DNA from: Propionibacteriaceae bacterium
GTDB lineage: Bacteria > Actinomycetota > Actinomycetes > Propionibacteriales > Propionibacteriaceae
Assembly (NCBI GenBank): GCA_009782785.1
Contig: WRIJ01000005.1
Location: 62,001-126,000 of the forward strand
Length of the DNA stretch: 64,000 nucleotides
Direction of reading: 5' to 3'
Shown in pieces: positions 1-64,000 of this stretch (position 1 is the first letter of the stretch; the number at the start of each line of letters is the position of its first letter). The notes beneath the pieces are model-generated. The model made no database searches. It was not told the DNA's origin and saw only the letters and a list, made by a program, of their open reading frames with translations. The position numbers and the translations under genes were made by a program.

Positions 1-2471
1 TCAATGAGGGCATCAATGATGGGCGAATCACCACTGGTGCGATAGAGGGTTTGCTTGATGGCGAGAACTTGTGGGTCGGCAGCGGCCTGTTCAATGAACC
101 GTTGGACGGTCGTTGCGAAAGGATCATAGGGGTGATGCAGGAGCACGTCACGTTTCTTCAGTGCCCCAAACAGGTCAGCTGGGCGAGAGGTTTCAACCTC
201 ACTGAGGTGCTCGGGAGTTTTGGGAAGGAAAGCAGGGTATTTCAGATCTTGGCGATCCATATCAGCAATGAGGAATAACCCTGTCAAATCTAACGGTGTT
301 CCCACAACAATGATCTCTTGGGGACTGACCCCCAACTCTGCTGTCAGAATCTCTAGCATCTCGCAATCAATACTGGTCTCAACTTCGAGCCGTACGGGAG
401 GCTGACCGATTTTCCGTTTGAGCAATTCTTTTTCGAGAGCCATGAGAATGTTCTCAGCGTCATCTTCTTCGACTTCAAGGTCTTCGTTTCTGGTGACACG
501 AAAAACAGTGAAATTAGTGACTTCAAGTCCGGTAAAGATCGTATCCAGGTGGTGGGAGATCACATCCTCAAGCGGGACGAATCGGCCCTCCGAGACTTGG
601 AGGAAACGCGGGAGAACATTCGGCACCTTGATTCTCGCGAAAAGGCGACCACCCGTCGTGGGATTGCGCAGTTGGATGGCGAGGTTGAGACTGAGCCCAG
701 AGATGTACGGGAACGGATGGGAGGGGTCAACAGCGAGAGGAGTCAAAACAGGGTAAATGCGGTCTTTGAACAACTCGGAGAGTTGGCCGCGTTCCTCATC
801 GCTGAGTTCTGGCCAACGCAAGATCAGGATACCCTTGGCAGCTAGTTCGGGCAGGATCTCTTCGTTATAGATTCTGGACTGTTCCGCCACGAGTTCACTA
901 GCGGTTTCCAAGATGGCTTCATGAAGGTCGCGAGGGAGAAGCCCTGAGCTTCCGGGTTGGGCGAGGCCAGCTTCCATACGCCGACGCAACCCAGCGACCC
1001 GTACCATGAAGAATTCATCCAGATTAGACGAGAAGATAGCTAAGAACTTTGCTCGTTCGAGCAGTGGGACCCGGGGGCGATCTTTAGCCAATTCGAGTAC
1101 GCGCTGGTTGAAGGCCAACCAACTTAATTCCCGGTCCGAATAGCGGTCCATGGGCAGACCGGAAGAATCCTGTACAGGCGGTGGTTCTTGTGGAATAGGC
1201 AGGGTACGGATCGGTTGTGCTGCAGGAATAGTCAGTGGAGTTGCCGTCACTGGGCTAGGAATACCAGGATCAGGTTCGCTATCGCTGGTTTCTTCGCTGA
1301 GAGAAAAATCGGCAGGCAGGTCAGGAACCGCAGCAGTGGGCGCTGGGGGCGGACCAGAGTCGATTATTTCCGGTGTGCCTTCATTAGTGCTTGGTGTCGG
1401 CGGTGGTGGGGAAGGAGGGGTTCGATCCCCACCATTCCTGTGAGGGTCGAGTACGATTGGCGGACTGCTTTCGGTCAGGGAAGCAAGAATGCGCTCAGAC
1501 AGGGGAATGGTGTCTTCTTGAGTCTCTTGAGTCAGATCCAGTTTGAAGAGATCCTCACCGCCAGAGCGAACACGTGCCTGTGCGCTGGGAGTATCGCGGC
1601 GTGGTTGTGTCATGGGTGGGGAACCTTCATGGGATGAAAAGATTGCCGGTGGCATCTCGGGTGGGTAGAGACTACCACTTGGTGGCCTCGTCGAGCCGAC
1701 TTCGGAGCGCCTCGGATCAAGGGAATGATCTTGAGTGTAGCCCACCTCTGACCACGACGAAGGCTGCAAGCGACCAGGACGTGGTGGGCGAGGGGTAGTG
1801 ACGCGCCGAGTGGGTGGATAGGGATCCGGGGTGTGGCGAGTGTCCCTCTCGTGAGAGAAGGGGTCAGGGAATCGTGGATCACCGGAGTATCCACTTCGGC
1901 GTCGAGAGTCTTGAGATGACTCATCGGATCGGGTGAAAGGGCTTGGTGGTGGAGTGTGGCCCCCATGATCGCGATGGCTTTCACGGCGGGACATCCACTC
2001 GGATTCGCTCATCAATGGGCGTTGGCGTGTATCGAGATGGTCATCGTATGCTGAAGTATCGAAACTGAGCGGTTCGGAGGTACGCCGCGTACTGCTCCTG
2101 TGACCGCTGCTCATCGATGGGCTTTCATCACGGAAAGCTGATCGCGGGGGTGTACGTCGCGGGGGTGCCTCCAGGTAGGAATCAAGATCATCATCTTCCC
2201 AAGGATCAGGGCTTTTCCGTTGTCGAGATGTACTGCTCACCCGGGGTTTTGATCGAGAAGTGGAACGCGGACGATAGTCACTCTCAGGAGCTGGGGAATC
2301 ATCAAGCATGGCCAACAGGCGGTCGATTTGCTCTTCGGTTGGCAGGGAGTTCATTCCCGATAGTCCGCGCAAACTCAGGAATTCTTCTGTAGGAGATCCG
2401 CCTCGGGATCTCGATGAGGGTTGGCGGCGCGATGAGCGCGAAGAACGAGACGGTCGCTCCATGGGGCTCAT
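1..2471 (-). CDS. ppk1: Polyphosphate kinase 1 with long disordered N-terminal extension (3' end cut by window)
   Basis: Ppk1 reversibly polymerises the gamma-phosphate of ATP into polyphosphate. Reading leftwards, the reference-like protein begins near 1151 with [20 protein letters not shown], then has an [14 protein letters not shown] segment, and the last visible part has HHPYDPF and [17 protein letters not shown], all classic Ppk1 blocks. The autophosphorylated histidine lies beyond base 1. The frame stays open for another 440 codons upstream to 2471. That extension is Ser/Arg-rich at its start, then Pro/Ser/Thr/Asp-rich, with no recognisable fold. The start at 2471 was chosen because AGGAGG sits 4 nt upstream; an in-frame ATG at 2462 has the same SD 13 nt away. 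Internal initiation at 1151 would give a normal-length Ppk. The kinase identity is certain; use of the extension is inferred from the open frame. Confidence 0.93.
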
Positions 2472-2734
2472 CCTTCCTCCTGTTTGTCTCTATACGCACT
2501 GTGTGCAGAACACAGGAGCGTTTGAGACATGCCTCACACGATGCTTCGATGATAGCGGAGATTAGGCTACGCAGGCGAGAAATCTGGCTTCTGATACTTC
2601 GTTCAGCGAGTCGTACGCGGGAATCCTCAAGTAGAAGTTGACCGTTGAGCGGTAGGTCCATGATTGTTGAGAAGTATCTGTGCCACGTGTCCCGGTGGGG
2701 CACTTCCCATGGATTCAACCAAGCCCTGGATAGA
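2472..2734 (-). promoter_or_regulatory. ppk1 upstream region
   Basis: This stretch between ppk1 and the divergent small membrane gene holds no gene I can support on either strand. On the minus strand it has a -10-like TATCAT at 2554-2549 and a small CTGTGT/ACACAG hairpin at 2499-2515 in what would be the ppk1 leader. No convincing -35 box is visible. Confidence 0.3.
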
Positions 2735-2736
2735 AT
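2731..2736 (+). promoter_or_regulatory. -10 box of a leaderless promoter (small membrane protein)
   Basis: TAGAAT is followed by 7 nt and then the ATG at 2744, the same geometry as several other genes in this window. No clear -35 box is seen. Confidence 0.4.
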
Positions 2737-2743
2737 GACCTGC

Positions 2744-2872
2744 ATGGGACTTGTGAGCTTCTGGATGTTGATAGCCCTCATCGTGGTGATGGGATTGGCG
2801 ATGCTCACCTTCCTGGTGATGGGGTTCGCCCGTACTTCAACAAGAAAGGACACCGCAGATGTACGAGATTGA
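2744..2872 (+). CDS. Small single-span membrane protein
   Basis: This 42-residue ORF encodes one strongly hydrophobic segment (about residues 3-27) followed by a polar, mixed-charge tail ending KDTADVRD. I do not recognise a family. Support comes from the TM-like composition, the -10 box TAGAAT 7 nt before the ATG (leaderless geometry), and the 14-bp overlap of its end with the nitrobindin gene, which suggests one transcript. No Shine-Dalgarno is visible before the ATG; an in-frame ATG at 2735 lies inside the -10 box and is less likely. It may be a chance ORF. Confidence 0.4.
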   Translation: MGLVSFWMLIALIVVMGLAMLTFLVMGFARTSTRKDTADVRD

Positions 2873-3356
2873 CTCTCACATGGATCCTCACCTCTTAGGT
2901 GTGGCATGGATGATCGGACACTGGGAGGGGACAGGTAATGGGCGACTCAAAGGTGAAGAGGATCATGGGTTCTCGCTCACGATTGACTTCACCGAGAACG
3001 GGGGCAACTACCTTCACTACATCATGCAATTCTTCGACGTTGATGACCAGGGCAACCCCAGCGAGTCTCTTGGAGTTGAGACCGGATTCTGGCGCCCTGG
3101 GCCGACAGGTGACATTGAGGTGGTCATTGCTCACCCCGAAGGTGTAGCCGAGATTTACTACGGGAAAATTGATGGGGCGAAAATTGAACTGACCACTGAT
3201 GCAGTTGTTCGTACGACGACTGCGCAGGTGGAGGTCACTGGAGGTCACCGTCTCTACGGCAATGTCGAATCAGATCTCATGTTCACCTATGATCGCGGTA
3301 CGACAACCACTGATGTGGAACCCCATCTGTGGGCCCGATTGATCCGGACCTCATGA
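2859..3356 (+). CDS. Nitrobindin-family heme-binding beta-barrel protein
   Basis: The 165-residue product matches the nitrobindin family (FABP-like ten-strand barrels, formerly DUF1794), which bind ferric heme b and are linked to NO and peroxynitrite chemistry. The diagnostic GxWxGxG motif is seen near the N-terminus as GHWEGTGNG. It is followed by FTENGGNYLHY and the FWRPG block (FVG/WRP-type strand) typical of the group, and it ends in a histidine-containing strand (EPHLWARL) that could supply the proximal heme ligand. AAAGGA lies 8 nt before the ATG. The gene overlaps ygfZ by ATGA, an adjacency common in actinobacteria, suggesting co-expression with an Fe-S/folate-linked function. The exact heme chemistry is family inference. 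Confidence 0.85.
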   Translation: MYEIDSHMDPHLLGVAWMIGHWEGTGNGRLKGEEDHGFSLTIDFTENGGNYLHYIMQFFDVDDQGNPSESLGVETGFWRPGPTGDIEVVIAHPEGVAEIYYGKIDGAKIELTTDAVVRTTTAQVEVTGGHRLYGNVESDLMFTYDRGTTTTDVEPHLWARLIRTS

Positions 3357-4243
3357 CACCCACGGTGCACTACGGCGACCCACTTGTTGAACAGCGCACT
3401 CTCCACCAGGGGCCAGCAGTGGTAGACCTCTCGCATCGTGACGTGGTGAGAATCACTGGCGACGACCGTGCCCGCCTTCTTCATGCACTTGGTACGCAGA
3501 ACCTGGAGGACATTCACAGTGGGCAAACTAGCTCAACTTTTCTCCTTGATCCTGGTGGGCGAATCCGTGAGAGTGTGGCGTTGGTTGCTAGTGAGAATGC
3601 GCTCTTAGGCTGGGTGGGCCGTGGCCGCGGTCAGGTGCTAGTGGAGTATCTCAACAGTGTGAAGCTTTCGTTGAATGTGGAAGCTGAGGTTGCCAAGGAT
3701 CTGGCAGTGTCCTTCAGTGTTCACCCAGTAGGCGACTTTCCTCAACGTCACGGATCACCGACGTGCCTTAGTGGGTACGAAGTGTTCCACTCCCGGGAGG
3801 ATCCACTGTTGGGTACGCGGGTTGGTCTATGGGCGTACACTGCTCGAAGAATTGCGCACGGTATTCCTGAGATCGGGATGGACACTGACCCAGACACCAC
3901 ACCAAGTGACCTGGGGATGCCACCAGAATATGTTTCTAGTGTCAAGAGCTGTTATCCCGGGTACGAGGCAGTTTCTGGCCAGGGTGAATCCTCGCAGGTG
4001 TCACGCAGGCTTGTGCGTTTTCATCTTGATGGTTCTTCAGAGAAGTTTGTGATCGCTGAAGGCGAATTGTCAACCCCGGTCGTCCGTGCACGCGATCCTC
4101 GTACGACCGTAGGGTTCATGGGTTCGGTTGCCTACCACTATCAGCTCGGGCCTATAGGTTTGGGGTTGGTCGATTCTTCTCTTGATATGGACACAGAACT
4201 TTTGGTAGACAACACCCCTGCAAGAATCGAATACCTGTCATAG
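3353..4243 (+). CDS. ygfZ: Folate-binding YgfZ/GcvT-like protein
   Basis: This 296-residue protein belongs to the YgfZ family, GcvT-fold proteins that use tetrahydrofolate to support maturation or repair of Fe-S enzymes. The N-terminal block (VVDLSHRDVVRITGDDRARLLH) and the GRIRE segment fit the family. The signature usually read as KGCYxGQE appears here as KSCYPGYEAVS: the essential Cys and the Glu are kept, but the Gly and Gln are changed. The start at 3353 forms an ATGA overlap with the nitrobindin stop, so translation is probably coupled. It ends 49 bp from the convergent pyrophosphatase gene. Confidence 0.82.
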   Translation: MTPTVHYGDPLVEQRTLHQGPAVVDLSHRDVVRITGDDRARLLHALGTQNLEDIHSGQTSSTFLLDPGGRIRESVALVASENALLGWVGRGRGQVLVEYLNSVKLSLNVEAEVAKDLAVSFSVHPVGDFPQRHGSPTCLSGYEVFHSREDPLLGTRVGLWAYTARRIAHGIPEIGMDTDPDTTPSDLGMPPEYVSSVKSCYPGYEAVSGQGESSQVSRRLVRFHLDGSSEKFVIAEGELSTPVVRARDPRTTVGFMGSVAYHYQLGPIGLGLVDSSLDMDTELLVDNTPARIEYLS

Positions 4244-4292
4244 CTGAGATCCGGCGTACGCGGCGAAGGCTCAACCCAGAAGACGAATCGGT

Positions 4293-4874
4293 CTAGTGTG
4301 AATCCTTCTTTTTTCCTTTATCCGATGACCCAACAGTGAACTCGTTTTCATGGGCGGTACCGAGAGCGCGCTTCCATGACTCATGAATCTCGCGCTCAGC
4401 ATCAGCGCGCCCCACCCAGTAGGCACCCTCCACGGATTTTCCTGGTTCCAGATCTTTATAGACCGAGAAGAAATGTTCGATCTCGAGCAGGGTCAAATCG
4501 GAGAGATCAGTGAGTTCGCGTACTCCCTTTTGGCGAAGATCAGCTGTGGCAATGCACAAAACCTTGTCATCCCCACCTTGCTCATCTGTCATGCGGAACA
4601 TTCCGATGGCTCGGCATTCAATCAGAGCGCCAGGGAAAGTGGGTTCCTGCAGGATCACCATCGCATCGAGAGGATCATTATCCTGGCCGAGAGTGCCTTC
4701 AATGAACCCATAATCATTAGGGTATTGAGTTGAAGTGAATAAGGTACGATCCAAGCGGATGCGTCCAGTGTGATGGTCCATCTCGTACTTGTTCTTTGTT
4801 CCCTTAGGAATCTCGATTGTGACATCGAAGCGAAGTGCTGGTTCAATGTGTGGCTGAGAATAGGTCGAGCCCAT
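4293..4874 (-). CDS. ppa: Inorganic pyrophosphatase (family I)
   Basis: This enzyme hydrolyses cytosolic pyrophosphate and so pulls biosynthetic reactions forward. The 193-residue protein shows the soluble family I motifs: EIPKGTKNKYEMD, YPNDYGFIEGTL and the acidic metal-binding block DNDPLDAMV, followed by DDKVLCIA and LEIEHFFSVYKDLEPGK. The C-terminus carries about 20 extra polar residues ending in a Lys-rich tail (GKKKDSH), longer than the usual 160-170 residue enzyme. An AGGAGGA Shine-Dalgarno lies just before the ATG, and a TAGACT -10-like box lies further up. It is convergent with ygfZ. Sharing a neighbourhood with ppk1 makes phosphate metabolism a loose theme here. Confidence 0.95.
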   Translation of the reverse strand: MGSTYSQPHIEPALRFDVTIEIPKGTKNKYEMDHHTGRIRLDRTLFTSTQYPNDYGFIEGTLGQDNDPLDAMVILQEPTFPGALIECRAIGMFRMTDEQGGDDKVLCIATADLRQKGVRELTDLSDLTLLEIEHFFSVYKDLEPGKSVEGAYWVGRADAEREIHESWKRALGTAHENEFTVGSSDKGKKKDSH

Positions 4875-5039
4875 GAGTCCTCCTAGAAGTCTGTGCGATG
4901 AGTCTATCGCCGAAGTGCTGTCTGGGATACGCTCATGTTGAGATCATGTGAGGAAAGACCTCCGATCACGAGAGCATCATGAGGGCACCATGGGTCTGAT
5001 GGAACTGACCAGGGTCGAGTTCTGCTAGCTTCCTTGGGT

Positions 5040-5045
5040 TAGAAT
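5040..5045 (+). promoter_or_regulatory. -10 box of a leaderless promoter
   Basis: TAGAAT is followed by exactly 7 nt and the ATG of the membrane protein gene at 5053, and there is no Shine-Dalgarno in between. Confidence 0.5.
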
Positions 5046-5052
5046 AGAGCCC

Positions 5053-5586
5053 ATGCCTGAGCAACTCTTGGTCGGATACAGTCCTGCTGTTGCTGCGGCA
5101 CGCCTGCGGGCAGCGCAAATCCAGGTACCGATTCGCATAGGTTTTCTGGTGTTTAGTGGGTTGTTTTGCCTGCTGTTTTATTACCTGTTCTATCGCCGCC
5201 AAAAGGATGTTTTTCCCATGACATTCTTCTGGATTTATTTCGGTATCACGGTGGGGATATCTCTGTTGCTCGTCATCATCTCCATCGTGATGTTAATCAT
5301 CAGGGCCAAGGCTGCTAGGAATCTCCCTCAAGGTATTGCTGCTGCCGTTGATCGCCAAGGAATGTGGATGATGGGTTCTGGAATGGGTTGGAATGATGTC
5401 GAAGCGATCCGTGTCAAGCGTGGGTATTTTGGCTCGTCCATGACATTGAGAGTGGCTCGAACCCAGGGTGAAGAATTATCCCTCAAATTGGAGAACCTCG
5501 ATGTCATGACAGGCACTATTGATGCTGCAGTACGGGCGTACTCTGGCGGATCACACTTTGTCGATACCACGAGACTGGGGCACTGA
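5053..5586 (+). CDS. Two-span membrane protein of unknown function
   Basis: The 177-residue protein has two hydrophobic segments, about residues 33-55 and 59-82, separated by a short charged loop. A soluble C-terminal part (about 90-170) contains RQGMWMMGSG and WNDVEAIRVKRG, a layout like the YcxB/PH-like cytoplasmic domains of small actinobacterial membrane proteins. I cannot name a family firmly. The start is supported by TAGAAT placed 7 nt upstream, which implies a leaderless transcript. It lies between ppa and fba with its own promoter and shows no link to either. Confidence 0.75.
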   Translation: MPEQLLVGYSPAVAAARLRAAQIQVPIRIGFLVFSGLFCLLFYYLFYRRQKDVFPMTFFWIYFGITVGISLLLVIISIVMLIIRAKAARNLPQGIAAAVDRQGMWMMGSGMGWNDVEAIRVKRGYFGSSMTLRVARTQGEELSLKLENLDVMTGTIDAAVRAYSGGSHFVDTTRLGH

Positions 5587-5691
5587 ACCAGCCCCTCACC
5601 ACGCACGACATCTCGAGGTAGGAGATCCTTTGACAAGGGTATTAGACTGTGGGGCAGGTTCCTTCAAACCTTCTTTCATTCAGGAGACGAC

Positions 5692-6711
5692 ATGCCTATC
5701 GCGACCCCCGAGGTTTATACCGAAATGATTCAACGCGCCAAGGACGGCGCCTATGCCTACCCGGCCATCAACATCACCTCTTCACAAACGATCAACGCTG
5801 CCCTGGCAGGGTTTGCCGAAGCTGGTTCTGATGGCATTATTCAGGTGTCCACTGGTGGGGGGGAGTACGCTTCCGGACCGACGATCAAACATATGGTCAC
5901 TGGTGCTGTGGCCCTCGCTGAATATGCACACGTGGTCGCCAAAAACTATCCAGTGAACATTGTTTTGCACACTGATCATTGCCCGAAGGACAAGCTCGAT
6001 ACTTACGTACGCCCACTGCTAGCCATCTCAGCTGAGAGGGTCAAAGCTGGGAAGGATCCACTGTTTGGTTCCCACATGTGGGATGGTTCTGCCGTACCTC
6101 GCGATGAGAACCTGGCCATTGCTGAAGAGTTGCTCGCCTTGTCGAGTGCCAACAAGCAGATCCTCGAGATCGAGGTGGGTGTTGTCGGTGGTGAAGAAGA
6201 TGGTGTTGCCAACGAAATTAACGACAAACTCTATTCGAATATCGATGATGGCATGGCCACCATTGAAGCTCTCGGCCTGGGAGAGAAGGGGGCTTACATC
6301 ACTGCACTGACGTTCGGAAACGTCCATGGGGTCTACAAGCCTGGTGCAGTCAAACTTCGCCCTGAAGTGCTTAAAGAGATCCAGGCGGCCGTGGGAGCCA
6401 AGTATGGTGTCGACAAGCCATTCAACCTTGTCTTCCACGGTGGATCAGGTTCTTCAGCTCAAGAAATCTCGGATGCTGTTGACTATGGTGTCATCAAGAT
6501 GAACATTGATACTGACACCCAATATGCTTTCACGCGGCCCGTGGTCGACTACATGTTCACGTCCTACAATGGTGTACTCAAGATTGACGGTGAGGTGGGC
6601 AACAAGAAGCAGTACGATCCTCGCGCTTGGGGGAAATCTGCTGAAGCGGGCATGGCTCAGCGTGTCGTGGAAGCAGCCCAGCAGCTGCGTAGTGCTGGAA
6701 AGACTTTCTAG
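5692..6711 (+). CDS. fba: Fructose-bisphosphate aldolase, class II
   Basis: This zinc-dependent glycolytic enzyme splits fructose 1,6-bisphosphate into DHAP and glyceraldehyde 3-phosphate. The 339-residue length fits the class IIA type. Metal and substrate motifs are visible: LHTDHCPKD (zinc and catalytic Asp), LEIEVGVVGGEEDGV, TFGNVHGVY and the phosphate-binding block VFHGGSGSS, followed by KMNIDTDTQYAFT. Of several in-frame ATG codons, the start at 5692 matches the usual N-terminus MPIATPEVY and has a GGAGACGAC stretch before it. folC follows after 4 bp, so the two are probably co-transcribed. Confidence 0.96.
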   Translation: MPIATPEVYTEMIQRAKDGAYAYPAINITSSQTINAALAGFAEAGSDGIIQVSTGGGEYASGPTIKHMVTGAVALAEYAHVVAKNYPVNIVLHTDHCPKDKLDTYVRPLLAISAERVKAGKDPLFGSHMWDGSAVPRDENLAIAEELLALSSANKQILEIEVGVVGGEEDGVANEINDKLYSNIDDGMATIEALGLGEKGAYITALTFGNVHGVYKPGAVKLRPEVLKEIQAAVGAKYGVDKPFNLVFHGGSGSSAQEISDAVDYGVIKMNIDTDTQYAFTRPVVDYMFTSYNGVLKIDGEVGNKKQYDPRAWGKSAEAGMAQRVVEAAQQLRSAGKTF

Positions 6712-6715
6712 TAAA

Positions 6716-8044
6716 GTGTCACATTCAACCGTTCTTGGGGAACTGTACCGGCGTACACCTGAGAATCAGGTGGGCCCATCGCTGGCCCGAATATCGGCAC
6801 TGATGGAGTTGTTGGGGGATCCACAGCACTCTGCTCCAGTCATTCAGATCACTGGTACGAACGGTAAAGGGTCGACAGCGATCATCATCGATGCACTGTT
6901 GCGTGCCCAAGGATTGCGGACAGGACGGTTCACGTCACCACATTTGGTGGACGCCCGTGAGCGTATCTGTGTTGATGGACAACCTATTGACCCTCAAGAC
7001 TTTGACCGGATCTATGAAGAGATCAAACCAATGATTGAGATGGTGGATGCCCGCGGTATTGATTCGATTCCGATGACCTTCTTTGAAGTGATGACAGCAC
7101 TGGCGTACGCCTGTTTCGCTGATGCGCCTGTCGATGTCATGGTTATTGAAGTGGGGATGGGAGGTACGTGGGATGCAACCACTGTGGCTGATGCTTCCGT
7201 GGCAGTGTTCACCCCTATCTCTGTTGATCACACTGATTACTTGGGTGCCACTCTTGAAGATATTGCAGCAGAAAAAGCGGGGATCATCAAAGAGAATTCT
7301 GTGGTGGTCACAGCTGGGCAACAACCAGAGGTTGCCCAGGTTTTGCTTGCACAATGTGCGAGGATGGCGGTAGCCACATCTAAGGAGGGGGTCGACTTCT
7401 CTTTATTGGATCGTACGATGGCTGTGGGTGGGCAAGTGATTCGACTCGAATCCGCAACCGGGCCGGTCGGTTCTCTATTCCTTCCCTTGTACGGGTCTGC
7501 GATGGCACACAATGCGGTATTGGCTGTCGCTGCAGTAGAAGCTCTCGATGGGATGAGGGGACTTGATCCTTCCGTGATTGAGGATGGTTTCAACGAGGTT
7601 GTGGCTCCGGCGCGTACTGAACTTGTCCATGGTGCACCACCGATTGTGGTCGACACTTGTCACAACCCGTCTGCAGTTTCCTCTACCCTCGACACGATGG
7701 AGGAAGCATATGGCTTCGCCCCGCAGATAGTGATCTGGGCAATGATGGAAGACAAGGACGCTGTGCAGGTGCTGAAGCTGCTCGAACCTCGCTCAGGTTC
7801 ACTCATCGTGACCCAAGCTGATACTTCTCGTGCGATGAGTGCTCAAAGACTTGGGGATCTCGCTGGAGACATCTTTGGCGAAGAGAGAGTACGGGTGTGC
7901 CCCGAGCTGGCTGATGCTATTGACGTCGGGGTACAACTCGCCGACGAAGCTGGGGTGGGTGCAGGAATCCTCATTGGTGGATCGGTCGCCCTCGCGGGCC
8001 AAGCACGTCACCTGTTGAAGAAGGGTGAAGAGAAACTGAGTTGA
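6716..8044 (+). CDS. folC: Bifunctional folylpolyglutamate/dihydrofolate synthase
   Basis: FolC adds glutamate to dihydropteroate and folates using ATP. The 442-residue Mur-ligase-type protein shows the P-loop ITGTNGKGST near residue 50, then FTSPHLVDARERI, the EVGMGGTWDATTV block, TPISVDHTDYLG, EKAGIIK, and the C-terminal DTCHNPSA segment. The GTG at 6716 was chosen because it sits 4 bp after the fba stop and gives the expected N-terminal length; the open frame extends further upstream only as an out-of-frame reading of fba. The rplU promoter begins inside its stop codon. It is an ordinary housekeeping gene. Confidence 0.93.
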   Translation: MSHSTVLGELYRRTPENQVGPSLARISALMELLGDPQHSAPVIQITGTNGKGSTAIIIDALLRAQGLRTGRFTSPHLVDARERICVDGQPIDPQDFDRIYEEIKPMIEMVDARGIDSIPMTFFEVMTALAYACFADAPVDVMVIEVGMGGTWDATTVADASVAVFTPISVDHTDYLGATLEDIAAEKAGIIKENSVVVTAGQQPEVAQVLLAQCARMAVATSKEGVDFSLLDRTMAVGGQVIRLESATGPVGSLFLPLYGSAMAHNAVLAVAAVEALDGMRGLDPSVIEDGFNEVVAPARTELVHGAPPIVVDTCHNPSAVSSTLDTMEEAYGFAPQIVIWAMMEDKDAVQVLKLLEPRSGSLIVTQADTSRAMSAQRLGDLAGDIFGEERVRVCPELADAIDVGVQLADEAGVGAGILIGGSVALAGQARHLLKKGEEKLS

Positions 8045-8069
8045 TCACCACGTACTGATCAACTAAGAT
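8041..8069 (+). promoter_or_regulatory. rplU promoter (-35/-10)
   Basis: TTGATC at 8041-8046, a 17-bp spacer, and TAAGAT at 8064-8069 form a near-consensus housekeeping promoter. It overlaps the folC stop codon and lies 64 bp upstream of rplU. Confidence 0.75.
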
Positions 8070-8078
8070 AGAGCGTCG

Positions 8079-8095
8079 GTGTCCAGCGTGGACAC
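8079..8095 (+). promoter_or_regulatory. Hairpin in the rplU leader
   Basis: A perfect 7-bp stem (GTGTCCA/TGGACAC) with a 3-nt loop begins a few nt after the predicted transcription start. Position and compactness would suit an autoregulatory ribosomal-protein leader or a 5' stabilising stem; neither role is shown. Confidence 0.4.
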
Positions 8096-8133
8096 ATCAT
8101 CCCCATCGGGAAAACCATGAGAGTAGGCAAGTC

Positions 8134-8439
8134 ATGTACGTGGTAGTGCGTGGTGGAAGCAGACAGCATAAGGTCACTGAAGGTGACGTGCTGGATATTG
8201 ACTTGGTCGATGCACAGGTCGGCGACACGATCAACCTGCCTGCAGTGCTCTTGGTTGACGGTGAAAAAGTCACCTCTGATGCCGCTACTCTAGCGAACGT
8301 CAAGGTCACTGCTGAGGTTCTTGAAGAAGTTAAGGGACCTAAGATCAAAATTCTTCGGTACAAAAACAAAACCGGGTACAAGCGCCGCATGGGCCATCGC
8401 CAGCGCTACACCCAGGTGAAGATCACTGGGATTAAGTGA
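8134..8439 (+). CDS. rplU: 50S ribosomal protein L21
   Basis: L21 is a small protein of the large subunit that binds 23S rRNA near L20. The 101-residue length is normal. It opens [18 protein letters not shown] and ends with the family's RNA-binding tail, including [21 protein letters not shown]. It heads the run rplU-rpmA-obgE, which is conserved across bacteria. Transcription probably starts from the TTGATC/TAAGAT promoter upstream. A GAGAGTAGG stretch lies before the ATG at 8134. Confidence 0.97.
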
Positions 8440-8448
8440 GGATCAGTC

Positions 8449-8697
8449 ATGGCACATAAAAAGGGAGCTTCCTCGTCGCGTAACGGTCGCGATTCTTCAC
8501 CACAGTATCTCGGTGTCAAGCGGTACGGCGGCCAGTGTGTGAAAGCTGGCGAGATTATCGTCCGCCAGCGCGGCACCCATTTCCATCCCGGTGACAATGT
8601 TGGTCGCGGTGGCGATGACACCCTGTTTGCTTTGAGTGCTGGGGAAGTGCAATTCGGCTTACGTCGCGGTCGCAAAATCGTTTCCATCATTACCTAA
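8449..8697 (+). CDS. rpmA: 50S ribosomal protein L27
   Basis: L27 reaches towards the peptidyl-transferase centre with its flexible N-terminus. The 82-residue protein begins [17 protein letters not shown], so no cleavable leader of the Firmicutes type is present. It contains the [21 protein letters not shown] core. It starts 9 bp after the rplU stop and is followed 18 bp later by obgE. Confidence 0.97.
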
Positions 8698-8715
8698 CCA
8701 CAGGAAACACACGTC

Positions 8716-10230
8716 GTGGCGATTCCATCCTTTGTGGATCAGGTACGGCTGCGGGTCACTGGCGGAGCTGGTGGTGGAGGATGTACCTCCGTACACCGCG
8801 AAAAATTTAAACCACTCGGTGGTCCTGATGGCGGTAATGGTGGCCATGGCGGTTCAGTGATTTTACACGTTGACCCTCAAGTGACCACATTGGTCGATTA
8901 TCACCATCATTCTCATCGTAAAGCTGTTAATGGCCAACCTGGCAGAGGTGGCCACCACCATGGAGCAAAAGGTGAAGACATTATTCTCACTGTTCCTGAG
9001 GGTACGGTCGTACGCGATGGCGATTCGGGCGACGTGATCGCTGACCTGGTTTCTCCACTGACAGAGATAGTGATTGCCCAAGGGGGTCACGGTGGTCTTG
9101 GCAATGCTGCCCTCGCGACGAAGGCTCGAAAGGCTCCAGGTTTTGCTCTGCTAGGTGAAGAGGGCGACGACTTGGAGATCATCCTCGAACTGAAGGTTGT
9201 TGCTGATGTGGGATTGGTGGGTTTCCCCAGTGCTGGGAAATCATCACTCATTGGTGCTATTTCTCGTGCCACCCCCGAAGTGGCAGACTATCCGTTCACT
9301 ACTCTCGTACCCCACCTGGGGGTTGTCATTGCTGGACCCACAACTTTTACTGTAGCCGATGTGCCTGGGTTGATCCCTGGGGCTGCGGGGGGCAAGGGTT
9401 TGGGTTTGGATTTCCTCCGTCACATCGAGCGCTGTCAGATCCTGGTCCATGTCATCGACACTGTGACTTATGAACCTGGTCGTGATCCGGTCAGTGACTT
9501 GGAGGCGATAGAAGTGGAGTTGGCGGCCTATGGTGGATTGGAAGACCGACCGCGCATGGTCGTACTGAATAAGGTTGACATTCCTGATGGGGCAGACATG
9601 GCTTCACTGGTACGCGGTGAGCTGCAAGCCCGTGGATTGGACGTCTTTGAGGTGTCAGCCAAGACCGGAGCGGGCCTCAAACAGTGGACCTATGCCATGG
9701 CCGACAAGGTGGCGGCTCTGCGAGCTGAGGCTGAAGAGGCGGTGCCGATCAGTGTGCCGATCATCACACCCAAGGAGGTGGGCCCCGCGTTCACTATTTC
9801 GAAGCAGAGTGACGATCATGGAGGTTTCGTTTGGAGGGTTCGCGGGGAGAAACCCGAGCGGTGGGTACGACAGACTGACTTTAACAATGGTGAAGCCGTG
9901 GGATATCTCGCTGATCGACTCAACAAGATAGGTATCGAAGATGAGTTATTAGCCCAAGGGGCTATGCCAGGTGACGCGGTAGCAATTGGGGGAGTAAACC
10001 CGGTTGTCTTCGATTTTGCACCGCAAGTCGATATTGGAGCAGAGTTGCTTGCAGCTCGCGGGGAAGATAATCGTCTTGATGCGCTTCGTCCAGCTGCCCA
10101 GCGTCGACGGGTGAAGGATGCCGCGTACCATGCACAAAAAGAAGCAGAAAGGGCTGTTTCTTTAGCGCTGACAGGTCTTGACCCTGAGGCTAATAATGGA
10201 GATACTAGCGAGGAACCCGGGGAGGTTTAA
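8716..10230 (+). CDS. obgE: GTPase Obg/CgtA
   Basis: Obg is a ribosome-associated GTPase acting in 50S assembly and the stringent response. The 504-residue protein has the glycine-rich N-terminal Obg fold (residues about 1-158, with [16 protein letters not shown] and [10 protein letters not shown]), the G domain with G1 [10 protein letters not shown]3 DVPGLIPGA and G4 NKVD, then an OCT domain and a charged C-terminal tail. The start codon is GTG at 8716, with AGGAAA upstream. Its stop overlaps the start of the mycoredoxin gene (TAATGG), so the next gene is translationally coupled. Confidence 0.96.
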
Positions 10231-10514
10231 TGGCTTCATTAACAGGTACGACCACATCATTCTCGACCCATGTGGTGATGTATGGAGCTCAATGGTGTGG
10301 GGATTGTCGCATGGCCAAGCAGGTGCTTGATGGCGAGAATGTCGACTATGACTACATCAATCTCATGACCGACAAGGCTGCGGCTAAGCGTGCTGAAGAG
10401 ATTTCCGGTCAGAAGCACATTCCGGTGATCGTCTTCCCGGATGGGGTTTTCTATGTGGAGCCAACGAGGGCAGAACTCGCCCTCAAGTTGCGCTCACTCG
10501 CAGTGGGCTCCTGA
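10230..10514 (+). CDS. Mycoredoxin/glutaredoxin-like thiol oxidoreductase
   Basis: The 94-residue protein is a thioredoxin-fold redoxin with a CGDC active site at about residues 24-27 (GAQWCGDCRMAKQVLD). A cis-proline region HIPVIVFPDG and a C-terminal helix follow, as in actinobacterial mycoredoxins that reduce protein-mycothiol disulfides. Mrx1 usually has CGYC or CPYC; CGDC is a variant, so substrate preference could differ. Its start overlaps the obgE stop. In many actinobacteria proB/proA occupy this slot between obg and nadD. Confidence 0.82.
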   Translation: MASLTGTTTSFSTHVVMYGAQWCGDCRMAKQVLDGENVDYDYINLMTDKAAAKRAEEISGQKHIPVIVFPDGVFYVEPTRAELALKLRSLAVGS

Positions 10515-10564
10515 GGGCTTCCATAACCTGATCATGCGTAGAATGGTGAGTGAAAGGGGGCAGT

Positions 10565-11236
10565 GTGAACGACACGCCAAAGAAAGATGAGGGACTCAGC
10601 CATGCTCCGGATGTGGAGCGCATTCGCTTAGGTGTCATGGGTGGTACTTTTGATCCGATTCACCACGGTCACTTGGTGGCAGCATCAGAGGTCGCTGCTC
10701 GATTTGGGCTTCACGAAGTGGCTTTCGTACCAACTGGTCACTCGTGGCAAAAAGCTGATCAGGACGTGTCTGCTCCCGAGGACCGCTATCTCATGACCGT
10801 GATTGCTACCGCCTCTAATCCGAGATTCTCTGTTTCTCGGGTAGATATTGATCGGGGAGGCGACACGTACACAATCGACACTCTCAAAGACATGAGGAAG
10901 ATGCGTGGAAAGGATGTTGATCTGTTCTTCATTACCGGTGCTGATGCTTTGTCGAATATTTTGAGCTGGCGTGGGGCTGAAGACATTTTTGACTACGCCA
11001 ATTTTGTCGGGGTTTCGCGTCCTGGTTCTCCCTTTGATCGTAGTACGATCGCCCATTTGCCCAAAGACAGGGTCACGCTCATGGAAGTGCCAGCACTGTC
11101 TATCTCTTCCACTGACTGTCGGGAGAGGGTACGCGCAGAGCTGCCGATCTGGTATCTCGTACCGGATGGTATCGTGCAGTACATTCAAAAACGTGGGCTC
11201 TACGCCGAGACTGAGGTGGGTCATGGCAGTCAGTAG
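10565..11236 (+). CDS. nadD: Nicotinate-nucleotide adenylyltransferase
   Basis: NadD makes nicotinic acid adenine dinucleotide in NAD synthesis. The protein (223 residues from this start) has the nucleotidyltransferase motif [15 protein letters not shown] near its N-terminus and the C-terminal [10 protein letters not shown] block, which matches the ISSTxIR signature. The GTG at 10565 has AAGGGGG 4-5 nt upstream. An in-frame GTG at 10550 lies 5 nt after a TAGAAT -10-like box and would be leaderless, so two starts are possible. It overlaps rsfS by 14 bp. Confidence 0.92.
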
Positions 11237-11603
11237 CCAAGCACTTCGCATTGCTGAGGTTGCTGTCTTAGCAGCACAAGAGAAACTGGGCCAAGATATT
11301 CTCGTTGTCGATGTGAGTGAGAAACTCGGAATTGCTGAAGTGTTTGTAGTGATCTCAGCCAGCAATGAACGCCAGCTTGCTGCCATCGTGGAAGAAATTG
11401 AGTCCCGGTGTTCCCAGGCAGGCATCCCACCGGCGCGTCGGGAGGGGGAGCGCGATTCTCACTGGGTCTTGCTCGATGGTTTCGACACTATTGTCCATGT
11501 TCAACACGTGGAAGCCCGCAGTGTCTATGGCCTTGATCGTCTCTGGAAGGACTGCCCGAGTATTGATCTAGGCGAGGTGGTCAGCAGTGGGGTGAACTCA
11601 TGA
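11223..11603 (+). CDS. rsfS: Ribosomal silencing factor RsfS
   Basis: RsfS binds L14 and blocks subunit joining when nutrients run out. The 126-residue protein carries the DUF143 fold: [22 protein letters not shown], then [22 protein letters not shown] and a tyrosine-containing end ([13 protein letters not shown]). The start at 11223 lies inside the end of nadD, the usual coupling of these genes, and the stop overlaps the next small ORF by ATGA. Confidence 0.94.
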
Positions 11604-11788
11604 GTGAGTTCGACTCGATTTTCTCTCCAGGGTTAGCCCAGTGGAAAGAGTATAAAGATCAGTTGAGGACTAAGAAGGCTGAGGCACCTGCTCCTGGTCC
11701 AGGCCCCAGTGACTGTGTTGTGGATTTGGATGCCCGCACGATCATCATGCCTCCTGAGAGTGATGATGAGGTACCCACAGCTCCATGA
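11600..11788 (+). CDS. Small hypothetical protein in the rsfS operon
   Basis: This 62-residue acidic, proline-rich protein is translationally coupled on both sides: it starts in an ATGA overlap with rsfS and its stop overlaps the next ATG. An N-terminal FDSIFSPGLAQWKEYKDQLRTKK helix is followed by an Ala/Pro linker and the segment DCVVDLDARTIIMPPE. I do not recognise a family. The tight coupling on both sides is the main evidence that it is real. Confidence 0.65.
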   Translation: MSEFDSIFSPGLAQWKEYKDQLRTKKAEAPAPGPGPSDCVVDLDARTIIMPPESDDEVPTAP

Positions 11789-12423
11789 CCTTGCCTGATT
11801 ATTTTGCTTTGGCTGGGGCCATCCTTGTAGCAGGAGTCGCCACTCCACAGTTTCTTTTAGTGGTACGTACCAAGGACACCCACGGGTTGGCGACCTTGAC
11901 ATGGATACTCAATATGGCGATCGCGATAGGATGGGCCAGCCATGGGATCAAGATTCCTGAGATTCACATGATCTGGCCCAATTCGTGGGCGTTGATTGTT
12001 GCTGGGACGGTGCTGTATTTCTTGCACCGCAATGGGGTTCTCACCAGTTGGTTACCGGTCATTGGTGGTCTTGGTATGGCTGGGGTTTTCATTGGGTTCG
12101 ACTATGTGTTCGGAACAACAGCCTATGGTTTAGCTATTGTCGTACCTCAGGGGTATGCCATGGTACGCCAGGGGATCGAACTCATGAGAGCACCAGAAGT
12201 CACTGGGGTATCAACTCTTGCCTGGGTCTTGCAAGTCTTGACCCAAGCAACCTGGTTGACGTGGGCGATCATGACCAGCGAGTGGGGATCTATGATCGCT
12301 GCGGGAGTCTCCCTTGTGACAGCATCTTTTGTTCTCACCTTCAGAGTCCTCAGGGGCCTGGGCATGGGTCCTGTGGGTGCACGTGGGCAACCACGGTTGG
12401 TGAAGGAAGACTCCCGAAACTGA
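11785..12423 (+). CDS. PQ-loop (SWEET-like) membrane protein
   Basis: The 212-residue protein has about seven hydrophobic segments and two PQ motifs, one in ATPQFLLVVRTKDTHG (about residues 20-35) and one in VVPQGYAMVR (about residues 119-128). Each is followed by a conserved S/T-L-x-W segment (LATLTW, VSTLAW). This two-repeat layout resembles SWEET/PQ-loop transporters, which move sugars or amino acids, rather than the single-repeat SemiSWEETs common in bacteria. The substrate cannot be inferred. It is coupled to the small ORF upstream and overlaps the convergent PH-domain gene by 74 bp. Confidence 0.8.
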   Translation: MTLPDYFALAGAILVAGVATPQFLLVVRTKDTHGLATLTWILNMAIAIGWASHGIKIPEIHMIWPNSWALIVAGTVLYFLHRNGVLTSWLPVIGGLGMAGVFIGFDYVFGTTAYGLAIVVPQGYAMVRQGIELMRAPEVTGVSTLAWVLQVLTQATWLTWAIMTSEWGSMIAAGVSLVTASFVLTFRVLRGLGMGPVGARGQPRLVKEDSRN

Positions 12424-13795
12424 TCAGGGATGTCTGTGTGGTGAGGAACTCACCGGTGTCATTGGTGGACAGGTGGTTGAGCCGCCCGGATGCTGGGCCA
12501 GGAGTGGAGTGTATCGACACTGTCGCAAGATCCCGTACGCGATCCCAGGGACCTGCGACAACACTGATCCCTTGGATGCGGTCATGGGGAATGATGGTGA
12601 CTCTTCTTGTCAACCTACCTGTGCGAATGATGAGAGCGAAGTTGCTGCGGGCGTACCCTTGGTGGGCCCACCCCAACGGATCAAACAGTCGTGCGTGCCG
12701 TGGTGATCCTGTGAAGGGGGCACTGATTCTTCCCCGGTTCATAGCCTGTTGGACAAGCTCCCAGTTGCCTGCTTGTGTCACCTCTGCCATCACTGCACTC
12801 AAGGCAATCTTGGCCAGTGTGGGATCAGCGACAGGCACGAGCAGGGTACGTGAGGTTGAGTCGTCAGATGTGGAGTATCCAGCAATATTGGCGCTGATTC
12901 TCCACCAATCGGGTTTTCTCCACCATAGGCGCTGGGTGAGGGATATTGCTTGGATGCGTTGAGCTGGAATGGATTGTTTGATGTGTGTGGTGAGCCCATG
13001 CTTGAGCTGGATGCCATCGTCGTGTACGTACCCAGTGAATCGCATTTCTGTCACGATATGTTTCCAGAAGGTATGAAACATGGCGTAGATGAATGGGAGT
13101 AAAGCAAACAACCCGGTGTACGTGTCGAGTGTGATGGTCATAGCGATGATAGTGGCTGTGGCGAGCAGCGAACCCCAGGGCTCCCAGGTGCGCAGGTACG
13201 ATCGGATCGTCCATGACGGAGGCACCGTGAACAGTGGGTCAGCGTGTTCGTATGAAGGAATATCACCTCCACCCCTGTCATTCTGCGGAGGGCGCCAGGG
13301 CGACTCGCAGAATCCATCACTCGCCATACTTGTTGATTTCCGTGACAGAATCTCTGCTCGTACCTCTTCAGCGTATGAGGCTTTCAAATACACCAGTGAG
13401 AGTTGGGAATCAGCTCCACCAGCGGATTCGAGTTTGAGTTCGGCTAGTCCTAGTGCGCGAGCTATCAGTGGCCGTACGATGTCAACAGCTTCTAGCTGGT
13501 CGAGTCGAAGACTGCGATGGCGTCGAGCGAGGATGCCTGTCGTGAGATCCACTGTTTCCGAACCGATGCGAAACCGAGCCAGCAACCACCACACGAGGTT
13601 GTAGATCGTAGTGAGAATGATGACAACCGCAATGATCACCAGGAGCCCTGCGATACCAGTGAGGCGGCTCAATTCTAGGGTTTCCTCGTAACTGTTGCGC
13701 AGAGAGTTGAGTATGAAACCAATGATGACTGCGGTCAGAGCCCAACCGCGTAACCAGGGGGTCAGCGGATGTAGGCGTCGCCAATCGGTGGTCAC
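12350..13795 (-). CDS. Bacterial PH-domain membrane protein, large (YdbT-like)
   Basis: The 481-residue protein has TM pairs near residues 15-65 and 215-255 and several bacterial PH (bPH_2/DUF304) domains, recognisable by LTTGILARRHRSLRLDQLEAVDIVRP, KHGLTTHIKQSIPAQRIQAISL and RTGRLTRRVTIIPHDRIQGISVV. It pairs with the smaller bPH_2 gene upstream (ATGA overlap), as YdbS and YdbT do in Bacillus, where the pair helps tolerance to certain antimicrobials; a role here is inference. Around residues 160-175 the sequence encodes a palindromic repeat (13273-13316) also found between genes nearby, so the linker between the first PH domain and the next TM pair looks like an in-frame insertion. Confidence 0.85.
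   Translation of the reverse strand: MTTDWRRLHPLTPWLRGWALTAVIIGFILNSLRNSYEETLELSRLTGIAGLLVIIAVVIILTTIYNLVWWLLARFRIGSETVDLTTGILARRHRSLRLDQLEAVDIVRPLIARALGLAELKLESAGGADSQLSLVYLKASYAEEVRAEILSRKSTSMASDGFCESPWRPPQNDRGGGDIPSYEHADPLFTVPPSWTIRSYLRTWEPWGSLLATATIIAMTITLDTYTGLFALLPFIYAMFHTFWKHIVTEMRFTGYVHDDGIQLKHGLTTHIKQSIPAQRIQAISLTQRLWWRKPDWWRISANIAGYSTSDDSTSRTLLVPVADPTLAKIALSAVMAEVTQAGNWELVQQAMNRGRISAPFTGSPRHARLFDPLGWAHQGYARSNFALIIRTGRLTRRVTIIPHDRIQGISVVAGPWDRVRDLATVSIHSTPGPASGRLNHLSTNDTGEFLTTQTSLISFGSLPSPTVVAHVHPQDPCPGP
13273..13316. repeat. REP-like palindromic repeat inside a CDS, copy 1
   Basis: Outer arms ATTCTGCG (13280-13287) and CGCAGAAT (13305-13312) flank a GC-rich core that adds two more base pairs after a bulged G. 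The left flank CCTGTC and the core elements are shared with the intergenic copy near 14810. On the minus strand it is translated in frame without a stop as GFCESPWRPPQNDRG within the PH-domain protein. Confidence 0.75.
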
Positions 13796-14355
13796 GAAGG
13801 ATTCCCCACGATTTCATCAGTCGCCAAGGAATCCTGACCAACCTGCCTCGTCAGCTTTCCCCGGTCAGTGAGGATGTCCCTCAACCGGCTGGCTATCTCA
13901 CCAGGAAGACCCGGAATAGTAATGTCGGCTGCTGGTGATGCGGTTCTGACTGACACGCTCGCTAGATTGAAGATTCTCTCGAACGCCCCAACACGAATAT
14001 CAACGTACTGGATGCGTACATAGGGGATGATTTCTAGGCTGCGATTAAGCAAACCAGAGCGATAGAACAAATCTTTATCCCGGATAGCGTACGAAGCTTT
14101 CTTGACCCATCGTGGTATTCGGATCCCGGTCCAAGCGAGCATCATCACCGCTCCTGCGGTCACCAGGTACAACCACAGGTTGTGCCAAATGACGCAGGCA
14201 ACCAAGCATGCCAGACCGATGAATAGTGCACGGATTCCCCAGCCTAATAGCCGCACAGTGATGAGATCCTTGCTCAGTGGTTGCCACACAAGGCCAAGAG
14301 GATTCAGCGGATTAGTCAGCCCTGCAGAGGCACTCGTCGGGTCTGTTGGGCTCAT
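13792..14355 (-). CDS. Bacterial PH-domain membrane protein, small (YdbS-like)
   Basis: The 187-residue protein has two hydrophobic segments (about residues 30-75) followed by one bPH_2 domain (YAIRDKDLFYRSGLLNRSLEIIPYVRIQYVDI). That is the normal layout of YdbS-type proteins, the partner of the larger YdbT-type protein encoded immediately downstream with an ATGA overlap. The ATG at 14355 (MSPTDPTSAS) was preferred over the longer frame to 14400 because it has GGAAC nearby and removes an unlikely N-terminus. Function is unknown beyond the membrane location. Confidence 0.82.
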   Translation of the reverse strand: MSPTDPTSASAGLTNPLNPLGLVWQPLSKDLITVRLLGWGIRALFIGLACLVACVIWHNLWLYLVTAGAVMMLAWTGIRIPRWVKKASYAIRDKDLFYRSGLLNRSLEIIPYVRIQYVDIRVGAFERIFNLASVSVRTASPAADITIPGLPGEIASRLRDILTDRGKLTRQVGQDSLATDEIVGNPS

Positions 14356-14533
14356 AGTTCCATTGTGGCACATGGCCACAACCGTGTTGGAGTGTGACAA
14401 GCACAGCCCACTTCGGGTTAAACACTGGTGTGCTGACTAGGCTCCCCAGAAATGTCAGTGCTCTCTGAGACGATAGACAAGTAAAGGAGATGGGTAGGGG
14501 AATCGACAGGAAACCCGCACTTGGCTGGCCGAG

Positions 14534-14754
14534 ATGACCCGCCAGTCTGTTGAGGATGGGACGTTTTTTGACACCTACGAAGTGTACGAGGAAGCCCTGA
14601 GTGAAGTACGAAAGGGGAAGTAATTCGTGAGCAAGCCCTGGATACCAAGCATCCCTCACTCAGTGTTGATGATGTGCTGATTTCGCTCTCTTTGGCAGGA
14701 GCCCCAAAGTTCGCCGCAGAGGTACGTGCCTACTGGAGCAAGAAGGGCACATGA
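14534..14754 (+). pseudogene. Frameshifted remnant of a small protein gene
   Basis: Two adjacent reading frames look like one gene broken by a single-base loss. The first runs from the ATG at 14534 (MTRQSVEDGTFFDTYEVYEE) to a TAA after EVRKGK; the second continues with VIREQALDTKHPSLSVDD and ends ...RAYWSKKGT at 14754. Adding one G to the GGGG run near 14617 joins them into a single product of about 73 residues. Composition is protein-like, with acidic helices at the start and a mixed helix at the end. I do not recognise the family; an antitoxin-like or small regulatory protein is a guess. Confidence 0.45.
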
Positions 14755-14782
14755 ACATCAGACTCCCAGTAGTCTCATGCCT

Positions 14783-14858
14783 CCCCCTGTCATTCTGTGC
14801 ATCTCACCCACCCTGTCATTCTGCGGAGCCCGTTAGGGCGACTCGCACTGCGCAGGGG
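14783..14858. repeat. REP-like repeat, copies 2a/2b (intergenic)
   Basis: CCCTGTCATTCTG occurs twice in tandem, near 14785 and 14810. The second copy continues with the core found in the PH-domain gene (CTGCGGAG ... AGGGCGACTCGCA) before the right arm diverges. It lies just upstream of the hrcA promoter. A 12-bp half-element (TCATTCTGCGGA, minus strand) also occurs at 44247-44258. Confidence 0.65.
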
Positions 14859-14880
14859 GACGGGGGCGAGCAGTGGTAAA

Positions 14881-14907
14881 CTGGCACTCTTGTCCCCAGA
14901 GTGCCAG
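14881..14907. promoter_or_regulatory. CIRCE operator (HrcA binding site)
   Basis: CTGGCACTC, a 9-nt spacer, and GAGTGCCAG form a perfect 9-bp inverted repeat matching CIRCE (TTAGCACTC-N9-GAGTGCTAA), with G/C changes in the outer positions. It overlaps a -10-like TAAACT (14877-14882) and ends 10 bp before the hrcA start, so HrcA would repress its own operon. Confidence 0.9.
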
Positions 14908-14917
14908 GAGGTGAACC

Positions 14918-15925
14918 ATGCTCGATGACCGTAAACTTGCTGTCTTGCGCGCTATTGTCACCGATTATGTGCACTCGCGTGAACCTGTTGGATCACGCAC
15001 CCTCGTGGAGAGACATCACCTTGATGTGAGCCCTGCAACTGTACGCAATGATATGGCCGCCCTGGAAGAAGAAGGGTACATCACCCACCGTCACACGTCA
15101 GCTGGCCGTGTCCCAACCGATAAGGGGTACCGTCTCTTTGTTGATCGCCTGGCTTCCATGAAACCACTCACCTCAGCAGAGAAGCGCGCCATCACTGCCT
15201 TTCTGAGCGGCGCTGCAGATATAGACGATATTGTGACCCGGACTGTCCGCCTCCTTGCCCAAGTCACTCAACAGGTTGCTATCATGCAATATCCTTCCAC
15301 CGGGTCAGCCACTATTCGCCGGATCGATATTGTCAGTCTCCATGATTCCAAAGGGCTAGTGATCATGGTGAACTCGAGTGGAACCGTCACCCAACACCAT
15401 GTTGATCTTGGTCAACTCGATGATGATGGCATAGCTATGCTACGTGATCGTCTAGGTGACGCCCTCGCAGGGTTGACCCCCACCCAAGCAGCAGCGGTCC
15501 TCGGTGATTTCACTTCTATGGTTGACCCCGCAATCCAGAGTGTCACTGCAGGAATCGTGGCAGCCCTTCTTGACATGCTTGCCTCCGATCAACACACCAA
15601 GATTGTTATTGCCGGGATCAACAATCTCGCCCAGTTTTCGGATGAATTCGACACGTCAATACGGCCCGTACTTGACACTTTGGAAGAGCAGATGGTTTTG
15701 CTGAAACTGCTAGGTGAAGCTTCTAGTGACGTGATGGTACGTATTGGTCAGGAAAACTCCCATGCGAACCTTTCGACAGCCTCAGTGGTTGCTAGTGGAT
15801 ACGAAATGGACGATTCTTGGGCGGGCCTTGGAGTGGTTGGCCCCACCCGAATGGACTACCCCTCGACCATGGCCTCAGTGAGAGCTGTAGCCCGATATGT
15901 GAGCCGAATCTTGGCTGAAGGATGA
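14918..15925 (+). CDS. hrcA: Heat-inducible transcription repressor HrcA
   Basis: HrcA binds CIRCE and represses chaperone genes until heat shock. The 335-residue protein has an N-terminal winged helix ([20 protein letters not shown], then [20 protein letters not shown] with the recognition helix) and the C-terminal GAF-like and dimerisation parts. A perfect CIRCE lies directly upstream, with AGGAGG just before the ATG. dnaJ starts 1 bp after the stop codon, making this the classic actinobacterial hrcA-dnaJ operon. Confidence 0.96.
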
Positions 15926-15926
15926 G

Positions 15927-17078
15927 ATGACAACTGATTACTATTCCCTGCTTGGTGTGGACAGAGATGCAACTGATGAGGACATCAAGAAGGCCTACCG
16001 CAAGCTCGCCATGAAATATCATCCGGATGTGGCTGAAGAGGATGGCGCTGCTGATATGTTCAAGCGCATCGGTGAAGCCTATGAGGTGCTCTCTGATCCG
16101 CAGAAGAAAAACATCTATGATCTTGGTGGTGACCCTCTCGGTGGGGGTGGGGGAGGATTCCCCGGTTTTGGTGGAGGAACCTTCGATTTCTCAACCATCA
16201 TGGACGCTGTCTTTGGTGGGTCCATGGGGTCGAGGGGGCCACGATCCAGGGTGTCGCGAGGCCAAGATCGCCTGGAAAGACTGAACCTCGAACTTGTCGA
16301 TGCAGCCTTTGGGATGACTCAAGAAATCACTATTGATGCTCTGGCCCTCTGCTCAACCTGCTCAGGATCAGGGGCAACCGATGGATCCCAAGCATCGAAA
16401 TGCCGGACATGCCAGGGCCGCGGTGAAGTCATGGCGGTTCAGCGATCCTTCATTGGGGACATTCGTACCTCTTCAGTCTGTCCACAGTGCCGAGGGTATG
16501 GCACCACGATCGACAACCCTTGTGTGGACTGTTATGGCGAGGGACGCCTGCGAGCAGAACGAAACCTCACTGTGAAGATCCCTGCTGGTGTGACGACTGG
16601 GAATCGTATTCGCCTAGAATCCCAAGGTGATGTTGGCCCTGGCGGTGGCCCAGCTGGAGACCTCTATGTGGAGCTTGTCGTCAAGGATCATGAGATGTTC
16701 ACTCGTAACGGTGACCATCTTGAAGCGACACTCACTGTGCCCATGACTGCTGCTGCGCTGGGTGCTGAGCTTCACATGTCTACGATTGATGCTGAGAAAC
16801 CAGATTGCCCTGCGGAGGATGCACTAGTCACTGTGACGATCAATTCGGGTACCCAAACAGGGTCGCGGTTGGTGGTTAAAGGCCATGGCGTACCCAAACT
16901 GAGAGGACGTGGTCGTGGTGATCTCATTATCCATGTGGTTGTCTCCACTCCCACAAAACTTGATGATGCCCAACGTGAACTACTCAATCAGCTTGCGCTA
17001 GCTCGTGGAGAAGACGGGCCCGTACGCCCGAAAGCTGACAAAGGTTTTCTTGATAAACTCCGGCAGGCTTTTTCGTGA
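15927..17078 (+). CDS. dnaJ: Chaperone DnaJ (DnaJ2 type)
   Basis: This DnaK co-chaperone has 383 residues. The J domain is at residues about 3-68 with the HPD motif in [11 protein letters not shown], followed by a Gly/Phe-rich stretch. Next are four CxxCxGxG zinc motifs ([32 protein letters not shown]; about residues 140-215), then the substrate-binding C-terminal domains. It is the hrcA-linked copy, so heat-inducible through CIRCE. Its end overlaps the rsmE start. Confidence 0.96.
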
Positions 17079-17821
17079 GTGATGGCTTCTTTGTTGCTGA
17101 TTTTCCCGCCACCATAGAGGTGGGAAGTACGGTTGTGGTTGCCGGGGCAGAAGCCCACCATATGGCAGTACGCCGGATTCGCCACAGTGAAATCGTGACC
17201 CTCACCGATGGGCAGGGTCGCGGAATCGTGGGCCCGGTTGTGGCTATGTCACCTGACCATGTTGAGATTCACGTTGATGCCACCGAAGAATTCCACCAGC
17301 GCGGTCCACGGTTGAGTGTCATACAAGCCTTACCGAAAAAGGATCGCGCCGACCAGGCTATAGACCTCATGACAGAAGTCGGGGTTCACCGGATCATTCC
17401 TTGGCAGGCGTCGCGGTGTGTCACCAGGTGGTCCGAAGACAAAGCCGAAGCTGGGAGAGCGAAATGGGAGAAGATTGCTCGCGAATCGTCGAAACAAGCA
17501 CGACGTTTGCTTTTCCCTGAGGTCACTTCGTTAATGTCAACACCTGAGGTTGCTCGGTTGATCAAGAACCACCCCACTTTGATTATGCACGAAAAGGGGA
17601 GCAACCTTTTGTCTTCCCATCTTTTCCCTCAAGGCGAAGAGCAAGTGATCGTCATTGGTCCTGAAGGTGGTCTCACCGAGTCGGAAGTGGATGTCTTTCG
17701 TTCTGCAGGAGGCCGGGTCTTTTCTATGGGTGATACTGTCTTACGTACGTCAACAGCTGGGGCTATTGCCATCACCCAAGTACGCGCATTCTGGACGAGC
17801 CAGCACGGTCAGGAGACGTGA
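17075..17821 (+). CDS. rsmE: 16S rRNA (uracil1498-N3)-methyltransferase
   Basis: RsmE methylates U1498 of 16S rRNA. The 248-residue SPOUT-type protein has an N-terminal PUA-like part with [11 protein letters not shown], then [20 protein letters not shown], and the C-terminal knot with [12 protein letters not shown] and [11 protein letters not shown], which bind S-adenosylmethionine. GTG at 17075 overlaps the dnaJ stop. In relatives phoH-ybeY follows directly; here tgt and an ABC pair come next. Confidence 0.94.
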
Positions 17822-19053
17822 TGCCCACCTCGGCTCAAAGTGCTTTCTCTTTCACTGAGGGGTCTCACATCCCCGATAGTCTTGGGCGTACGGGTGTGAT
17901 CTCCACGCCACACGGTCAGATCAATACTCCTTGCTTTGTCGTGGTGGGCACGGCCGCTACGGTCAAGGGTGTTCTGCCTAGGGACATCGAAGCATTAGGG
18001 GCTCAAGCCGTCCTCGCTAATGCCTATCATCTCTATCTTCAACCAGGGGCTGACATTGTTGATGAGGCCGGTGGTGTGGGCCAATTCATGGGATGGTCCG
18101 GCCCAACGTTCACCGACTCTGGTGGCTTCCAGGTGTTGAGTCAAGGGGCGGGTTTCAAGAAGGTTCTTGCCATGTCGACAGCTGGATTGGCTAGTGATGA
18201 GGTGATTGCTCCGGGGAAGGATCGTCTGGCACAGGTGGATGATGATGGGGTTAGTTTTCGTTCTTTCCGTGATGGCTCGGCTCATCGTTTCACTCCGGAA
18301 GTGTCGATGCAGATCCAGCATCAGCTTGGTGCGGATATTATTTTTGCTTTTGATGAATGTACGACACTGATGAACACCCGTGAGTACCAAGAAAGGTCTC
18401 TTGACCGGACGCAGACATGGGCGCTTCGGTGTTTGAGTGAACATCGCCGCCTCACCGATGATCGTACAGGCAAGCCTTATCAGGGCCTTTTCGGTGTTGT
18501 TCAAGGTGCCCAATTTGAGGATCTTCGTCGCCGTGGGGCCAAAGACTTAGCACAAGCAGATGTTGACACTCAGGTGTTTGATGGATTCGGGATCGGGGGT
18601 GCACTGGAGAAAGAAAACTTGGGAACCATCTGCAGATGGGTGAACGAAGAACTCCCCGACGACAAACCCCGTCACCTGCTCGGCATCTCAGAACCTGAGG
18701 ATCTTTTTGCTGCTATTGAGCAGGGGATTGATACTTTTGACTGTGTGAACCCTTCGCGTACTGCTCGCAATGGCCGGGCTTACACCACCCAGGGGTGGTA
18801 CAACGTTGACACTCTCCCTTCGAAGAGGAGTTCTGCCCCACTCGAGGACGGGTGTGACTGTTATACGTGCGAGAATTTTTCCCGTGCCTATCTTCACCAT
18901 TTAACCCGCGCTAAAGAACTACTGGTCTACACGCTGATGACTATTCATAATGAACGTTTTCACGTTCGTCTCGTGGATCAGATACGCGAGTCTATTGATG
19001 GTGGGTTCTTCTATGATTTCCGTGAAGACTTCCTGGGAAGGTACCGCAGGTGA
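17821..19053 (+). CDS. tgt: tRNA-guanine (queuine) transglycosylase
   Basis: Tgt exchanges guanine-34 in the anticodon of His, Asn, Asp and Tyr tRNAs for queuine or preQ1. The 410-residue protein shows the family blocks: FVVVGTAATVKGVLPRD, NAYHLYLQPG, FTDSGGFQVLSQG (catalytic Asp), FGVVQGAQFEDLRRRGA and GFGIGG, and the zinc site with CDCYTCENFSRAYLHHL. The ATG at 17821 overlaps the rsmE stop. The convergent yhhQ gene 1.5 kb away encodes a queuosine-precursor transporter, and no preQ0/preQ1 synthesis genes lie in the window, so the pair suggests salvage of imported precursor. Confidence 0.93.
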   Translation: MPTSAQSAFSFTEGSHIPDSLGRTGVISTPHGQINTPCFVVVGTAATVKGVLPRDIEALGAQAVLANAYHLYLQPGADIVDEAGGVGQFMGWSGPTFTDSGGFQVLSQGAGFKKVLAMSTAGLASDEVIAPGKDRLAQVDDDGVSFRSFRDGSAHRFTPEVSMQIQHQLGADIIFAFDECTTLMNTREYQERSLDRTQTWALRCLSEHRRLTDDRTGKPYQGLFGVVQGAQFEDLRRRGAKDLAQADVDTQVFDGFGIGGALEKENLGTICRWVNEELPDDKPRHLLGISEPEDLFAAIEQGIDTFDCVNPSRTARNGRAYTTQGWYNVDTLPSKRSSAPLEDGCDCYTCENFSRAYLHHLTRAKELLVYTLMTIHNERFHVRLVDQIRESIDGGFFYDFREDFLGRYRR

Positions 19054-19934
19054 ATATCATTGAGGTGGACAACCTTTCGAAGAGGTACGACCGATTCCAG
19101 TTGGTCGATATCTCCTTGTCGCTGCCTCTGGGATCCATTTTGGGGGTCATGGGAGCTACCGGCTCGGGGAAGACGACTCTGCTCACATCGATGCTTCACT
19201 TGGTGCGCCCAGACACTGGAACAGTGGGAATCTGGGGCAGGGATGTTCGACATCATCACCAGGAACTCAAACAAAAGATTGGGTTTGTCGCCACTGGGGC
19301 CCCCCCCTATTCGAGTCGCACCCCGGAACAGATCACTTCGATGACGAGGCGGTTTTATCCGAATTGGGATCACTTATCGTACTTGTCCGCTGTGGAGAGT
19401 TTGGAGATCAGTGAGAAGGTCAAACTTTCTCGCGGCTCGCGCATTCAGCAGGTGAAGTACGCGCTAGCGGCGGCGGTGGGCCATCATAGTGAGTTGTTGG
19501 TTCTTGATGACCCTACTCGTGGGATGGGGGATCAAGATAAAAAAGACATCATGGAACTGTTGGCGAAACTCACTCGCTCGACGAATCTGAGCCTCGTGTT
19601 CACCACGCGCGATGCCTCACAGGTGGAGGCCTATGCCGACTATGGGTTGTATCTTCGTGAAGGTCGCATGGTGGTTTATGGGTTGGTTGACGACGTACGC
19701 AGGTCTTTCTTGTTGGTGAGGGGAAGTCGTCCACAATTGACGAAAGCTTTAGAAGACAGGCTCATGGGGATTCGGGTGACGGGGAGTGGTTTTACTGGAA
19801 TGATCTGGGCTTATGATCAATACCTTGCCCGTGGGTGTGAACTGAAAACCCCACGTCTGGACCAGGTCATGGTGTACACCGAGAGGGCACCGTCCCATCC
19901 GAAGCGTGCACAGGAGGAGGTGAACAAGGCGTGA
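19050..19934 (+). CDS. ABC transporter ATP-binding protein with degenerate catalytic motifs
   Basis: The 294-residue protein is an ABC ATPase of the YtrB/EcsA-like group, usually paired with a small ABC-2 permease, as here. Walker A is intact (GATGSGKTT). The signature motif LSGGQ is replaced by LSRGSRIQQ, Walker B ends LVLDDPTRGMG with Asp in place of the catalytic Glu, and the H-loop histidine position reads TTRDA instead of the usual THD. ATP binding looks possible but hydrolysis may be weak. A C-terminal extension of about 80 residues follows the core. It starts in an overlap with tgt. Substrate unknown. Confidence 0.85.
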   Translation: MNIIEVDNLSKRYDRFQLVDISLSLPLGSILGVMGATGSGKTTLLTSMLHLVRPDTGTVGIWGRDVRHHHQELKQKIGFVATGAPPYSSRTPEQITSMTRRFYPNWDHLSYLSAVESLEISEKVKLSRGSRIQQVKYALAAAVGHHSELLVLDDPTRGMGDQDKKDIMELLAKLTRSTNLSLVFTTRDASQVEAYADYGLYLREGRMVVYGLVDDVRRSFLLVRGSRPQLTKALEDRLMGIRVTGSGFTGMIWAYDQYLARGCELKTPRLDQVMVYTERAPSHPKRAQEEVNKA

Positions 19935-20575
19935 AGAACCTGTTGGTGAAAGAGTTTCGTTTAACGATCACCTGGTGGATGTACCTCGCCTTGGGTGCGT
20001 TGCTACTGTTGTTCATCCCAATGTGGATGTTCCCTCTTGCCTTTGGTTACGTCTTTGTTTTCTTCATGATTCTTGCCTATCGCGATAGAACTGAGCGTGA
20101 TCTGGACTTTGTGGCCAGCTTGCCTGTTGATCGTAAGGATCAGGTACGAGCCCGAGTTTGGGTGGTCGTACTGGTGGAATTGTTGTTTATCGTTGTAGCC
20201 ATTCCCCTCTGCATTGTTCGATGGTATCTCTATCCGGTGGGGAACTTCATTGGAATGAACACTAATGTGGCTTTCTTTGGGGTCATTGGCTTGATGTATG
20301 CGGTTTTTAATGCGTTCTATCTCCCTGGATACTATTCTCGCCGCTCTCCAAGGTGGTGGCCGCTCGGGGTTGGCACAATGGTGGCCCTCCTTGTTGGTGT
20401 CGCCTTATCTACTGTTGTTGCCACCATGGGGTCTTTGAGTTTTCTCAATGATCGCGGTTTGGGCCATTTGGTTGCTCAACTAGCTGTCCTGGTGGTCGGT
20501 GCCTTCATCTTCTGCCTGGTCACTATTGTTGCCACACGACGAGCCATCATGAATTTCTCCTATAGTGACCTGTAG
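19931..20575 (+). CDS. ABC-2 type permease
   Basis: The 214-residue protein has six hydrophobic segments and starts in an ATGA-type overlap with the ATPase gene (GTG at 19931), so the two form one transporter. The motif RDRTERDLDFVASLPVDRKDQVRARV after the second TM is typical of ABC-2 permeases of this small class. Substrate and direction are unknown. Its last 16 bp overlap the convergent yhhQ gene. Confidence 0.82.
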   Translation: MKNLLVKEFRLTITWWMYLALGALLLLFIPMWMFPLAFGYVFVFFMILAYRDRTERDLDFVASLPVDRKDQVRARVWVVVLVELLFIVVAIPLCIVRWYLYPVGNFIGMNTNVAFFGVIGLMYAVFNAFYLPGYYSRRSPRWWPLGVGTMVALLVGVALSTVVATMGSLSFLNDRGLGHLVAQLAVLVVGAFIFCLVTIVATRRAIMNFSYSDL

Positions 20576-21252
20576 GTTTCGCGGGTTTTCAGCCATGAAA
20601 TAACACGGAGAGTGATCGGCAGGAGGATGATCTCCAAACCCACTTTGTAGAGGTATCCAACGATGATGTAGTTGCCCAAGGTTCCTGCACTGACGACAAA
20701 ACCGTACGCTATGGTGCAGAACAAGATCGTGTCAACAGCTTCACCGACAACAGAGGAACTGACCAGGCGAAACCAGAGTGATCCTGGCTTGGCACGATCA
20801 CGAAGCCAGACCAGGAGTCGCGCGTTCATGAGTTGGCCTACCAAGTATCCAATAAGTGATCCCACAACTATGCGTGGTACAAACCCCAACACGGAGATCC
20901 ATGCTTCTTGGTTACCCCAGCTTGCATCGGCGGGGAGGGCCCCCACCACGACAAAGACCACAGCGGCAGTGATGGACAGAATAAAACCGAGAAAGATCGC
21001 TCGTCTGGCTTTCTTGAATCCGTAAACCTCAGCTAGACAGCCACCGAGGATGTACGTGATGGGGAAGGTGAGTGCTCCGCCATCGAAGACGAGTGGAAAA
21101 ATGTGGACACCACCAGGGGCCCACGTAGGGCCAAGGGCAATGAGTTTGGTGGCCGCAACATTGGCGATGAGCAGCATGGCACAAAACCCGGCCACAATGA
21201 GGTCGTACACTCCTCGCGGTGACTCCTGATCTGTTGTGGTGTTGTTCTGCAC
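20560..21252 (-). CDS. yhhQ: Queuosine precursor transporter (YhhQ family)
   Basis: YhhQ imports preQ0/preQ1 for tRNA queuosine. The 230-residue protein has about six to seven TM segments and the family blocks ANVAATKLI, PLVFDGGALTFPITYILGGCLAEVYGFKKARRAI and the WFRLVSSSVVGEAVDTILF segment. GTG at 21252 (VQNNTTTDQ) was chosen because TAGGAT sits exactly 7 nt upstream, the leaderless spacing seen elsewhere here; the open frame extends 17 codons further without a ribosome site. Its place next to tgt supports the function. Confidence 0.9.
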   Translation of the reverse strand: MQNNTTTDQESPRGVYDLIVAGFCAMLLIANVAATKLIALGPTWAPGGVHIFPLVFDGGALTFPITYILGGCLAEVYGFKKARRAIFLGFILSITAAVVFVVVGALPADASWGNQEAWISVLGFVPRIVVGSLIGYLVGQLMNARLLVWLRDRAKPGSLWFRLVSSSVVGEAVDTILFCTIAYGFVVSAGTLGNYIIVGYLYKVGLEIILLPITLRVISWLKTRETYRSL

Positions 21253-21259
21253 ATCCAGA

Positions 21260-21265
21260 ATCCTA
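21260..21265 (-). promoter_or_regulatory. -10 box of leaderless yhhQ promoter
   Basis: TAGGAT on the minus strand is followed by 7 nt and GTG at 21252. No Shine-Dalgarno is present. Confidence 0.5.
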
Positions 21266-21457
21266 TATTCCCCAGCCCTTTGTCTGCACAGGCCCACATT
21301 CAAGTTAGAGATGCAATGGTGTCGTTATTGATTGATTGTAGCTGTTGTTGGAATCGGCCTGACCCCTTTTTTTGGTCCCATCACCCATCATTACGAGAAA
21401 GTGACATGAAAAGCTAGACTAGAGCCGTATCCCATCTCAGGAGGTTGACTCACCAAG

Positions 21458-22471
21458 GTGACTGAACCAAAGACTCGTCTCGATTCGCGTCACGTGAGCG
21501 TACCGACCTCCATTTCTATGGTGAATGTCCTAGGGCCGCGTGACGAATTCCTTCGGCTTCTTGAAAACAAACTAGAAGCTGACCTTCACGTACGTGGAAA
21601 CGTCATCACGCTTACCGGTAGTAACACCGACATGGACCATGCTGAAGAAGTTCTTACACAAATGGTGAGTGTGCTTCGTACTGGCCAAGGCCTCAGCCTT
21701 GCGGATGTGTCGCGAATACTGCAGATGACCGGTGAGGACACTCTGGAAGCTGCAGAGGTTCTCACCCAAAGTGTGCTCTCCCACAAGGGGCGTACGATAC
21801 GCCCCAAAACCGCTAACCAGAAGAGATATGTAGATGCTATTGACGCCAACACGATTGTCTTTGGGATAGGGCCAGCTGGCACAGGCAAAACCTATCTCGC
21901 AGTCGCCAAAGCTGTTCAAGCACTCCAATCGAAGCAAGTCTCGCGCATTATCTTAACCCGCCCAGCGATCGAAGCAGGGGAGAGGCTCGGTTTCCTGCCG
22001 GGTACACTCTCGGAAAAGATCGACCCCTATCTTCGACCCCTGTACGATGCCCTCCACGACATGCTCGATCCGCAATCCGTACCGCGCCTCCTTACTGCCG
22101 GTACGATCGAGATCGCACCGCTGGCGTACATGCGTGGGCGCACCCTCAACGATGCTTTCATTATCCTCGACGAGGCACAAAACACTTCCATGGAGCAGAT
22201 GAAAATGTTCCTCACCCGGCTCGGATTCAACTCCACCATGGTGGTCACTGGTGATGTGACACAGATCGATTTGCCCACATCCATGAAGTCAGGTTTGCGA
22301 GAAGTCACCGGAATCTTAAACAACGTCGACGACATTGCTTTCTGCCAGTTGACCAATTCTGATGTGGTACGGCACCCACTCGTTGGGCGCATAGCAGCTG
22401 CCTATGATTCTTATGAAGCAGTGAACCCTCGCCGTGGAGCTTCACGACCCACACCCAGGAGTAAGCAATGA
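21458..22471 (+). CDS. PhoH-like ATPase
   Basis: The 337-residue protein has an N-terminal KH-like region (about 1-110, with ENKLEADLHVRGNVITLTG) and a PhoH ATPase core with Walker A FGIGPAGTGKTYLAVAKAV and Walker B FIILDEAQNTS, then GDVTQIDLP. Family members act in RNA metabolism and are conserved upstream of ybeY. The GTG at 21458 has AGGAGG about 13 nt upstream, an unusually long spacing, and no closer in-frame start was found. It overlaps ybeY. Confidence 0.9.
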   Translation: MTEPKTRLDSRHVSVPTSISMVNVLGPRDEFLRLLENKLEADLHVRGNVITLTGSNTDMDHAEEVLTQMVSVLRTGQGLSLADVSRILQMTGEDTLEAAEVLTQSVLSHKGRTIRPKTANQKRYVDAIDANTIVFGIGPAGTGKTYLAVAKAVQALQSKQVSRIILTRPAIEAGERLGFLPGTLSEKIDPYLRPLYDALHDMLDPQSVPRLLTAGTIEIAPLAYMRGRTLNDAFIILDEAQNTSMEQMKMFLTRLGFNSTMVVTGDVTQIDLPTSMKSGLREVTGILNNVDDIAFCQLTNSDVVRHPLVGRIAAAYDSYEAVNPRRGASRPTPRSKQ

Positions 22472-22929
22472 TCGACCTCACGAACGAATCGGGTACAGAA
22501 GTTGATGAAAGATCACTGATCCAACTCGGCCTCTTTGCTCTTACATCACTGCATGTGAGCGCAGAAGCTGAACTGTCCATCCAGCTCGTTGATGAGCAAA
22601 CCATGGCGGCCTACCATGAGAAGTTCATGGGTGAACCTGGCCCCACGGACGTGCTCAGTTTCCCCATGGATGAACTCCGACCAGGAAAAGACCCGGACGA
22701 CCTAAGTGTTGGAGTCCTCGGAGACGTGGTGCTCTGTCCTGCGATCGCTACACAGCAGGGGCCAGCAACAGGTCGTACTGGCCAAGAAGAATCGGAATAC
22801 TTACTCATCCATGGGATCCTTCATCTTCTAGGATTTGACCACAGCGAACCCCAAGAGAAAGCTGTGATGTTCGGTCTCAATGATCAGATTATTGAAGCCT
22901 GGGGCTCAAGCAAACGAGACGATCAATGA
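22468..22929 (+). CDS. ybeY: Endoribonuclease YbeY
   Basis: YbeY is a zinc metalloenzyme needed for 16S rRNA 3'-end processing and ribosome quality control. The 153-residue protein has GPTDVLSFPMDE and the zinc-binding HGILHLLGFDH (H-x3-H-x5-H) near its C-terminus. ATG at 22468 overlaps the phoH stop by 4 bp and its own stop overlaps the next gene by 4 bp. Confidence 0.95.
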   Translation: MIDLTNESGTEVDERSLIQLGLFALTSLHVSAEAELSIQLVDEQTMAAYHEKFMGEPGPTDVLSFPMDELRPGKDPDDLSVGVLGDVVLCPAIATQQGPATGRTGQEESEYLLIHGILHLLGFDHSEPQEKAVMFGLNDQIIEAWGSSKRDDQ

Positions 22930-23771
22930 TTCAGTTCGTACTTGCCGGTATCACTGGTGCCATCGTCGGGGCTGGCATCACCCTCGGATTGGTCACAGTC
23001 TTAGCCAAGCGCTCAGAAAAGAGAACCCCTGTTCACGACCATCACCTGCTTTCTCCACGACCAACCTTTTCTGTCTCCGATTTGGGGAACACCCTTGTTC
23101 GGGAAGTTATGGTCCCTCGTACTGATGTTGTCCATATCGAGGCGGGGAAAACTCTTCGCCAAGCCCTTGCCTTGACGCTACGTTCAGGGTTTTCTCGTAT
23201 TCCAGTGACCGGGGACAAGGGGTTAGATGATGTGGTTGGGATCCTCTATCTCAAAGATATTGTCAAGAGGGTTTTCGATAATTCTGAAGCCCAGTCGGTT
23301 GAACTAGTTGATTCTTTGGTACGTCCGGTGACCTGGTGCCCAGATTCGAAAACTGCTGATGATCTGCTTCGTGAAATGCAAGCAGCACATATTCACATGG
23401 TTGTCGTGGTGGACGAGTTTGGTGGTACGGCGGGAGTGATCACGATCGAGGATCTCATTGAAGAGATTGTTGGTGAGATTCAAGACGAGTTTGATCAAGA
23501 ACTTGACCCGGCTATCGAGATATCTCCTGGGGTGTATCGGGTGTCCTCACGATTATCTCTCTCAGATCTCGGTGACCTTTTTGGTTGCGAACTGGGTGAC
23601 GACGATGTGGACTCGGTTGGTGGGATCATGGCCAAAGAACTCAACATGGTCCCCATCCCAGGCGCCTCGCTCACCTGGGAGGGCTTGGAGCTCAGTGCTG
23701 ATCAGTTCACAGGTCGTCGCCACCAGCTGTCGACAGTGATCGTACGCGCTAGGGAGGACCATGATGAGTGA
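22926..23771 (+). CDS. CBS-domain CorC/HlyC-family protein
   Basis: The 281-residue protein has one N-terminal TM segment (about residues 4-27), two CBS motifs (VREVMVPRTDVVHIEAGKT and AHIHMVVVVDEFGGTAGVITIEDLIEEIVGEI) and a C-terminal CorC_HlyC FAD-like domain. The three-span DUF21 domain of full-length family members is absent, which is common in the copy next to ybeY and era. The role is probably in divalent-cation or membrane homeostasis; the name hemolysin is historical. Confidence 0.87.
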   Translation: MIQFVLAGITGAIVGAGITLGLVTVLAKRSEKRTPVHDHHLLSPRPTFSVSDLGNTLVREVMVPRTDVVHIEAGKTLRQALALTLRSGFSRIPVTGDKGLDDVVGILYLKDIVKRVFDNSEAQSVELVDSLVRPVTWCPDSKTADDLLREMQAAHIHMVVVVDEFGGTAGVITIEDLIEEIVGEIQDEFDQELDPAIEISPGVYRVSSRLSLSDLGDLFGCELGDDDVDSVGGIMAKELNMVPIPGASLTWEGLELSADQFTGRRHQLSTVIVRAREDHDE

Positions 23772-24723
23772 TAGGGATGTACGAGACAACACGACTCCAG
23801 AAACAACCTCCGAGGGGCATCGCTCAGGGTTTGCTTGTTTTGTGGGAAGGCCGAATGCCGGAAAATCTACACTCACTAACGCATTAGTGGGTACGAAAGT
23901 GGCTATTGCTTCGGATAAGCCACAAACTACTCGCCACGTTATTAAAGGGATTGTGACCAGGGACGATGGGCAACTGGTCATCTTGGATACTCCAGGTGTT
24001 CATCGACCACGGACACTGCTTGGTGAAAGACTCAACCAATTGGTCTATGACACATGGTCAGAGGTTGATGTGGTGGGCGTGTGTCTTCCCTGCCCAGAAA
24101 AGGTCGGTCCAGGGGACAGGTTCCTTCTCACCCAGATTTCACAACTTCCCCAGAAGCCAACCCTGTTTGCCTTGGCTACCAAGATGGATATTGCTGGAAA
24201 GCAGCGTACGCGCGAGCATCTGATCGGGCTTCAACAGCTAGAATCGGAGCTCGGTCTATCCTGGGATCAGATCGTGCCAGTCTCAGCGGTCAGTGGGGAG
24301 AATATTGATCTTGTCCGTGATCTGTTAATCGAGGCACTTCCTCAAGGCCCGGCGTACTACCCAGATGGTGAGGTCAGTGATGAACCTCAAGAAACCTTGA
24401 TCGCTGAACTCATTCGTGAAGTGGCTTTAGGTGTCGTACATAGTGAACTGCCGCACTCGATCACCGTGACCATCGAGGAGATGGGTTTGCGCGAGGATCG
24501 CGAGAAACCCCTGCTGGATATCTTTGCGAATCTTGTGGTCGAACGTGACTCTCAAAAGCCGATCATTTTGGGTAAGAAAGCTGAGCGCCTGAAAGAGATC
24601 GGTACGCAGGCGCGACGCAGAATCTCGGCCCTGGTGGGGACACAGGTATACCTCGATCTGAAAGTCAAAGTGGTCAAAGAGTGGCAGCGCGATCCGAAGG
24701 CCCTCAACCGACTCGGGTTCTAG
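23764..24723 (+). CDS. era: GTPase Era
   Basis: Era binds the 3' end of 16S rRNA and helps 30S maturation. The 319-residue protein has G1 GRPNAGKST, G3 DTPGVH, G4 as TKMD (the Thr variant frequent in actinobacteria) and a C-terminal KH domain with ILGKKAERLKEIGTQAR. Of two adjacent ATGs, 23764 has the better spacing from GGGAGG. It overlaps the CorC gene and closes the phoH-ybeY-corC-era operon. Confidence 0.95.
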   Translation: MSDRDVRDNTTPETTSEGHRSGFACFVGRPNAGKSTLTNALVGTKVAIASDKPQTTRHVIKGIVTRDDGQLVILDTPGVHRPRTLLGERLNQLVYDTWSEVDVVGVCLPCPEKVGPGDRFLLTQISQLPQKPTLFALATKMDIAGKQRTREHLIGLQQLESELGLSWDQIVPVSAVSGENIDLVRDLLIEALPQGPAYYPDGEVSDEPQETLIAELIREVALGVVHSELPHSITVTIEEMGLREDREKPLLDIFANLVVERDSQKPIILGKKAERLKEIGTQARRRISALVGTQVYLDLKVKVVKEWQRDPKALNRLGF

Positions 24724-24758
24724 TACGGCCCTCTAGGTGCCATCCTAACGGTGCTATG

Positions 24759-24878
24759 AGAGATTCATCCCACGAGGAAGAGTTCTGTTCTTTCGCAACC
24801 AGTCCGCATCGCTTCGCGATGCGGACGGCCAGGCCCATCCACGCTCACGAACAGAACTTCCTAGCGTGATGAATCTCT
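24759..24878. repeat. Long imperfect inverted repeat with nested hairpin
   Basis: The arms 24759-24790 and 24849-24878 pair over about 30 bp with a few mismatches: AGAGATTCAT pairs with ATGAATCTCT, and the inner part TTCTGTTC with GAACAGAA. Inside lies a perfect 11-bp stem with a 3-nt loop (24802-24826, GTCCGCATCGC/GCGATGCGGAC). It fills most of the 297-bp gap between era and leuA. It could be a small MITE-like element or an elaborate terminator; there is no T-tract and no clear target duplication. Confidence 0.6.
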
Positions 24879-24921
24879 GCTCACGGGCAAAACCCCTTGA
24901 ACACTGTAGTATGCTGGTCCC

Positions 24922-24960
24922 ATGCCGCGTTGCCTGCTCCTTAGCTGCCGCAGCGAGTGA
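24922..24960 (+). CDS. Leucine leader peptide of leuA
   Basis: A 12-codon ORF, MPRCLLLSCRSE, lies 60 bp before leuA and contains three consecutive leucine codons (CTG CTC CTT). Its last codons form the left arm of a strong hairpin. This is the layout expected for ribosome-mediated attenuation by leucyl-tRNA supply. A TAGTAT -10-like box sits 9 nt before the ATG, so translation may start at or very near the mRNA 5' end. Confidence 0.75.
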   Translation: MPRCLLLSCRSE

Positions 24961-24980
24961 AAAGTCTCGCTGCGGAGACT
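24948..24980 (+). promoter_or_regulatory. leuA attenuator with alternative hairpins
   Basis: A perfect 10-bp stem, CCGCAGCGAG (24948-24957) with CTCGCTGCGG (24966-24975), overlaps the end of the leader peptide. A competing 6-bp stem, AGTCTC (24963-24968) with GAGACT (24975-24980), uses part of the same bases. A ribosome stalled at the Leu codons would affect the first stem and favour the second. No U-run follows, so control might act on translation or through another fold. Confidence 0.6.
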
Positions 24981-24987
24981 AGCGTGA

Positions 24988-26754
<1,767 letters not shown>

Positions 26755-26792
26755 ATCTCGGTCCTCGACTGCTCCCCATGGGCCCAACACGG

Positions 26793-26798
26793 TATAAT
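26793..26798 (+). promoter_or_regulatory. -10 box upstream of fdxA
   Basis: A perfect TATAAT lies 28 nt before the fdxA ATG, which has its own AGAAAGGA ribosome site. No -35 hexamer at standard spacing is evident. Confidence 0.5.
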
Positions 26799-26826
26799 TT
26801 TGGGCTAGCTCCCAGAAAGGATCCCC

Positions 26827-27141
26827 ATGACTTACGTAATCGCCGAACCTTGTGTGGATATTAAAGACAAGGCCTGCGTTGAAGAATGCCCCGTGGATTG
26901 TATTTATGAGGGAGCCAGAACTCTCTATATCAACCCTGATGAATGCGTGGATTGTGGGGCTTGTGAGCCAGTGTGCCCCATCAATGCGATTTACTATGAG
27001 GACGATCTCCCAGCCGAATACTTGGAGTATGCAGAGATCAATGCTGGGTTCTTCGCAGAGCTAGGTACACCCGGTGGAGCGGCCCGCTTGGGTCCAGTGG
27101 ATGGCGACCATCCCACTATTGCTGCCCTGCCCCCACGCTAA
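26827..27141 (+). CDS. fdxA: Ferredoxin (7Fe type)
   Basis: This small electron carrier has 104 residues. The N-terminal half contains the cysteine pattern of a 3Fe-4S/4Fe-4S ferredoxin: [17 protein letters not shown] followed by [12 protein letters not shown]. The tail ([19 protein letters not shown]) matches actinobacterial FdxA. The neighbouring dapC gene starts 9 bp later, a frequent pairing in actinobacteria. Confidence 0.95.
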
Positions 27142-27144
27142 TCT
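27139..27144 (+). promoter_or_regulatory. Possible -10 box for leaderless dapC
   Basis: TAATCT, overlapping the fdxA stop codon, lies 6 nt before the dapC ATG, and no Shine-Dalgarno is visible between them. Confidence 0.35.
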
Positions 27145-27150
27145 TGTCCT

Positions 27151-28239
27151 ATGCCACGAGTGAATCTCCCTGATTTTCCCTGGGATACGATCGCTGAGGA
27201 CATCGCTCTGGCGAAATCTTTTCCCGGTGGTGCCTGTGACCTGAGTGTGGGAACACCAGTTGATCCAACCCCTGAGATCGGTCAACGCAGGTTTGGCGAA
27301 GCCTCGAACGCCCACGGATACCCCACAGTGTGGGGTACGGTCGCCCTCCACGAAGCCATCATCAACTACATGACTATGCGGTGGTCAGCTCGCGACCTGG
27401 GTGAACGCAATGTTGCCCCAGCTATCGGAACTAAAGAACTCGTGGCCTGGTTGCCTACGTTGTTAGGGTTGGGCCCAGATGACACGGTGGTCGTACCCAC
27501 CATCGCCTATCCCACCTATGAGGTGGGTGCTGCCATGGTGGGCGCTCGAGTGATCAAAGCCTCACATCCGGGCGAATTGGCTGGTGAAAAACCAGCGCTC
27601 ATCTGGACGAACTCGCCCTCAAATCCGACTGGGAGGATCGATTCTGCTGACGAGACTCGGGCATGGATCCAGTACGCTCGTGACGTTGGTGCGATCCTCG
27701 CAGCCGATGAGTGTTATGGGGAGTTCGGATGGCAGGGGGAGGTTCATTCCATCATGGATCATCGGTTGAATTCCGGATCTGTGGAAGGGCTTCTCGGGGT
27801 CTACTCGCTGTCGAAGAGATCGAACTGTGCCGGCTATCGCGCAGGGTTCATGGTGGGTGACGACACCCTTGTGATGACCTTGGTGGGGTTACGCAAACAT
27901 CTGGGCATGATGATGCCCACACCGGTGCAGGTGGCCATGGTTGCCCTTCTCGGTGATCAGTCCCATGTTGAAAATCAGCGCGAGATCTATCTCGCCAGGC
28001 GAACCCAACTTAGTCAAGGGCTCACCCACGCTGGTTTCACCATTGATGACAGTGAAGGCGGGCTCTATCTATGGGCAACTCGTGGGGAACCAGGACGAGT
28101 GACCGCTCACTGGTTTGCCACCCAAGGGATCATTGTCGCACCAGGAGATTTTTATGGTACGGCTGGGGAGAATCACGTACGTATTGCCCTGACAGCAACT
28201 AACCGTGACATCGCCGAAGCGGTGTCACGGTTAGCGTGA
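27151..28239 (+). CDS. dapC: Succinyldiaminopimelate aminotransferase
   Basis: DapC is a PLP-dependent class I/II aminotransferase in lysine and meso-diaminopimelate synthesis. The 362-residue protein has LSVGTPVDPTP near its start, NSPSNPTG, DECYGEFGW and the PLP-lysine motif SLSKRSNCAGYRAGF. Placement directly after fdxA is the typical actinobacterial context that separates DapC from other aminotransferases. It may be leaderless (TAATCT 6 nt upstream). A 12-bp inverted repeat lies in its last codons. Confidence 0.9.
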   Translation: MPRVNLPDFPWDTIAEDIALAKSFPGGACDLSVGTPVDPTPEIGQRRFGEASNAHGYPTVWGTVALHEAIINYMTMRWSARDLGERNVAPAIGTKELVAWLPTLLGLGPDDTVVVPTIAYPTYEVGAAMVGARVIKASHPGELAGEKPALIWTNSPSNPTGRIDSADETRAWIQYARDVGAILAADECYGEFGWQGEVHSIMDHRLNSGSVEGLLGVYSLSKRSNCAGYRAGFMVGDDTLVMTLVGLRKHLGMMMPTPVQVAMVALLGDQSHVENQREIYLARRTQLSQGLTHAGFTIDDSEGGLYLWATRGEPGRVTAHWFATQGIIVAPGDFYGTAGENHVRIALTATNRDIAEAVSRLA

Positions 28240-28268
28240 TGTTGAGTGATGGTGCTCTTTACACCATC
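28199..28268. terminator. Hairpins at the dapC 3' end
   Basis: A perfect 12-bp inverted repeat (28199-28210 with 28223-28234, core ACCGTGACA/TGTCACGGT) spans the dapC stop region. A second 7-bp stem (GATGGTG/CACCATC, 28248-28268) follows and runs into the end of the convergent lipoprotein gene. No U-tract, so termination between these convergent genes is inferred. Confidence 0.5.
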
Positions 28269-28954
28269 GTAAATTCGTCACCGTTGAAGGTGTACATATC
28301 AAGAATCCACTCGCCTGCCGAGTCTTTGATGCTTGGTTTGAGGTTCCACAAGTTAACCTTGACGCCAGGACGGTATTCGATATTGTCGTTTACTGCAAAG
28401 GAGGTTCCGGGGACCCAAGACGATCCCGCAGCATTGAAGGCACCAGGTTGGTACTCGGTTCCTGGCAACCCTAGGCTGTCTCGGAATTCAATATCAGTCA
28501 CGCCGGGGTTCTTACCCATGTAAGGAGAGTCTTCATACCGCAAACCCCCACCTGTGCTGGAATAGAGGAGGGTTTCCCCAGTGTTATTCGTCCACACATA
28601 GTTCACCCACACCATGTCAGTACCTTGGGTAAACACTGATTCTTTAGTATCAGGATCAACGAACATTGAATCCTTAATGGCTGGATGTACAGCAAGCTTG
28701 TAGATGGTCAGCTGCACACCATCAGTTTCACCACGAAACAACACCTCATCGGAGGTGACAATTTCAGACGCCCAATCAGCAGCGATGTGGTCACCTGTTG
28801 GTGTGGTAGGAGTGTCATCAGCCGGGGTTGATGCCTCCGTCGTCGGATCAGTAGTTGTGTCGTCGTCTTTGGCACCACAGCCTGCCAGTGTGCTCATAGC
28901 GAGGAAACCTGCACAAGCACAGGCGAGTATTTTCTTGGTGGAGTGAAAAGTCAT
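28259..28954 (-). CDS. Secreted lipoprotein, DUF4352-like
   Basis: The 231-residue protein begins with a lipoprotein signal (positively charged start, hydrophobic core, lipobox LAGC with Cys near residue 26), then a Thr/Asp/Pro linker (about 30-55) and a single globular domain of about 170 residues. That domain has MVWVNYVWTNNTGETLLY and ends with FTMV, in the style of DUF4352/Telomerase-like Ig-fold lipoproteins. Function unknown. It is convergent with dapC and divergent from the cobalamin-riboswitch operon. Confidence 0.75.
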   Translation of the reverse strand: MTFHSTKKILACACAGFLAMSTLAGCGAKDDDTTTDPTTEASTPADDTPTTPTGDHIAADWASEIVTSDEVLFRGETDGVQLTIYKLAVHPAIKDSMFVDPDTKESVFTQGTDMVWVNYVWTNNTGETLLYSSTGGGLRYEDSPYMGKNPGVTDIEFRDSLGLPGTEYQPGAFNAAGSSWVPGTSFAVNDNIEYRPGVKVNLWNLKPSIKDSAGEWILDMYTFNGDEFTMV

Positions 28955-29109
28955 CTTTGTCCTTATTCATCATGTTGACACCGCCGAGAGCTAGGAGTTC
29001 GGAAAAGAGGAAAGATCTCTGTGCGACTTATGTGCCCGGTGTGCCAATTCTTTTGGTATTGCGTGACCATTATATTGAGTCATGGGTTCCACTGCCACCT
29101 GGTCTCGAG

Positions 29110-29250
29110 CAGCTCCTGTGCTAAAGTGGCGAAAGTATTCACCTCTTACCCAGGGGAAGTCGGTCAAAACCCGACACTGACCCGCAACGGTAGATCATTT
29201 GATGAGTCCGACAACCTGGTGGTGAAGCGCCATCGTACATCGAGGTCTGT
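29110..29250 (+). ncRNA. Cobalamin riboswitch
   Basis: The conserved core reads CCAGGGGAAGTCGGT...AACCCGAC...ACTGACCCGCAACGG (29150-29191), the hallmark of the AdoCbl-type aptamer, and the B12-box counterpart GAGTCCGACAACCTGG follows at 29204-29219. A GTGATC/GATCAC stem (29273-29292) before the ecfT start could act in the expression platform, perhaps by hiding the ribosome site. It occupies the gap upstream of the ECF transporter genes, so cobalamin would shut them down. Exact ends are approximate. Confidence 0.9.
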
Positions 29251-29308
29251 TGCGTGACGCGGAGTTCTCTTCGTGATCCAAGCACTGATCACTAGCAGAG
29301 AGTAGCTC

Positions 29309-30433
29309 ATGTCCACCACGGCGAGCATGGCTCCCAGGAGATCCACTGCTGCTCGATCTCTTACTCGACCCCTGCACCCTGGTGCTTGGTGGGTTTGGGC
29401 GCTCGGATGTGCCGTTGTAGCCTCGCGGACCTCGAACCCTCTGCTCTTGGCGCTCATCATTGCTGTGGTCTGCTTCACTGTCGTTGCTCGCCGGAGCAGT
29501 GCCCCGTGGGCTTTGGCTTTTCGGCTCTATGTCTATGTCGGCATTTTCGTGGTGCTCATGAGAATGCTCTTACGCATAGTGTTTTCTGCTGATGGACCCA
29601 CCATCATCTGGAATCTTCCCACACTGAGTTTTCCTGGTGTGTTTTCTTCTGTACGCCTCTTCGGACCTGTCTCTGCAGAAGTGTTGGTCGCCTCGGGGGC
29701 ATCAGGGCTGCAGTTGGCGACCATCATTCTTGGAGTTGGTGCAGCGAATTCTTTAGCTAATCCAAAAAGACTGCTGGCAGCTGTTCCAGGTGCCCTCTAT
29801 GAATGGGGGACTGTGGTGGTGATCGCCTTGACTATCTTTCCCCAATTGGCTCAGTCGATTGTGCGTGTACGTCGGGCTCGTCAACTGCGAGCTGACACCG
29901 GCAAGGGGGTACATCTGATTCGATACGTGGCGATGCCCGTACTCAATGATGCTTTAGATAGGTCTCTTCTCTTGGCGGGTGCCATGGATTCTCGAGGGTA
30001 CGGACGCAGTACCTCTCTATCTCAGCGTTCGAAACACGTCACAACCACCTTGTTGCTTACCTCATCGGTCGCACTCAGTGTCGGGGCCTATGGGTTACTC
30101 GATACTGGGAAGACACCAGTATGGATGGGTGCACCCATGGTGATTCTCGGGTTGGGCTTAGGGCTGACCGGTTTGAGACTCAGTGGTCGGCGGGTCGTCA
30201 GGAGCAGATACCGTCCTGACACTATGGGCACCACAGAATGGTTGGTCATGGGGTCAGCTGGCCTTGGTGTGGTGCTGTCGATGGTGATGTCGTGGATCCA
30301 ACCGTTCATTGCCTACCCAGTTATTCAACCCTTGACGTGGCCATCTCTGAGTTTCCTTGCACTAGCTACTGCCTGCGCACTGCTTATACCAGCCCTCGTG
30401 GCACCACAACCGGAACTAAGGAGGGTGTCATGA
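29309..30433 (+). CDS. ecfT: ECF transporter T component (CbiQ/EcfT-like)
   Basis: The 374-residue membrane protein has several TM segments and the EcfT coupling helices marked by RRARQLRADTG and AMDSRGYG, which contact the ATPases. It is longer than typical EcfT (about 265), with extra C-terminal TM segments. It lies right after the cobalamin riboswitch and overlaps the ATPase gene by 4 bp. Together with the downstream A and S genes it forms a complete energy-coupling-factor importer; cobalamin or a corrinoid is the likely substrate given the riboswitch. Confidence 0.87.
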   Translation: MSTTASMAPRRSTAARSLTRPLHPGAWWVWALGCAVVASRTSNPLLLALIIAVVCFTVVARRSSAPWALAFRLYVYVGIFVVLMRMLLRIVFSADGPTIIWNLPTLSFPGVFSSVRLFGPVSAEVLVASGASGLQLATIILGVGAANSLANPKRLLAAVPGALYEWGTVVVIALTIFPQLAQSIVRVRRARQLRADTGKGVHLIRYVAMPVLNDALDRSLLLAGAMDSRGYGRSTSLSQRSKHVTTTLLLTSSVALSVGAYGLLDTGKTPVWMGAPMVILGLGLGLTGLRLSGRRVVRSRYRPDTMGTTEWLVMGSAGLGVVLSMVMSWIQPFIAYPVIQPLTWPSLSFLALATACALLIPALVAPQPELRRVS

Positions 30434-32115
30434 TCTCTTTCAAGGATGTATCTATAAGGTATCGCGATGATTCTCCTGAGGTTCTGCGTGGGGTCAACTT
30501 AGAGATACCTGACGGGCAACTCGTCTTGGTTGCTGGGCGTACTGGGTCAGGAAAATCAACACTCTTGGGTGCGATCAATGGTCATGTTCCCCACTTCACA
30601 GGCGGGTTTGTGAGTGGAAAGGTCGAAGTCGAAGGGTATTCCACAGCCTTGTATCGCCCCCGCGACCTAGCCCACGTGGTGGGGGTGGTCGGTCAAGATC
30701 CTCTCGCTGGCTTCGTCACTGACACGGTTGAAGAAGAATTGGCGTACACCATGGAGCAACTGGGGGTTGATCCCATGGTGATGAGAACTCGGGTAGAAGA
30801 AACCTTGGACATCCTTGGGCTTGCTGGCGAAAGAAATCGAGCCCTGTCGACGCTCTCTGGTGGGCAACAACAAAGGGTAGCGATTGGGTCGGTCCTCGCT
30901 ACGGGGGTACGAGTGCTTGTCCTTGATGAGCCAACCTCTGCTCTTGATCCCGTCTCCAGTGAAGAAGTACTTGCTGCCCTGTTGCGTCTCGTCCATGATC
31001 TTGGATTGACAGTGATGGTGGCTGAACACCGACTTGAACGCGTTGCCGGTTATGCCGATCAGATGATTCTTGTCGAGAAAGGCCTTGTTACTGCCGATGG
31101 CACCGCAGCTATGATGACGACAAGTCAGCTCATTCCTCCTGTGGTTGAGCTGGGTCGAGTCGCTGGTTTCCCACAGGTTCCTTTATCAGTACGCCAAGCC
31201 CGGGGTATGGCTGGAGAATTGACCACGGCTTTGGCGGGGATAGACCCAGCTGGTTTTGCTCGGGTTCCCCCCGCGCAAGGAAAGTCATCAGTGCGAGTTG
31301 CCCAGGGCGTCAAGGCGGAGATCGAGCCCACGTCCTCACAGGTGGTGGTGTCGAAGATGACAGTTGCCTACCCGAATATCGTGGCTGTCAATTCTGTTTC
31401 CCTCACGATGCCGAGTGCCCAGATCTCAGTGATCATGGGAAGAAATGGTTCTGGTAAATCCTCCCTGCTGTGGGCGCTCACGGGTGTGCAACCGATCACA
31501 GCGGGACGATTTTCTGTCGGTGAGGTTGCCTTAGAGGGGCTCGCTTCTTCACAAGTACGCCGCTACATTCGGCTCGTACCTCACCATGCCAACGATCTGC
31601 TTTTCTTGCCATCGGTGGCTGAAGAGTGTGCCACAGCGGATCGCGACGCCGACGAGGAAGGGTTATGCCAGCGGATCCTGGAAGCCTTGGCTCCACGCAT
31701 AGACCTGACCAGTCATCCCAGTGATCTGTCGCAAGGTCAGAAATTAGCATTAGTGTTGGCGATACAACTGACGGCCTCACCACAAGTAATCTTGCTCGAT
31801 GAGCCGACTCGTGGATTGGATTATCCCGCTAAAGCAACCTTGGCTCAGATTCTCAAAGAAATGGCCATGGAAGGTCGCAGCGTAGGATTGGTCACTCACG
31901 ACGTAGAGTTCGCGGCCGAAGTCGCTGACCAGATTCTTGTCATGGCTTCTGGGGACATCATTGCTGCTGGGTCCCCCACCCAGGTTCTGGGATCATCAGC
32001 ACTCTTTGCTCCCCAAGTGGCGAAAGTGCTCTATCCCGAACCATGGCTGACTCCCTACCAGGTTGCCCAAGCCCTGAAAGGCCGCAACACATCGACTCCC
32101 GCAGGTGAGTCGTGA
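30430..32115 (+). CDS. ecfA: ECF transporter fused ATPase (EcfA-EcfA')
   Basis: The 561-residue protein joins two ABC ATPases. The first half has Walker A GRTGSGKST, signature LSGGQQQRVAIG, Walker B VLVLDEPTSALD and H-loop VAEHRLE. The second half (from about residue 310) has GRNGSGKSS, the variant signature LSQGQKLALV, VILLDEPTRGLD and VTHDVE. Both sites look active. ATG at 30430 was chosen because it overlaps ecfT by 4 bp and gives the normal start MISFKDVSI; the longer open frame upstream is out of frame with ecfT. It drives the T/S membrane pair. Confidence 0.93.
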   Translation: MISFKDVSIRYRDDSPEVLRGVNLEIPDGQLVLVAGRTGSGKSTLLGAINGHVPHFTGGFVSGKVEVEGYSTALYRPRDLAHVVGVVGQDPLAGFVTDTVEEELAYTMEQLGVDPMVMRTRVEETLDILGLAGERNRALSTLSGGQQQRVAIGSVLATGVRVLVLDEPTSALDPVSSEEVLAALLRLVHDLGLTVMVAEHRLERVAGYADQMILVEKGLVTADGTAAMMTTSQLIPPVVELGRVAGFPQVPLSVRQARGMAGELTTALAGIDPAGFARVPPAQGKSSVRVAQGVKAEIEPTSSQVVVSKMTVAYPNIVAVNSVSLTMPSAQISVIMGRNGSGKSSLLWALTGVQPITAGRFSVGEVALEGLASSQVRRYIRLVPHHANDLLFLPSVAEECATADRDADEEGLCQRILEALAPRIDLTSHPSDLSQGQKLALVLAIQLTASPQVILLDEPTRGLDYPAKATLAQILKEMAMEGRSVGLVTHDVEFAAEVADQILVMASGDIIAAGSPTQVLGSSALFAPQVAKVLYPEPWLTPYQVAQALKGRNTSTPAGES

Positions 32116-32960
32116 TGAGTCGCTTGCATGGGCCTGTTCCTTTAGGCTGGAAGTCGATCACCATGTTGGTGATCATCAGCTGCGCTGGCTTCGCTATGTT
32201 TGCCTGGCCCCTGGTTATTCCGCTATCCCCCGATGCTGACATGGGGTCCTCAGCCCCTTTCATCTTTGTGGTCCTGCTACCTTTGCTCATTTTTCTTGTC
32301 ATGGCGCAGATCTCCGACCAGGGAATGGATGTCAAAGCCTTAGCTATTCTCGGGGTCCTCAGTGCCATCGCTGCTGCCCTGCGGCCCTTAGGGGCTGGAA
32401 CCAACGGGGTAGAAACTGTCTTCTTCCTGCTCATTTTGGCAGGGAGAGTATTCGGACCTGGGTTTGGGTTCGTCTTGGGTTGCACATCGCTGTTTGCGTC
32501 TGCGCTACTCACTGCTGGTGTGGGGCCATGGATGCCCTTCCAGATGCTAGCTTCTGCATGGGTGGGGATGGGTGCCGGGCTCTTACCGGATTCAGTGATG
32601 GGTAAGAAAATACGTGGAGGCCTCGAGCTGGCAATGCTAGTGGTGTACGCGATTGTGGCGGCGTACTTCTTCGGAATGATCATGAACCTGTGGTTTTGGC
32701 CCTTCATCATGGGTTCTGGTGGTGGGGGACCAACTGATCTTGCCTATATCCCCGGTGGGGCCATAGGGGAGAATCTGAAACGCTTCGGGTGGTTCACCTT
32801 GATCACCTCCACAGCCGTGTGGGATACCGGTCGCGCGATCACCACATGTCTGCTTCTCATGGTCGTGGGAAGGCCAGTTTTGCTGGCTTTTCGCCGTACT
32901 GTACGCCGTGCGAATTTTCAACAACAGACCCAAAATCCTTTCACAAAGGAAGTTGCATAG
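32115..32960 (+). CDS. ECF transporter S component (probable cobalamin)
   Basis: The 281-residue protein has about seven TM segments, including LAILGVLSAIAAALRPLG and FVLGCTSLFASALLTAGVG, and PFQMLASAWVGMGAGLLP, typical of ECF substrate-binding components. It is encoded last in a T-A-S operon under a B12 riboswitch, so cobalamin is the best guess; I cannot tell this from precursor or cobamide specificity. ATG at 32115 overlaps the ecfA stop; a GTG one codon earlier is possible. Confidence 0.85.
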   Translation: MSRLHGPVPLGWKSITMLVIISCAGFAMFAWPLVIPLSPDADMGSSAPFIFVVLLPLLIFLVMAQISDQGMDVKALAILGVLSAIAAALRPLGAGTNGVETVFFLLILAGRVFGPGFGFVLGCTSLFASALLTAGVGPWMPFQMLASAWVGMGAGLLPDSVMGKKIRGGLELAMLVVYAIVAAYFFGMIMNLWFWPFIMGSGGGGPTDLAYIPGGAIGENLKRFGWFTLITSTAVWDTGRAITTCLLLMVVGRPVLLAFRRTVRRANFQQQTQNPFTKEVA

Positions 32961-32986
32961 ACAGTTGTCGAAATTGGGCATAGACT
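32958..32986 (+). promoter_or_regulatory. Promoter of the giant surface-protein gene
   Basis: TAGACA (32958-32963, overlapping the ecfS stop), a 17-bp spacer and TAGACT (32981-32986) make a good promoter. It gives a leader of about 35 nt with a GGGGGAGG ribosome site before the ATG at 33027. The surface protein may therefore be expressed apart from the riboswitch. Confidence 0.55.
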
Positions 32987-33026
32987 GACGTGAAGTAACT
33001 CATGTCTACCTCTTGGGGGAGGAACC

Positions 33027-36000
33027 ATGCCTAAGAACATCATTCGTCGTACAGCTTTCATGCTTCTTGCAGCATTGCTCGTGGTGAGTGGGGGTGTTTC
33101 AACTTTTGATCGCAATGCCGAGGCGTTCACGCCCATATCGTCTTCGATTTCGGTTTCCACCCGACAAGCTGTGGTAGGCGAACCAGTGACGGTCACAGCT
33201 CATGTGGTGGACGCCAATGCTTTGGGAATTGAAGGGATCGTGGTTGATTTCCTCTTTGAACCTGTCGAACCAACAGCTGGTGAACCGATCATTGACCAAT
33301 GTGTGACACAGCCCGGCGGGCGCTGCGAGGTCCTCCTCCTTAACCAAGAATATGACGCCGTTGTGGTGTCAGGTACGGTTGATTATAACCAGAATGAAAT
33401 TGAGTTAATGCCACTCCCTATTCGACTCCAGGGGTCGGGAACCGTCGTGACGTACACGAAACCGGAACCTCCCGTACCCCCAGCAGAGGAATACTGGCAG
33501 GGTCCCATGTGGGTGCATACGTGGCAAGGCGAACCGGTCTATGCTGACGGCCGAGAAAAATGGGACATCGCGATCAATCTCTACAGTGATATTCCTGGCT
33601 GGAAAGGACCAGATTTGGCTGATGTCATCACGATTACGACGTCAGATCCAGAACTTCAATTGACTCCTTTGCGGTACGCCGGTGAGGGAAGCTACTATAT
33701 GGAGGCGACATCGAAGAAGGCTGGAACCTTCACGGTCACATCAACCGTTGGTGGCATCACACAAGAAGCCTTTGTTACTTTCAAGGAACTTAGCCCTGGG
33801 TGCCCAGATGTTGTGTTGGAGCGGTTGTGGATCGTTCCTCAAGGCCCCGATAAGTATGTAGATGTGGAATCATCCTGGCAGGGAACCGTCACGTTGACAG
33901 GAGGCTCACAGGAGCCCTGGGGCAAGGGTGACTTTCTTCGTGTGAAGGCATCTGACCCTGTTGTGCAGATATCTGAACTCATTGACAAGGGTGATGGAAA
34001 CTACACCTTCAATGTGACCTCTTCTCGCATCGGCAGATACGACATCACCGCTTTCATGGATAGCGAATGTGTAACACGCCGCCTTGACGCACAAATCACT
34101 TTTGTCCCCCAAGATACATCGAAAGAATTCTGGATGGGCAAGTTTGTTGTTGAACCATTTACTGGTGGTCGTCTTCCCTACAATGTTGGACCTATCTACG
34201 CCGATGGCCGGGAAGGTTGGGAGGGTGTCGTGCAGCTTGACACCTGGAACATTGTTGGTTGGGATGGATCAGGTCGCACAGATGCCGTGAGTGTGGTCTC
34301 CGCCGATCCCGCAGTCACCATTACGCCTGTCAGAAGTCATAACAACAGTATCTATTCAGTGCGAATGACCTCAACAACACCTGGGACGTACTCAGTGAAA
34401 GCCATTGTCGATGGCGTCTCGATTGAACGCCAGATCACCTTTGTCCCAGTGCCTGTTGTCGCGATGGCTGACATGGTTGTCGTACCCGAGATTCCCAATC
34501 CTGCAAACACGGTTCCTGCTGATGGGAGTTCAACATGGCTAGCCAAGATTTCCTTAGTGGATCTCGCCAATAATGGTGCCCCCCTTGCTGGTTTTGCCAC
34601 GAGCATAGACCTCGTGCCTGCACATCCAGCGACCAAAATTTCCGAGATTCATGACATGGGTGATGGGTCCTATCTTGCACGAATCACATCCGATCATGCT
34701 GGGGTCTTCCGGTTGAAGGCTGTCGTGGCAGATCGATCAAAGGAAGGATTTGTATCGTTCAGTGCCACCAAGCTTGGGTGTGATCCCGCGTACAAGATCA
34801 GTGACTTTACTCTCGTACCAGACAATGGGGAATCTGTCCTTGCCGATGGGATCTCCACATGGGTGGGTACATTGACCCTCGCCGATCAGTACTATCCTGA
34901 TGCTCTTGGTGCTGGGTACGACTTTACGATGGGGTATTCCACCTCACATCCCGAGGTCAAGGGTTCACCGTTCTATGACCATGGGGACGGAACATACACG
35001 ATCAAGTTTTCCTCCACTATCCCAGGTGATGTCACTGTTGGGCTCCATTTGAATAACATGTGTGGAGCTTGGACAGGGGATCGCACCATCACGTTCGATG
35101 AGGTCATTCCAGAGGTTCCAGAAATAGTGTCCTTCACTAGTGCTCCAGCAGTCCCCACTCCTCCTGTTGCCCCGAATGGTGACGCATCGTGGATGGGTAC
35201 GATTCAACTCGCCGATGTCAATGGGCAACCAGCTGTTGGATATGCCTCCGCGATTACACTCAATGCCCCCCATCCAGCCGTGAGTGTGAGCGAGGTATGG
35301 GACAATGGCGATGGAACCTATTCCATGAAAATCAAGGCAGTCAAAGCTGGCGCTTTCTATGTCACAGCTACCACTGGCGGACTCGTGTTCCAAAGCAATG
35401 TCTTTTTTGAGGATTATTCTCCCCAGTGTGAGTCAGCCTATAAGGTAATTGATTTCCAGGCCACGACAAGTACGGGAGTTGCGCCTATCCATAGTGATGG
35501 CGTCCAGGCCCATCAGTTCTCCTTCACTATCGTGGACTCTTATGCACCGCAGGTGAATGGATCCGATATGGCCCATGCCATCTGGCAGTACAGTGATCCA
35601 GGCCTTGATCTTGAATCATTCATCGATCATGGTAATGGGACGTACACCATTAGCTACACCTCCACCACTCCAGGTGAATACGATGCCCATATACGCGTGT
35701 TTGATGGATGCGGCACCTGGGGAGCAGCAAGCAGAATGGTGTTCGAACCTGTGCCGGTTGATCCTCCCACTCCTGACATCACTGTGTCCCTCGTCGATGT
35801 CACCTGGACACCAGTGGTTGAAAAGATCACCGAATGTCGGTATCTCGAATGGGTCGACAAGTGGGTGGGAACATTCACTCTTGTTGAAGAAGGTAATGGT
35901 GGCAACGGTTCAGGGTATGCCGATTTCTTCACTGTGTCTGTCAACAAATATGGAATCGAGGTCTCTGATGTGGCGGACCTCGGTGACGGAACCTACAGTG

Positions 36001-37898
36001 TGACCCTGACAAGCCAGAGTATGTGGCTCGATGCCACAGCGACTGTTGCTTTCGGTGAGACAAAAGTTCCACAGTCAGTCTATTTCTATAACATCCACGG
36101 TGACTGGTGGCCCTCAATGAGTGGTTTCACTGTAGAACCCAGCAAAGATCATGTGACAGCCAATGGCAGTGAAGCATGGATCGGGACCATCTCGATGGAT
36201 GTGTGGTGTGAAGATCCAATGGCGTTCATTCCGATGATTGGTGTACGGGCCTCGAATCCTGGAATAGAGATCTCCGAGTTGTCCTACATCGGGAAAGACG
36301 AACGTGGCAATGCCTTGTATAACGTCTTCTTCACCTCAGAGATTGAGGGAGAATTCACAGTGGCCGCCTCCTATATGGGCTGGTATTGGCAGAGTCAGGA
36401 CATCACTTTCGAACCGTACTTGATAGGTGACCCATCGGCCACCTTGAGCGACTTCACTGTGGAACCTCGTGGGTCCTGGACACCTAATATCTCCCATGGT
36501 GATTCATGGGTGGGTACGGTGGTTCTCGAAGGTGGCCTGGACTGGCCCTGGGGGAAGGCGGACGATATTGTCGTGAGCGTCTCTGATCCTGGGTTGGTGA
36601 CCGTCTCAGAATTGGTCGACAACATGGATGGATCTTATTCGATGAATATCAACGCGGATAAGCCAGGTAAGTACACCATCGCTGTCGCCTATGGTGGACT
36701 CAAACTGACCCAAGAGGTCCGTTTTGATGATGACGTCATTATCTGTGACCCACTCTTTGCGATTGGCAAATTCACGGTCGCTCCTAGTGAGGGCACATCA
36801 GTGGCTGCTGATGGCGATTCGTCCTGGATGGGAACCGTACGCTTGATCTCGTACTTTGACGAATTCTTTAATGGCTCTGGTTTTGCTGATGGGCTCACCG
36901 TCACAGCTTCAGATCCTGCGGTGACTATTTCCCCGCTCTTTGACCATGGTGATGGAACCTATTCCTACAAGATGAGTTCTAAGAAAGCAGGTGAATTCTC
37001 AGTCTCAGTGGCTACCAATCAGTGTGGCGGGGAAGACGTCAAGTCCCAGGTGGTCACCTTCCTTCCTATTACTGAGATCCCTGGTCCAGGAACCCCCTCA
37101 CCTGCACAATCATTCGTGTCAGTGTCCTCCACCATGATTAATGATGGCGACACAGTTGAGGTCACCTCTGTGGTGAAAGACAGCGCTGGAAACCTCCTTG
37201 ACGGTGTTGAGGTGAAGATTGTTGGCGAATACTATCCCGAGTGGGAGTTCACCTCCCAGACCTGCATCAGCAACGAGCAGGGTTTATGCTCAGTGAAGTT
37301 TGCGACAGGAAAATACCGTGCAGACAAGCTGGTGATCCTTGCCTACATCGATGGCCAAGAGATTTCCATGTCGGGTACGTCGGTGTACATTTCCACTATC
37401 GTCATCTGTGAATCCCCAGATATTGAGGTTGCCCATCCCACCAGGAGTGTGGGGGAAACCCAGGTCGTTACTGGAGCTAATTTCACTCCGGGTGAAGATG
37501 TTGCCTTGGTCCTCCATTCTGATCCTTACGAGGTCGGCACTCTGCAAGCAAATGATGAGGGCATGGTGAGTTTCAGTTTCGATATTCCTACCGGGTTCCC
37601 AGCAGGAATTCATACAGCCATACTCACCGGTGCGCTATCCGGCCAGATCTCTCAATCCACCTTTGAGGTTCTGGGATCAGATGCTCCGCTGCTGACGGCA
37701 TCGACTCTTGGCGGGCATGAGGTTCCAGCTCCTCCCACATCATCTGAACCAGTCACTGATTCAGTGACTGCTGGGACTCTCGCTGTGGCACCGACAGGTG
37801 GATCTGTCGCTCCCGCACCGTGGACCTTCTGGGTGTCAGTGACCTTCATGATTGGTGCCTTGGTACTTCTCCGACTTCGAGGTGCTCTGTACGTCTAG
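33027..37898 (+). CDS. Giant Ig-like repeat surface protein
   Basis: The 1623-residue protein has a signal peptide (about residues 1-32) and a first Big_1-type domain (about 36-145). About eleven invasin/Ig-like domains of around 95-110 residues follow, each with a D/NGxxxWxGxxxL start, an AxTxxxSDPxVxIS middle, a DxGDGTYxxxxTS turn and a GxYxVxAxxxG end. Two further beta domains precede a C-terminal TM segment and short tail. Several repeats (near residues 260, 585, 800, 1230) carry a Cys near their start and another near the CGxW end, suggesting alternating disulfide-bonded domains. No LPxTG is present; VAPTGGS lies about 25 residues before the TM. It sits 66 bp after the ECF S gene. Adhesin or wall-spanning stalk is inferred. 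Confidence 0.85.
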   Translation: MPKNIIRRTAFMLLAALLVVSGGVSTFDRNAEAFTPISSSISVSTRQAVVGEPVTVTAHVVDANALGIEGIVVDFLFEPVEPTAGEPIIDQCVTQPGGRCEVLLLNQEYDAVVVSGTVDYNQNEIELMPLPIRLQGSGTVVTYTKPEPPVPPAEEYWQGPMWVHTWQGEPVYADGREKWDIAINLYSDIPGWKGPDLADVITITTSDPELQLTPLRYAGEGSYYMEATSKKAGTFTVTSTVGGITQEAFVTFKELSPGCPDVVLERLWIVPQGPDKYVDVESSWQGTVTLTGGSQEPWGKGDFLRVKASDPVVQISELIDKGDGNYTFNVTSSRIGRYDITAFMDSECVTRRLDAQITFVPQDTSKEFWMGKFVVEPFTGGRLPYNVGPIYADGREGWEGVVQLDTWNIVGWDGSGRTDAVSVVSADPAVTITPVRSHNNSIYSVRMTSTTPGTYSVKAIVDGVSIERQITFVPVPVVAMADMVVVPEIPNPANTVPADGSSTWLAKISLVDLANNGAPLAGFATSIDLVPAHPATKISEIHDMGDGSYLARITSDHAGVFRLKAVVADRSKEGFVSFSATKLGCDPAYKISDFTLVPDNGESVLADGISTWVGTLTLADQYYPDALGAGYDFTMGYSTSHPEVKGSPFYDHGDGTYTIKFSSTIPGDVTVGLHLNNMCGAWTGDRTITFDEVIPEVPEIVSFTSAPAVPTPPVAPNGDASWMGTIQLADVNGQPAVGYASAITLNAPHPAVSVSEVWDNGDGTYSMKIKAVKAGAFYVTATTGGLVFQSNVFFEDYSPQCESAYKVIDFQATTSTGVAPIHSDGVQAHQFSFTIVDSYAPQVNGSDMAHAIWQYSDPGLDLESFIDHGNGTYTISYTSTTPGEYDAHIRVFDGCGTWGAASRMVFEPVPVDPPTPDITVSLVDVTWTPVVEKITECRYLEWVDKWVGTFTLVEEGNGGNGSGYADFFTVSVNKYGIEVSDVADLGDGTYSVTLTSQSMWLDATATVAFGETKVPQSVYFYNIHGDWWPSMSGFTVEPSKDHVTANGSEAWIGTISMDVWCEDPMAFIPMIGVRASNPGIEISELSYIGKDERGNALYNVFFTSEIEGEFTVAASYMGWYWQSQDITFEPYLIGDPSATLSDFTVEPRGSWTPNISHGDSWVGTVVLEGGLDWPWGKADDIVVSVSDPGLVTVSELVDNMDGSYSMNINADKPGKYTIAVAYGGLKLTQEVRFDDDVIICDPLFAIGKFTVAPSEGTSVAADGDSSWMGTVRLISYFDEFFNGSGFADGLTVTASDPAVTISPLFDHGDGTYSYKMSSKKAGEFSVSVATNQCGGEDVKSQVVTFLPITEIPGPGTPSPAQSFVSVSSTMINDGDTVEVTSVVKDSAGNLLDGVEVKIVGEYYPEWEFTSQTCISNEQGLCSVKFATGKYRADKLVILAYIDGQEISMSGTSVYISTIVICESPDIEVAHPTRSVGETQVVTGANFTPGEDVALVLHSDPYEVGTLQANDEGMVSFSFDIPTGFPAGIHTAILTGALSGQISQSTFEVLGSDAPLLTASTLGGHEVPAPPTSSEPVTDSVTAGTLAVAPTGGSVAPAPWTFWVSVTFMIGALVLLRLRGALYV

Positions 37899-37944
37899 GA
37901 AGAGGGCAGAACAAGGAACGTACACGCAGGTGGCTCAACTGCTG

Positions 37945-38877
37945 CTAGCGTGTGCGGTTCCTCATGGACATGGCCACGGTTGCTCCTGCCAAGATGACCA
38001 CGAGCAGTACGCCGAGAATCAGCGACCAGTCGTTGCCCCTTTGAGGTGATTCGCCAGTCGCAACACCAAGGTCAGTGCTCATGCTTGGGGTGGGTTCTTC
38101 AGCCATGGTGGAGGAAGATGGTGTTGGTGAGCTCACTTCATCTGTTGGTGATACACCAGGTGAGGCTATCCCAAGGTCGGACTCCGAGGGCCCTGGTGAG
38201 CTCGTGGACACCGATGAAGGAGACGTTGCTGATCCACGAGTTGGTGTGGGTGAGGTTTGCTGGCTTGACCCCTGGGATGGTTGAGCGGTGGTCGATGGCT
38301 TTGGTGGAGAAGAAGTTGATACGCTCACCCAAGCGGAGGGTGAAACTCGCGGAGCAGGAGCCTGCCCAATCCCACCACCGAGAGAGAAAGACCATCCTTC
38401 ATAGGTGCCGAACACAACCTTGCGGGAGAACGCACCCTGGGTGGTATATGTCCAAGCCCCACCTGGTTTCGCTGTCCAATAGGACCAATAGGCGTTCCCG
38501 GGGGGAGTAGTCAAACACTTCTCTTGGTAGGTAGTTCCATTGGGGAGAGTGATGTTCTGTGTGGGGGAGGGCGAGCCATTAATCCGGCAGACAAATCCTG
38601 ATCCGTTTGAGGTTCCCTGGTAGGAGACCCCTATTGCTGCGAGAGCATCGACACCCGTTGCTCCCGATGCCAGGTTGGATGCACAGTAGACGGCTGTCCC
38701 ACCACCCAGGTCCTGGTAGTCGATGACAACACTCACAGCATTTTTGTCTGCGGACGTACAGGCACCAGTACGCCCAGTAGCGTGGGCAGGGATAGCCTCA
38801 TGGCCGAGGGACAGTAGCCATCCAGTGGCAGTGAGGATCACCAACAGTGGAAGAAGAATAGGTCTCATCGCTCGCAA
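37945..38877 (-). CDS. DUF4430 (transcobalamin-like) cell-surface protein
   Basis: The 310-residue protein has a signal peptide (about residues 1-33), one DUF4430-type domain (about 38-180) with VSVVIDYQDLGGGTAVYCAS, GVDALAAIG, FVCRINGSPSP and the diagnostic NAYWSYWTAKPGGAWTYTTQG block, a Ser/Pro/Thr-rich stalk (about 180-275), a TM segment and the tail RNRTR. DUF4430 forms the C-terminal lobe of intrinsic factor and transcobalamin, and is found in bacterial proteins near cobalamin transporters. It is convergent with the Ig-repeat gene and next to the riboswitch-ECF operon, so a role in capturing corrinoids at the surface is a strong inference. A paired Cys set is visible (near residues 41 and 70, and 97 and 121). 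Confidence 0.82.
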   Translation of the reverse strand: MRAMRPILLPLLVILTATGWLLSLGHEAIPAHATGRTGACTSADKNAVSVVIDYQDLGGGTAVYCASNLASGATGVDALAAIGVSYQGTSNGSGFVCRINGSPSPTQNITLPNGTTYQEKCLTTPPGNAYWSYWTAKPGGAWTYTTQGAFSRKVVFGTYEGWSFSLGGGIGQAPAPRVSPSAWVSVSTSSPPKPSTTAQPSQGSSQQTSPTPTRGSATSPSSVSTSSPGPSESDLGIASPGVSPTDEVSSPTPSSSTMAEEPTPSMSTDLGVATGESPQRGNDWSLILGVLLVVILAGATVAMSMRNRTR

Positions 38878-38938
38878 CTCCTGCTCATGAGTATTTCCCG
38901 TAGTCAGTGCAAATTCTTGTGGCGCTCAGCCTAGCACT

Positions 38939-39895
38939 TCAGCGATCTTGGTGCGGTCCTCCAGAGACATCATCGAGGGCTGAAATGATCTCTGGAGGAA
39001 GGTGGACATCATCAATATCGAGCAGTGGGGCTAGTTGTTCCACACTACGCGGTCCGATCAAACTCGACGTCACACCGGGGGTGTCGCGCAACCAGATCAG
39101 TGCCACTTGTCCAGGGGTCAGGCCCAGACCTCTTGCAGCCACCTGTACTGCTTCAACAATACGACGCGATCCTTCATCCCCGTACTGGTCAACGAACCAT
39201 GCCAAAGAGGAATCATCCCCCCGAGATCCTGGAGGTGTTCCCTGAGCGTACTTGCCGGTGAGAACACCGCGACCCAAAGCTGACCAGGCGATCAAACCCA
39301 AACCCAAAGACTTCACACATCCCAGTAACTCCCATTCTGCGCGACGAGCGAGAAGAGAATACTCCGCCTGCACTGAAACCAGGGGAGTACGCCCCAAAGC
39401 TCGTTGCCAGGTTTCTGCCTGTGCGAGCTGCCACCCAACAAAGTTCGATACCCCCACGTACCGAGCCATTCCCCGCGACACTGCTTCGTCGAGGGCCGCC
39501 AAGGTTTCCGGCAGTGGATCCTGCCCCCAGGCGTGGACCTGCCACAGATCCACATGATCGGTTCCCAACCTTGTTAAAGACTCTTCCAAGTCACGGAGTA
39601 ACACTGTGTGTGAATTATCGACCACGCGGGCTCCACCACGATGAATGAAACCAGATTTCGTTGAAATGATGAGGTCCTGGCGTCGTACTGTCCCAGACAT
39701 CAGCCTTCCCAGGAGCGACTCCACCTCACCAGATCCATAGGCTGCCGCAGTATCAATCAGCGTACCGCCATGGTCGACGAAAGCTTTGAGCATGTCGCTA
39801 GCCTCACTCGGGGAGGTACGCCCGATCCAGCTCATGGTGCCCAGGCCGATCCGGGAAACTTTCAGCTGACTGGATCCCACAAAAGCAGTACGCAT
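38939..39895 (-). CDS. Aldo/keto reductase
   Basis: The 318-residue TIM-barrel oxidoreductase uses NADPH to reduce aldehydes or ketones. Catalytic elements are visible: DTAAAYGSGEVESLLG (Asp/Tyr), the STKSGF lysine, the DLWQVHAWG histidine, and the cofactor block SLIGPRSVEQL near the C-terminus. This resembles the YajO/Tas-like and voltage-gated-channel beta subgroup. ATG at 39895 is favoured because TAGTCT sits 7 nt upstream (leaderless). The DUF4430 gene follows 61 bp later on the same strand and might be co-transcribed. Substrate unknown. Confidence 0.9.
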   Translation of the reverse strand: MRTAFVGSSQLKVSRIGLGTMSWIGRTSPSEASDMLKAFVDHGGTLIDTAAAYGSGEVESLLGRLMSGTVRRQDLIISTKSGFIHRGGARVVDNSHTVLLRDLEESLTRLGTDHVDLWQVHAWGQDPLPETLAALDEAVSRGMARYVGVSNFVGWQLAQAETWQRALGRTPLVSVQAEYSLLARRAEWELLGCVKSLGLGLIAWSALGRGVLTGKYAQGTPPGSRGDDSSLAWFVDQYGDEGSRRIVEAVQVAARGLGLTPGQVALIWLRDTPGVTSSLIGPRSVEQLAPLLDIDDVHLPPEIISALDDVSGGPHQDR

Positions 39896-39902
39896 GGACC
39901 CA

Positions 39903-39908
39903 AGACTA
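39903..39908 (-). promoter_or_regulatory. -10 box of leaderless aldo/keto reductase promoter
   Basis: TAGTCT on the minus strand is followed by 7 nt and ATG at 39895. Confidence 0.45.
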
Positions 39909-39985
39909 GGGCATGGATGAGCCATCTAGCCGGTGGACACACGTTCGTGGGTACCAACGTGAGGTGATGACACCCAATCAAGAAG

Positions 39986-40861
39986 TTATGCGTCCGGCGC
40001 TACGACATCAGCGATCACACCAAACCACAGCAAGCCGATGAGCGCCAAGCCCAGCAGTATTCGGTAGACGATGAAAACAGTGAACCTATTGGAAGCCACA
40101 AATTTGAGCAGCCAAGCAATCGTGGCATAGGCAACCACAAAAGAAATCCCTGTCGCTACCAGTGTCGGTCCCCAACCCATCGACCCATGGGCAATCTGGT
40201 CGAAATTTGTCACTGCTTCCAAAGTGCCAGCTAACGTGAGTGCCGGGATTCCCAGGAAGAAACTCCAGCGGGTTGCTGTCGTACGATCGATGCCGCGCAG
40301 CAATCCTGCAGCGATAGTGGCACCAGAGCGAGACACCCCTGGAACCAGGGCCAGGCATTGGGTGGAACCAATGATCAGTGCATCAACAACCGTGAGACTC
40401 GATTCGTCGCGAAGGTGGGCTCGTGGTGCTTTTTCTAAGCGAGCAGAGTAGCGGTCAGCGAACCACAAAACGAAACTCCATAAAATCAATGCCGTCGCAA
40501 CAATCCACAAGGATCTCAACGAGGTCTCAATGAAATGGCGAAGCAGCAAACCTACAATTCCAATAGGAAGGGAACCAATGATGACAGCCCATCCAAGACG
40601 ATAGTCGGTACCACGGCGGTTCTTATCGAAAAGACCAGCCAACCAACCTGTCACCAAGCGGACAATATCTTTCCAAAAATAGAGGATAGCTGCAGCGATA
40701 GCACCGACTTGGATGATGGCTGTGAAGGCCGTGACATCAATGTCATTAATCTTCATACCAAGAAACTGTTCAGTGATAGTGAGATGCCCAGTAGACGACA
40801 CTGGGAGGAACTCCGTGATGCCTTCGACAATTCCGAGGACGACAGACCTCAACCATTCCAT
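39986..40861 (-). CDS. uppP: Undecaprenyl-diphosphatase
   Basis: UppP (BacA) recycles undecaprenyl diphosphate to the monophosphate carrier for peptidoglycan synthesis and confers bacitracin tolerance. The 291-residue membrane protein shows both signature regions: GIVEGITEFLPVSSTGHL near the N-terminus and LVPGVSRSGATIAAGLLRG in the middle, plus about eight TM segments. It is divergent from aceE; GGAGATCAC precedes its ATG. Confidence 0.96.
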   Translation of the reverse strand: MEWLRSVVLGIVEGITEFLPVSSTGHLTITEQFLGMKINDIDVTAFTAIIQVGAIAAAILYFWKDIVRLVTGWLAGLFDKNRRGTDYRLGWAVIIGSLPIGIVGLLLRHFIETSLRSLWIVATALILWSFVLWFADRYSARLEKAPRAHLRDESSLTVVDALIIGSTQCLALVPGVSRSGATIAAGLLRGIDRTTATRWSFFLGIPALTLAGTLEAVTNFDQIAHGSMGWGPTLVATGISFVVAYATIAWLLKFVASNRFTVFIVYRILLGLALIGLLWFGVIADVVAPDA

Positions 40862-40954
40862 TGTGATCTCCTTAAATTCCTTTGTAGGATAAGCACTGAT
40901 TCTCTCACACTATGAAAAAGAATCATTTTGACGATCGAGAAAGGATGAACGCTA

Positions 40955-43693
40955 GTGATACCCCAAGAGCAATCATCCCCTATCATCTCAGGGATCCCCT
41001 CGCAGGTGAAAGACCAGGATCCTCATGAGACGCAAGAGTGGCTGGAATCCTTTGATGGAATGATCCGCGATTCAGGCTATGAGCGTGCCCATTACATGGT
41101 TTTACGCCTGCTAGAGCGTGCTCGTGAGCGTCATATCGCTGTTCCGGGACTTCATAGTACGGACTTTGTCAACACTATTCCTCTCAACCAAGAACCCGCA
41201 TATCCGGGGGACATTGTCATGGAGCGAGGTTATCGAAGACTGCTGAGATGGAACTCAGCCATCATGGTTCATCGGGCCCAACGACCCGGTTTTGGTGTGG
41301 GTGGCCACATCTCCTCCTATGCTTCCTCAGCAACCCTGTATGAGGTAGGTCTCAACCACTTCTTTAGAGGTAAGGCTCATCCCACCGGTGGAGATCATGT
41401 CTTTTTTCAAGGACATTCGGCACCTGGAATGTATGCCCGAGCATTCCTGGAAGGGCGTCTCCAAGCCCAGGATCTTGATGGGTTCCGCCAAGAGCAAAGT
41501 CACATGGTTGATGGGGTTATCAGGGCACTACCGTCGTACCCGCATCCTCGTCGACTACCTAATTTCTGGGAGTTCCCCACAGTGTCCATGGGACTAGGGC
41601 CCATGAATGCGATCTATCAGGCATCCTTCAATCGGTACCTTGCCAATAGGGGAATGAAAGACACCTCGGATCAAAGAGTGTGGGCTTTCTTGGGCGATGG
41701 TGAAATGGATGAACCCGAATCTCGTGGCCTCATCCAATTTGCTGCGTACGAAGGACTCGACAATCTCACTTTTGTTGTGAACTGTAATCTGCAACGTCTC
41801 GACGGGCCAGTACGAGGAAACGGGAAGATCATCCAAGAACTGGAAGCCTTCTTCTCAGGTGCTGGATGGAATGTCATCAAAGTCGTCTGGGGTTCCGGAT
41901 GGGATCCGCTGCTCGAAGCGGACAAGGATCGCGCTTTAGTAAATCTGATGAACTCGATCCCTGATGGGGATTTCCAAACCTTCAAAGCCAATGATGGTGC
42001 CTATGTTCGTGAGCATTTCTTTGGGCGTGACCCTCGTACTGCACAAATGGTTGAGCACTGGAGCGACGATGACATCTGGAGGCTCACCCGTGGTGGACAC
42101 GACTACCAGAAAGTGTACGCGGCCTATCAACAGGCGAGCCAACCCAATGGGCGTCCCACTGTTATTCTCGCTCACACGATCAAGGGATACTTCTTGGGAA
42201 GTCACTTCGCTGGGCGTAATGCAACACATCAGATGAAGAAACTGGCCCTCGATGATCTCAAGGCTTTCCGTGATCGACTCCAGATTCCGATCACGGACAA
42301 GGTTTTGGAAGCGGACCCCTATCTCCCGCCGTACTATCATCCGGGTGTTGATGATCCGCGAATCGCGTACATGGTGGATCGGCGGATGAAACTTGGTGGT
42401 TTTGTTCCTGAACGAAGAAGCTCAGCCAAACAACTGATCTTGCCTGATGTTAAAGCCTATGCCGGGGTACGACAAGGTTCTGGCACTCAGCCTGTAGCGA
42501 CCACCATGGCTTTCGTACGACTGCTGAAGGATCTTATCCGCCACAAAGAGTTCGGGACGCGAGTGGTGCCGATCATTCCCGATGAGGCTCGTACCTTCGG
42601 AATGGATTCCCTATTTGCGACGATCAAGATTTACAATCCGCACGGCCAGAAGTACACACCGGTCGACAACGATGCCATGTTGGCTTACCGGGAATCAACC
42701 TCGGGGCAGATCATTCATACTGGTATCAACGAGGCAGGATCAGTGGCGGCCTTCACCGCAGCAGGCACTTCCTATGCGACCCATGGGTACCCCATGGTTC
42801 CGATTTACATGTTCTATTCGATGTTTGGTTTCCAGCGTACGGGCGACGAAATCTATGCTGCAGCAGACCAGTTGACCCGTGGGTTCCTCATTGGTGCCAC
42901 AGCAGGCAAAACGACACTCGCTGGCGAGGGACTTCAGCATGCCGATGGCCATAGCCCATTGCTGGCATCAACCAATCCTGCGATTCGACACTACGATCCG
43001 GCATACGCCTATGAGATGGCGCACATCATGGAGCACGGTTTGCAGACGATGTACGGTGATGACCCACAGGATGTGATGTTCTATCTCACCATGTACAACG
43101 AGCCGATCGTGCAACCCCAAGAGCCACCGAATGTGGACATTGAAGGGATCAAGCGTGGGATGTACCTCTTGCGCGAAGGGCAAGTCGCTGATCGTCCCTG
43201 TGTCCAGTTGTTGGCATCTGGGATTGCAGCACCGTGGGCACTCAAGGCCCAAGAATTGCTGTGGCATGATTTCCATGTCGGGGCTGATGTGTGGTCGGTG
43301 ACGAGTTGGAATGAGTTGCGCCGCGATGCGATGGAGGCTGAAGCACCATTGATGGAAGGTGGAGCCGCCCGCGAAGCATACGTCGTACAAAAACTGCGTG
43401 GTCGTCCAGGGCCTGTGATCGCGGTCTCGGATTACATGAGAGCTGTTCAAGATCAAATTGCACCGTGGGTTGAGCAGGATTTCTTTGCCCTGGGTGCTGA
43501 CGGTTTTGGTTTCTCGGATACCCGTGAAGCTGCACGTCGCTGGTTGAAGATCGATGCCGCTTCCATGGCGGTCAAGGCTCTGCAAATGCTGGCACGAGCT
43601 GGTCAGATTTCCCCAGAGGCGCCGATGGCAGCTTTTGAGAAGTATCAGTTGGCGGATGTGAATGCTGCCATGGTGTCCAGCGATGGACGCTGA
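40955..43693 (+). CDS. aceE: Pyruvate dehydrogenase E1 component (homodimeric)
   Basis: AceE decarboxylates pyruvate with thiamine diphosphate and passes the acetyl group to E2 lipoyl domains. The 912-residue length is that of the homodimeric E1 found in actinobacteria and proteobacteria. The thiamine/Mg motif [10 protein letters not shown]...VVNCN is at about residues 248-280; [18 protein letters not shown] and [12 protein letters not shown] are also typical. The start is GTG at 40955 after GAAAGGA. It is divergent from uppP; DUF3052 follows after 36 bp. No E2 or E3 genes are in the window. Confidence 0.96.
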
Positions 43694-43716
43694 TTCCACA
43701 TCTCAAAGAAATCGCG

Positions 43717-43722
43717 TAGATT
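43717..43722 (+). promoter_or_regulatory. -10 box of leaderless DUF3052 promoter
   Basis: TAGATT is followed by 7 nt and the GTG at 43730. Confidence 0.5.
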
Positions 43723-43729
43723 AGTCCTC

Positions 43730-44173
43730 GTGCACAGCAATGAGACGAAGGAGTCTAAGGTACGCCAGGAGGATCCTGTTGATTCAGCAGTGGTTTCTCA
43801 ACTTGGCTTGATGAAAGATATGGCTGTCGAGGAACTCGGTTGGGACACCGATGTCGACGAGGATTTTCGCCAGTCAGTCATGGATCTCATCGATTCCGAC
43901 ATGGTCGAAGAATCTAATGGGGCTGTTGATGTTGTGATCCTATGGTTACGCAAGGACGATGGGGATGTCATGGATCTCCTCATCGATGCTCTGACCGATT
44001 TGGGTCCTGCAGGTTACTTATGGGTGATGACCCCCAAGATTGGTCGATTAGGACATGTCGGGCACTCTGACTTGTCTGAAGGGGTTTTGGCCGCCGGCTT
44101 GACCTTGACGAATTCTATTCCAGTGAGTCAAGACTGGGCCGCCCACAAGGTCGTACGCCCCAAGGTGAGGTAG
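43730..44173 (+). CDS. DUF3052 family protein
   Basis: This 147-residue acidic protein matches the actinobacterial DUF3052 family, which usually lies beside aceE, as here. The central block VDVVILWLRKDDGDVMDLLIDAL and the end block LGPAGYLWVMTPKIGRLGHV are the recognisable parts; the function of the family is not known to me. The GTG start is supported by TAGATT 7 nt upstream, so it seems to have its own leaderless promoter rather than riding on the aceE transcript alone. Confidence 0.85.
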   Translation: MHSNETKESKVRQEDPVDSAVVSQLGLMKDMAVEELGWDTDVDEDFRQSVMDLIDSDMVEESNGAVDVVILWLRKDDGDVMDLLIDALTDLGPAGYLWVMTPKIGRLGHVGHSDLSEGVLAAGLTLTNSIPVSQDWAAHKVVRPKVR

Positions 44174-44175
44174 TC

Positions 44176-44220
44176 ACAACACAGGGGCAACACAGGGGGA
44201 CGTACCTTTTGTGTTGTTTC
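44176..44220 (+). terminator. Probable terminator after DUF3052
   Basis: ACAACAC (44176-44182) and CAACAC (44188-44193) can each pair with GTGTTGT at 44211-44217, followed by TTTC. The alternative left arms suggest a slipped or duplicated stem. The rest of the gap to the tRNA contains a 12-bp half-copy of the REP-like repeat (44247-44258) and a -10-like TACACT (44322-44327). Confidence 0.45.
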
Positions 44221-44346
44221 GGACGTCAAAGCACCATCGGTATGAATCCGCAGAATGACCTTGGGATGAATGGGGCAGATCAGGCAGTCCCCGTAGTCCC
44301 ACCATGGGGGTAAACCTGCGGTACACTAGGTGATCGCATTTGCCTA

Positions 44347-44422
44347 GGACTCTTAGCTCAGTTGGTGGAGCGCTTCCCTTACAAGGAAGAGGTCGTCGGT
44401 TCGAGCCCGGCAGAGTCCACCA
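44347..44422 (+). tRNA. tRNA-Val (anticodon TAC)
   Basis: The 76-nt cloverleaf has acceptor arms GGACTCT/AGAGTCC, a D-arm AGCTCAGTTGGT..GAGC, anticodon stem CTTCC/GGAAG with loop CTTACAA (anticodon TAC), T-loop GGTTCGAGCCC, and an encoded CCA end. It reads GTA/GTG valine codons. TACACT at 44322-44327 is a likely -10 box. Confidence 0.96.
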
Positions 44423-44617
44423 GATGCTCCCCACACCCACACCACGTTCCACGTGTTGGGACATACACTGATTTTCCTGGTGCTGACCTTGCTCGACGCT
44501 AGTATTCTGGACAAGTCCAGATGGGTGTCCGCGCAGGGGCATGTCCCACGAGGGCTGACCGTAATGATCATCGCGTCAACAAGCTGATGAGGACGTGAGC
44601 AACGCAAGGAGTCGATA

Positions 44618-46450
44618 ATGACCCAAGAAGCCATTCCCACGAATACACCTGCCGGTGTTCCCGAAGCCCTCCTCTCATGGGTCAATGAGATCGCTGATTT
44701 AACAAAACCTGATGCTATCCACTGGTGTGATGGCTCCAAGGAAGAGTGGAACAAACTAGCTGCTGATCTGGTTGAAGCCGGAACGATGATTCCGCTCAAT
44801 CCAGCTAAGCGTACGAACTGTTTCCTTGCTCGCTCCAACCCTGCCGATGTGGCTCGCGTAGAAAGCCGTACCTTCATCTGCTCCGAAAAGGAAGAAGATG
44901 CTGGCCCTACCAATAACTGGGCTGATCCCACCGAAATGCGCAAGACCATCAAGGGTGTCTTCGACGGTTGCATGCGTGGTCGTACGATGTACATCATCCC
45001 CTTCTCCATGGGCCCCTTCGGTGGAGACATCTCCAAGTTGGGCATCGAAGTTACTGATTCTCCCTTCGTTGTCATCAACATGGTGCTCATGACTCGAGCA
45101 GGCACCAAGGCTCTTGAAGCCATCAACGCCGGTGCCTTCTGGGTACCTGCAGTTCACTCCGTGGGTTACCCACTGGTTGACGCTGATGGAAATGCGCGCG
45201 ACGACGTTCTGTGGCCCTGTAATGATGAGAAATACATCACCCACTTCCCAGAGACTTCCGAGATCTGGTCGTACGGCTCCGGATATGGCGGAAATGCCCT
45301 GCTTGCTAAGAAGTGCTATGCCCTGCGTATTGCTTCGGTGCTTGCCCGCAACGAAGGCTGGTTCGCCGAGCACATGTTGCTTCTGCGCTTGACTGATCCG
45401 AAAGGTCGTCATTTCCATCTGTCAGCCGCCTTCCCCTCTGCCTGTGGAAAGACCAACCTCGCGATGCTTCGTCCAACGATCCCAGGCTGGAAGGTCGAAA
45501 CCATTGGCGACGACATTGCCTGGTTGCGTCCAGGAGCTGATGGTCGGCTCTATGCCATTAACCCTGAAGCCGGATTCTTTGGTGTTGCCCCCGGTATGTC
45601 ACTGAAGACGAATCCAACTGCTCTCGAAGCTCTCGACCATGACACCATCTTCGCCAATGTCGCTTTGACTGACGACGGTGATGTGTGGTGGGAGGGTCTC
45701 ACCGACGAGCCACCGGCTCACCTCATCGACTGGTTGGGCAACGACTGGACTCCTGAAACTGGCACTCCAGCCGCCCACCCGAATGGCCGTTTCACCGTAC
45801 GCGCCGATCAGGCTGCATCGATTGCCCCGAATTGGGAGGATCCTGCTGGCGTACCAGTGGACATCATTCTCTTTGGTGGCCGCCGTACGTCTAACGTGCC
45901 ACTGATCGCTCAATCCTATGATTGGGAACACGGCGTCTTTGTTGGCGCAACGGTCGCTTCAGAGCAAACTGCTGCTGCTGAAGGCTCGGTGGGCGCACTT
46001 CGTCGCGACCCATTCTCCATGCTTCCCTTCTGTGGCTACAACATGGCTGACTACTGGGCACACTGGTTGAAGATGGGCAAGGTTCTAGGAGACAAAGCTC
46101 CCAAGATCTTCCAGGTCAACTGGTTCCGCAAAGACGGTGAAGGCAACTTCATGTGGCCAGGGTTCGGTGAGAATTGTCGACCCATTGAGTGGGCAGTACG
46201 GCGCGTGGCTGGTGAAGCTGAAGCCGTGGATGCCATCTCTGGACAGATTCCTGCACCAGGTGAGCTGAATTTGGATGGACTCGACATCTCCCAAGAGACC
46301 ATGGATGCCCTGTTCACCTTGGACCCAGCTGCCTGGTCGGTGGAAGCAGATTTGGCGGAAGAGTACTTCCAGCAATTCGGCGACAAGCTCCCCACTGAGC
46401 TCACCAACCAATTGGCTGCTCTGCGTGCAAGGATTGCTGACGCCAGTTAG
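44618..46450 (+). CDS. pckG: Phosphoenolpyruvate carboxykinase (GTP)
   Basis: PckG interconverts oxaloacetate and PEP with GTP/GDP, working in gluconeogenesis or, in propionic-type metabolism, anaplerosis. The 610-residue protein has [24 protein letters not shown], the P-loop [15 protein letters not shown] with the reactive Cys, and [10 protein letters not shown], followed by [11 protein letters not shown] and the guanine-binding FxxNWFRK segment. The leader of about 100 nt between the TAGTAT box (44500) and the ATG contains a TGGAC/GTCCA stem. AAGGAG precedes the ATG. Confidence 0.96.
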
Positions 46451-46452
46451 TA

Positions 46453-46553
46453 TTTTTGCTAGCATCCCCATACTCGCCTTGAGCAGAGTTTCCACAATAG
46501 CTAGCAAAAAAGATGGGTGTGAGGCCACTGTCCAACCCGGCTTCACACCCATC
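46453..46553. terminator. Two stacked inverted repeats after pckG
   Basis: TTTTTGCTAGC (46453-46463) pairs perfectly with GCTAGCAAAAA (46500-46510) across a 36-nt loop. Immediately after it an 11-bp perfect stem, GATGGGTGTGA with TCACACCCATC (46512-46553), follows with a 20-nt loop. Together they probably end the pckG transcript; neither is followed by a long T-run, so the first could also work in the other direction. Confidence 0.6.
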
Positions 46554-46601
46554 GCCCTTGCCTTCGCCCGCCGCGAATGAGCCTTTTGGCACTGTCCCAG
46601 G

Positions 46602-46607
46602 TAGAAT
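46602..46607 (+). promoter_or_regulatory. -10 box of leaderless prfB promoter
   Basis: TAGAAT is followed by 8 nt and the ATG of prfB at 46616. Confidence 0.45.
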
Positions 46608-46615
46608 CGATCCCT

Positions 46616-47731
46616 ATGGCACAAATAGATGAGCTGCGTACGGCAATTGGTGGGCTTGATCAGACCATGGCATCGATCGAGGCTGTTGTTGACGTACCTT
46701 CCAAGCTCGCGGCTATTGGCGAACTAGAAACCCAGGCAGCTCATCCAGATCTGTGGAATGACCAAGCTACGGCCCAAGAGGTCACTTCGCGACTATCCCG
46801 CCTTCAAGCGGACGTAGAAAAAGTGACGTCGTTGAGGAGTCGGATTGAGGACACCCGCGTACTCATTGATTTGGGGGCAGAAGAATCCGATGAAGAGACT
46901 CTGGGAGAAGCTGAAGCAAGTATTGATGCGCTGACCACAGAGATCCAGGCCCTTGAGGTACGTACCTTGCTCAGTGGTGACTATGACGATCGGGATGCCT
47001 TGGTCACGATCCGCTCAGAAGCTGGGGGAGTGGATGCTGCTGATTGGGCTGAGATGTTGTTGAGAATGTATTTGCGCTGGGCTGAACGTCACGGCTACTC
47101 TACCGAGGTCTATGAGATCTCTTACGCAGAGGAAGCAGGGATCAAGTCTGCAACCTTTCAGGTCAAGGCCCCTTTCGCGTACGGTACTTTGTCAGTCGAA
47201 CATGGCACTCACCGCCTTGTTCGGATCTCTCCTTTCGATAATCAGGGTCGCCGGCACACTTCTTTTGCGGGGGTTGAGGTTCTTCCCAGTACGGAAGAGT
47301 CGGATCACATTGAGATTCCAGAATCGGATATCCGGGTTGATGTCTTTCGCTCTTCGGGTCCCGGTGGGCAGTCGGTGAACACCACTGATTCAGCAGTACG
47401 CATCACACACCTACCTACGGGAATAGTGGTGAGCTGCCAAAATGAGAAATCCCAGCTTCAAAATAAGGTTGCTGCGATGAAAGTGTTGCAGTCGCGTTTG
47501 CTGGAACGGGCCCGGGGGGAACGTGAAGCCCAGATGAAGCAGCTGAAAGGCGATGGCGGCAACTCATGGGGTGCACAGATTAGAAGCTACGTCCTCCAGC
47601 CGTACCAAATGGTGAAGGATCTTCGCACCGAGTACGAAGTGGGCAACCCAACTGCGGTCTTCGATGGCGATCTCGATGGGTTTATTGACGCGGGTATTCG
47701 GTGGCGGCGAATGGAAAATGATGCAGATTAG
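46616..47731 (+). CDS. prfB: Peptide chain release factor 2
   Basis: RF2 ends translation at UGA and UAA. The 371-residue protein has an N-terminal coiled coil, the stop-codon tripeptide in [18 protein letters not shown] and the catalytic GGQ in [17 protein letters not shown]. The gene is uninterrupted, without the programmed +1 frameshift known from E. coli. ATG at 46616 matches the expected N-terminus and has TAGAAT 8 nt upstream (leaderless). prfB-ftsE-ftsX-smpB is the standard actinobacterial order. Confidence 0.96.
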
Positions 47732-47820
47732 GGCGCGGATAACCACTGATAGGGCCTTGGCAGGGTAAAGTATGATCGGGCAATGATGAGAAATTCTCAG
47801 AATTCGTGAGAGGTGCGACA

Positions 47821-48510
47821 TTGATCAAGTTTGAAGAAGTGTCTCGAATCTATGATGGGCAAACCAGGGCAGCCCTGGCAAACATCAATATTGAGATTGA
47901 GAAAGGCGAGTTTGTCTTCCTCGTTGGAGGATCAGGATCCGGTAAGTCGACGCTCATGAAACTTATCCTGCGGGAGTTTCGCCCCACAACTGGGAGAATC
48001 TATGTGGCTGGCAAGGACGTTGCCGTACTTCCAGAGCGCAAGATTCCCGCTTTGCGCCGTGAAATTGGAATGGTGAGCCAAGATTTCCGACTCCTTCCTG
48101 GGAAGACAGTTTTTGAGAATGTGGCCTTCGCTTTGCAGGTGATTGGCAAACCTCGTTCACTGATTCGTAAAGTTGTCCCCGAAACCCTCGAATTGGTGGG
48201 TCTTGCTGATAAGACCTCACGCCGCCCTGATGAACTATCGGGCGGTGAGCAGCAAAGAGTCGCCGTAGCTCGCGCCTTTGTCAACCACCCCAAGATTCTT
48301 CTTGCTGACGAACCGACTGGAAACCTTGATCCGGAAACCTCGGTCGGAATTATGAAATTGCTTGATCGGATCAATCGTTCAGAAACAACTGTCGTCATGG
48401 CGACCCATGACTGGGCCATGGTAGATCAGATGCGCAAACGAGTCGTTGAGCTTGAGTCGGGCCATGTTGTCCGTGACCAGGCTCGCGGCATTTACGGCGC
48501 GAGAGCCTGA
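47821..48510 (+). CDS. ftsE: Cell-division ATP-binding protein FtsE
   Basis: FtsE is the ATPase of the FtsEX complex that switches on wall hydrolases at the septum. The 229-residue protein has Walker [11 protein letters not shown]-loop VSQDFRL, signature [15 protein letters not shown], Walker [13 protein letters not shown] and H-loop MATHD. TTG at 47821 gives the usual start [13 protein letters not shown] and has GAGAGG about 7 nt upstream; a GTG at 47806 is the alternative. ftsX follows after 10 bp. Confidence 0.94.
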
Positions 48511-48520
48511 GAGGAGACCC

Positions 48521-49426
48521 ATGCGTCACGCACTATCTGAAACTTGGTCGGGACTGAAGAGAAACCTAGGAATCACCCTTGCGGTCATTATGACTATGTG
48601 GGTGTCTTTGTCCTTGTTCGGTTTTGGCCTCATAGCTGCCCAGCAGGTGAGCCTGTTCAAGGGGGAGTGGTACGACAAGATCGAAATCACGGTGTACCTG
48701 TGCACAGAAAAACTCTCCACTGGTGTTGATACCTGCGATGCTGGCCAAGGTGCCACAGAAGAGCAGAAGAAACAAATCCGTCAAGCTATAGAGAAGAATC
48801 CTGAAGTTAAGGAAGTTTATTATCAATCCAAGGAGGAGATGTTTGATGAGTTTCTTGAAGTATTCAAGAACTCTCCGATTAAAGATGCTCTGACTGTGGA
48901 AGAAATGCAGGATGCATTCCATGTGAAATTGGTGGATCCCCAGGAATACTATAACTTGGAATCTGAAATGATTCGTACTCGGGGTGTTCACAAGGTTCAA
49001 GACCTTCATCAAATCCTCGACCCGGTGTACAAAGTGCTAGCAGGCCTCCAGTGGGGAACCATTGCCTTGAGTATTGTGCTGCTCTTAGCAGCAGCACTCC
49101 AGATTGCCACGACCATCCGAATGGCCACGTTTACCCGTGGTCGAGAAATCGGGATCATGCGTTTGGTGGGTGCCTCAAACTTCTACATCATGGGCCCCTT
49201 CCTCCTGGAGTCTCTCATTGCAGGGCTCGTGGGTGCTTTCTTTGCTGCTGGCACACTCCTGTTCGGCTTGTGGTTTATCATCCTGCGTAATGCCCGGGAA
49301 AGCGGTGGATTCATGTGGGTCGGATGGGGTGAAGCAGGTATTGCTGTCATCGGCATTGTGATCGTGGCGATCATCCTCTCCGTCGTCCCCACAGTGATCT
49401 CCGCGCGAAGATACCTGCGCGTCTAG
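48521..49426 (+). CDS. ftsX: Cell-division protein FtsX
   Basis: FtsX is the membrane half of FtsEX. The 301-residue protein has an N-terminal TM (about 20-45), a large extracellular domain (about 48-165) with the cysteine pair in YLCTEKLSTGVDTCDAG typical of actinobacterial FtsX, and three C-terminal TM segments. The loop after TM2 contains TRGREIGIMRLVGASNFYI. AGGAGA precedes the ATG at 48521. The hydrolases encoded downstream are its expected partners. Confidence 0.94.
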   Translation: MRHALSETWSGLKRNLGITLAVIMTMWVSLSLFGFGLIAAQQVSLFKGEWYDKIEITVYLCTEKLSTGVDTCDAGQGATEEQKKQIRQAIEKNPEVKEVYYQSKEEMFDEFLEVFKNSPIKDALTVEEMQDAFHVKLVDPQEYYNLESEMIRTRGVHKVQDLHQILDPVYKVLAGLQWGTIALSIVLLLAAALQIATTIRMATFTRGREIGIMRLVGASNFYIMGPFLLESLIAGLVGAFFAAGTLLFGLWFIILRNARESGGFMWVGWGEAGIAVIGIVIVAIILSVVPTVISARRYLRV

Positions 49427-49583
49427 GTGAAATACTCAAGTCGGCCTTGAGGATTTTCTGGCTCGACACGACCGTAGAAGCGCCATATCTGCCCAAAGTC
49501 GACCTTGGGAACTAGAGTCATCAATCGTCTGCTCAACCGGTGAGCATGGCATAGAAGAATTGATGAAGGTGTGGAGGTCAATC

Positions 49584-50879
49584 ATGGTACGGAAAGTCTC
49601 CCTTCGACGTATGGCAGTCATCACATGCCTACTCGCCCTCGTGACTGGAATGTTCGCACCCACCACGTACGCCGATGACCTCTCGGCTAAAAAGAGCAAG
49701 ATCACCAAGGAAATCTCTGCGAGCAAGGGAAATATCGCTGAGTCGCAAGCCGCGCTTGAAGCCGCGGGGGCCCAGGTTGAAGAAGCCCGAGCACGAGTAG
49801 CTCAAGCCCAAATTGAACTCGACGCAGCACAAGCAGAATATGACAAGGCTGAAGAAGAATCACAGAAGAAAGCCGAAGAACTGCGCCAAGCCACGATCGT
49901 ACTGACTAAAGCACGTGCGGAAGAAGACAAGGGTCAAGAAAGAGTCGATGATCAGCGCGAATCAGTGGCAAATTATGCTCGCTCGATGTACCAAGACAGC
50001 CTTCCCTTGATATCTGTGGCTACGTTGATGGGGGCAGAATCCACCTCAGATCTAGCTAACCGAGTGCAGTGGGCCGACACTGTTCTGTCGACCAACCAAA
50101 TTGACTTGGATTATCTCCGAGAGATCCAAGAAGAACTTGTTGAAGCTCGATTGAACTCTCAGGCTGCACAAGAGGTTGCCAACGATGCAAAAGAGGAAGC
50201 TGACAAACACACTGCTGTGATGGAAAGTGCCAGAGATAAAGCTGAGCAAGCCCACCTGGAGGTTCAGCAAGCGCTCGAGGCTGAAGAAGAGGCACGCCGC
50301 GTTGCTCAATCAGCCCTGGAATCTGATCAAGCAGCTCTGGCATCCCAGGAAGCTGAACTAAAGAAAGTTAATGCGGAAATCGCTGAGATGGCGCGTCAAG
50401 CCGAAGAGGCCCGCAAAGCAGCAGCGAAGAAGTCCGGCTCCAGCTCTTCTGGATCCTCTGGAGCGAACATGGCCGTGTCATCCAAGGGTCTCATATGGCC
50501 CACATCTGGGGTTGTGACATCAAACTATGGATACAGAATCCATCCGATTTACAATACTCGCCAATTCCATGACGGGCTCGATATCGGTGCAGGGTGCGGT
50601 GTCCCCATCAAGGCAGTTGCCTCGGGGCGTGTATCACAGCGTTATTACAGTTCAGGGTACGGTTACCGCATCTTTGTCGATCATGGTTATGTTCAAGGCC
50701 GACATATGGTCACCTCGTACAATCATATGTCTGGATATGCAGTGGCCAATGGTGCGAAGGTTTCCCAGGGGCAAACCATTGGGTACATTGGGACAACGGG
50801 AACATCGACTGGTTGCCATCTCCACTTCATGTTGTGGGTCAATGGCTCCCTGGCTAATCCGCGTACCTATCTTCCCTAG
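49584..50879 (+). CDS. Coiled-coil M23 peptidase (EnvC-like)
   Basis: The 431-residue secreted protein has a signal peptide (about 1-32, APTTYA-DD cut), a long Ala/Glu-rich coiled coil (about 33-275) with the segment ANYARSMYQDSLPLISVATL and ANRVQWADTVLSTNQIDLD, a Ser-rich linker, and a C-terminal LytM/M23 domain. Zinc residues are present: FHDGLDIGAGCG (HxxxD) and GCHLHFMLW (HxH), so it should cleave peptidoglycan cross-links. GGAGGT lies 5 nt before the ATG at 49584. Its place after ftsEX and its EnvC-like coil suggest control by FtsX. The NlpC/P60 protein at 51556 shares the same coil. Confidence 0.9.
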   Translation: MVRKVSLRRMAVITCLLALVTGMFAPTTYADDLSAKKSKITKEISASKGNIAESQAALEAAGAQVEEARARVAQAQIELDAAQAEYDKAEEESQKKAEELRQATIVLTKARAEEDKGQERVDDQRESVANYARSMYQDSLPLISVATLMGAESTSDLANRVQWADTVLSTNQIDLDYLREIQEELVEARLNSQAAQEVANDAKEEADKHTAVMESARDKAEQAHLEVQQALEAEEEARRVAQSALESDQAALASQEAELKKVNAEIAEMARQAEEARKAAAKKSGSSSSGSSGANMAVSSKGLIWPTSGVVTSNYGYRIHPIYNTRQFHDGLDIGAGCGVPIKAVASGRVSQRYYSSGYGYRIFVDHGYVQGRHMVTSYNHMSGYAVANGAKVSQGQTIGYIGTTGTSTGCHLHFMLWVNGSLANPRTYLP

Positions 50880-50909
50880 GGTAGGATATTCCTCCGATCA
50901 GGAGGAACC

Positions 50910-51380
50910 ATGGCTAAGGAGATTGGGCGTAAGCTCGTCGCCCAGAATAAGAAAGCGCGCCATGACTATCACATTCATGATACCTTTGAAGCCGGGATTG
51001 TTCTCACAGGTACGGAAGTGAAATCCCTGCGAGCCGGGCGTGCATCCCTCACAGATTCCTATGTCAGTGTTGATCGTGGTGAAGTGTGGCTTCGCAATGC
51101 TCACATCCCTGAGTACGCTTTCGGAACATGGACGAATCATGCTCCACGCCGGGTTCGCAAGCTTCTGCTCCATCGTAAAGAAATTGCCAAACTGGATCGC
51201 GAAACAGCATCCAGTGGGCGAACTATCATTCCTTTGCAGATATATTTTCTTGACGGGTACGCCAAAGTAGAAATCGCCGTAGCTACAGGAAAACGTGAAT
51301 GGGATAAACGCCAAACCATCGCGAGCCGCGATGCCCAGCGCGAAGCTGAACAAGCCTTGAAGGCACGTACCAGGCGCTAG
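50910..51380 (+). CDS. smpB: SsrA-binding protein SmpB
   Basis: SmpB delivers tmRNA to stalled ribosomes. The 156-residue protein shows the OB-fold blocks [50 protein letters not shown] and the basic tail [25 protein letters not shown] precedes the ATG. It sits among the wall-hydrolase genes as in many actinobacteria; no tmRNA gene was recognised in the window. Confidence 0.96.
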
Positions 51381-51555
51381 GTGCGAGAAATGCCCACCAG
51401 GGGGTACTGGGCTCAACACTGACTTGAGGCTTTACGCGGGGAAGCTGAGGGCAGTAGCGCGATTGTTTGGCCCTCGTGGGTTCGTTGAATAGTGTAGAAA
51501 ATCTGTCAGTTTGCAGTACATGCATACGCTGATCCATTTTCCGAAGGAGGGGCAC

Positions 51556-52821
51556 GTGAGAAGCACGTGGGTGCGCCCGATGATGGTCGCCTTCCTCGCT
51601 ACAGTCCTGTTATCGGGCCTTGGCGGGATCCCATGCCAGGGGGACCCCCTCACCGAGCAGAAAGCCAAGGCAGAAACGGCTGTAGCGAAAGCTAAAGATG
51701 ACGTGTCCCAGGCAACGGATGCCTTGTCAGAAGCTCGGCAGCGTGTGACAGCGGCAACACAGAAAGCCCAGAAAGCCCAGGAAGCACTAGATCTCGCTGC
51801 GCAGAAATACACCTTGGCCCAGCAAGTCAGCCAAGAAAAGACTGCACTGTGGGAGGAGGCAGGGCGTGTACTGTCACAAGCTCAAGCACAGGAAGCTGCA
51901 GGGGAAGCCAAACTGGAAGCCATGAGATCTCAGGTCGCAGATTACGCTCGTGCTATCTATCAGGACAATATGCCCATGGTTTCCGTTGCTGCGCTGATGA
52001 GTGCAACAAATACTGCTGAACTAGCTAATCGCGTGCAATGGACAGACACGATATTAGCCACACGCCAGATTGATCTTGATCAGCTGCAAGCCATACAGGC
52101 AGAACTTCACGAGGCACGCCTGCAAAGTGAAGAAGCCCAAGCTCTTGCTGAAGAAGCGAAGAATATAGCTGATGAACACCGTCAAAGCGCAGACGATGCT
52201 CGCCATGAAGCTGAGAAAGCCCACACCCACTTATTGGCAGCCCTGGATGAGCAGGTCGCGGCAGAACAAGCAGCCGCTTCAGCCCTGATAAGTCGGCAGA
52301 ATGCTTTGACGAAGAAAGAAGCAGAACTGAAAGGAATCAACTCTCAGATAGCTTCACAAAACAAGACCACGAATTCTGGGTCATCGTCTGGAACAACCGG
52401 GTCCACATCCAACTCTGGAAGCTCTGGAAACACCACCGCGAAACCACCGGCACAACCTCCGCCTCCGTCAGCATCCAAAGCTCAGAAAGTTGTTGACTTT
52501 GCCATGTCGAAAGTCGGCGGCCCCTACGTCTGGGGTGGAGAAGGGCCTAAGGGGTACGATTGCTCAGGTTTGACCAAGATGGCGTATGCGCAGGTGGGGA
52601 TCAACCTTCCGCACAATGCTCGTACACAATATAGCTATGGGAAAGCCGTGTCGAAGAATAATCTTCAACCCGGTGATTTGGTGTTCTATTATTCCGGGCC
52701 CACCCATGTGGGGATCTATGTTGGTAACGGCAAGGTTGTCCATGCTCGAAATGAAGCACTGGGGATTCAGATGACTGGAGTCGACGCCTCTCCGTACTTG
52801 GGTGCGCGCCGCCTACTATGA
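51556..52821 (+). CDS. Coiled-coil NlpC/P60 hydrolase (RipA/RipC-like)
   Basis: The 421-residue secreted protein has a signal peptide (about 1-30), a coiled coil (about 33-270) that closely matches the one in the M23 gene upstream (ADYARAIYQDNMPMVSVAAL; ANRVQWTDTILATRQIDLD), a Ser/Thr/Gly/Pro linker, and a C-terminal NlpC/P60 domain. The catalytic set is complete: YDCSGLTKMAY (Cys), GPTHVGIYVG (His) and VVHARN (third polar residue). It should cut the D-Glu-mDAP bond. GTG at 51556 follows AAGGAGG. The shared coil implies the same FtsX docking site. Confidence 0.9.
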   Translation: MRSTWVRPMMVAFLATVLLSGLGGIPCQGDPLTEQKAKAETAVAKAKDDVSQATDALSEARQRVTAATQKAQKAQEALDLAAQKYTLAQQVSQEKTALWEEAGRVLSQAQAQEAAGEAKLEAMRSQVADYARAIYQDNMPMVSVAALMSATNTAELANRVQWTDTILATRQIDLDQLQAIQAELHEARLQSEEAQALAEEAKNIADEHRQSADDARHEAEKAHTHLLAALDEQVAAEQAAASALISRQNALTKKEAELKGINSQIASQNKTTNSGSSSGTTGSTSNSGSSGNTTAKPPAQPPPPSASKAQKVVDFAMSKVGGPYVWGGEGPKGYDCSGLTKMAYAQVGINLPHNARTQYSYGKAVSKNNLQPGDLVFYYSGPTHVGIYVGNGKVVHARNEALGIQMTGVDASPYLGARRLL

Positions 52822-52953
52822 TGGCCAAGGAACCACACTCGTCACCGCTTAGTGACCTTCGCACCTTGGTTTCGCATCACGAGAACTGATAGAATTCTTA
52901 TCTGTTTCTTAGCCGATGGACCTCGCAGAACATCGCGAGTGGAAAGAGGAGTG

Positions 52954-53607
52954 ATGGTCAAGGCATCCAAAACCCGTATGGCAGTGCTCTTTAGTTTGGT
53001 TGCTCTACTGGGATCAACACTGGGAGTCCCACAGGCGTACGCAGATCCCATGGCTGGACCCCAAGATGCCTTTGGCTTAGCCCGAGCTATTCATGAAGCT
53101 GTCACATCTGATCAACAAAACTCCCACCACAGCACACTGCTAGGCAATCGCAAACAAATGATCGGTGGAGTATCACCCGACGCTAAAGTGCTGTACGAAG
53201 CCACCCTAGAAATATCGAAAGAAAAACCGCTCGTCGACCCAGTGATGCCACTGCCACCTGCAGCCCAGCGTGTCGTTGACTATGCCCTCAGCAAGCTTGA
53301 TGGATATTACGAGTACGGCGGAACAGGCCCCAATGGTTTCGACTGTTCAGGATTGACCTATATGGCATACAAGTCAGTAGGGATTGATATTCCGCGCAGT
53401 GCCACCGCGCAATACAAAGCCGGGAAAGCCGTCGATATTTCCGAACTTCAACCCGGGGATCTCGTGTTCTATTACAAAGGACCCGGCCATGTTGCTATGT
53501 ATATCGGCGATGGCAAAATCGTCCATGCACGTAACAAGGCAATTGGCATAGTTGTCACTGGGATCGATATGTCCATCTTTACTGGTGCTCGGCGCATCCT
53601 GTCATGA
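52954..53607 (+). CDS. Short NlpC/P60 hydrolase
   Basis: The 217-residue secreted protein has a signal peptide (about 1-31, QAYA cut), a short helical region without a long coiled coil, and an NlpC/P60 domain with FDCSGLTYMAYKSVG, GPGHVAMYIG and IVHARN, so the catalytic triad is intact. It resembles RipB-type enzymes paired with a coiled-coil RipA. AGAGGAGT precedes the ATG at 52954. Its catalytic domain is close in sequence to that of the gene at 51556, suggesting a tandem duplication with loss or gain of the coil. Confidence 0.9.
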   Translation: MVKASKTRMAVLFSLVALLGSTLGVPQAYADPMAGPQDAFGLARAIHEAVTSDQQNSHHSTLLGNRKQMIGGVSPDAKVLYEATLEISKEKPLVDPVMPLPPAAQRVVDYALSKLDGYYEYGGTGPNGFDCSGLTYMAYKSVGIDIPRSATAQYKAGKAVDISELQPGDLVFYYKGPGHVAMYIGDGKIVHARNKAIGIVVTGIDMSIFTGARRILS

Positions 53608-53618
53608 GAGTTGCCTCG

Positions 53619-53705
53619 TGTCCGAGAGAGGACTTGAACCTCCACGACCGTATAAGGGCCACTAGCACCTCAAGCTAGCGCGTCTACCAATTCCGCCACC
53701 CGGAC
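53619..53705 (-). tRNA. tRNA-Leu (anticodon GAG)
   Basis: The 87-nt gene on the minus strand has acceptor arms GTCCGGG/CTCGGAC, D-arm GGCGGAATTGGTAGACGC, anticodon loop CTTGAGG (GAG), a long variable arm as expected for Leu, and T-loop GGTTCAAGTCC. The CCA end is not encoded, unlike the tRNA-Val above. Confidence 0.95.
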
Positions 53706-53903
53706 CAGGTGTTGAACACAGGGTGAAACTATACCAACTGCGTTCATTCTTGGCGATTTTCAATCACACCCAACCCAGAAATGATCACTGGTGCCCACCA
53801 GGAGATGGCCTGGGGGCCTTGTCCTGCCTCATGTGGTGGTCTTCACCTGTGCGTGAGTGACATATGAGAGAATAGCGATGTTCCATCGCACCCAAGGAGA
53901 TTT

Positions 53904-55730
53904 GTGACCAACCAACCTGGCCGTACTGATCCCAGCGTCATTCGTAACTTCTCGATCATTGCCCATATCGATCACGGGAAATCCACTCTTGCTGATCGAA
54001 TGCTCCAACTCACTGGAGTAGTCGACGAACGTACCATGCGCTCACAGTATCTTGATCGGATGGATATCGAGCGTGAACGCGGGATCACAATCAAATCTCA
54101 AGCAGTACGGCTACCCTGGCAGGTGAATGGGCAAGATTATATTCTCAATATGATTGACACTCCTGGGCACGTGGATTTTACTTACGAAGTGTCACGATCT
54201 TTGGCCGCCTGTGAGGGGGCTATTCTGCTCGTGGACGCTGCCCAGGGGATTGAAGCCCAGACTCTCGCTAACTTATACCTCGCTCTCGAGGCGGATCTCA
54301 CGATTATTCCTGTCTTGAACAAGATCGATCTCCCAGGGGCGTACCCAGATAAATACGCTGAGGAACTCGCCCACATTATTGGCTGCGATACCAGTGATGT
54401 TTTGAGGGTTTCAGCCAAGACAGGAGAGGGGGTCGATTTTCTGTTGGGCGAGGTCGTCCGCCAGGTTCCAGCTCCGGTCGGTGAAGCACAAGCTCCGGCT
54501 CGCGCACTCATCTTCGACTCGATCTATGACTCCTATCGTGGGGTGGTGACCTATGTGCGTGTGGTTGACGGTGAGCTCAACCATCGTGAGCGCATTCTCA
54601 TGATGAGTACGAAAGCCACCCATGAGGTTCTCGAAGTGGGTGTGATCTCTCCTGAGCCGGTCAAAGCCGGTGCCCTCGGTGTGGGGGAGGTGGGCTATCT
54701 CATCACTGGTGTGAAGGATGTACGCCAATCTCGGGTTGGCGATACAGTGTCCACTTCTGCGAAACCAGCGAAGGAAGCCCTCAGTGGGTACCGCCACCCG
54801 AAACCCATGGTCTATGCGGGGATCTATCCCATTGAGGGAACAGATTATCCACTGCTGCGTGAGGCCCTAGAGAAACTTCAACTCAATGATGCGGCTCTCG
54901 TTTTTGAGCCAGAAACCTCTGCGGCGCTCGGATTCGGGTTCCGAGTAGGATTCCTTGGTTTGCTCCATATGGAGATCATTCGTGAGCGGCTCGACCGTGA
55001 ATACGACTTGGATATCATTTCAACCGCACCTAATGTTGTCTACCGGGTTGTGATGGAGGATGAGACTGAACATATGGTCATGAATCCTTCAGAATTCCCT
55101 GAAGGAAAAATCAGGGAAGTTTTTGAACCTGTCGTGAAAGCTTCAGTCATTGCCCCAGCAGAGTATGTCGGTACCCTCATGGAGCTTTGTCAGCAGCGCA
55201 GAGGCGCGCAAACGGGAATGGATTATCTCTCCTCGGATCGAGTGGAATTGCACTATCAACTTCCACTTGCAGAGATCGTCTATGACTTCTTTGACAATTT
55301 GAAGTCACGAACCAAAGGATATGCCTCCCTGGACTATGAAGACGCTGGAGAGCAGGTTGCCGATCTGGTGAAGGTGGACATCCTCTTGAACTCCGAAACA
55401 GTCGATGCTTTCTCGGCGATTGTTCACAAGGACAAAGCCTACGATTATGGGGTAGATATGGCTACACGCTTGAGAAAACTCATTCCGCGCCAACAATTCG
55501 AGGTCCCCATTCAAGCTGCTATAGGTTCTCGCGTCATTGCCCGCGAAACTATCCGCGCCATGCGCAAAGATGTCCTAGCAAAGTGTTATGGTGGTGACAT
55601 CACTCGTAAGCGCAAGCTGCTGGAGAAGCAGAAAGAAGGCAAGAAGAGAATGAAGATGGTGGGGCGAGTCGAGGTTCCTCAAGAGGCTTTTGTCGCAGCC
55701 CTCGCGACCTCTGAAATAGAGAAGAAGTAG
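53904..55730 (+). CDS. lepA: Elongation factor 4 (LepA)
   Basis: LepA is a ribosomal GTPase acting in back-translocation or initiation quality. The 608-residue protein has G1 [14 protein letters not shown], switch [19 protein letters not shown]4 NKIDLPGA, and the LepA-specific C-terminal domain ending [22 protein letters not shown]. The start is GTG at 53904 with AAGGAGA upstream. hemW follows after 7 bp. The 198-bp gap to tRNA-Leu shows no other gene. Confidence 0.96.
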
Positions 55731-55737
55731 CTCGGAC

Positions 55738-56865
55738 ATGGCGACTCCGCTCTCTTTATACATTCACATTCCGTGGTGCCGTACGCGGTGCGGTTATTGT
55801 GACTTCACTACCTTCGAGTTGGAAGAATCATGCAGGGCCGAGAAGGTTATGCCTTATGTGAGCGCCCTATGCATGGAGATTGGTCGAGCTCGTGTGGGAA
55901 TAGACGAACCAGAAGTGTCATCGATCTACTTTGGTGGTGGAACACCGACCCTCCTTCGGATCTCGGATTTTGAAAAAATCCTCGCTAGTGTTCATGAGCA
56001 TTTCACTGTTCGGCCTTCAGCAGAAATCACAACCGAGGCGAACCCAGAGACCCTCAGTTTTGATTATCTTGTGGGTTTGCGGGAGCTAGGAATCAACCGC
56101 TTGTCCATGGGGATGCAGTCTGCTGCCCTCCATGTTCTCGACACTCTCGAAAGGATCCATAGTCCTTCGCGGGTTCTCGATTGTGCCCAGTGGGCGCGCA
56201 GTGCTGGGTTCCACAATCTATCTTTAGATTTGATTTATGGTACGCCAGGGGAGTCTATGGAAGATTGGGAGTTTTCACTGCGGGCAGCCCTCGACGCAGG
56301 GGCGAATCATATCTCAGCTTATGCGCTCACGGTGGAAGAAGGCACACCATTGGCTCGACGTATTGCTGAGGGTTATCTTGATGACGTGAACCAGGATGAC
56401 ATGGCAGAAAAATACGTACTTGCTGATGAGATCCTGTCCCAAGGGGGAATGCCATGGTACGAAGTGAGCAATTGGGCCACCCCAGGTTTCGAATGTCAAC
56501 ACAATCTGCAATATTGGAGATCTGGGCAGTGGCGTGGAATTGGTGTTGGGGCACACTCTTTTGATGGCCGGTCTCGTTGGTGGGCTCCCCGGTCCCCGAT
56601 GAAATACATTTCGACACTTAATCTCGGAGATTCACCGGTGATGGGACGAGAATTGTTGACCGACGAGCAGAAACGCATGGAACACATCATGTTGGGTATC
56701 AGGCTTGCTGAAGGCGTGGACTTTGAATTATTGTCACCCGCAGAGAAGCAAAGAGCGGAACGGTTCATCATGTCGGGGCATCTCCACCACACGAGGGAAC
56801 GTCTCATCTGCAGCCTTCGAGGCCGATTAGTTGCCGACATGATCCTGCGGGAAATCCTTGACTGA
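55738..56865 (+). CDS. hemW: Radical SAM heme chaperone HemW
   Basis: HemW is a radical-SAM family heme chaperone related to oxygen-independent coproporphyrinogen III oxidase HemN. The 375-residue protein has the cluster motif CRTRCGYC (CxxxCxxC) near residue 14, IYFGGGTPTLL, and the HemW-typical HNLQYWRSGQWRGIG block, which separates it from true HemN. It follows lepA as in many actinobacteria; the frequent next genes hrcA-dnaJ lie elsewhere in this window. Confidence 0.92.
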   Translation: MATPLSLYIHIPWCRTRCGYCDFTTFELEESCRAEKVMPYVSALCMEIGRARVGIDEPEVSSIYFGGGTPTLLRISDFEKILASVHEHFTVRPSAEITTEANPETLSFDYLVGLRELGINRLSMGMQSAALHVLDTLERIHSPSRVLDCAQWARSAGFHNLSLDLIYGTPGESMEDWEFSLRAALDAGANHISAYALTVEEGTPLARRIAEGYLDDVNQDDMAEKYVLADEILSQGGMPWYEVSNWATPGFECQHNLQYWRSGQWRGIGVGAHSFDGRSRWWAPRSPMKYISTLNLGDSPVMGRELLTDEQKRMEHIMLGIRLAEGVDFELLSPAEKQRAERFIMSGHLHHTRERLICSLRGRLVADMILREILD

Positions 56866-56884
56866 AGAAAGTGGGTGCTATTGT
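56858..56884 (+). promoter_or_regulatory. Promoter of the SanA-like gene
   Basis: TTGACT (56858-56863) and TATTGT (56879-56884) are 15 bp apart, shorter than ideal. The -10 ends 6 nt before the ATG at 56891, so the mRNA would be leaderless. Confidence 0.4.
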
Positions 56885-56890
56885 GGTTGC

Positions 56891-57634
56891 ATGGCGCAAG
56901 AAAATGAATCTCCACAGTTGCCCCAGGAGCCACTCTTAGATGAGGAACCTGCAGTCAGTGAAGAAGCGGCATCACGTCGCAACCCTCGAAAGAAGATATT
57001 CAGAAATACTGTGATTGCGCTGCTGATCACCATCGTCCTGGTGCTCATTCCCACCTTCGTAACCTGGGTCGCTAGTGCAGGGCGCACTTCCACGATCGCC
57101 GAGGTTGGACCCCACGATGTTGCCATGGTTTTCGGTGCGGGACTGTGGGGAGATCGCCCCACACCATATCTTGAAGCACGGTTAACTATTGCCCGAGACC
57201 TCTATCGAGCTGGCAAGGTGAAGGTGATTCTCGTGACAGGCGACAATTTGACTGAGTTCCACAATGAACCCGAGGTCATGAAGAATTGGCTCGTTGGTCA
57301 GGGGATCCCGGCGGACAAGATCGTCACCGATCACGCAGGAGAAGACACGTATTCTTCTTGCGTACGCGCGAAGAAAATCTTTGGTGTTGATTCCGCGATT
57401 CTCGTCTCCCAGTCCTATCATCTGCCTCGCGCGATTTCGACATGCAGATTTGTTGGTGTCGATGCTGTCGGGGTGGGAGATCCCTATGCCTCCAACTATG
57501 ATGGTATCAAGTGGGTGAGATATTCCTTGCGCGAAGTGCCAGCATCAGTCAAAATGCTGATGGATGTCACCACTAGGCGCACACCGATTCTCGGAGACTA
57601 TGAATCGGGTATTGACGATGCTCTAGGCGGCTAA
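56891..57634 (+). CDS. SanA/DUF218-family membrane protein
   Basis: The 247-residue protein has an acidic N-terminal cytoplasmic tail (about 1-35), one TM segment (about 38-60) and a DUF218 domain with VAMVFGAGLWGDRPTPYLEARL, VILVTGDN and VSQSYHLPRA, as in E. coli SanA and YdcF/ElyC. Relatives influence envelope integrity and vancomycin resistance; the biochemical activity is unclear. ATG at 56891 fits a leaderless transcript and the neighbouring hemW stop. Confidence 0.85.
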   Translation: MAQENESPQLPQEPLLDEEPAVSEEAASRRNPRKKIFRNTVIALLITIVLVLIPTFVTWVASAGRTSTIAEVGPHDVAMVFGAGLWGDRPTPYLEARLTIARDLYRAGKVKVILVTGDNLTEFHNEPEVMKNWLVGQGIPADKIVTDHAGEDTYSSCVRAKKIFGVDSAILVSQSYHLPRAISTCRFVGVDAVGVGDPYASNYDGIKWVRYSLREVPASVKMLMDVTTRRTPILGDYESGIDDALGG

Positions 57635-57664
57635 GCTAGAGCCAGTACGTACACAGGAGGACAC

Positions 57665-58693
57665 ATGGCACACGACTATCCCCCCTTTGAGCAGGGCCGT
57701 CACCTGTTGTCAGTCTCCCAATTCTCATCGAAGAACCTCCAGAGTCTCTTTGATCTTGCCGACGCGGTTGACCCGATTGCCAAGCGTCAAGCAGTGTGCA
57801 CTGTGTTGGATGGGGCCATGTTGGGGTCACTGTTTTTTGAACCAAGTACGCGCACCCGATTGAGTTTTGAGTCTGCTTTTCTGAGGCTCGGTGGTGAGGT
57901 CACCACAACGACAGGTTTCACCTTCTCATCGATGGCAAAAGGGGAGTCTATTGCCGACACCTCACGAGTCGTCAGCGGCTACTCTGATGTTCTGGTGGTG
58001 CGCCACCCCGATGAAGGATCGGTGGCCCAGTTCGCTGAAGCCTCCACCGTACCTGTGGTTAATGCTGGTGATGGCGCTGGTGAGCACCCTTCGCAAGCTC
58101 TTCTGGATGTCTACACCCTCGACAAGGAACTTGCTAGCCGATCAAAGAGAATTGATGGATCCCACGTGGCTATCATTGGGGACCTCAAGTACGGGCGTAC
58201 GGTCCATTCGCTCATCAAACTCATGAGTCTCTATTCGGACCTTCATTTTTCGCTGTTTGCACCGATGTCGATGGAGTTACCTGACGAGGTGAGGAAGTAC
58301 GCCGAGACGAGAGGGCACGAGGTGCGCGTAGCCGATAGTGTCATCGAAGCTGTCCGTGGTGTCGATGCGGTGTATGCCACCCGCGTCCAGCGTGAACGCA
58401 TGACTGAGGAACTGGCCACAGCAAATACTCAAGGTGATCTCCTCAATTGGGCAATGCTCGCTGAAGCAGACAATCTGGACGCGATCATCATGCATCCACT
58501 GCCGAGGGATTCGCGACCCAACTCCTTTGATCTGGCTTCAGATGTGGACGATCTTCCCGGTTTGGCTATCTTCCATCAGACTGACAATGGGCTCAATATT
58601 CGCATGGCGATATTCCTGACAGCTCTCGGGGTCAATATTGAAGCCGTACAACTGACCACCAAACAGCGCCCATGGAAGGCGACGCTTCGGTGA
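57665..58693 (+). CDS. pyrB: Aspartate carbamoyltransferase catalytic subunit
   Basis: PyrB makes carbamoyl-aspartate in pyrimidine synthesis. The 342-residue protein has the carbamoyl-phosphate site FFEPSTRTRLSFE, MAKGESIADT, VVRHPDEGS, the HPSQALLDVYT block and GDLKYGRTVHSL, which fit ATCase rather than ornithine carbamoyltransferase. No pyrC, carA or pyrI lies beside it, so here it is separate from the usual pyr cluster. ACAGGAGG precedes the ATG. Its stop overlaps the start of the P-type ATPase gene. Confidence 0.93.
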   Translation: MAHDYPPFEQGRHLLSVSQFSSKNLQSLFDLADAVDPIAKRQAVCTVLDGAMLGSLFFEPSTRTRLSFESAFLRLGGEVTTTTGFTFSSMAKGESIADTSRVVSGYSDVLVVRHPDEGSVAQFAEASTVPVVNAGDGAGEHPSQALLDVYTLDKELASRSKRIDGSHVAIIGDLKYGRTVHSLIKLMSLYSDLHFSLFAPMSMELPDEVRKYAETRGHEVRVADSVIEAVRGVDAVYATRVQRERMTEELATANTQGDLLNWAMLAEADNLDAIIMHPLPRDSRPNSFDLASDVDDLPGLAIFHQTDNGLNIRMAIFLTALGVNIEAVQLTTKQRPWKATLR

Positions 58694-61077
58694 GGACTGA
58701 CTATTCCATTACTGGGCTGACGAGCGATGAAGTAGCCCAGCGCCAAGAGTCTGGGCAAACCAATGCTGTGGTCAGTGTCACTTCGCGTTCTTTAAAGAAA
58801 ATCATCGCCGACAATGTTTTCACTCGCTTCAATGCCCTTCTTGGTGTGCTCTTTGTGCTGGTCCTCCTGACAGGTTCCTATATCGATGGCCTCTTTGGCC
58901 TTGCTTTGATCTTGAACTCGCTGTTGGGTATCGGCCAGGAATGGTACGCCAAGCGAAAACTGGATTCCTTAGCTGTACTCCATGCCCCTGAAGCTGTCGT
59001 TGTTAGGGATTCACGCCAGCACAGGATTGACTTGGGTGAGGTTGTTCTCGATGATTTGGTGTGTCTGAGTCCAGGTGACCAGATTCCAGCTGACGGGCCA
59101 GTCATCGCTAGTGAAAACCTCGAAGTCGATGAATCAAATCTCACGGGTGAATCGGATTCAATATCGAAAAGTGTCGACGATCAAGTCTTCTCTGGCACTG
59201 TTGTTGTTGCGGGAACAGGGTTGTTTCGAGCAGCAGTGGTCGGTAGTGATGCGACAGCTCAGAAGCTCGCGAGTGAAGCAAAAGTGTTTACCCGGGCCTA
59301 TTCCGAAGTCCAAGCCTCGACGAATCGGCTGCTGAAGTGGATCACCTGGGTTCTGGTGGTGATGTTCCCGATTGCTTTGCTCGCACAATATCGGGCTTTG
59401 GAGAATCCTTCCTGGGCTGAGGTTCGTCTTCAATGGCGTAGCATCGTCTTGCGCTCGACAGGTGGACTTGTTGCGATGGTTCCTGAGGGTTTGGTTCTGC
59501 TCACCACCTTGGCTTTCCTCCTTGCTGCCCTGCAGCTGACTCGCCATCAGGCTCTGGTTCAAGAACTGCCTGCCGTGGAGGGACTCGCTCGAGTTGATGT
59601 GATCTGTCTGGATAAGACTGGAACACTTACCCAGGGAGAGATTGTTTTCGATCGCCTCATCGCTCTCGGCGGTCGCAATGAAGATGAGGTGCTCGAAGCC
59701 TTGGGAGGGTTCACCCAGTGTCCGGCCCCTAATGCAACAATGATGGCGATCGCTGGGCACGTGGTTCCACCCTGTCATGATGTGGTTGATTTCGTGCCAT
59801 TTTCATCGGATCGAAAATTTTCTGCCCTCACCTTGGAGAATGATGAGTCCTGGGTCTTGGGTGCTCCTGAGGTTGTTGCTGGTGAAGAGGCTGACCTCAT
59901 GGACATGGTGCAGTCCTATGCTGCACAAGGGATGAGAGTGGTTGTCATTGCCCAAGTGGAGTCACTTGAACACTGGGGTGCCATCACCCCGGTCGGTTTG
60001 GTTCTTTTGCGCGAAGAGGTACGCCCCGATGCAGCCCAAACCTTGGAGTACTTCATGGCTCAGCAGGTGGGTGTCAAGATTATTTCTGGTGACAATCCTG
60101 TTGCTGTGGCGGCAGTCGCTAGGAAAGTGGGGATCGAACTCGACGAACCAACTCAGGGCACATCGCGTATTGTGGATGCTCGCGAACTTCCCACAACCGC
60201 CGAGGAACTCGCTGAAATTGTTGATGACGTTACTGTGTTTGGGCGGGTTACTCCGGAGATGAAACAACTCCTGGTCCAGGCTCTTCAGTTGCGCGGTCAT
60301 ACTGTTGCTATGACCGGTGATGGAGTCAATGATGTTTTAGCCCTCAAAGATGCAGACATTGGGATCGCCATGGGGAATGGGGCACCAGCGACGAAAGCAG
60401 TCGCACAGATCGTACTGGTTGATTCGCGATTCTCACATATGCCAAAAGTTCTAGCCGAGGGTCGGCGACTGATTGCCAACGTGGAGCGTGTGGCGTCGTT
60501 GTTTGTCACCAAGAATGTCATGGCCGCGGCTTTGGTGGTGATGACAGCAATCATTGGATTCTCTTTCCCCTTCCTTCCCAGGCATATGACGCTTCTGTCA
60601 GTCCTCACGATCGGAATTCCTGCAGCTGTCCTTGCCTTGGGGCCCAATAAGAGAAGGTACGTTCCGGGGTTCCTCACTCGCGTCTTGCTCCTGTCCGTAC
60701 CGGCAGGAATAGCCGCTGGGGTGGCAACCTTTATTGCCTTTGTTCTTGGGGTTGGTTCTGACGCCGAGCGTTCCACCTTGGCTTTAATGGTGTTGTTTAT
60801 CGTGAACTTCTGGTTGCTGGGGGTTCTCGCACGTCCCTGGAACTGGTGGAAGATCATGACCATCATGGCCATGATTAGCCTGGCAGTCGCAGCGATTGTC
60901 CACCCCTGGACACGAAGTTTCTTTGAACTAGCGATTCCAGCCAACGAGATCTGGTTGGCACTAGTCATTGGAGGGTGTGGGGCCATCGTGGTCGAGATCG
61001 CTCATCAAATACGGCGATCAGCCAGTCTCAATCATCCAGCTGAAGCCTCTCACAAGTCGCTGCAATCTCGAACATAG
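58690..61077 (+). CDS. Cation-translocating P-type ATPase (CtpE-like)
   Basis: The 795-residue protein has the TGES loop in DESNLTGESDS, the TM4 PEGL motif in MVPEGLVLLTTLAFLL, the phosphorylated Asp in CLDKTGTLTQGE, and the hinge MTGDGVNDVLALKDADIGIAMG, with about ten TM segments. It resembles mycobacterial CtpE, which is tied to calcium uptake; cation specificity here is inferred. GTG at 58690 (GTGA overlap with pyrB) is preferred; ATG at 58672 would overlap pyrB by 22 bp and has no ribosome site. Confidence 0.9.
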   Translation: MRTDYSITGLTSDEVAQRQESGQTNAVVSVTSRSLKKIIADNVFTRFNALLGVLFVLVLLTGSYIDGLFGLALILNSLLGIGQEWYAKRKLDSLAVLHAPEAVVVRDSRQHRIDLGEVVLDDLVCLSPGDQIPADGPVIASENLEVDESNLTGESDSISKSVDDQVFSGTVVVAGTGLFRAAVVGSDATAQKLASEAKVFTRAYSEVQASTNRLLKWITWVLVVMFPIALLAQYRALENPSWAEVRLQWRSIVLRSTGGLVAMVPEGLVLLTTLAFLLAALQLTRHQALVQELPAVEGLARVDVICLDKTGTLTQGEIVFDRLIALGGRNEDEVLEALGGFTQCPAPNATMMAIAGHVVPPCHDVVDFVPFSSDRKFSALTLENDESWVLGAPEVVAGEEADLMDMVQSYAAQGMRVVVIAQVESLEHWGAITPVGLVLLREEVRPDAAQTLEYFMAQQVGVKIISGDNPVAVAAVARKVGIELDEPTQGTSRIVDARELPTTAEELAEIVDDVTVFGRVTPEMKQLLVQALQLRGHTVAMTGDGVNDVLALKDADIGIAMGNGAPATKAVAQIVLVDSRFSHMPKVLAEGRRLIANVERVASLFVTKNVMAAALVVMTAIIGFSFPFLPRHMTLLSVLTIGIPAAVLALGPNKRRYVPGFLTRVLLLSVPAGIAAGVATFIAFVLGVGSDAERSTLALMVLFIVNFWLLGVLARPWNWWKIMTIMAMISLAVAAIVHPWTRSFFELAIPANEIWLALVIGGCGAIVVEIAHQIRRSASLNHPAEASHKSLQSRT

Positions 61078-61116
61078 CGATACGATGGTGAAGCATCTCA
61101 TAGATAAGGTGGTTTC

Positions 61117-61662
61117 ATGCACTCTCGAATTGCGACGATATTAGGATGCCTTGCCCTAGGGGTGGGCACATTGAGTGTGAGCAGCTGCTCAGTGGAGCCC
61201 TCCCTACCTGACCAGGTGATGTCCACAGAGAGTACGTCCATACGGCCTTCACGTGACTACAGGGGTTTACCATCGGAACTGCATGGAACCTGGTGTAGCA
61301 GAGTTACCAAGCAGGCGTGTATCGATCTGGCTGATGTTTTCTTGGAGTTTCCCTTGGCTACGTTCAGTTACGGTTCCTCCTATTCAGGGCCATATTTTTT
61401 CTTGGCGATAGAAACAGCTGGCCCAGAGAGCTCCATGGCCGAGACAATGACCTTTCACTATTTTCCTGCGGGGGCAGTATGGGATTGTGTCACAGAGGCT
61501 AGGAAGTACGAATTTTCGTCCTGCAATCCAGACTACACAGAAGCACATGTCACCTCGGAACCTCGCCTCGTACACGTACCTAATCACCAGATGGGATACC
61601 AATACGATGATAAGGAGCCGTACTACCTCGACCCGACCACTGATGGACTTCGCACTCGATGA
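61117..61662 (+). CDS. Putative lipoprotein
   Basis: The 181-residue protein has a lipoprotein signal ending in VSSC (Cys near residue 24) and a single domain of about 140 residues with four further cysteines (near HGTWCSRV, KQACID, VWDCVTE and FSSCNP) that may form two disulfides. I do not recognise the family. AAGGTGG precedes the ATG. It is convergent with the MBL-fold gene, 4 bp away. Confidence 0.75.
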   Translation: MHSRIATILGCLALGVGTLSVSSCSVEPSLPDQVMSTESTSIRPSRDYRGLPSELHGTWCSRVTKQACIDLADVFLEFPLATFSYGSSYSGPYFFLAIETAGPESSMAETMTFHYFPAGAVWDCVTEARKYEFSSCNPDYTEAHVTSEPRLVHVPNHQMGYQYDDKEPYYLDPTTDGLRTR

Positions 61663-61666
61663 GTCC

Positions 61667-62467
61667 TCACAACAAAGAGGCAGTGAGTTCCTGGTAGGCA
61701 ACTGTGATTGCTTTCTTTGCGGTTTCACGATCCCACGGCCATTGGAGATCGCTGTGGTCATAGATCTCCCCGACAGGGATACCTTGGTTGTGGGCCCACT
61801 GTGTTTGATCCCACAAGGCAGCTAGTCCACTTCGGAAGTGTGTGAGATCCCCCACATCGAGTATCCGTCCATGCCCAGGAAGAAGGAGAGTGTCGGGTTT
61901 CATCCACGTGTAGAGCACATCGAGAACCTGCACCCATCCGTGCAGGGAGCTCGTTTCATCACATTGTGGAGGTGAACAGTCCACGAGATCGCCGACAATG
62001 AACCCTTGCTGCTTGGGGAGTCCAAGGACCAGGTCGCTGCGGGAATGAGCCTGGCCGAGATAGGCGATCTCTACCGGTTGGTCCCCCAGGTCAACGAACT
62101 TGATGCTGGAGATGAGTGCTGTCGGTGTGGGTAGTGTATCCAGGGAGAGGTTGTGTACTTGCGCCTGGGCCTGATTCTCCAGGCACTGCACATCGAGAGG
62201 ATAATTCTCGTGAGCCAGAAACTGGAGATCGCTGAATGCCGGCGTGCCAAAACTGTGATCCCAATGGCCATGGGTGAGAACCACATGAGTCAGTGGTACC
62301 TCGAAAGTCTGAGAAATGTCGTGACGAAGATTCGTACCAACATGAGGGTGGGAGCCGGTGTCCACCACCATGGCACCCTCCTGACCGACAATGACAGTGA
62401 AGCACGTGTCCTCCACCTCAAGTCTGCCTGAGAAGAGACCTGGTCGTACCTGCTCAAAAACCGTCAT
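61667..62467 (-). CDS. MBL-fold metallo-hydrolase
   Basis: The 266-residue protein has the metallo-beta-lactamase fold's metal motif THGHWDHSFG, a further histidine in GQAHSRSDLV, the bridging Asp in VGDLVD and the late histidine in LLPGHGRI. These suit the glyoxalase-II/beta-lactamase-like hydrolases with two metals. The substrate is not evident. Its ATG overlaps the stop of the HAD phosphatase gene by ATGA, so the two are co-translated and may act in one small pathway. Confidence 0.88.
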   Translation of the reverse strand: MTVFEQVRPGLFSGRLEVEDTCFTVIVGQEGAMVVDTGSHPHVGTNLRHDISQTFEVPLTHVVLTHGHWDHSFGTPAFSDLQFLAHENYPLDVQCLENQAQAQVHNLSLDTLPTPTALISSIKFVDLGDQPVEIAYLGQAHSRSDLVLGLPKQQGFIVGDLVDCSPPQCDETSSLHGWVQVLDVLYTWMKPDTLLLPGHGRILDVGDLTHFRSGLAALWDQTQWAHNQGIPVGEIYDHSDLQWPWDRETAKKAITVAYQELTASLL

Positions 62468-63303
62468 AACCCAAGGCCCAGGAGCTTGGACACAGTCAAC
62501 CCAAAAGCTGATTCATCGAAGCGCCCACAAGTGGGAAAACCCTGGGATTTGAGGGCATCAGCTGCGTTATCGACAATAAAGGGGTACCCAACCAGTTCGA
62601 GCATCGTGAGGTCGTTGGGCATGTCGCCAAAAGCCGCCACCTCACCAGGATCAATACCCAGTTCACCGAGAAGATAGTTCAAAGTTGTCCCTTTACTCAC
62701 TCCAGGTTGGGATAGTTCCAGAAAGCCATCCTCACTATCCAGCGACACGGTTAGAGTGAGGCGATCCTTGATGAGTGGTTCAACCTGCCTGAGCAAGTCC
62801 GACGTGGATTGCCCGTTGCGGATCAAGAGTTTTATCGTCGTATCGTCCACGAGAAGATCTCCCCCTAGTGGTACGACCAAGTCAGCTTGAGCGATACCCT
62901 CCCAGTGGGGGTACGGTTCTTCACGCGCCCAACCATGGATATTTTCGACTGCGAACATTGCCCCTGGTACATGCTCGCGTACGTCAGCAATGACCTCATT
63001 GGTCATGTCGCGATCCAAGGGAAAACCGTGGACAATCTCCTGCTTGGGTAGATCAACAATGAGACCACCATTGGAGGTGATCACATACCGGTGTGCACCT
63101 TCCATACCCTTGAGCGGATCAAGCCACCGCCATGGCCGCCCGGTGGCGAAAACAGTAGGAACCCCCAGGTCGCCAGCGCGGCGTACTGCTTCGATATTAA
63201 CAGGGCTTGCCTCATAGTAGCTCGACAGGAATGTCCCATCGAGGTCGGTGGCAATGAGGCGAATGGGGGAAGTGCGGGAATGGTGAGTTTCTTGAGTGGT
63301 CAT
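62464..63303 (-). CDS. HAD-superfamily (Cof-type) phosphatase
   Basis: The 279-residue protein has motif I ATDLDGTFLSS, motif II in ITSNGG, a Cof-type cap domain in the middle, and motif III/IV GDMPNDLTMLELVG. Such enzymes remove phosphate from small sugar or cofactor phosphates in the cytosol. ATG at 63303 (MTTQETHHSR) was chosen over the longer frame to 63579, whose first 90 codons run into the region before the divergent dxr gene and look non-coding. Confidence 0.88.
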   Translation of the reverse strand: MTTQETHHSRTSPIRLIATDLDGTFLSSYYEASPVNIEAVRRAGDLGVPTVFATGRPWRWLDPLKGMEGAHRYVITSNGGLIVDLPKQEIVHGFPLDRDMTNEVIADVREHVPGAMFAVENIHGWAREEPYPHWEGIAQADLVVPLGGDLLVDDTTIKLLIRNGQSTSDLLRQVEPLIKDRLTLTVSLDSEDGFLELSQPGVSKGTTLNYLLGELGIDPGEVAAFGDMPNDLTMLELVGYPFIVDNAADALKSQGFPTCGRFDESAFGLTVSKLLGLGL

Positions 63304-63441
63304 CGTTTGCCATTGTATTGCACGAAGACCCCAGTGAGTGCATGGATGCAAGGAGCAATACTCCAGCTCGTTGGTGAGAGAACTCCCATGTCCTAGGCAT
63401 CGTTGAGGCGAAAGACAGATCAAGGATGAGACAATAGTCCC

Positions 63442-64000
63442 ATGAGAGATGTTGTGATTTTGGGTTCCACAGGTTCTATTGGTACCCAAGCCATTGATGT
63501 GGTCTTGAGGCACAAGGATCGTTTCCGCGTGGTGGGGCTTGCCGCCGGGGGCAGTGACATTGATCGCTTGGCGAACCATATTGGTGCAGTACGACCAGCG
63601 AAAGTGAGCGTACCTCGCGAGGATACTGCTGACGGACTCAAAGACATCCTTACAGAGCAGGGGATCCCCCTACCAACGATACTGTGGGGGGATCATGCTG
63701 CCAGTGAATTGGCGGGAATGGGGGCTCACGTCGTGCTCAACGCCATCACTGGGTACGCCGGTTTGGAGCCGACACTAGCCACCCTCAACTCCGGTTCCAC
63801 CCTCGCTCTGGCTAATAAAGAATCTTTGGTTGTTGGTGGAGAGCTGGTCACCTCAGCGGCTGTCCCCGGCCAGATCGTACCGGTGGATTCTGAGCACTCT
63901 GCTATAGCTCAAGCGCTTCGTTCGGGAGCCGACCAAGAAGTTTCCCGCATTATTTTGACCGCCTCTGGGGGACCCTTCCGTGGATTCACTCGGGCCCAAC
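63442..64000 (+). CDS. dxr: 1-deoxy-D-xylulose 5-phosphate reductoisomerase (3' end cut by window)
   Basis: Dxr makes MEP, the first committed step of non-mevalonate isoprenoid synthesis. The 186 codons in view open with the NADPH motif ILGSTGSIGTQAIDV and continue with NAITGYAGLEPTL, ALANKESLVVGG and PVDSEHSAIAQ (metal and substrate site), all diagnostic. The end lies past 64000. No clear Shine-Dalgarno precedes the ATG at 63442; GACAAT 7 nt upstream would fit a leaderless start. It is divergent from the HAD phosphatase gene. Confidence 0.95.
   Translation, partial: MRDVVILGSTGSIGTQAIDVVLRHKDRFRVVGLAAGGSDIDRLANHIGAVRPAKVSVPREDTADGLKDILTEQGIPLPTILWGDHAASELAGMGAHVVLNAITGYAGLEPTLATLNSGSTLALANKESLVVGGELVTSAAVPGQIVPVDSEHSAIAQALRSGADQEVSRIILTASGGPFRGFTRAQ

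Follow-up and report, generated by a model that had tools for sequence, protein, structure and literature searches.

A putative corrinoid capture and import module with a carrier-like beta domain beside an ECF importer in a Propionibacteriaceae genome

The ECF operon and its B12 aptamer

In the window, a 64,000-nucleotide stretch of contig WRIJ01000005.1 from a Propionibacteriaceae bacterium, the leader of ecfT contains a cobalamin (B12) riboswitch aptamer (29139–29225, plus strand). It is followed on the same strand by three genes with successive 4-bp overlaps: ecfT (29309–30433), a fused ecfA-ecfA′ (30430–32115) and the gene of an S component, the substrate-binding membrane subunit (32112–32960). 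A gene coding for a 1623-residue Ig-repeat surface protein (33027–37898, plus strand) starts 66 bp past the S gene and converges with an ORF on the minus strand (37945–38868), their ends being 46 bp apart; an aldo-keto reductase ORF lies 61 bp before the latter, on its strand. ORF coordinates and overlaps agree with the layout reported in the initial annotation of this locus. On the other side, divergent from the riboswitch, a gene (28259–28954, minus strand) codes for a lipoprotein-like protein of 231 residues with no Pfam family at E ≤ 1.

EcfT, the energy-coupling transmembrane subunit, belongs to the CbiQ family (PF02361, E 6e-10, 39.5 bits against a cut-off of 25). The fused ATPase matches ABC_tran in two stretches above the Pfam cut-off, and its best NCBIfam models, again in two stretches, are ECF ATPases scoring below their cut-offs. 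The S component, predicted to be corrinoid-specific, gives weak matches to PF07155 and TIGR04518 below cut-off, yet is conserved alongside the T and A/A′ subunits; relatives were found in 102 of the 147 genomes of the family, the window's own included, and no PDB sequence matched it at E ≤ 10.

The aptamer lies 83 nt before the listed ecfT ATG. It had been described as clear, a judgement that rests on its core, which recurs closely in relatives, and not on its Rfam score: AdoCbl-II, scored over 601 nt, reaches 29.6 bits (E 7e-5), below its gathering score of 36.5, RF00174 in a genome search gives 25.2 bits against a cut-off of 31.5, and no B12 riboswitch family attains its gathering score anywhere in the window. 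Since a loose aptamer pattern produced 2153 matches, mostly plainly spurious, a strict core pattern, composed after inspection of aptamers, was used in its place. The strict core occurs at 29154 in the window and in dozens of relatives, and first-order Markov shuffles amounting to 7.2 Mb contain no match. A GAGGTCT motif stands downstream of 32 of 108 cores as against 1 of 108 in the upstream control. Minimum free energy folding of the ecfT leader was uninformative (z −0.19). Cobalamin aptamer matches also stand upstream of ecfT in two ECF operons for which gene calling gave no beta-domain gene (L051:5084–5151 and L057:10882–10949; 30.0 and 31.7 bits, cut-off 31.5), which indicates that the importer alone can be linked to B12 where capture proteins are absent; upstream of ecfT in two further loci (L061 and L070) we found no cobalamin aptamer match at E ≤ 0.1.

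A TAGACA-N17-TAGACT pair, previously read as a separate promoter of the Ig gene, is indeed present, but promoter-like sites number 4 against a shuffle mean of 6.4, and scans of the window for promoters and terminators returned nothing above shuffles.

Carrier-like domains and their distribution

The convergent ORF had been assigned to DUF4430 and described as a wall protein. The Pfam profile does not bear out this assignment: PF14478/DUF4430 has no match at E ≤ 1 to the protein and none in the whole genome, and it is missing at the same threshold from all 13 members of alignment A1, the window's included. What stands is a likeness to the same kind of domain, through the predicted fold and a match below cut-off to NCBIfam SCO2322_fam (NF040672; partial, 36.1 bits against a curated cut-off of 85, E 7.6e-9), a model that matches all 13 members at E ≤ 1, the window's best of all. 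We thus regard the protein as a distant SCO2322-family relative with a beta-domain-like stretch. The 161 residues taken for structure prediction (38308–38790, minus strand; alignment A5, 89 sequences) yield a predicted fold that matches the beta domain of transcobalamin and intrinsic factor. Compared by fold, it comes nearest to B12 carriers, and the modelled beta-grasp is closest to the C-terminal domain of transcobalamin. The model has strands 57–59 and 67–70 after helix 46–52, which may represent the beta-hairpin insert of the transcobalamin-like clade. Eighteen positions are invariant in all 89 aligned domains, that of the window among them. The beta domain alone found no PDB sequence; the top match of the full-length family query, PDB 6ncl (E 1.5e-5), reflects low-complexity sequence of the Pro-rich linker and was set aside. 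Three antibody chains (E 0.3–0.4) retrieved by the Pfam-positive DUF4430 region of a related locus, L073, were also disregarded.

By eye, the protein has a signal peptide, a Pro/Ser/Thr-rich linker, a C-terminal hydrophobic segment and a basic tail, which suggests membrane tethering rather than wall anchoring; no LPXTG motif was seen. The ORF list extends the gene to a TTG at 38877, but the ATG at 38868 is the more likely start because AGGAG stands before it.

In animal carriers, B12 is sandwiched between a beta domain and an alpha/alpha toroid (PMC1796856). A toroid gene (ORF G000:C3:168751–170100), overlooked in the initial annotation and a candidate for the other half of such a carrier, lies on contig 3 of the same genome behind its own B12 aptamer, the only other aptamer found there. 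Toroid and beta domain are thus separate genes on two contigs, and synteny with the related genome G089 speaks for contig 3 belonging to this genome. Upstream of the beta-domain gene, where no aptamer is present, positions 38917–38936 (minus strand) match in 17 of 20 bases the stretch preceding the aptamer of the contig 3 toroid gene. The likeness is the sole one in the window and has no counterpart in 100 shuffles, for a pattern picked after it had been noticed; judged from its letters, the stretch is possibly a relic of a B12-operon leader promoter. An FMN riboswitch (L150:2523–2666, about 100 bits) precedes permease and solute-binding protein genes just ahead of this toroid gene, and an FMN aptamer occupies the matching place in G089 (L152:10053–10196), so that two vitamin switches stand side by side. 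The window genome has a second toroid gene (L151:5620–6831, contig 4) with no aptamer or beta-domain match in 12 kb; toroid loci in the same score range (G060 C5, G131 and G021) have both.

Toroid and beta-domain genes are repeatedly found behind B12 aptamers. Among the 19 genomes of the genus, 22 toroid/beta-domain clusters were detected. In 13 of them an RF00174 match (E ≤ 0.001) stands in the 1 kb before the cluster, and in three more (G121, locus L043; G099 C1; G108 C11) taking account of the gene start brings a strict core or RF00174 match into that range. The six clusters with neither are those of G043, also negative through locus L074, G141 C97, which starts 70 bases from its contig start, G147 C166, G148 C153 and the two of the window genome on contigs 4 and 5, the latter being the window gene (G000 C4 and C5). 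The G099 and G108 clusters encode giant surface proteins of 2568 and 2507 residues (L159:4758–12464 and L158:3578–11101) that start directly after the B12 aptamer and have the toroid near the C-terminus; in G099 the C-terminal stretch resembles that of the Ig protein in the window.

A genome search with the domain alignment gave 292 candidate stretches, of which the best 80, in 79 loci, were retained and all counted, short contigs included. This set favours close relatives, and apart from the window's sequence the query alignment consisted of 12 sequences taken from loci fetched around S-component genes. Among the relatives with the operon are strains of Tessaracoccus, Streptomyces and Micromonospora, and L077 has a fused relative. 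Within these best 80 of 292, T, A and S genes are nearby in 66 of 79 loci, a toroid protein occurs in 70 and a strict aptamer core in 62; all 91 cores in the 79 loci sit 67–894 nt before a profile match, to the toroid for 74 and to the beta domain for 17. The full T-A-S set is missing from 13 loci (L071, L072, L075, L076, L079–L082, L086, L091, L107, L138 and L141), several of them cut by contig ends; four (L072, L081, L138 and L141) lack it with about 10 kb on either side.

A class-wide draw of 148 genomes is less biased. The domain matched in 19 of them, a count whose absences are less sure because in many genomes only 26 first-look candidates were scored, and the S family in 82, the window's genome being in both. 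Both occur together in 17 of the 19 domain genomes (Fisher p 0.001, uncorrected for kinship), within 10 kb of each other in 16 of 19. Association of the beta-domain gene with the ECF genes in relatives, which the earlier proposal called for, is therefore conserved. In the window the gene also adjoins the ECF genes, as the sole opposite-strand case among those 16. Strict co-regulation with the ECF operon is not supported here because the gene is on the other strand, behind the aldo-keto reductase ORF, with no room for an aptamer.

The Ig-repeat protein

The large protein encoded after the S gene carries Invasin_D3 repeats in 11 stretches (193.7 bits, cut-off 33), Big_1 repeats in 6 (119.5 bits, cut-off 34.9) and, by eye, a signal peptide. 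Its C-terminus (37788–37895) has a TGG motif, then a hydrophobic segment and then basic residues, and the Ig protein of G089 at locus L031 has the same ending. This C-terminus possibly represents a variant sorting signal. The genome has one sortase match. A TGG motif also ends toroid or fused proteins of L034, L037, L043, L150 and L152, while a scan for it found none in the toroid proteins of L042, L044, L151, L155 and L157–L159, and the beta-domain protein has none at its C-terminus.

The initial annotation cast this protein as a scaffold, and it could be a genuine part of the system, a stalk holding the capture modules away from the cell, a role that we consider possible but rather doubtful. 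Consistent with it, the gene is directly downstream of the S gene in both the window and G089, and each of the two proteins is the other's best match, across a large part of the sequence (29–41% identity). An ORF at L073, beside the same operon, joins DUF4430, FIVAR, a toroid and an Ig-like domain (Big_3_5). The giant aptamer-led surface proteins of G099 and G108, the Ig-fold fusions recorded for a transcobalamin-like clade (PMC1796856) and the TGG ending that the Ig proteins share with part of the toroid or fused proteins point the same way. Against it, 40 family loci were fetched, out of 102 genomes in which S matched, and apart from the window a gene labelled Ig follows S in L031 (G089) and in none of the other 39, a few of which are truncated near S; Pfam finds no toroid or beta-domain family in the protein; and related stretches, many partial and often of the C-terminal domain, occur in 18 of the 19 genus genomes, its own included. 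In G043, G121 and G089, moreover, Ig-like ORFs lie a few kb away on the opposite flank, the dapC/leuA side, beyond dapC-ferredoxin genes (G043:C9:58276–59034, G121:C149:13797–14375 and L031:17179–17961), so that such genes occur around the region anyway. Most likely, this surface protein is specific to the lineage, whether or not it acts as a stalk.

A probable split corrinoid uptake system and its alternatives

The genome encodes PF02310 (B12-binding) domains at four places, three above cut-off, and CbiC, taken as the marker of corrin synthesis, was not found in it (it is present in 3 of the 19 genus genomes). As the genome is estimated at 97% complete with 6.5% contamination, this absence is likely but not certain. 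An organism that depends on B12 and does not make the corrin ring needs to import it.

Such systems have been predicted before. Burroughs et al. (2007; PMC1796856) described a bacterial transcobalamin-like clade of SLBB (beta-grasp) domains, proposed to scavenge B12, with toroid, Ig-fold and FIVAR fusions, operons containing CbiO- and CbiQ-like genes, and hosts that usually lack key enzymes of B12 synthesis. In the portions of that paper available to us, members of the clade come from low-GC Gram-positives, planctomycetes and some euryarchaea, and not from actinobacteria. Common to that clade and the present family are the CbiO/CbiQ-type operon and a beta-grasp domain that is secreted or anchored at the surface and often forms one chain with a toroid. 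It differs in its actinobacterial host, in a family that Pfam DUF4430 misses and in the window genome having toroid and beta domain as separate genes at two loci. Unlike intrinsic factor, transcobalamin and haptocorrin of animals, the carrier would here consist of two polypeptides tethered to the bacterium, and in the fused bacterial relatives examined the beta domain comes first, the reverse of the animal order. ECF-CbrT of Lactobacillus delbrueckii, a characterised ECF-type cobalamin importer (PMC5997447), is likewise of the ECF type and assigned to cobalamin. In its described form it differs from ours, which has a dedicated ECF module in one operon instead of one common to several S components, extracellular capture proteins, and an S component not recognisably like a solved one by sequence. 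BtuG and BtuH of Bacteroides (PMC8941943, PMC10404256) are also surface B12-binding proteins that feed a transporter, as is proposed here; they serve Gram-negative outer-membrane uptake and belong to other protein families.

We read the locus as, most likely, a module for the capture and import of corrinoids, predicted to be a variant on the type foreseen in 2007 but with its genes unusually dispersed; in modelled fold it looks like a split bacterial counterpart of intrinsic factor and transcobalamin, its beta domain by the importer and its candidate toroid elsewhere. We estimate at roughly 80% the probability that the window holds the import half and one capture half of such a system. Part of the earlier proposal, corrinoid capture and import with a DUF4430-like surface component, is supported as an inference, through conservation of the gene with the ECF genes and its carrier-like predicted fold. 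We infer what the ligand is, that the two modules act jointly, how the corrinoid is passed on and in which direction the riboswitch acts, as follows. When coenzyme B12 is scarce, the riboswitch would permit expression of the importer (T, A-A′ and S). Outside the membrane, a corrinoid would be held between two secreted, tethered modules, the toroid encoded on contig 3 and the beta-grasp module encoded at 37945–38868, the latter closing over it as in animal carriers. From this complex the S component would receive the corrinoid, which the ECF module would then move inward at the expense of ATP.

A more specific version is an intrinsic factor acting in trans, in which a separately tethered toroid and beta domain, their loci having drifted apart and only the toroid's aptamer having been kept, hand the corrinoid directly to the S component, with the Ig protein recruited as their stalk; we offer it tentatively, the odds being against it. 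It is improbable, in our view, that the ECF set is a B12 importer acting alone, with the beta-domain protein an idle, relocated remnant and the Ig protein an unrelated adhesin. Such an account would fit a beta-domain gene deprived of its usual operon place and aptamer, the 65 of 82 S-family genomes in the class draw with no domain match, and the report that ECF-CbrT moves B12 in proteoliposomes without capture proteins (PMC5997447). It is harder to reconcile with an intact ORF that has kept its signal peptide and tether, with the 18 invariant positions retained in the window's domain, and with a toroid gene that keeps its aptamer in the same genome. Least probable is another ligand (cobalt ions, haem or only a cobamide precursor) that the riboswitch reports indirectly, as the match of EcfT to the cobalt transport family CbiQ might suggest and as a reviewer of PMC1796856 warned for that clade, with the authors' agreement, since an organism in which CbiC is not found is unlikely to import cobalt for building corrins, cobalamin aptamer cores precede toroid or beta-domain genes in 62 of 79 loci, and by fold the domain is nearest to B12 carriers.

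The literature searched, in the parts available, holds the 2007 prediction and no experiment on this beta-domain family; the available portions of PMC3766115, PMC13398666, PMC12713380, PMC2667541 and PMC4350170 contain nothing on it, and SCO2322 is not mentioned in the literature searched for that name. As far as this search extends, the divergent actinobacterial family, its consistent link to aptamers and the split layout are new. Extracellular capture of scarce corrinoids by Gram-positive bacteria is poorly described, and an uncharacterised actinobacterial family, the SCO2322 kin with their squalene-cyclase-like toroids, hereby gains a testable role tied to B12 by riboswitches. Bacterial relatives of human B12 carriers thus become available for study, and a genome in which the halves are encoded apart provides a natural test of their action in trans.
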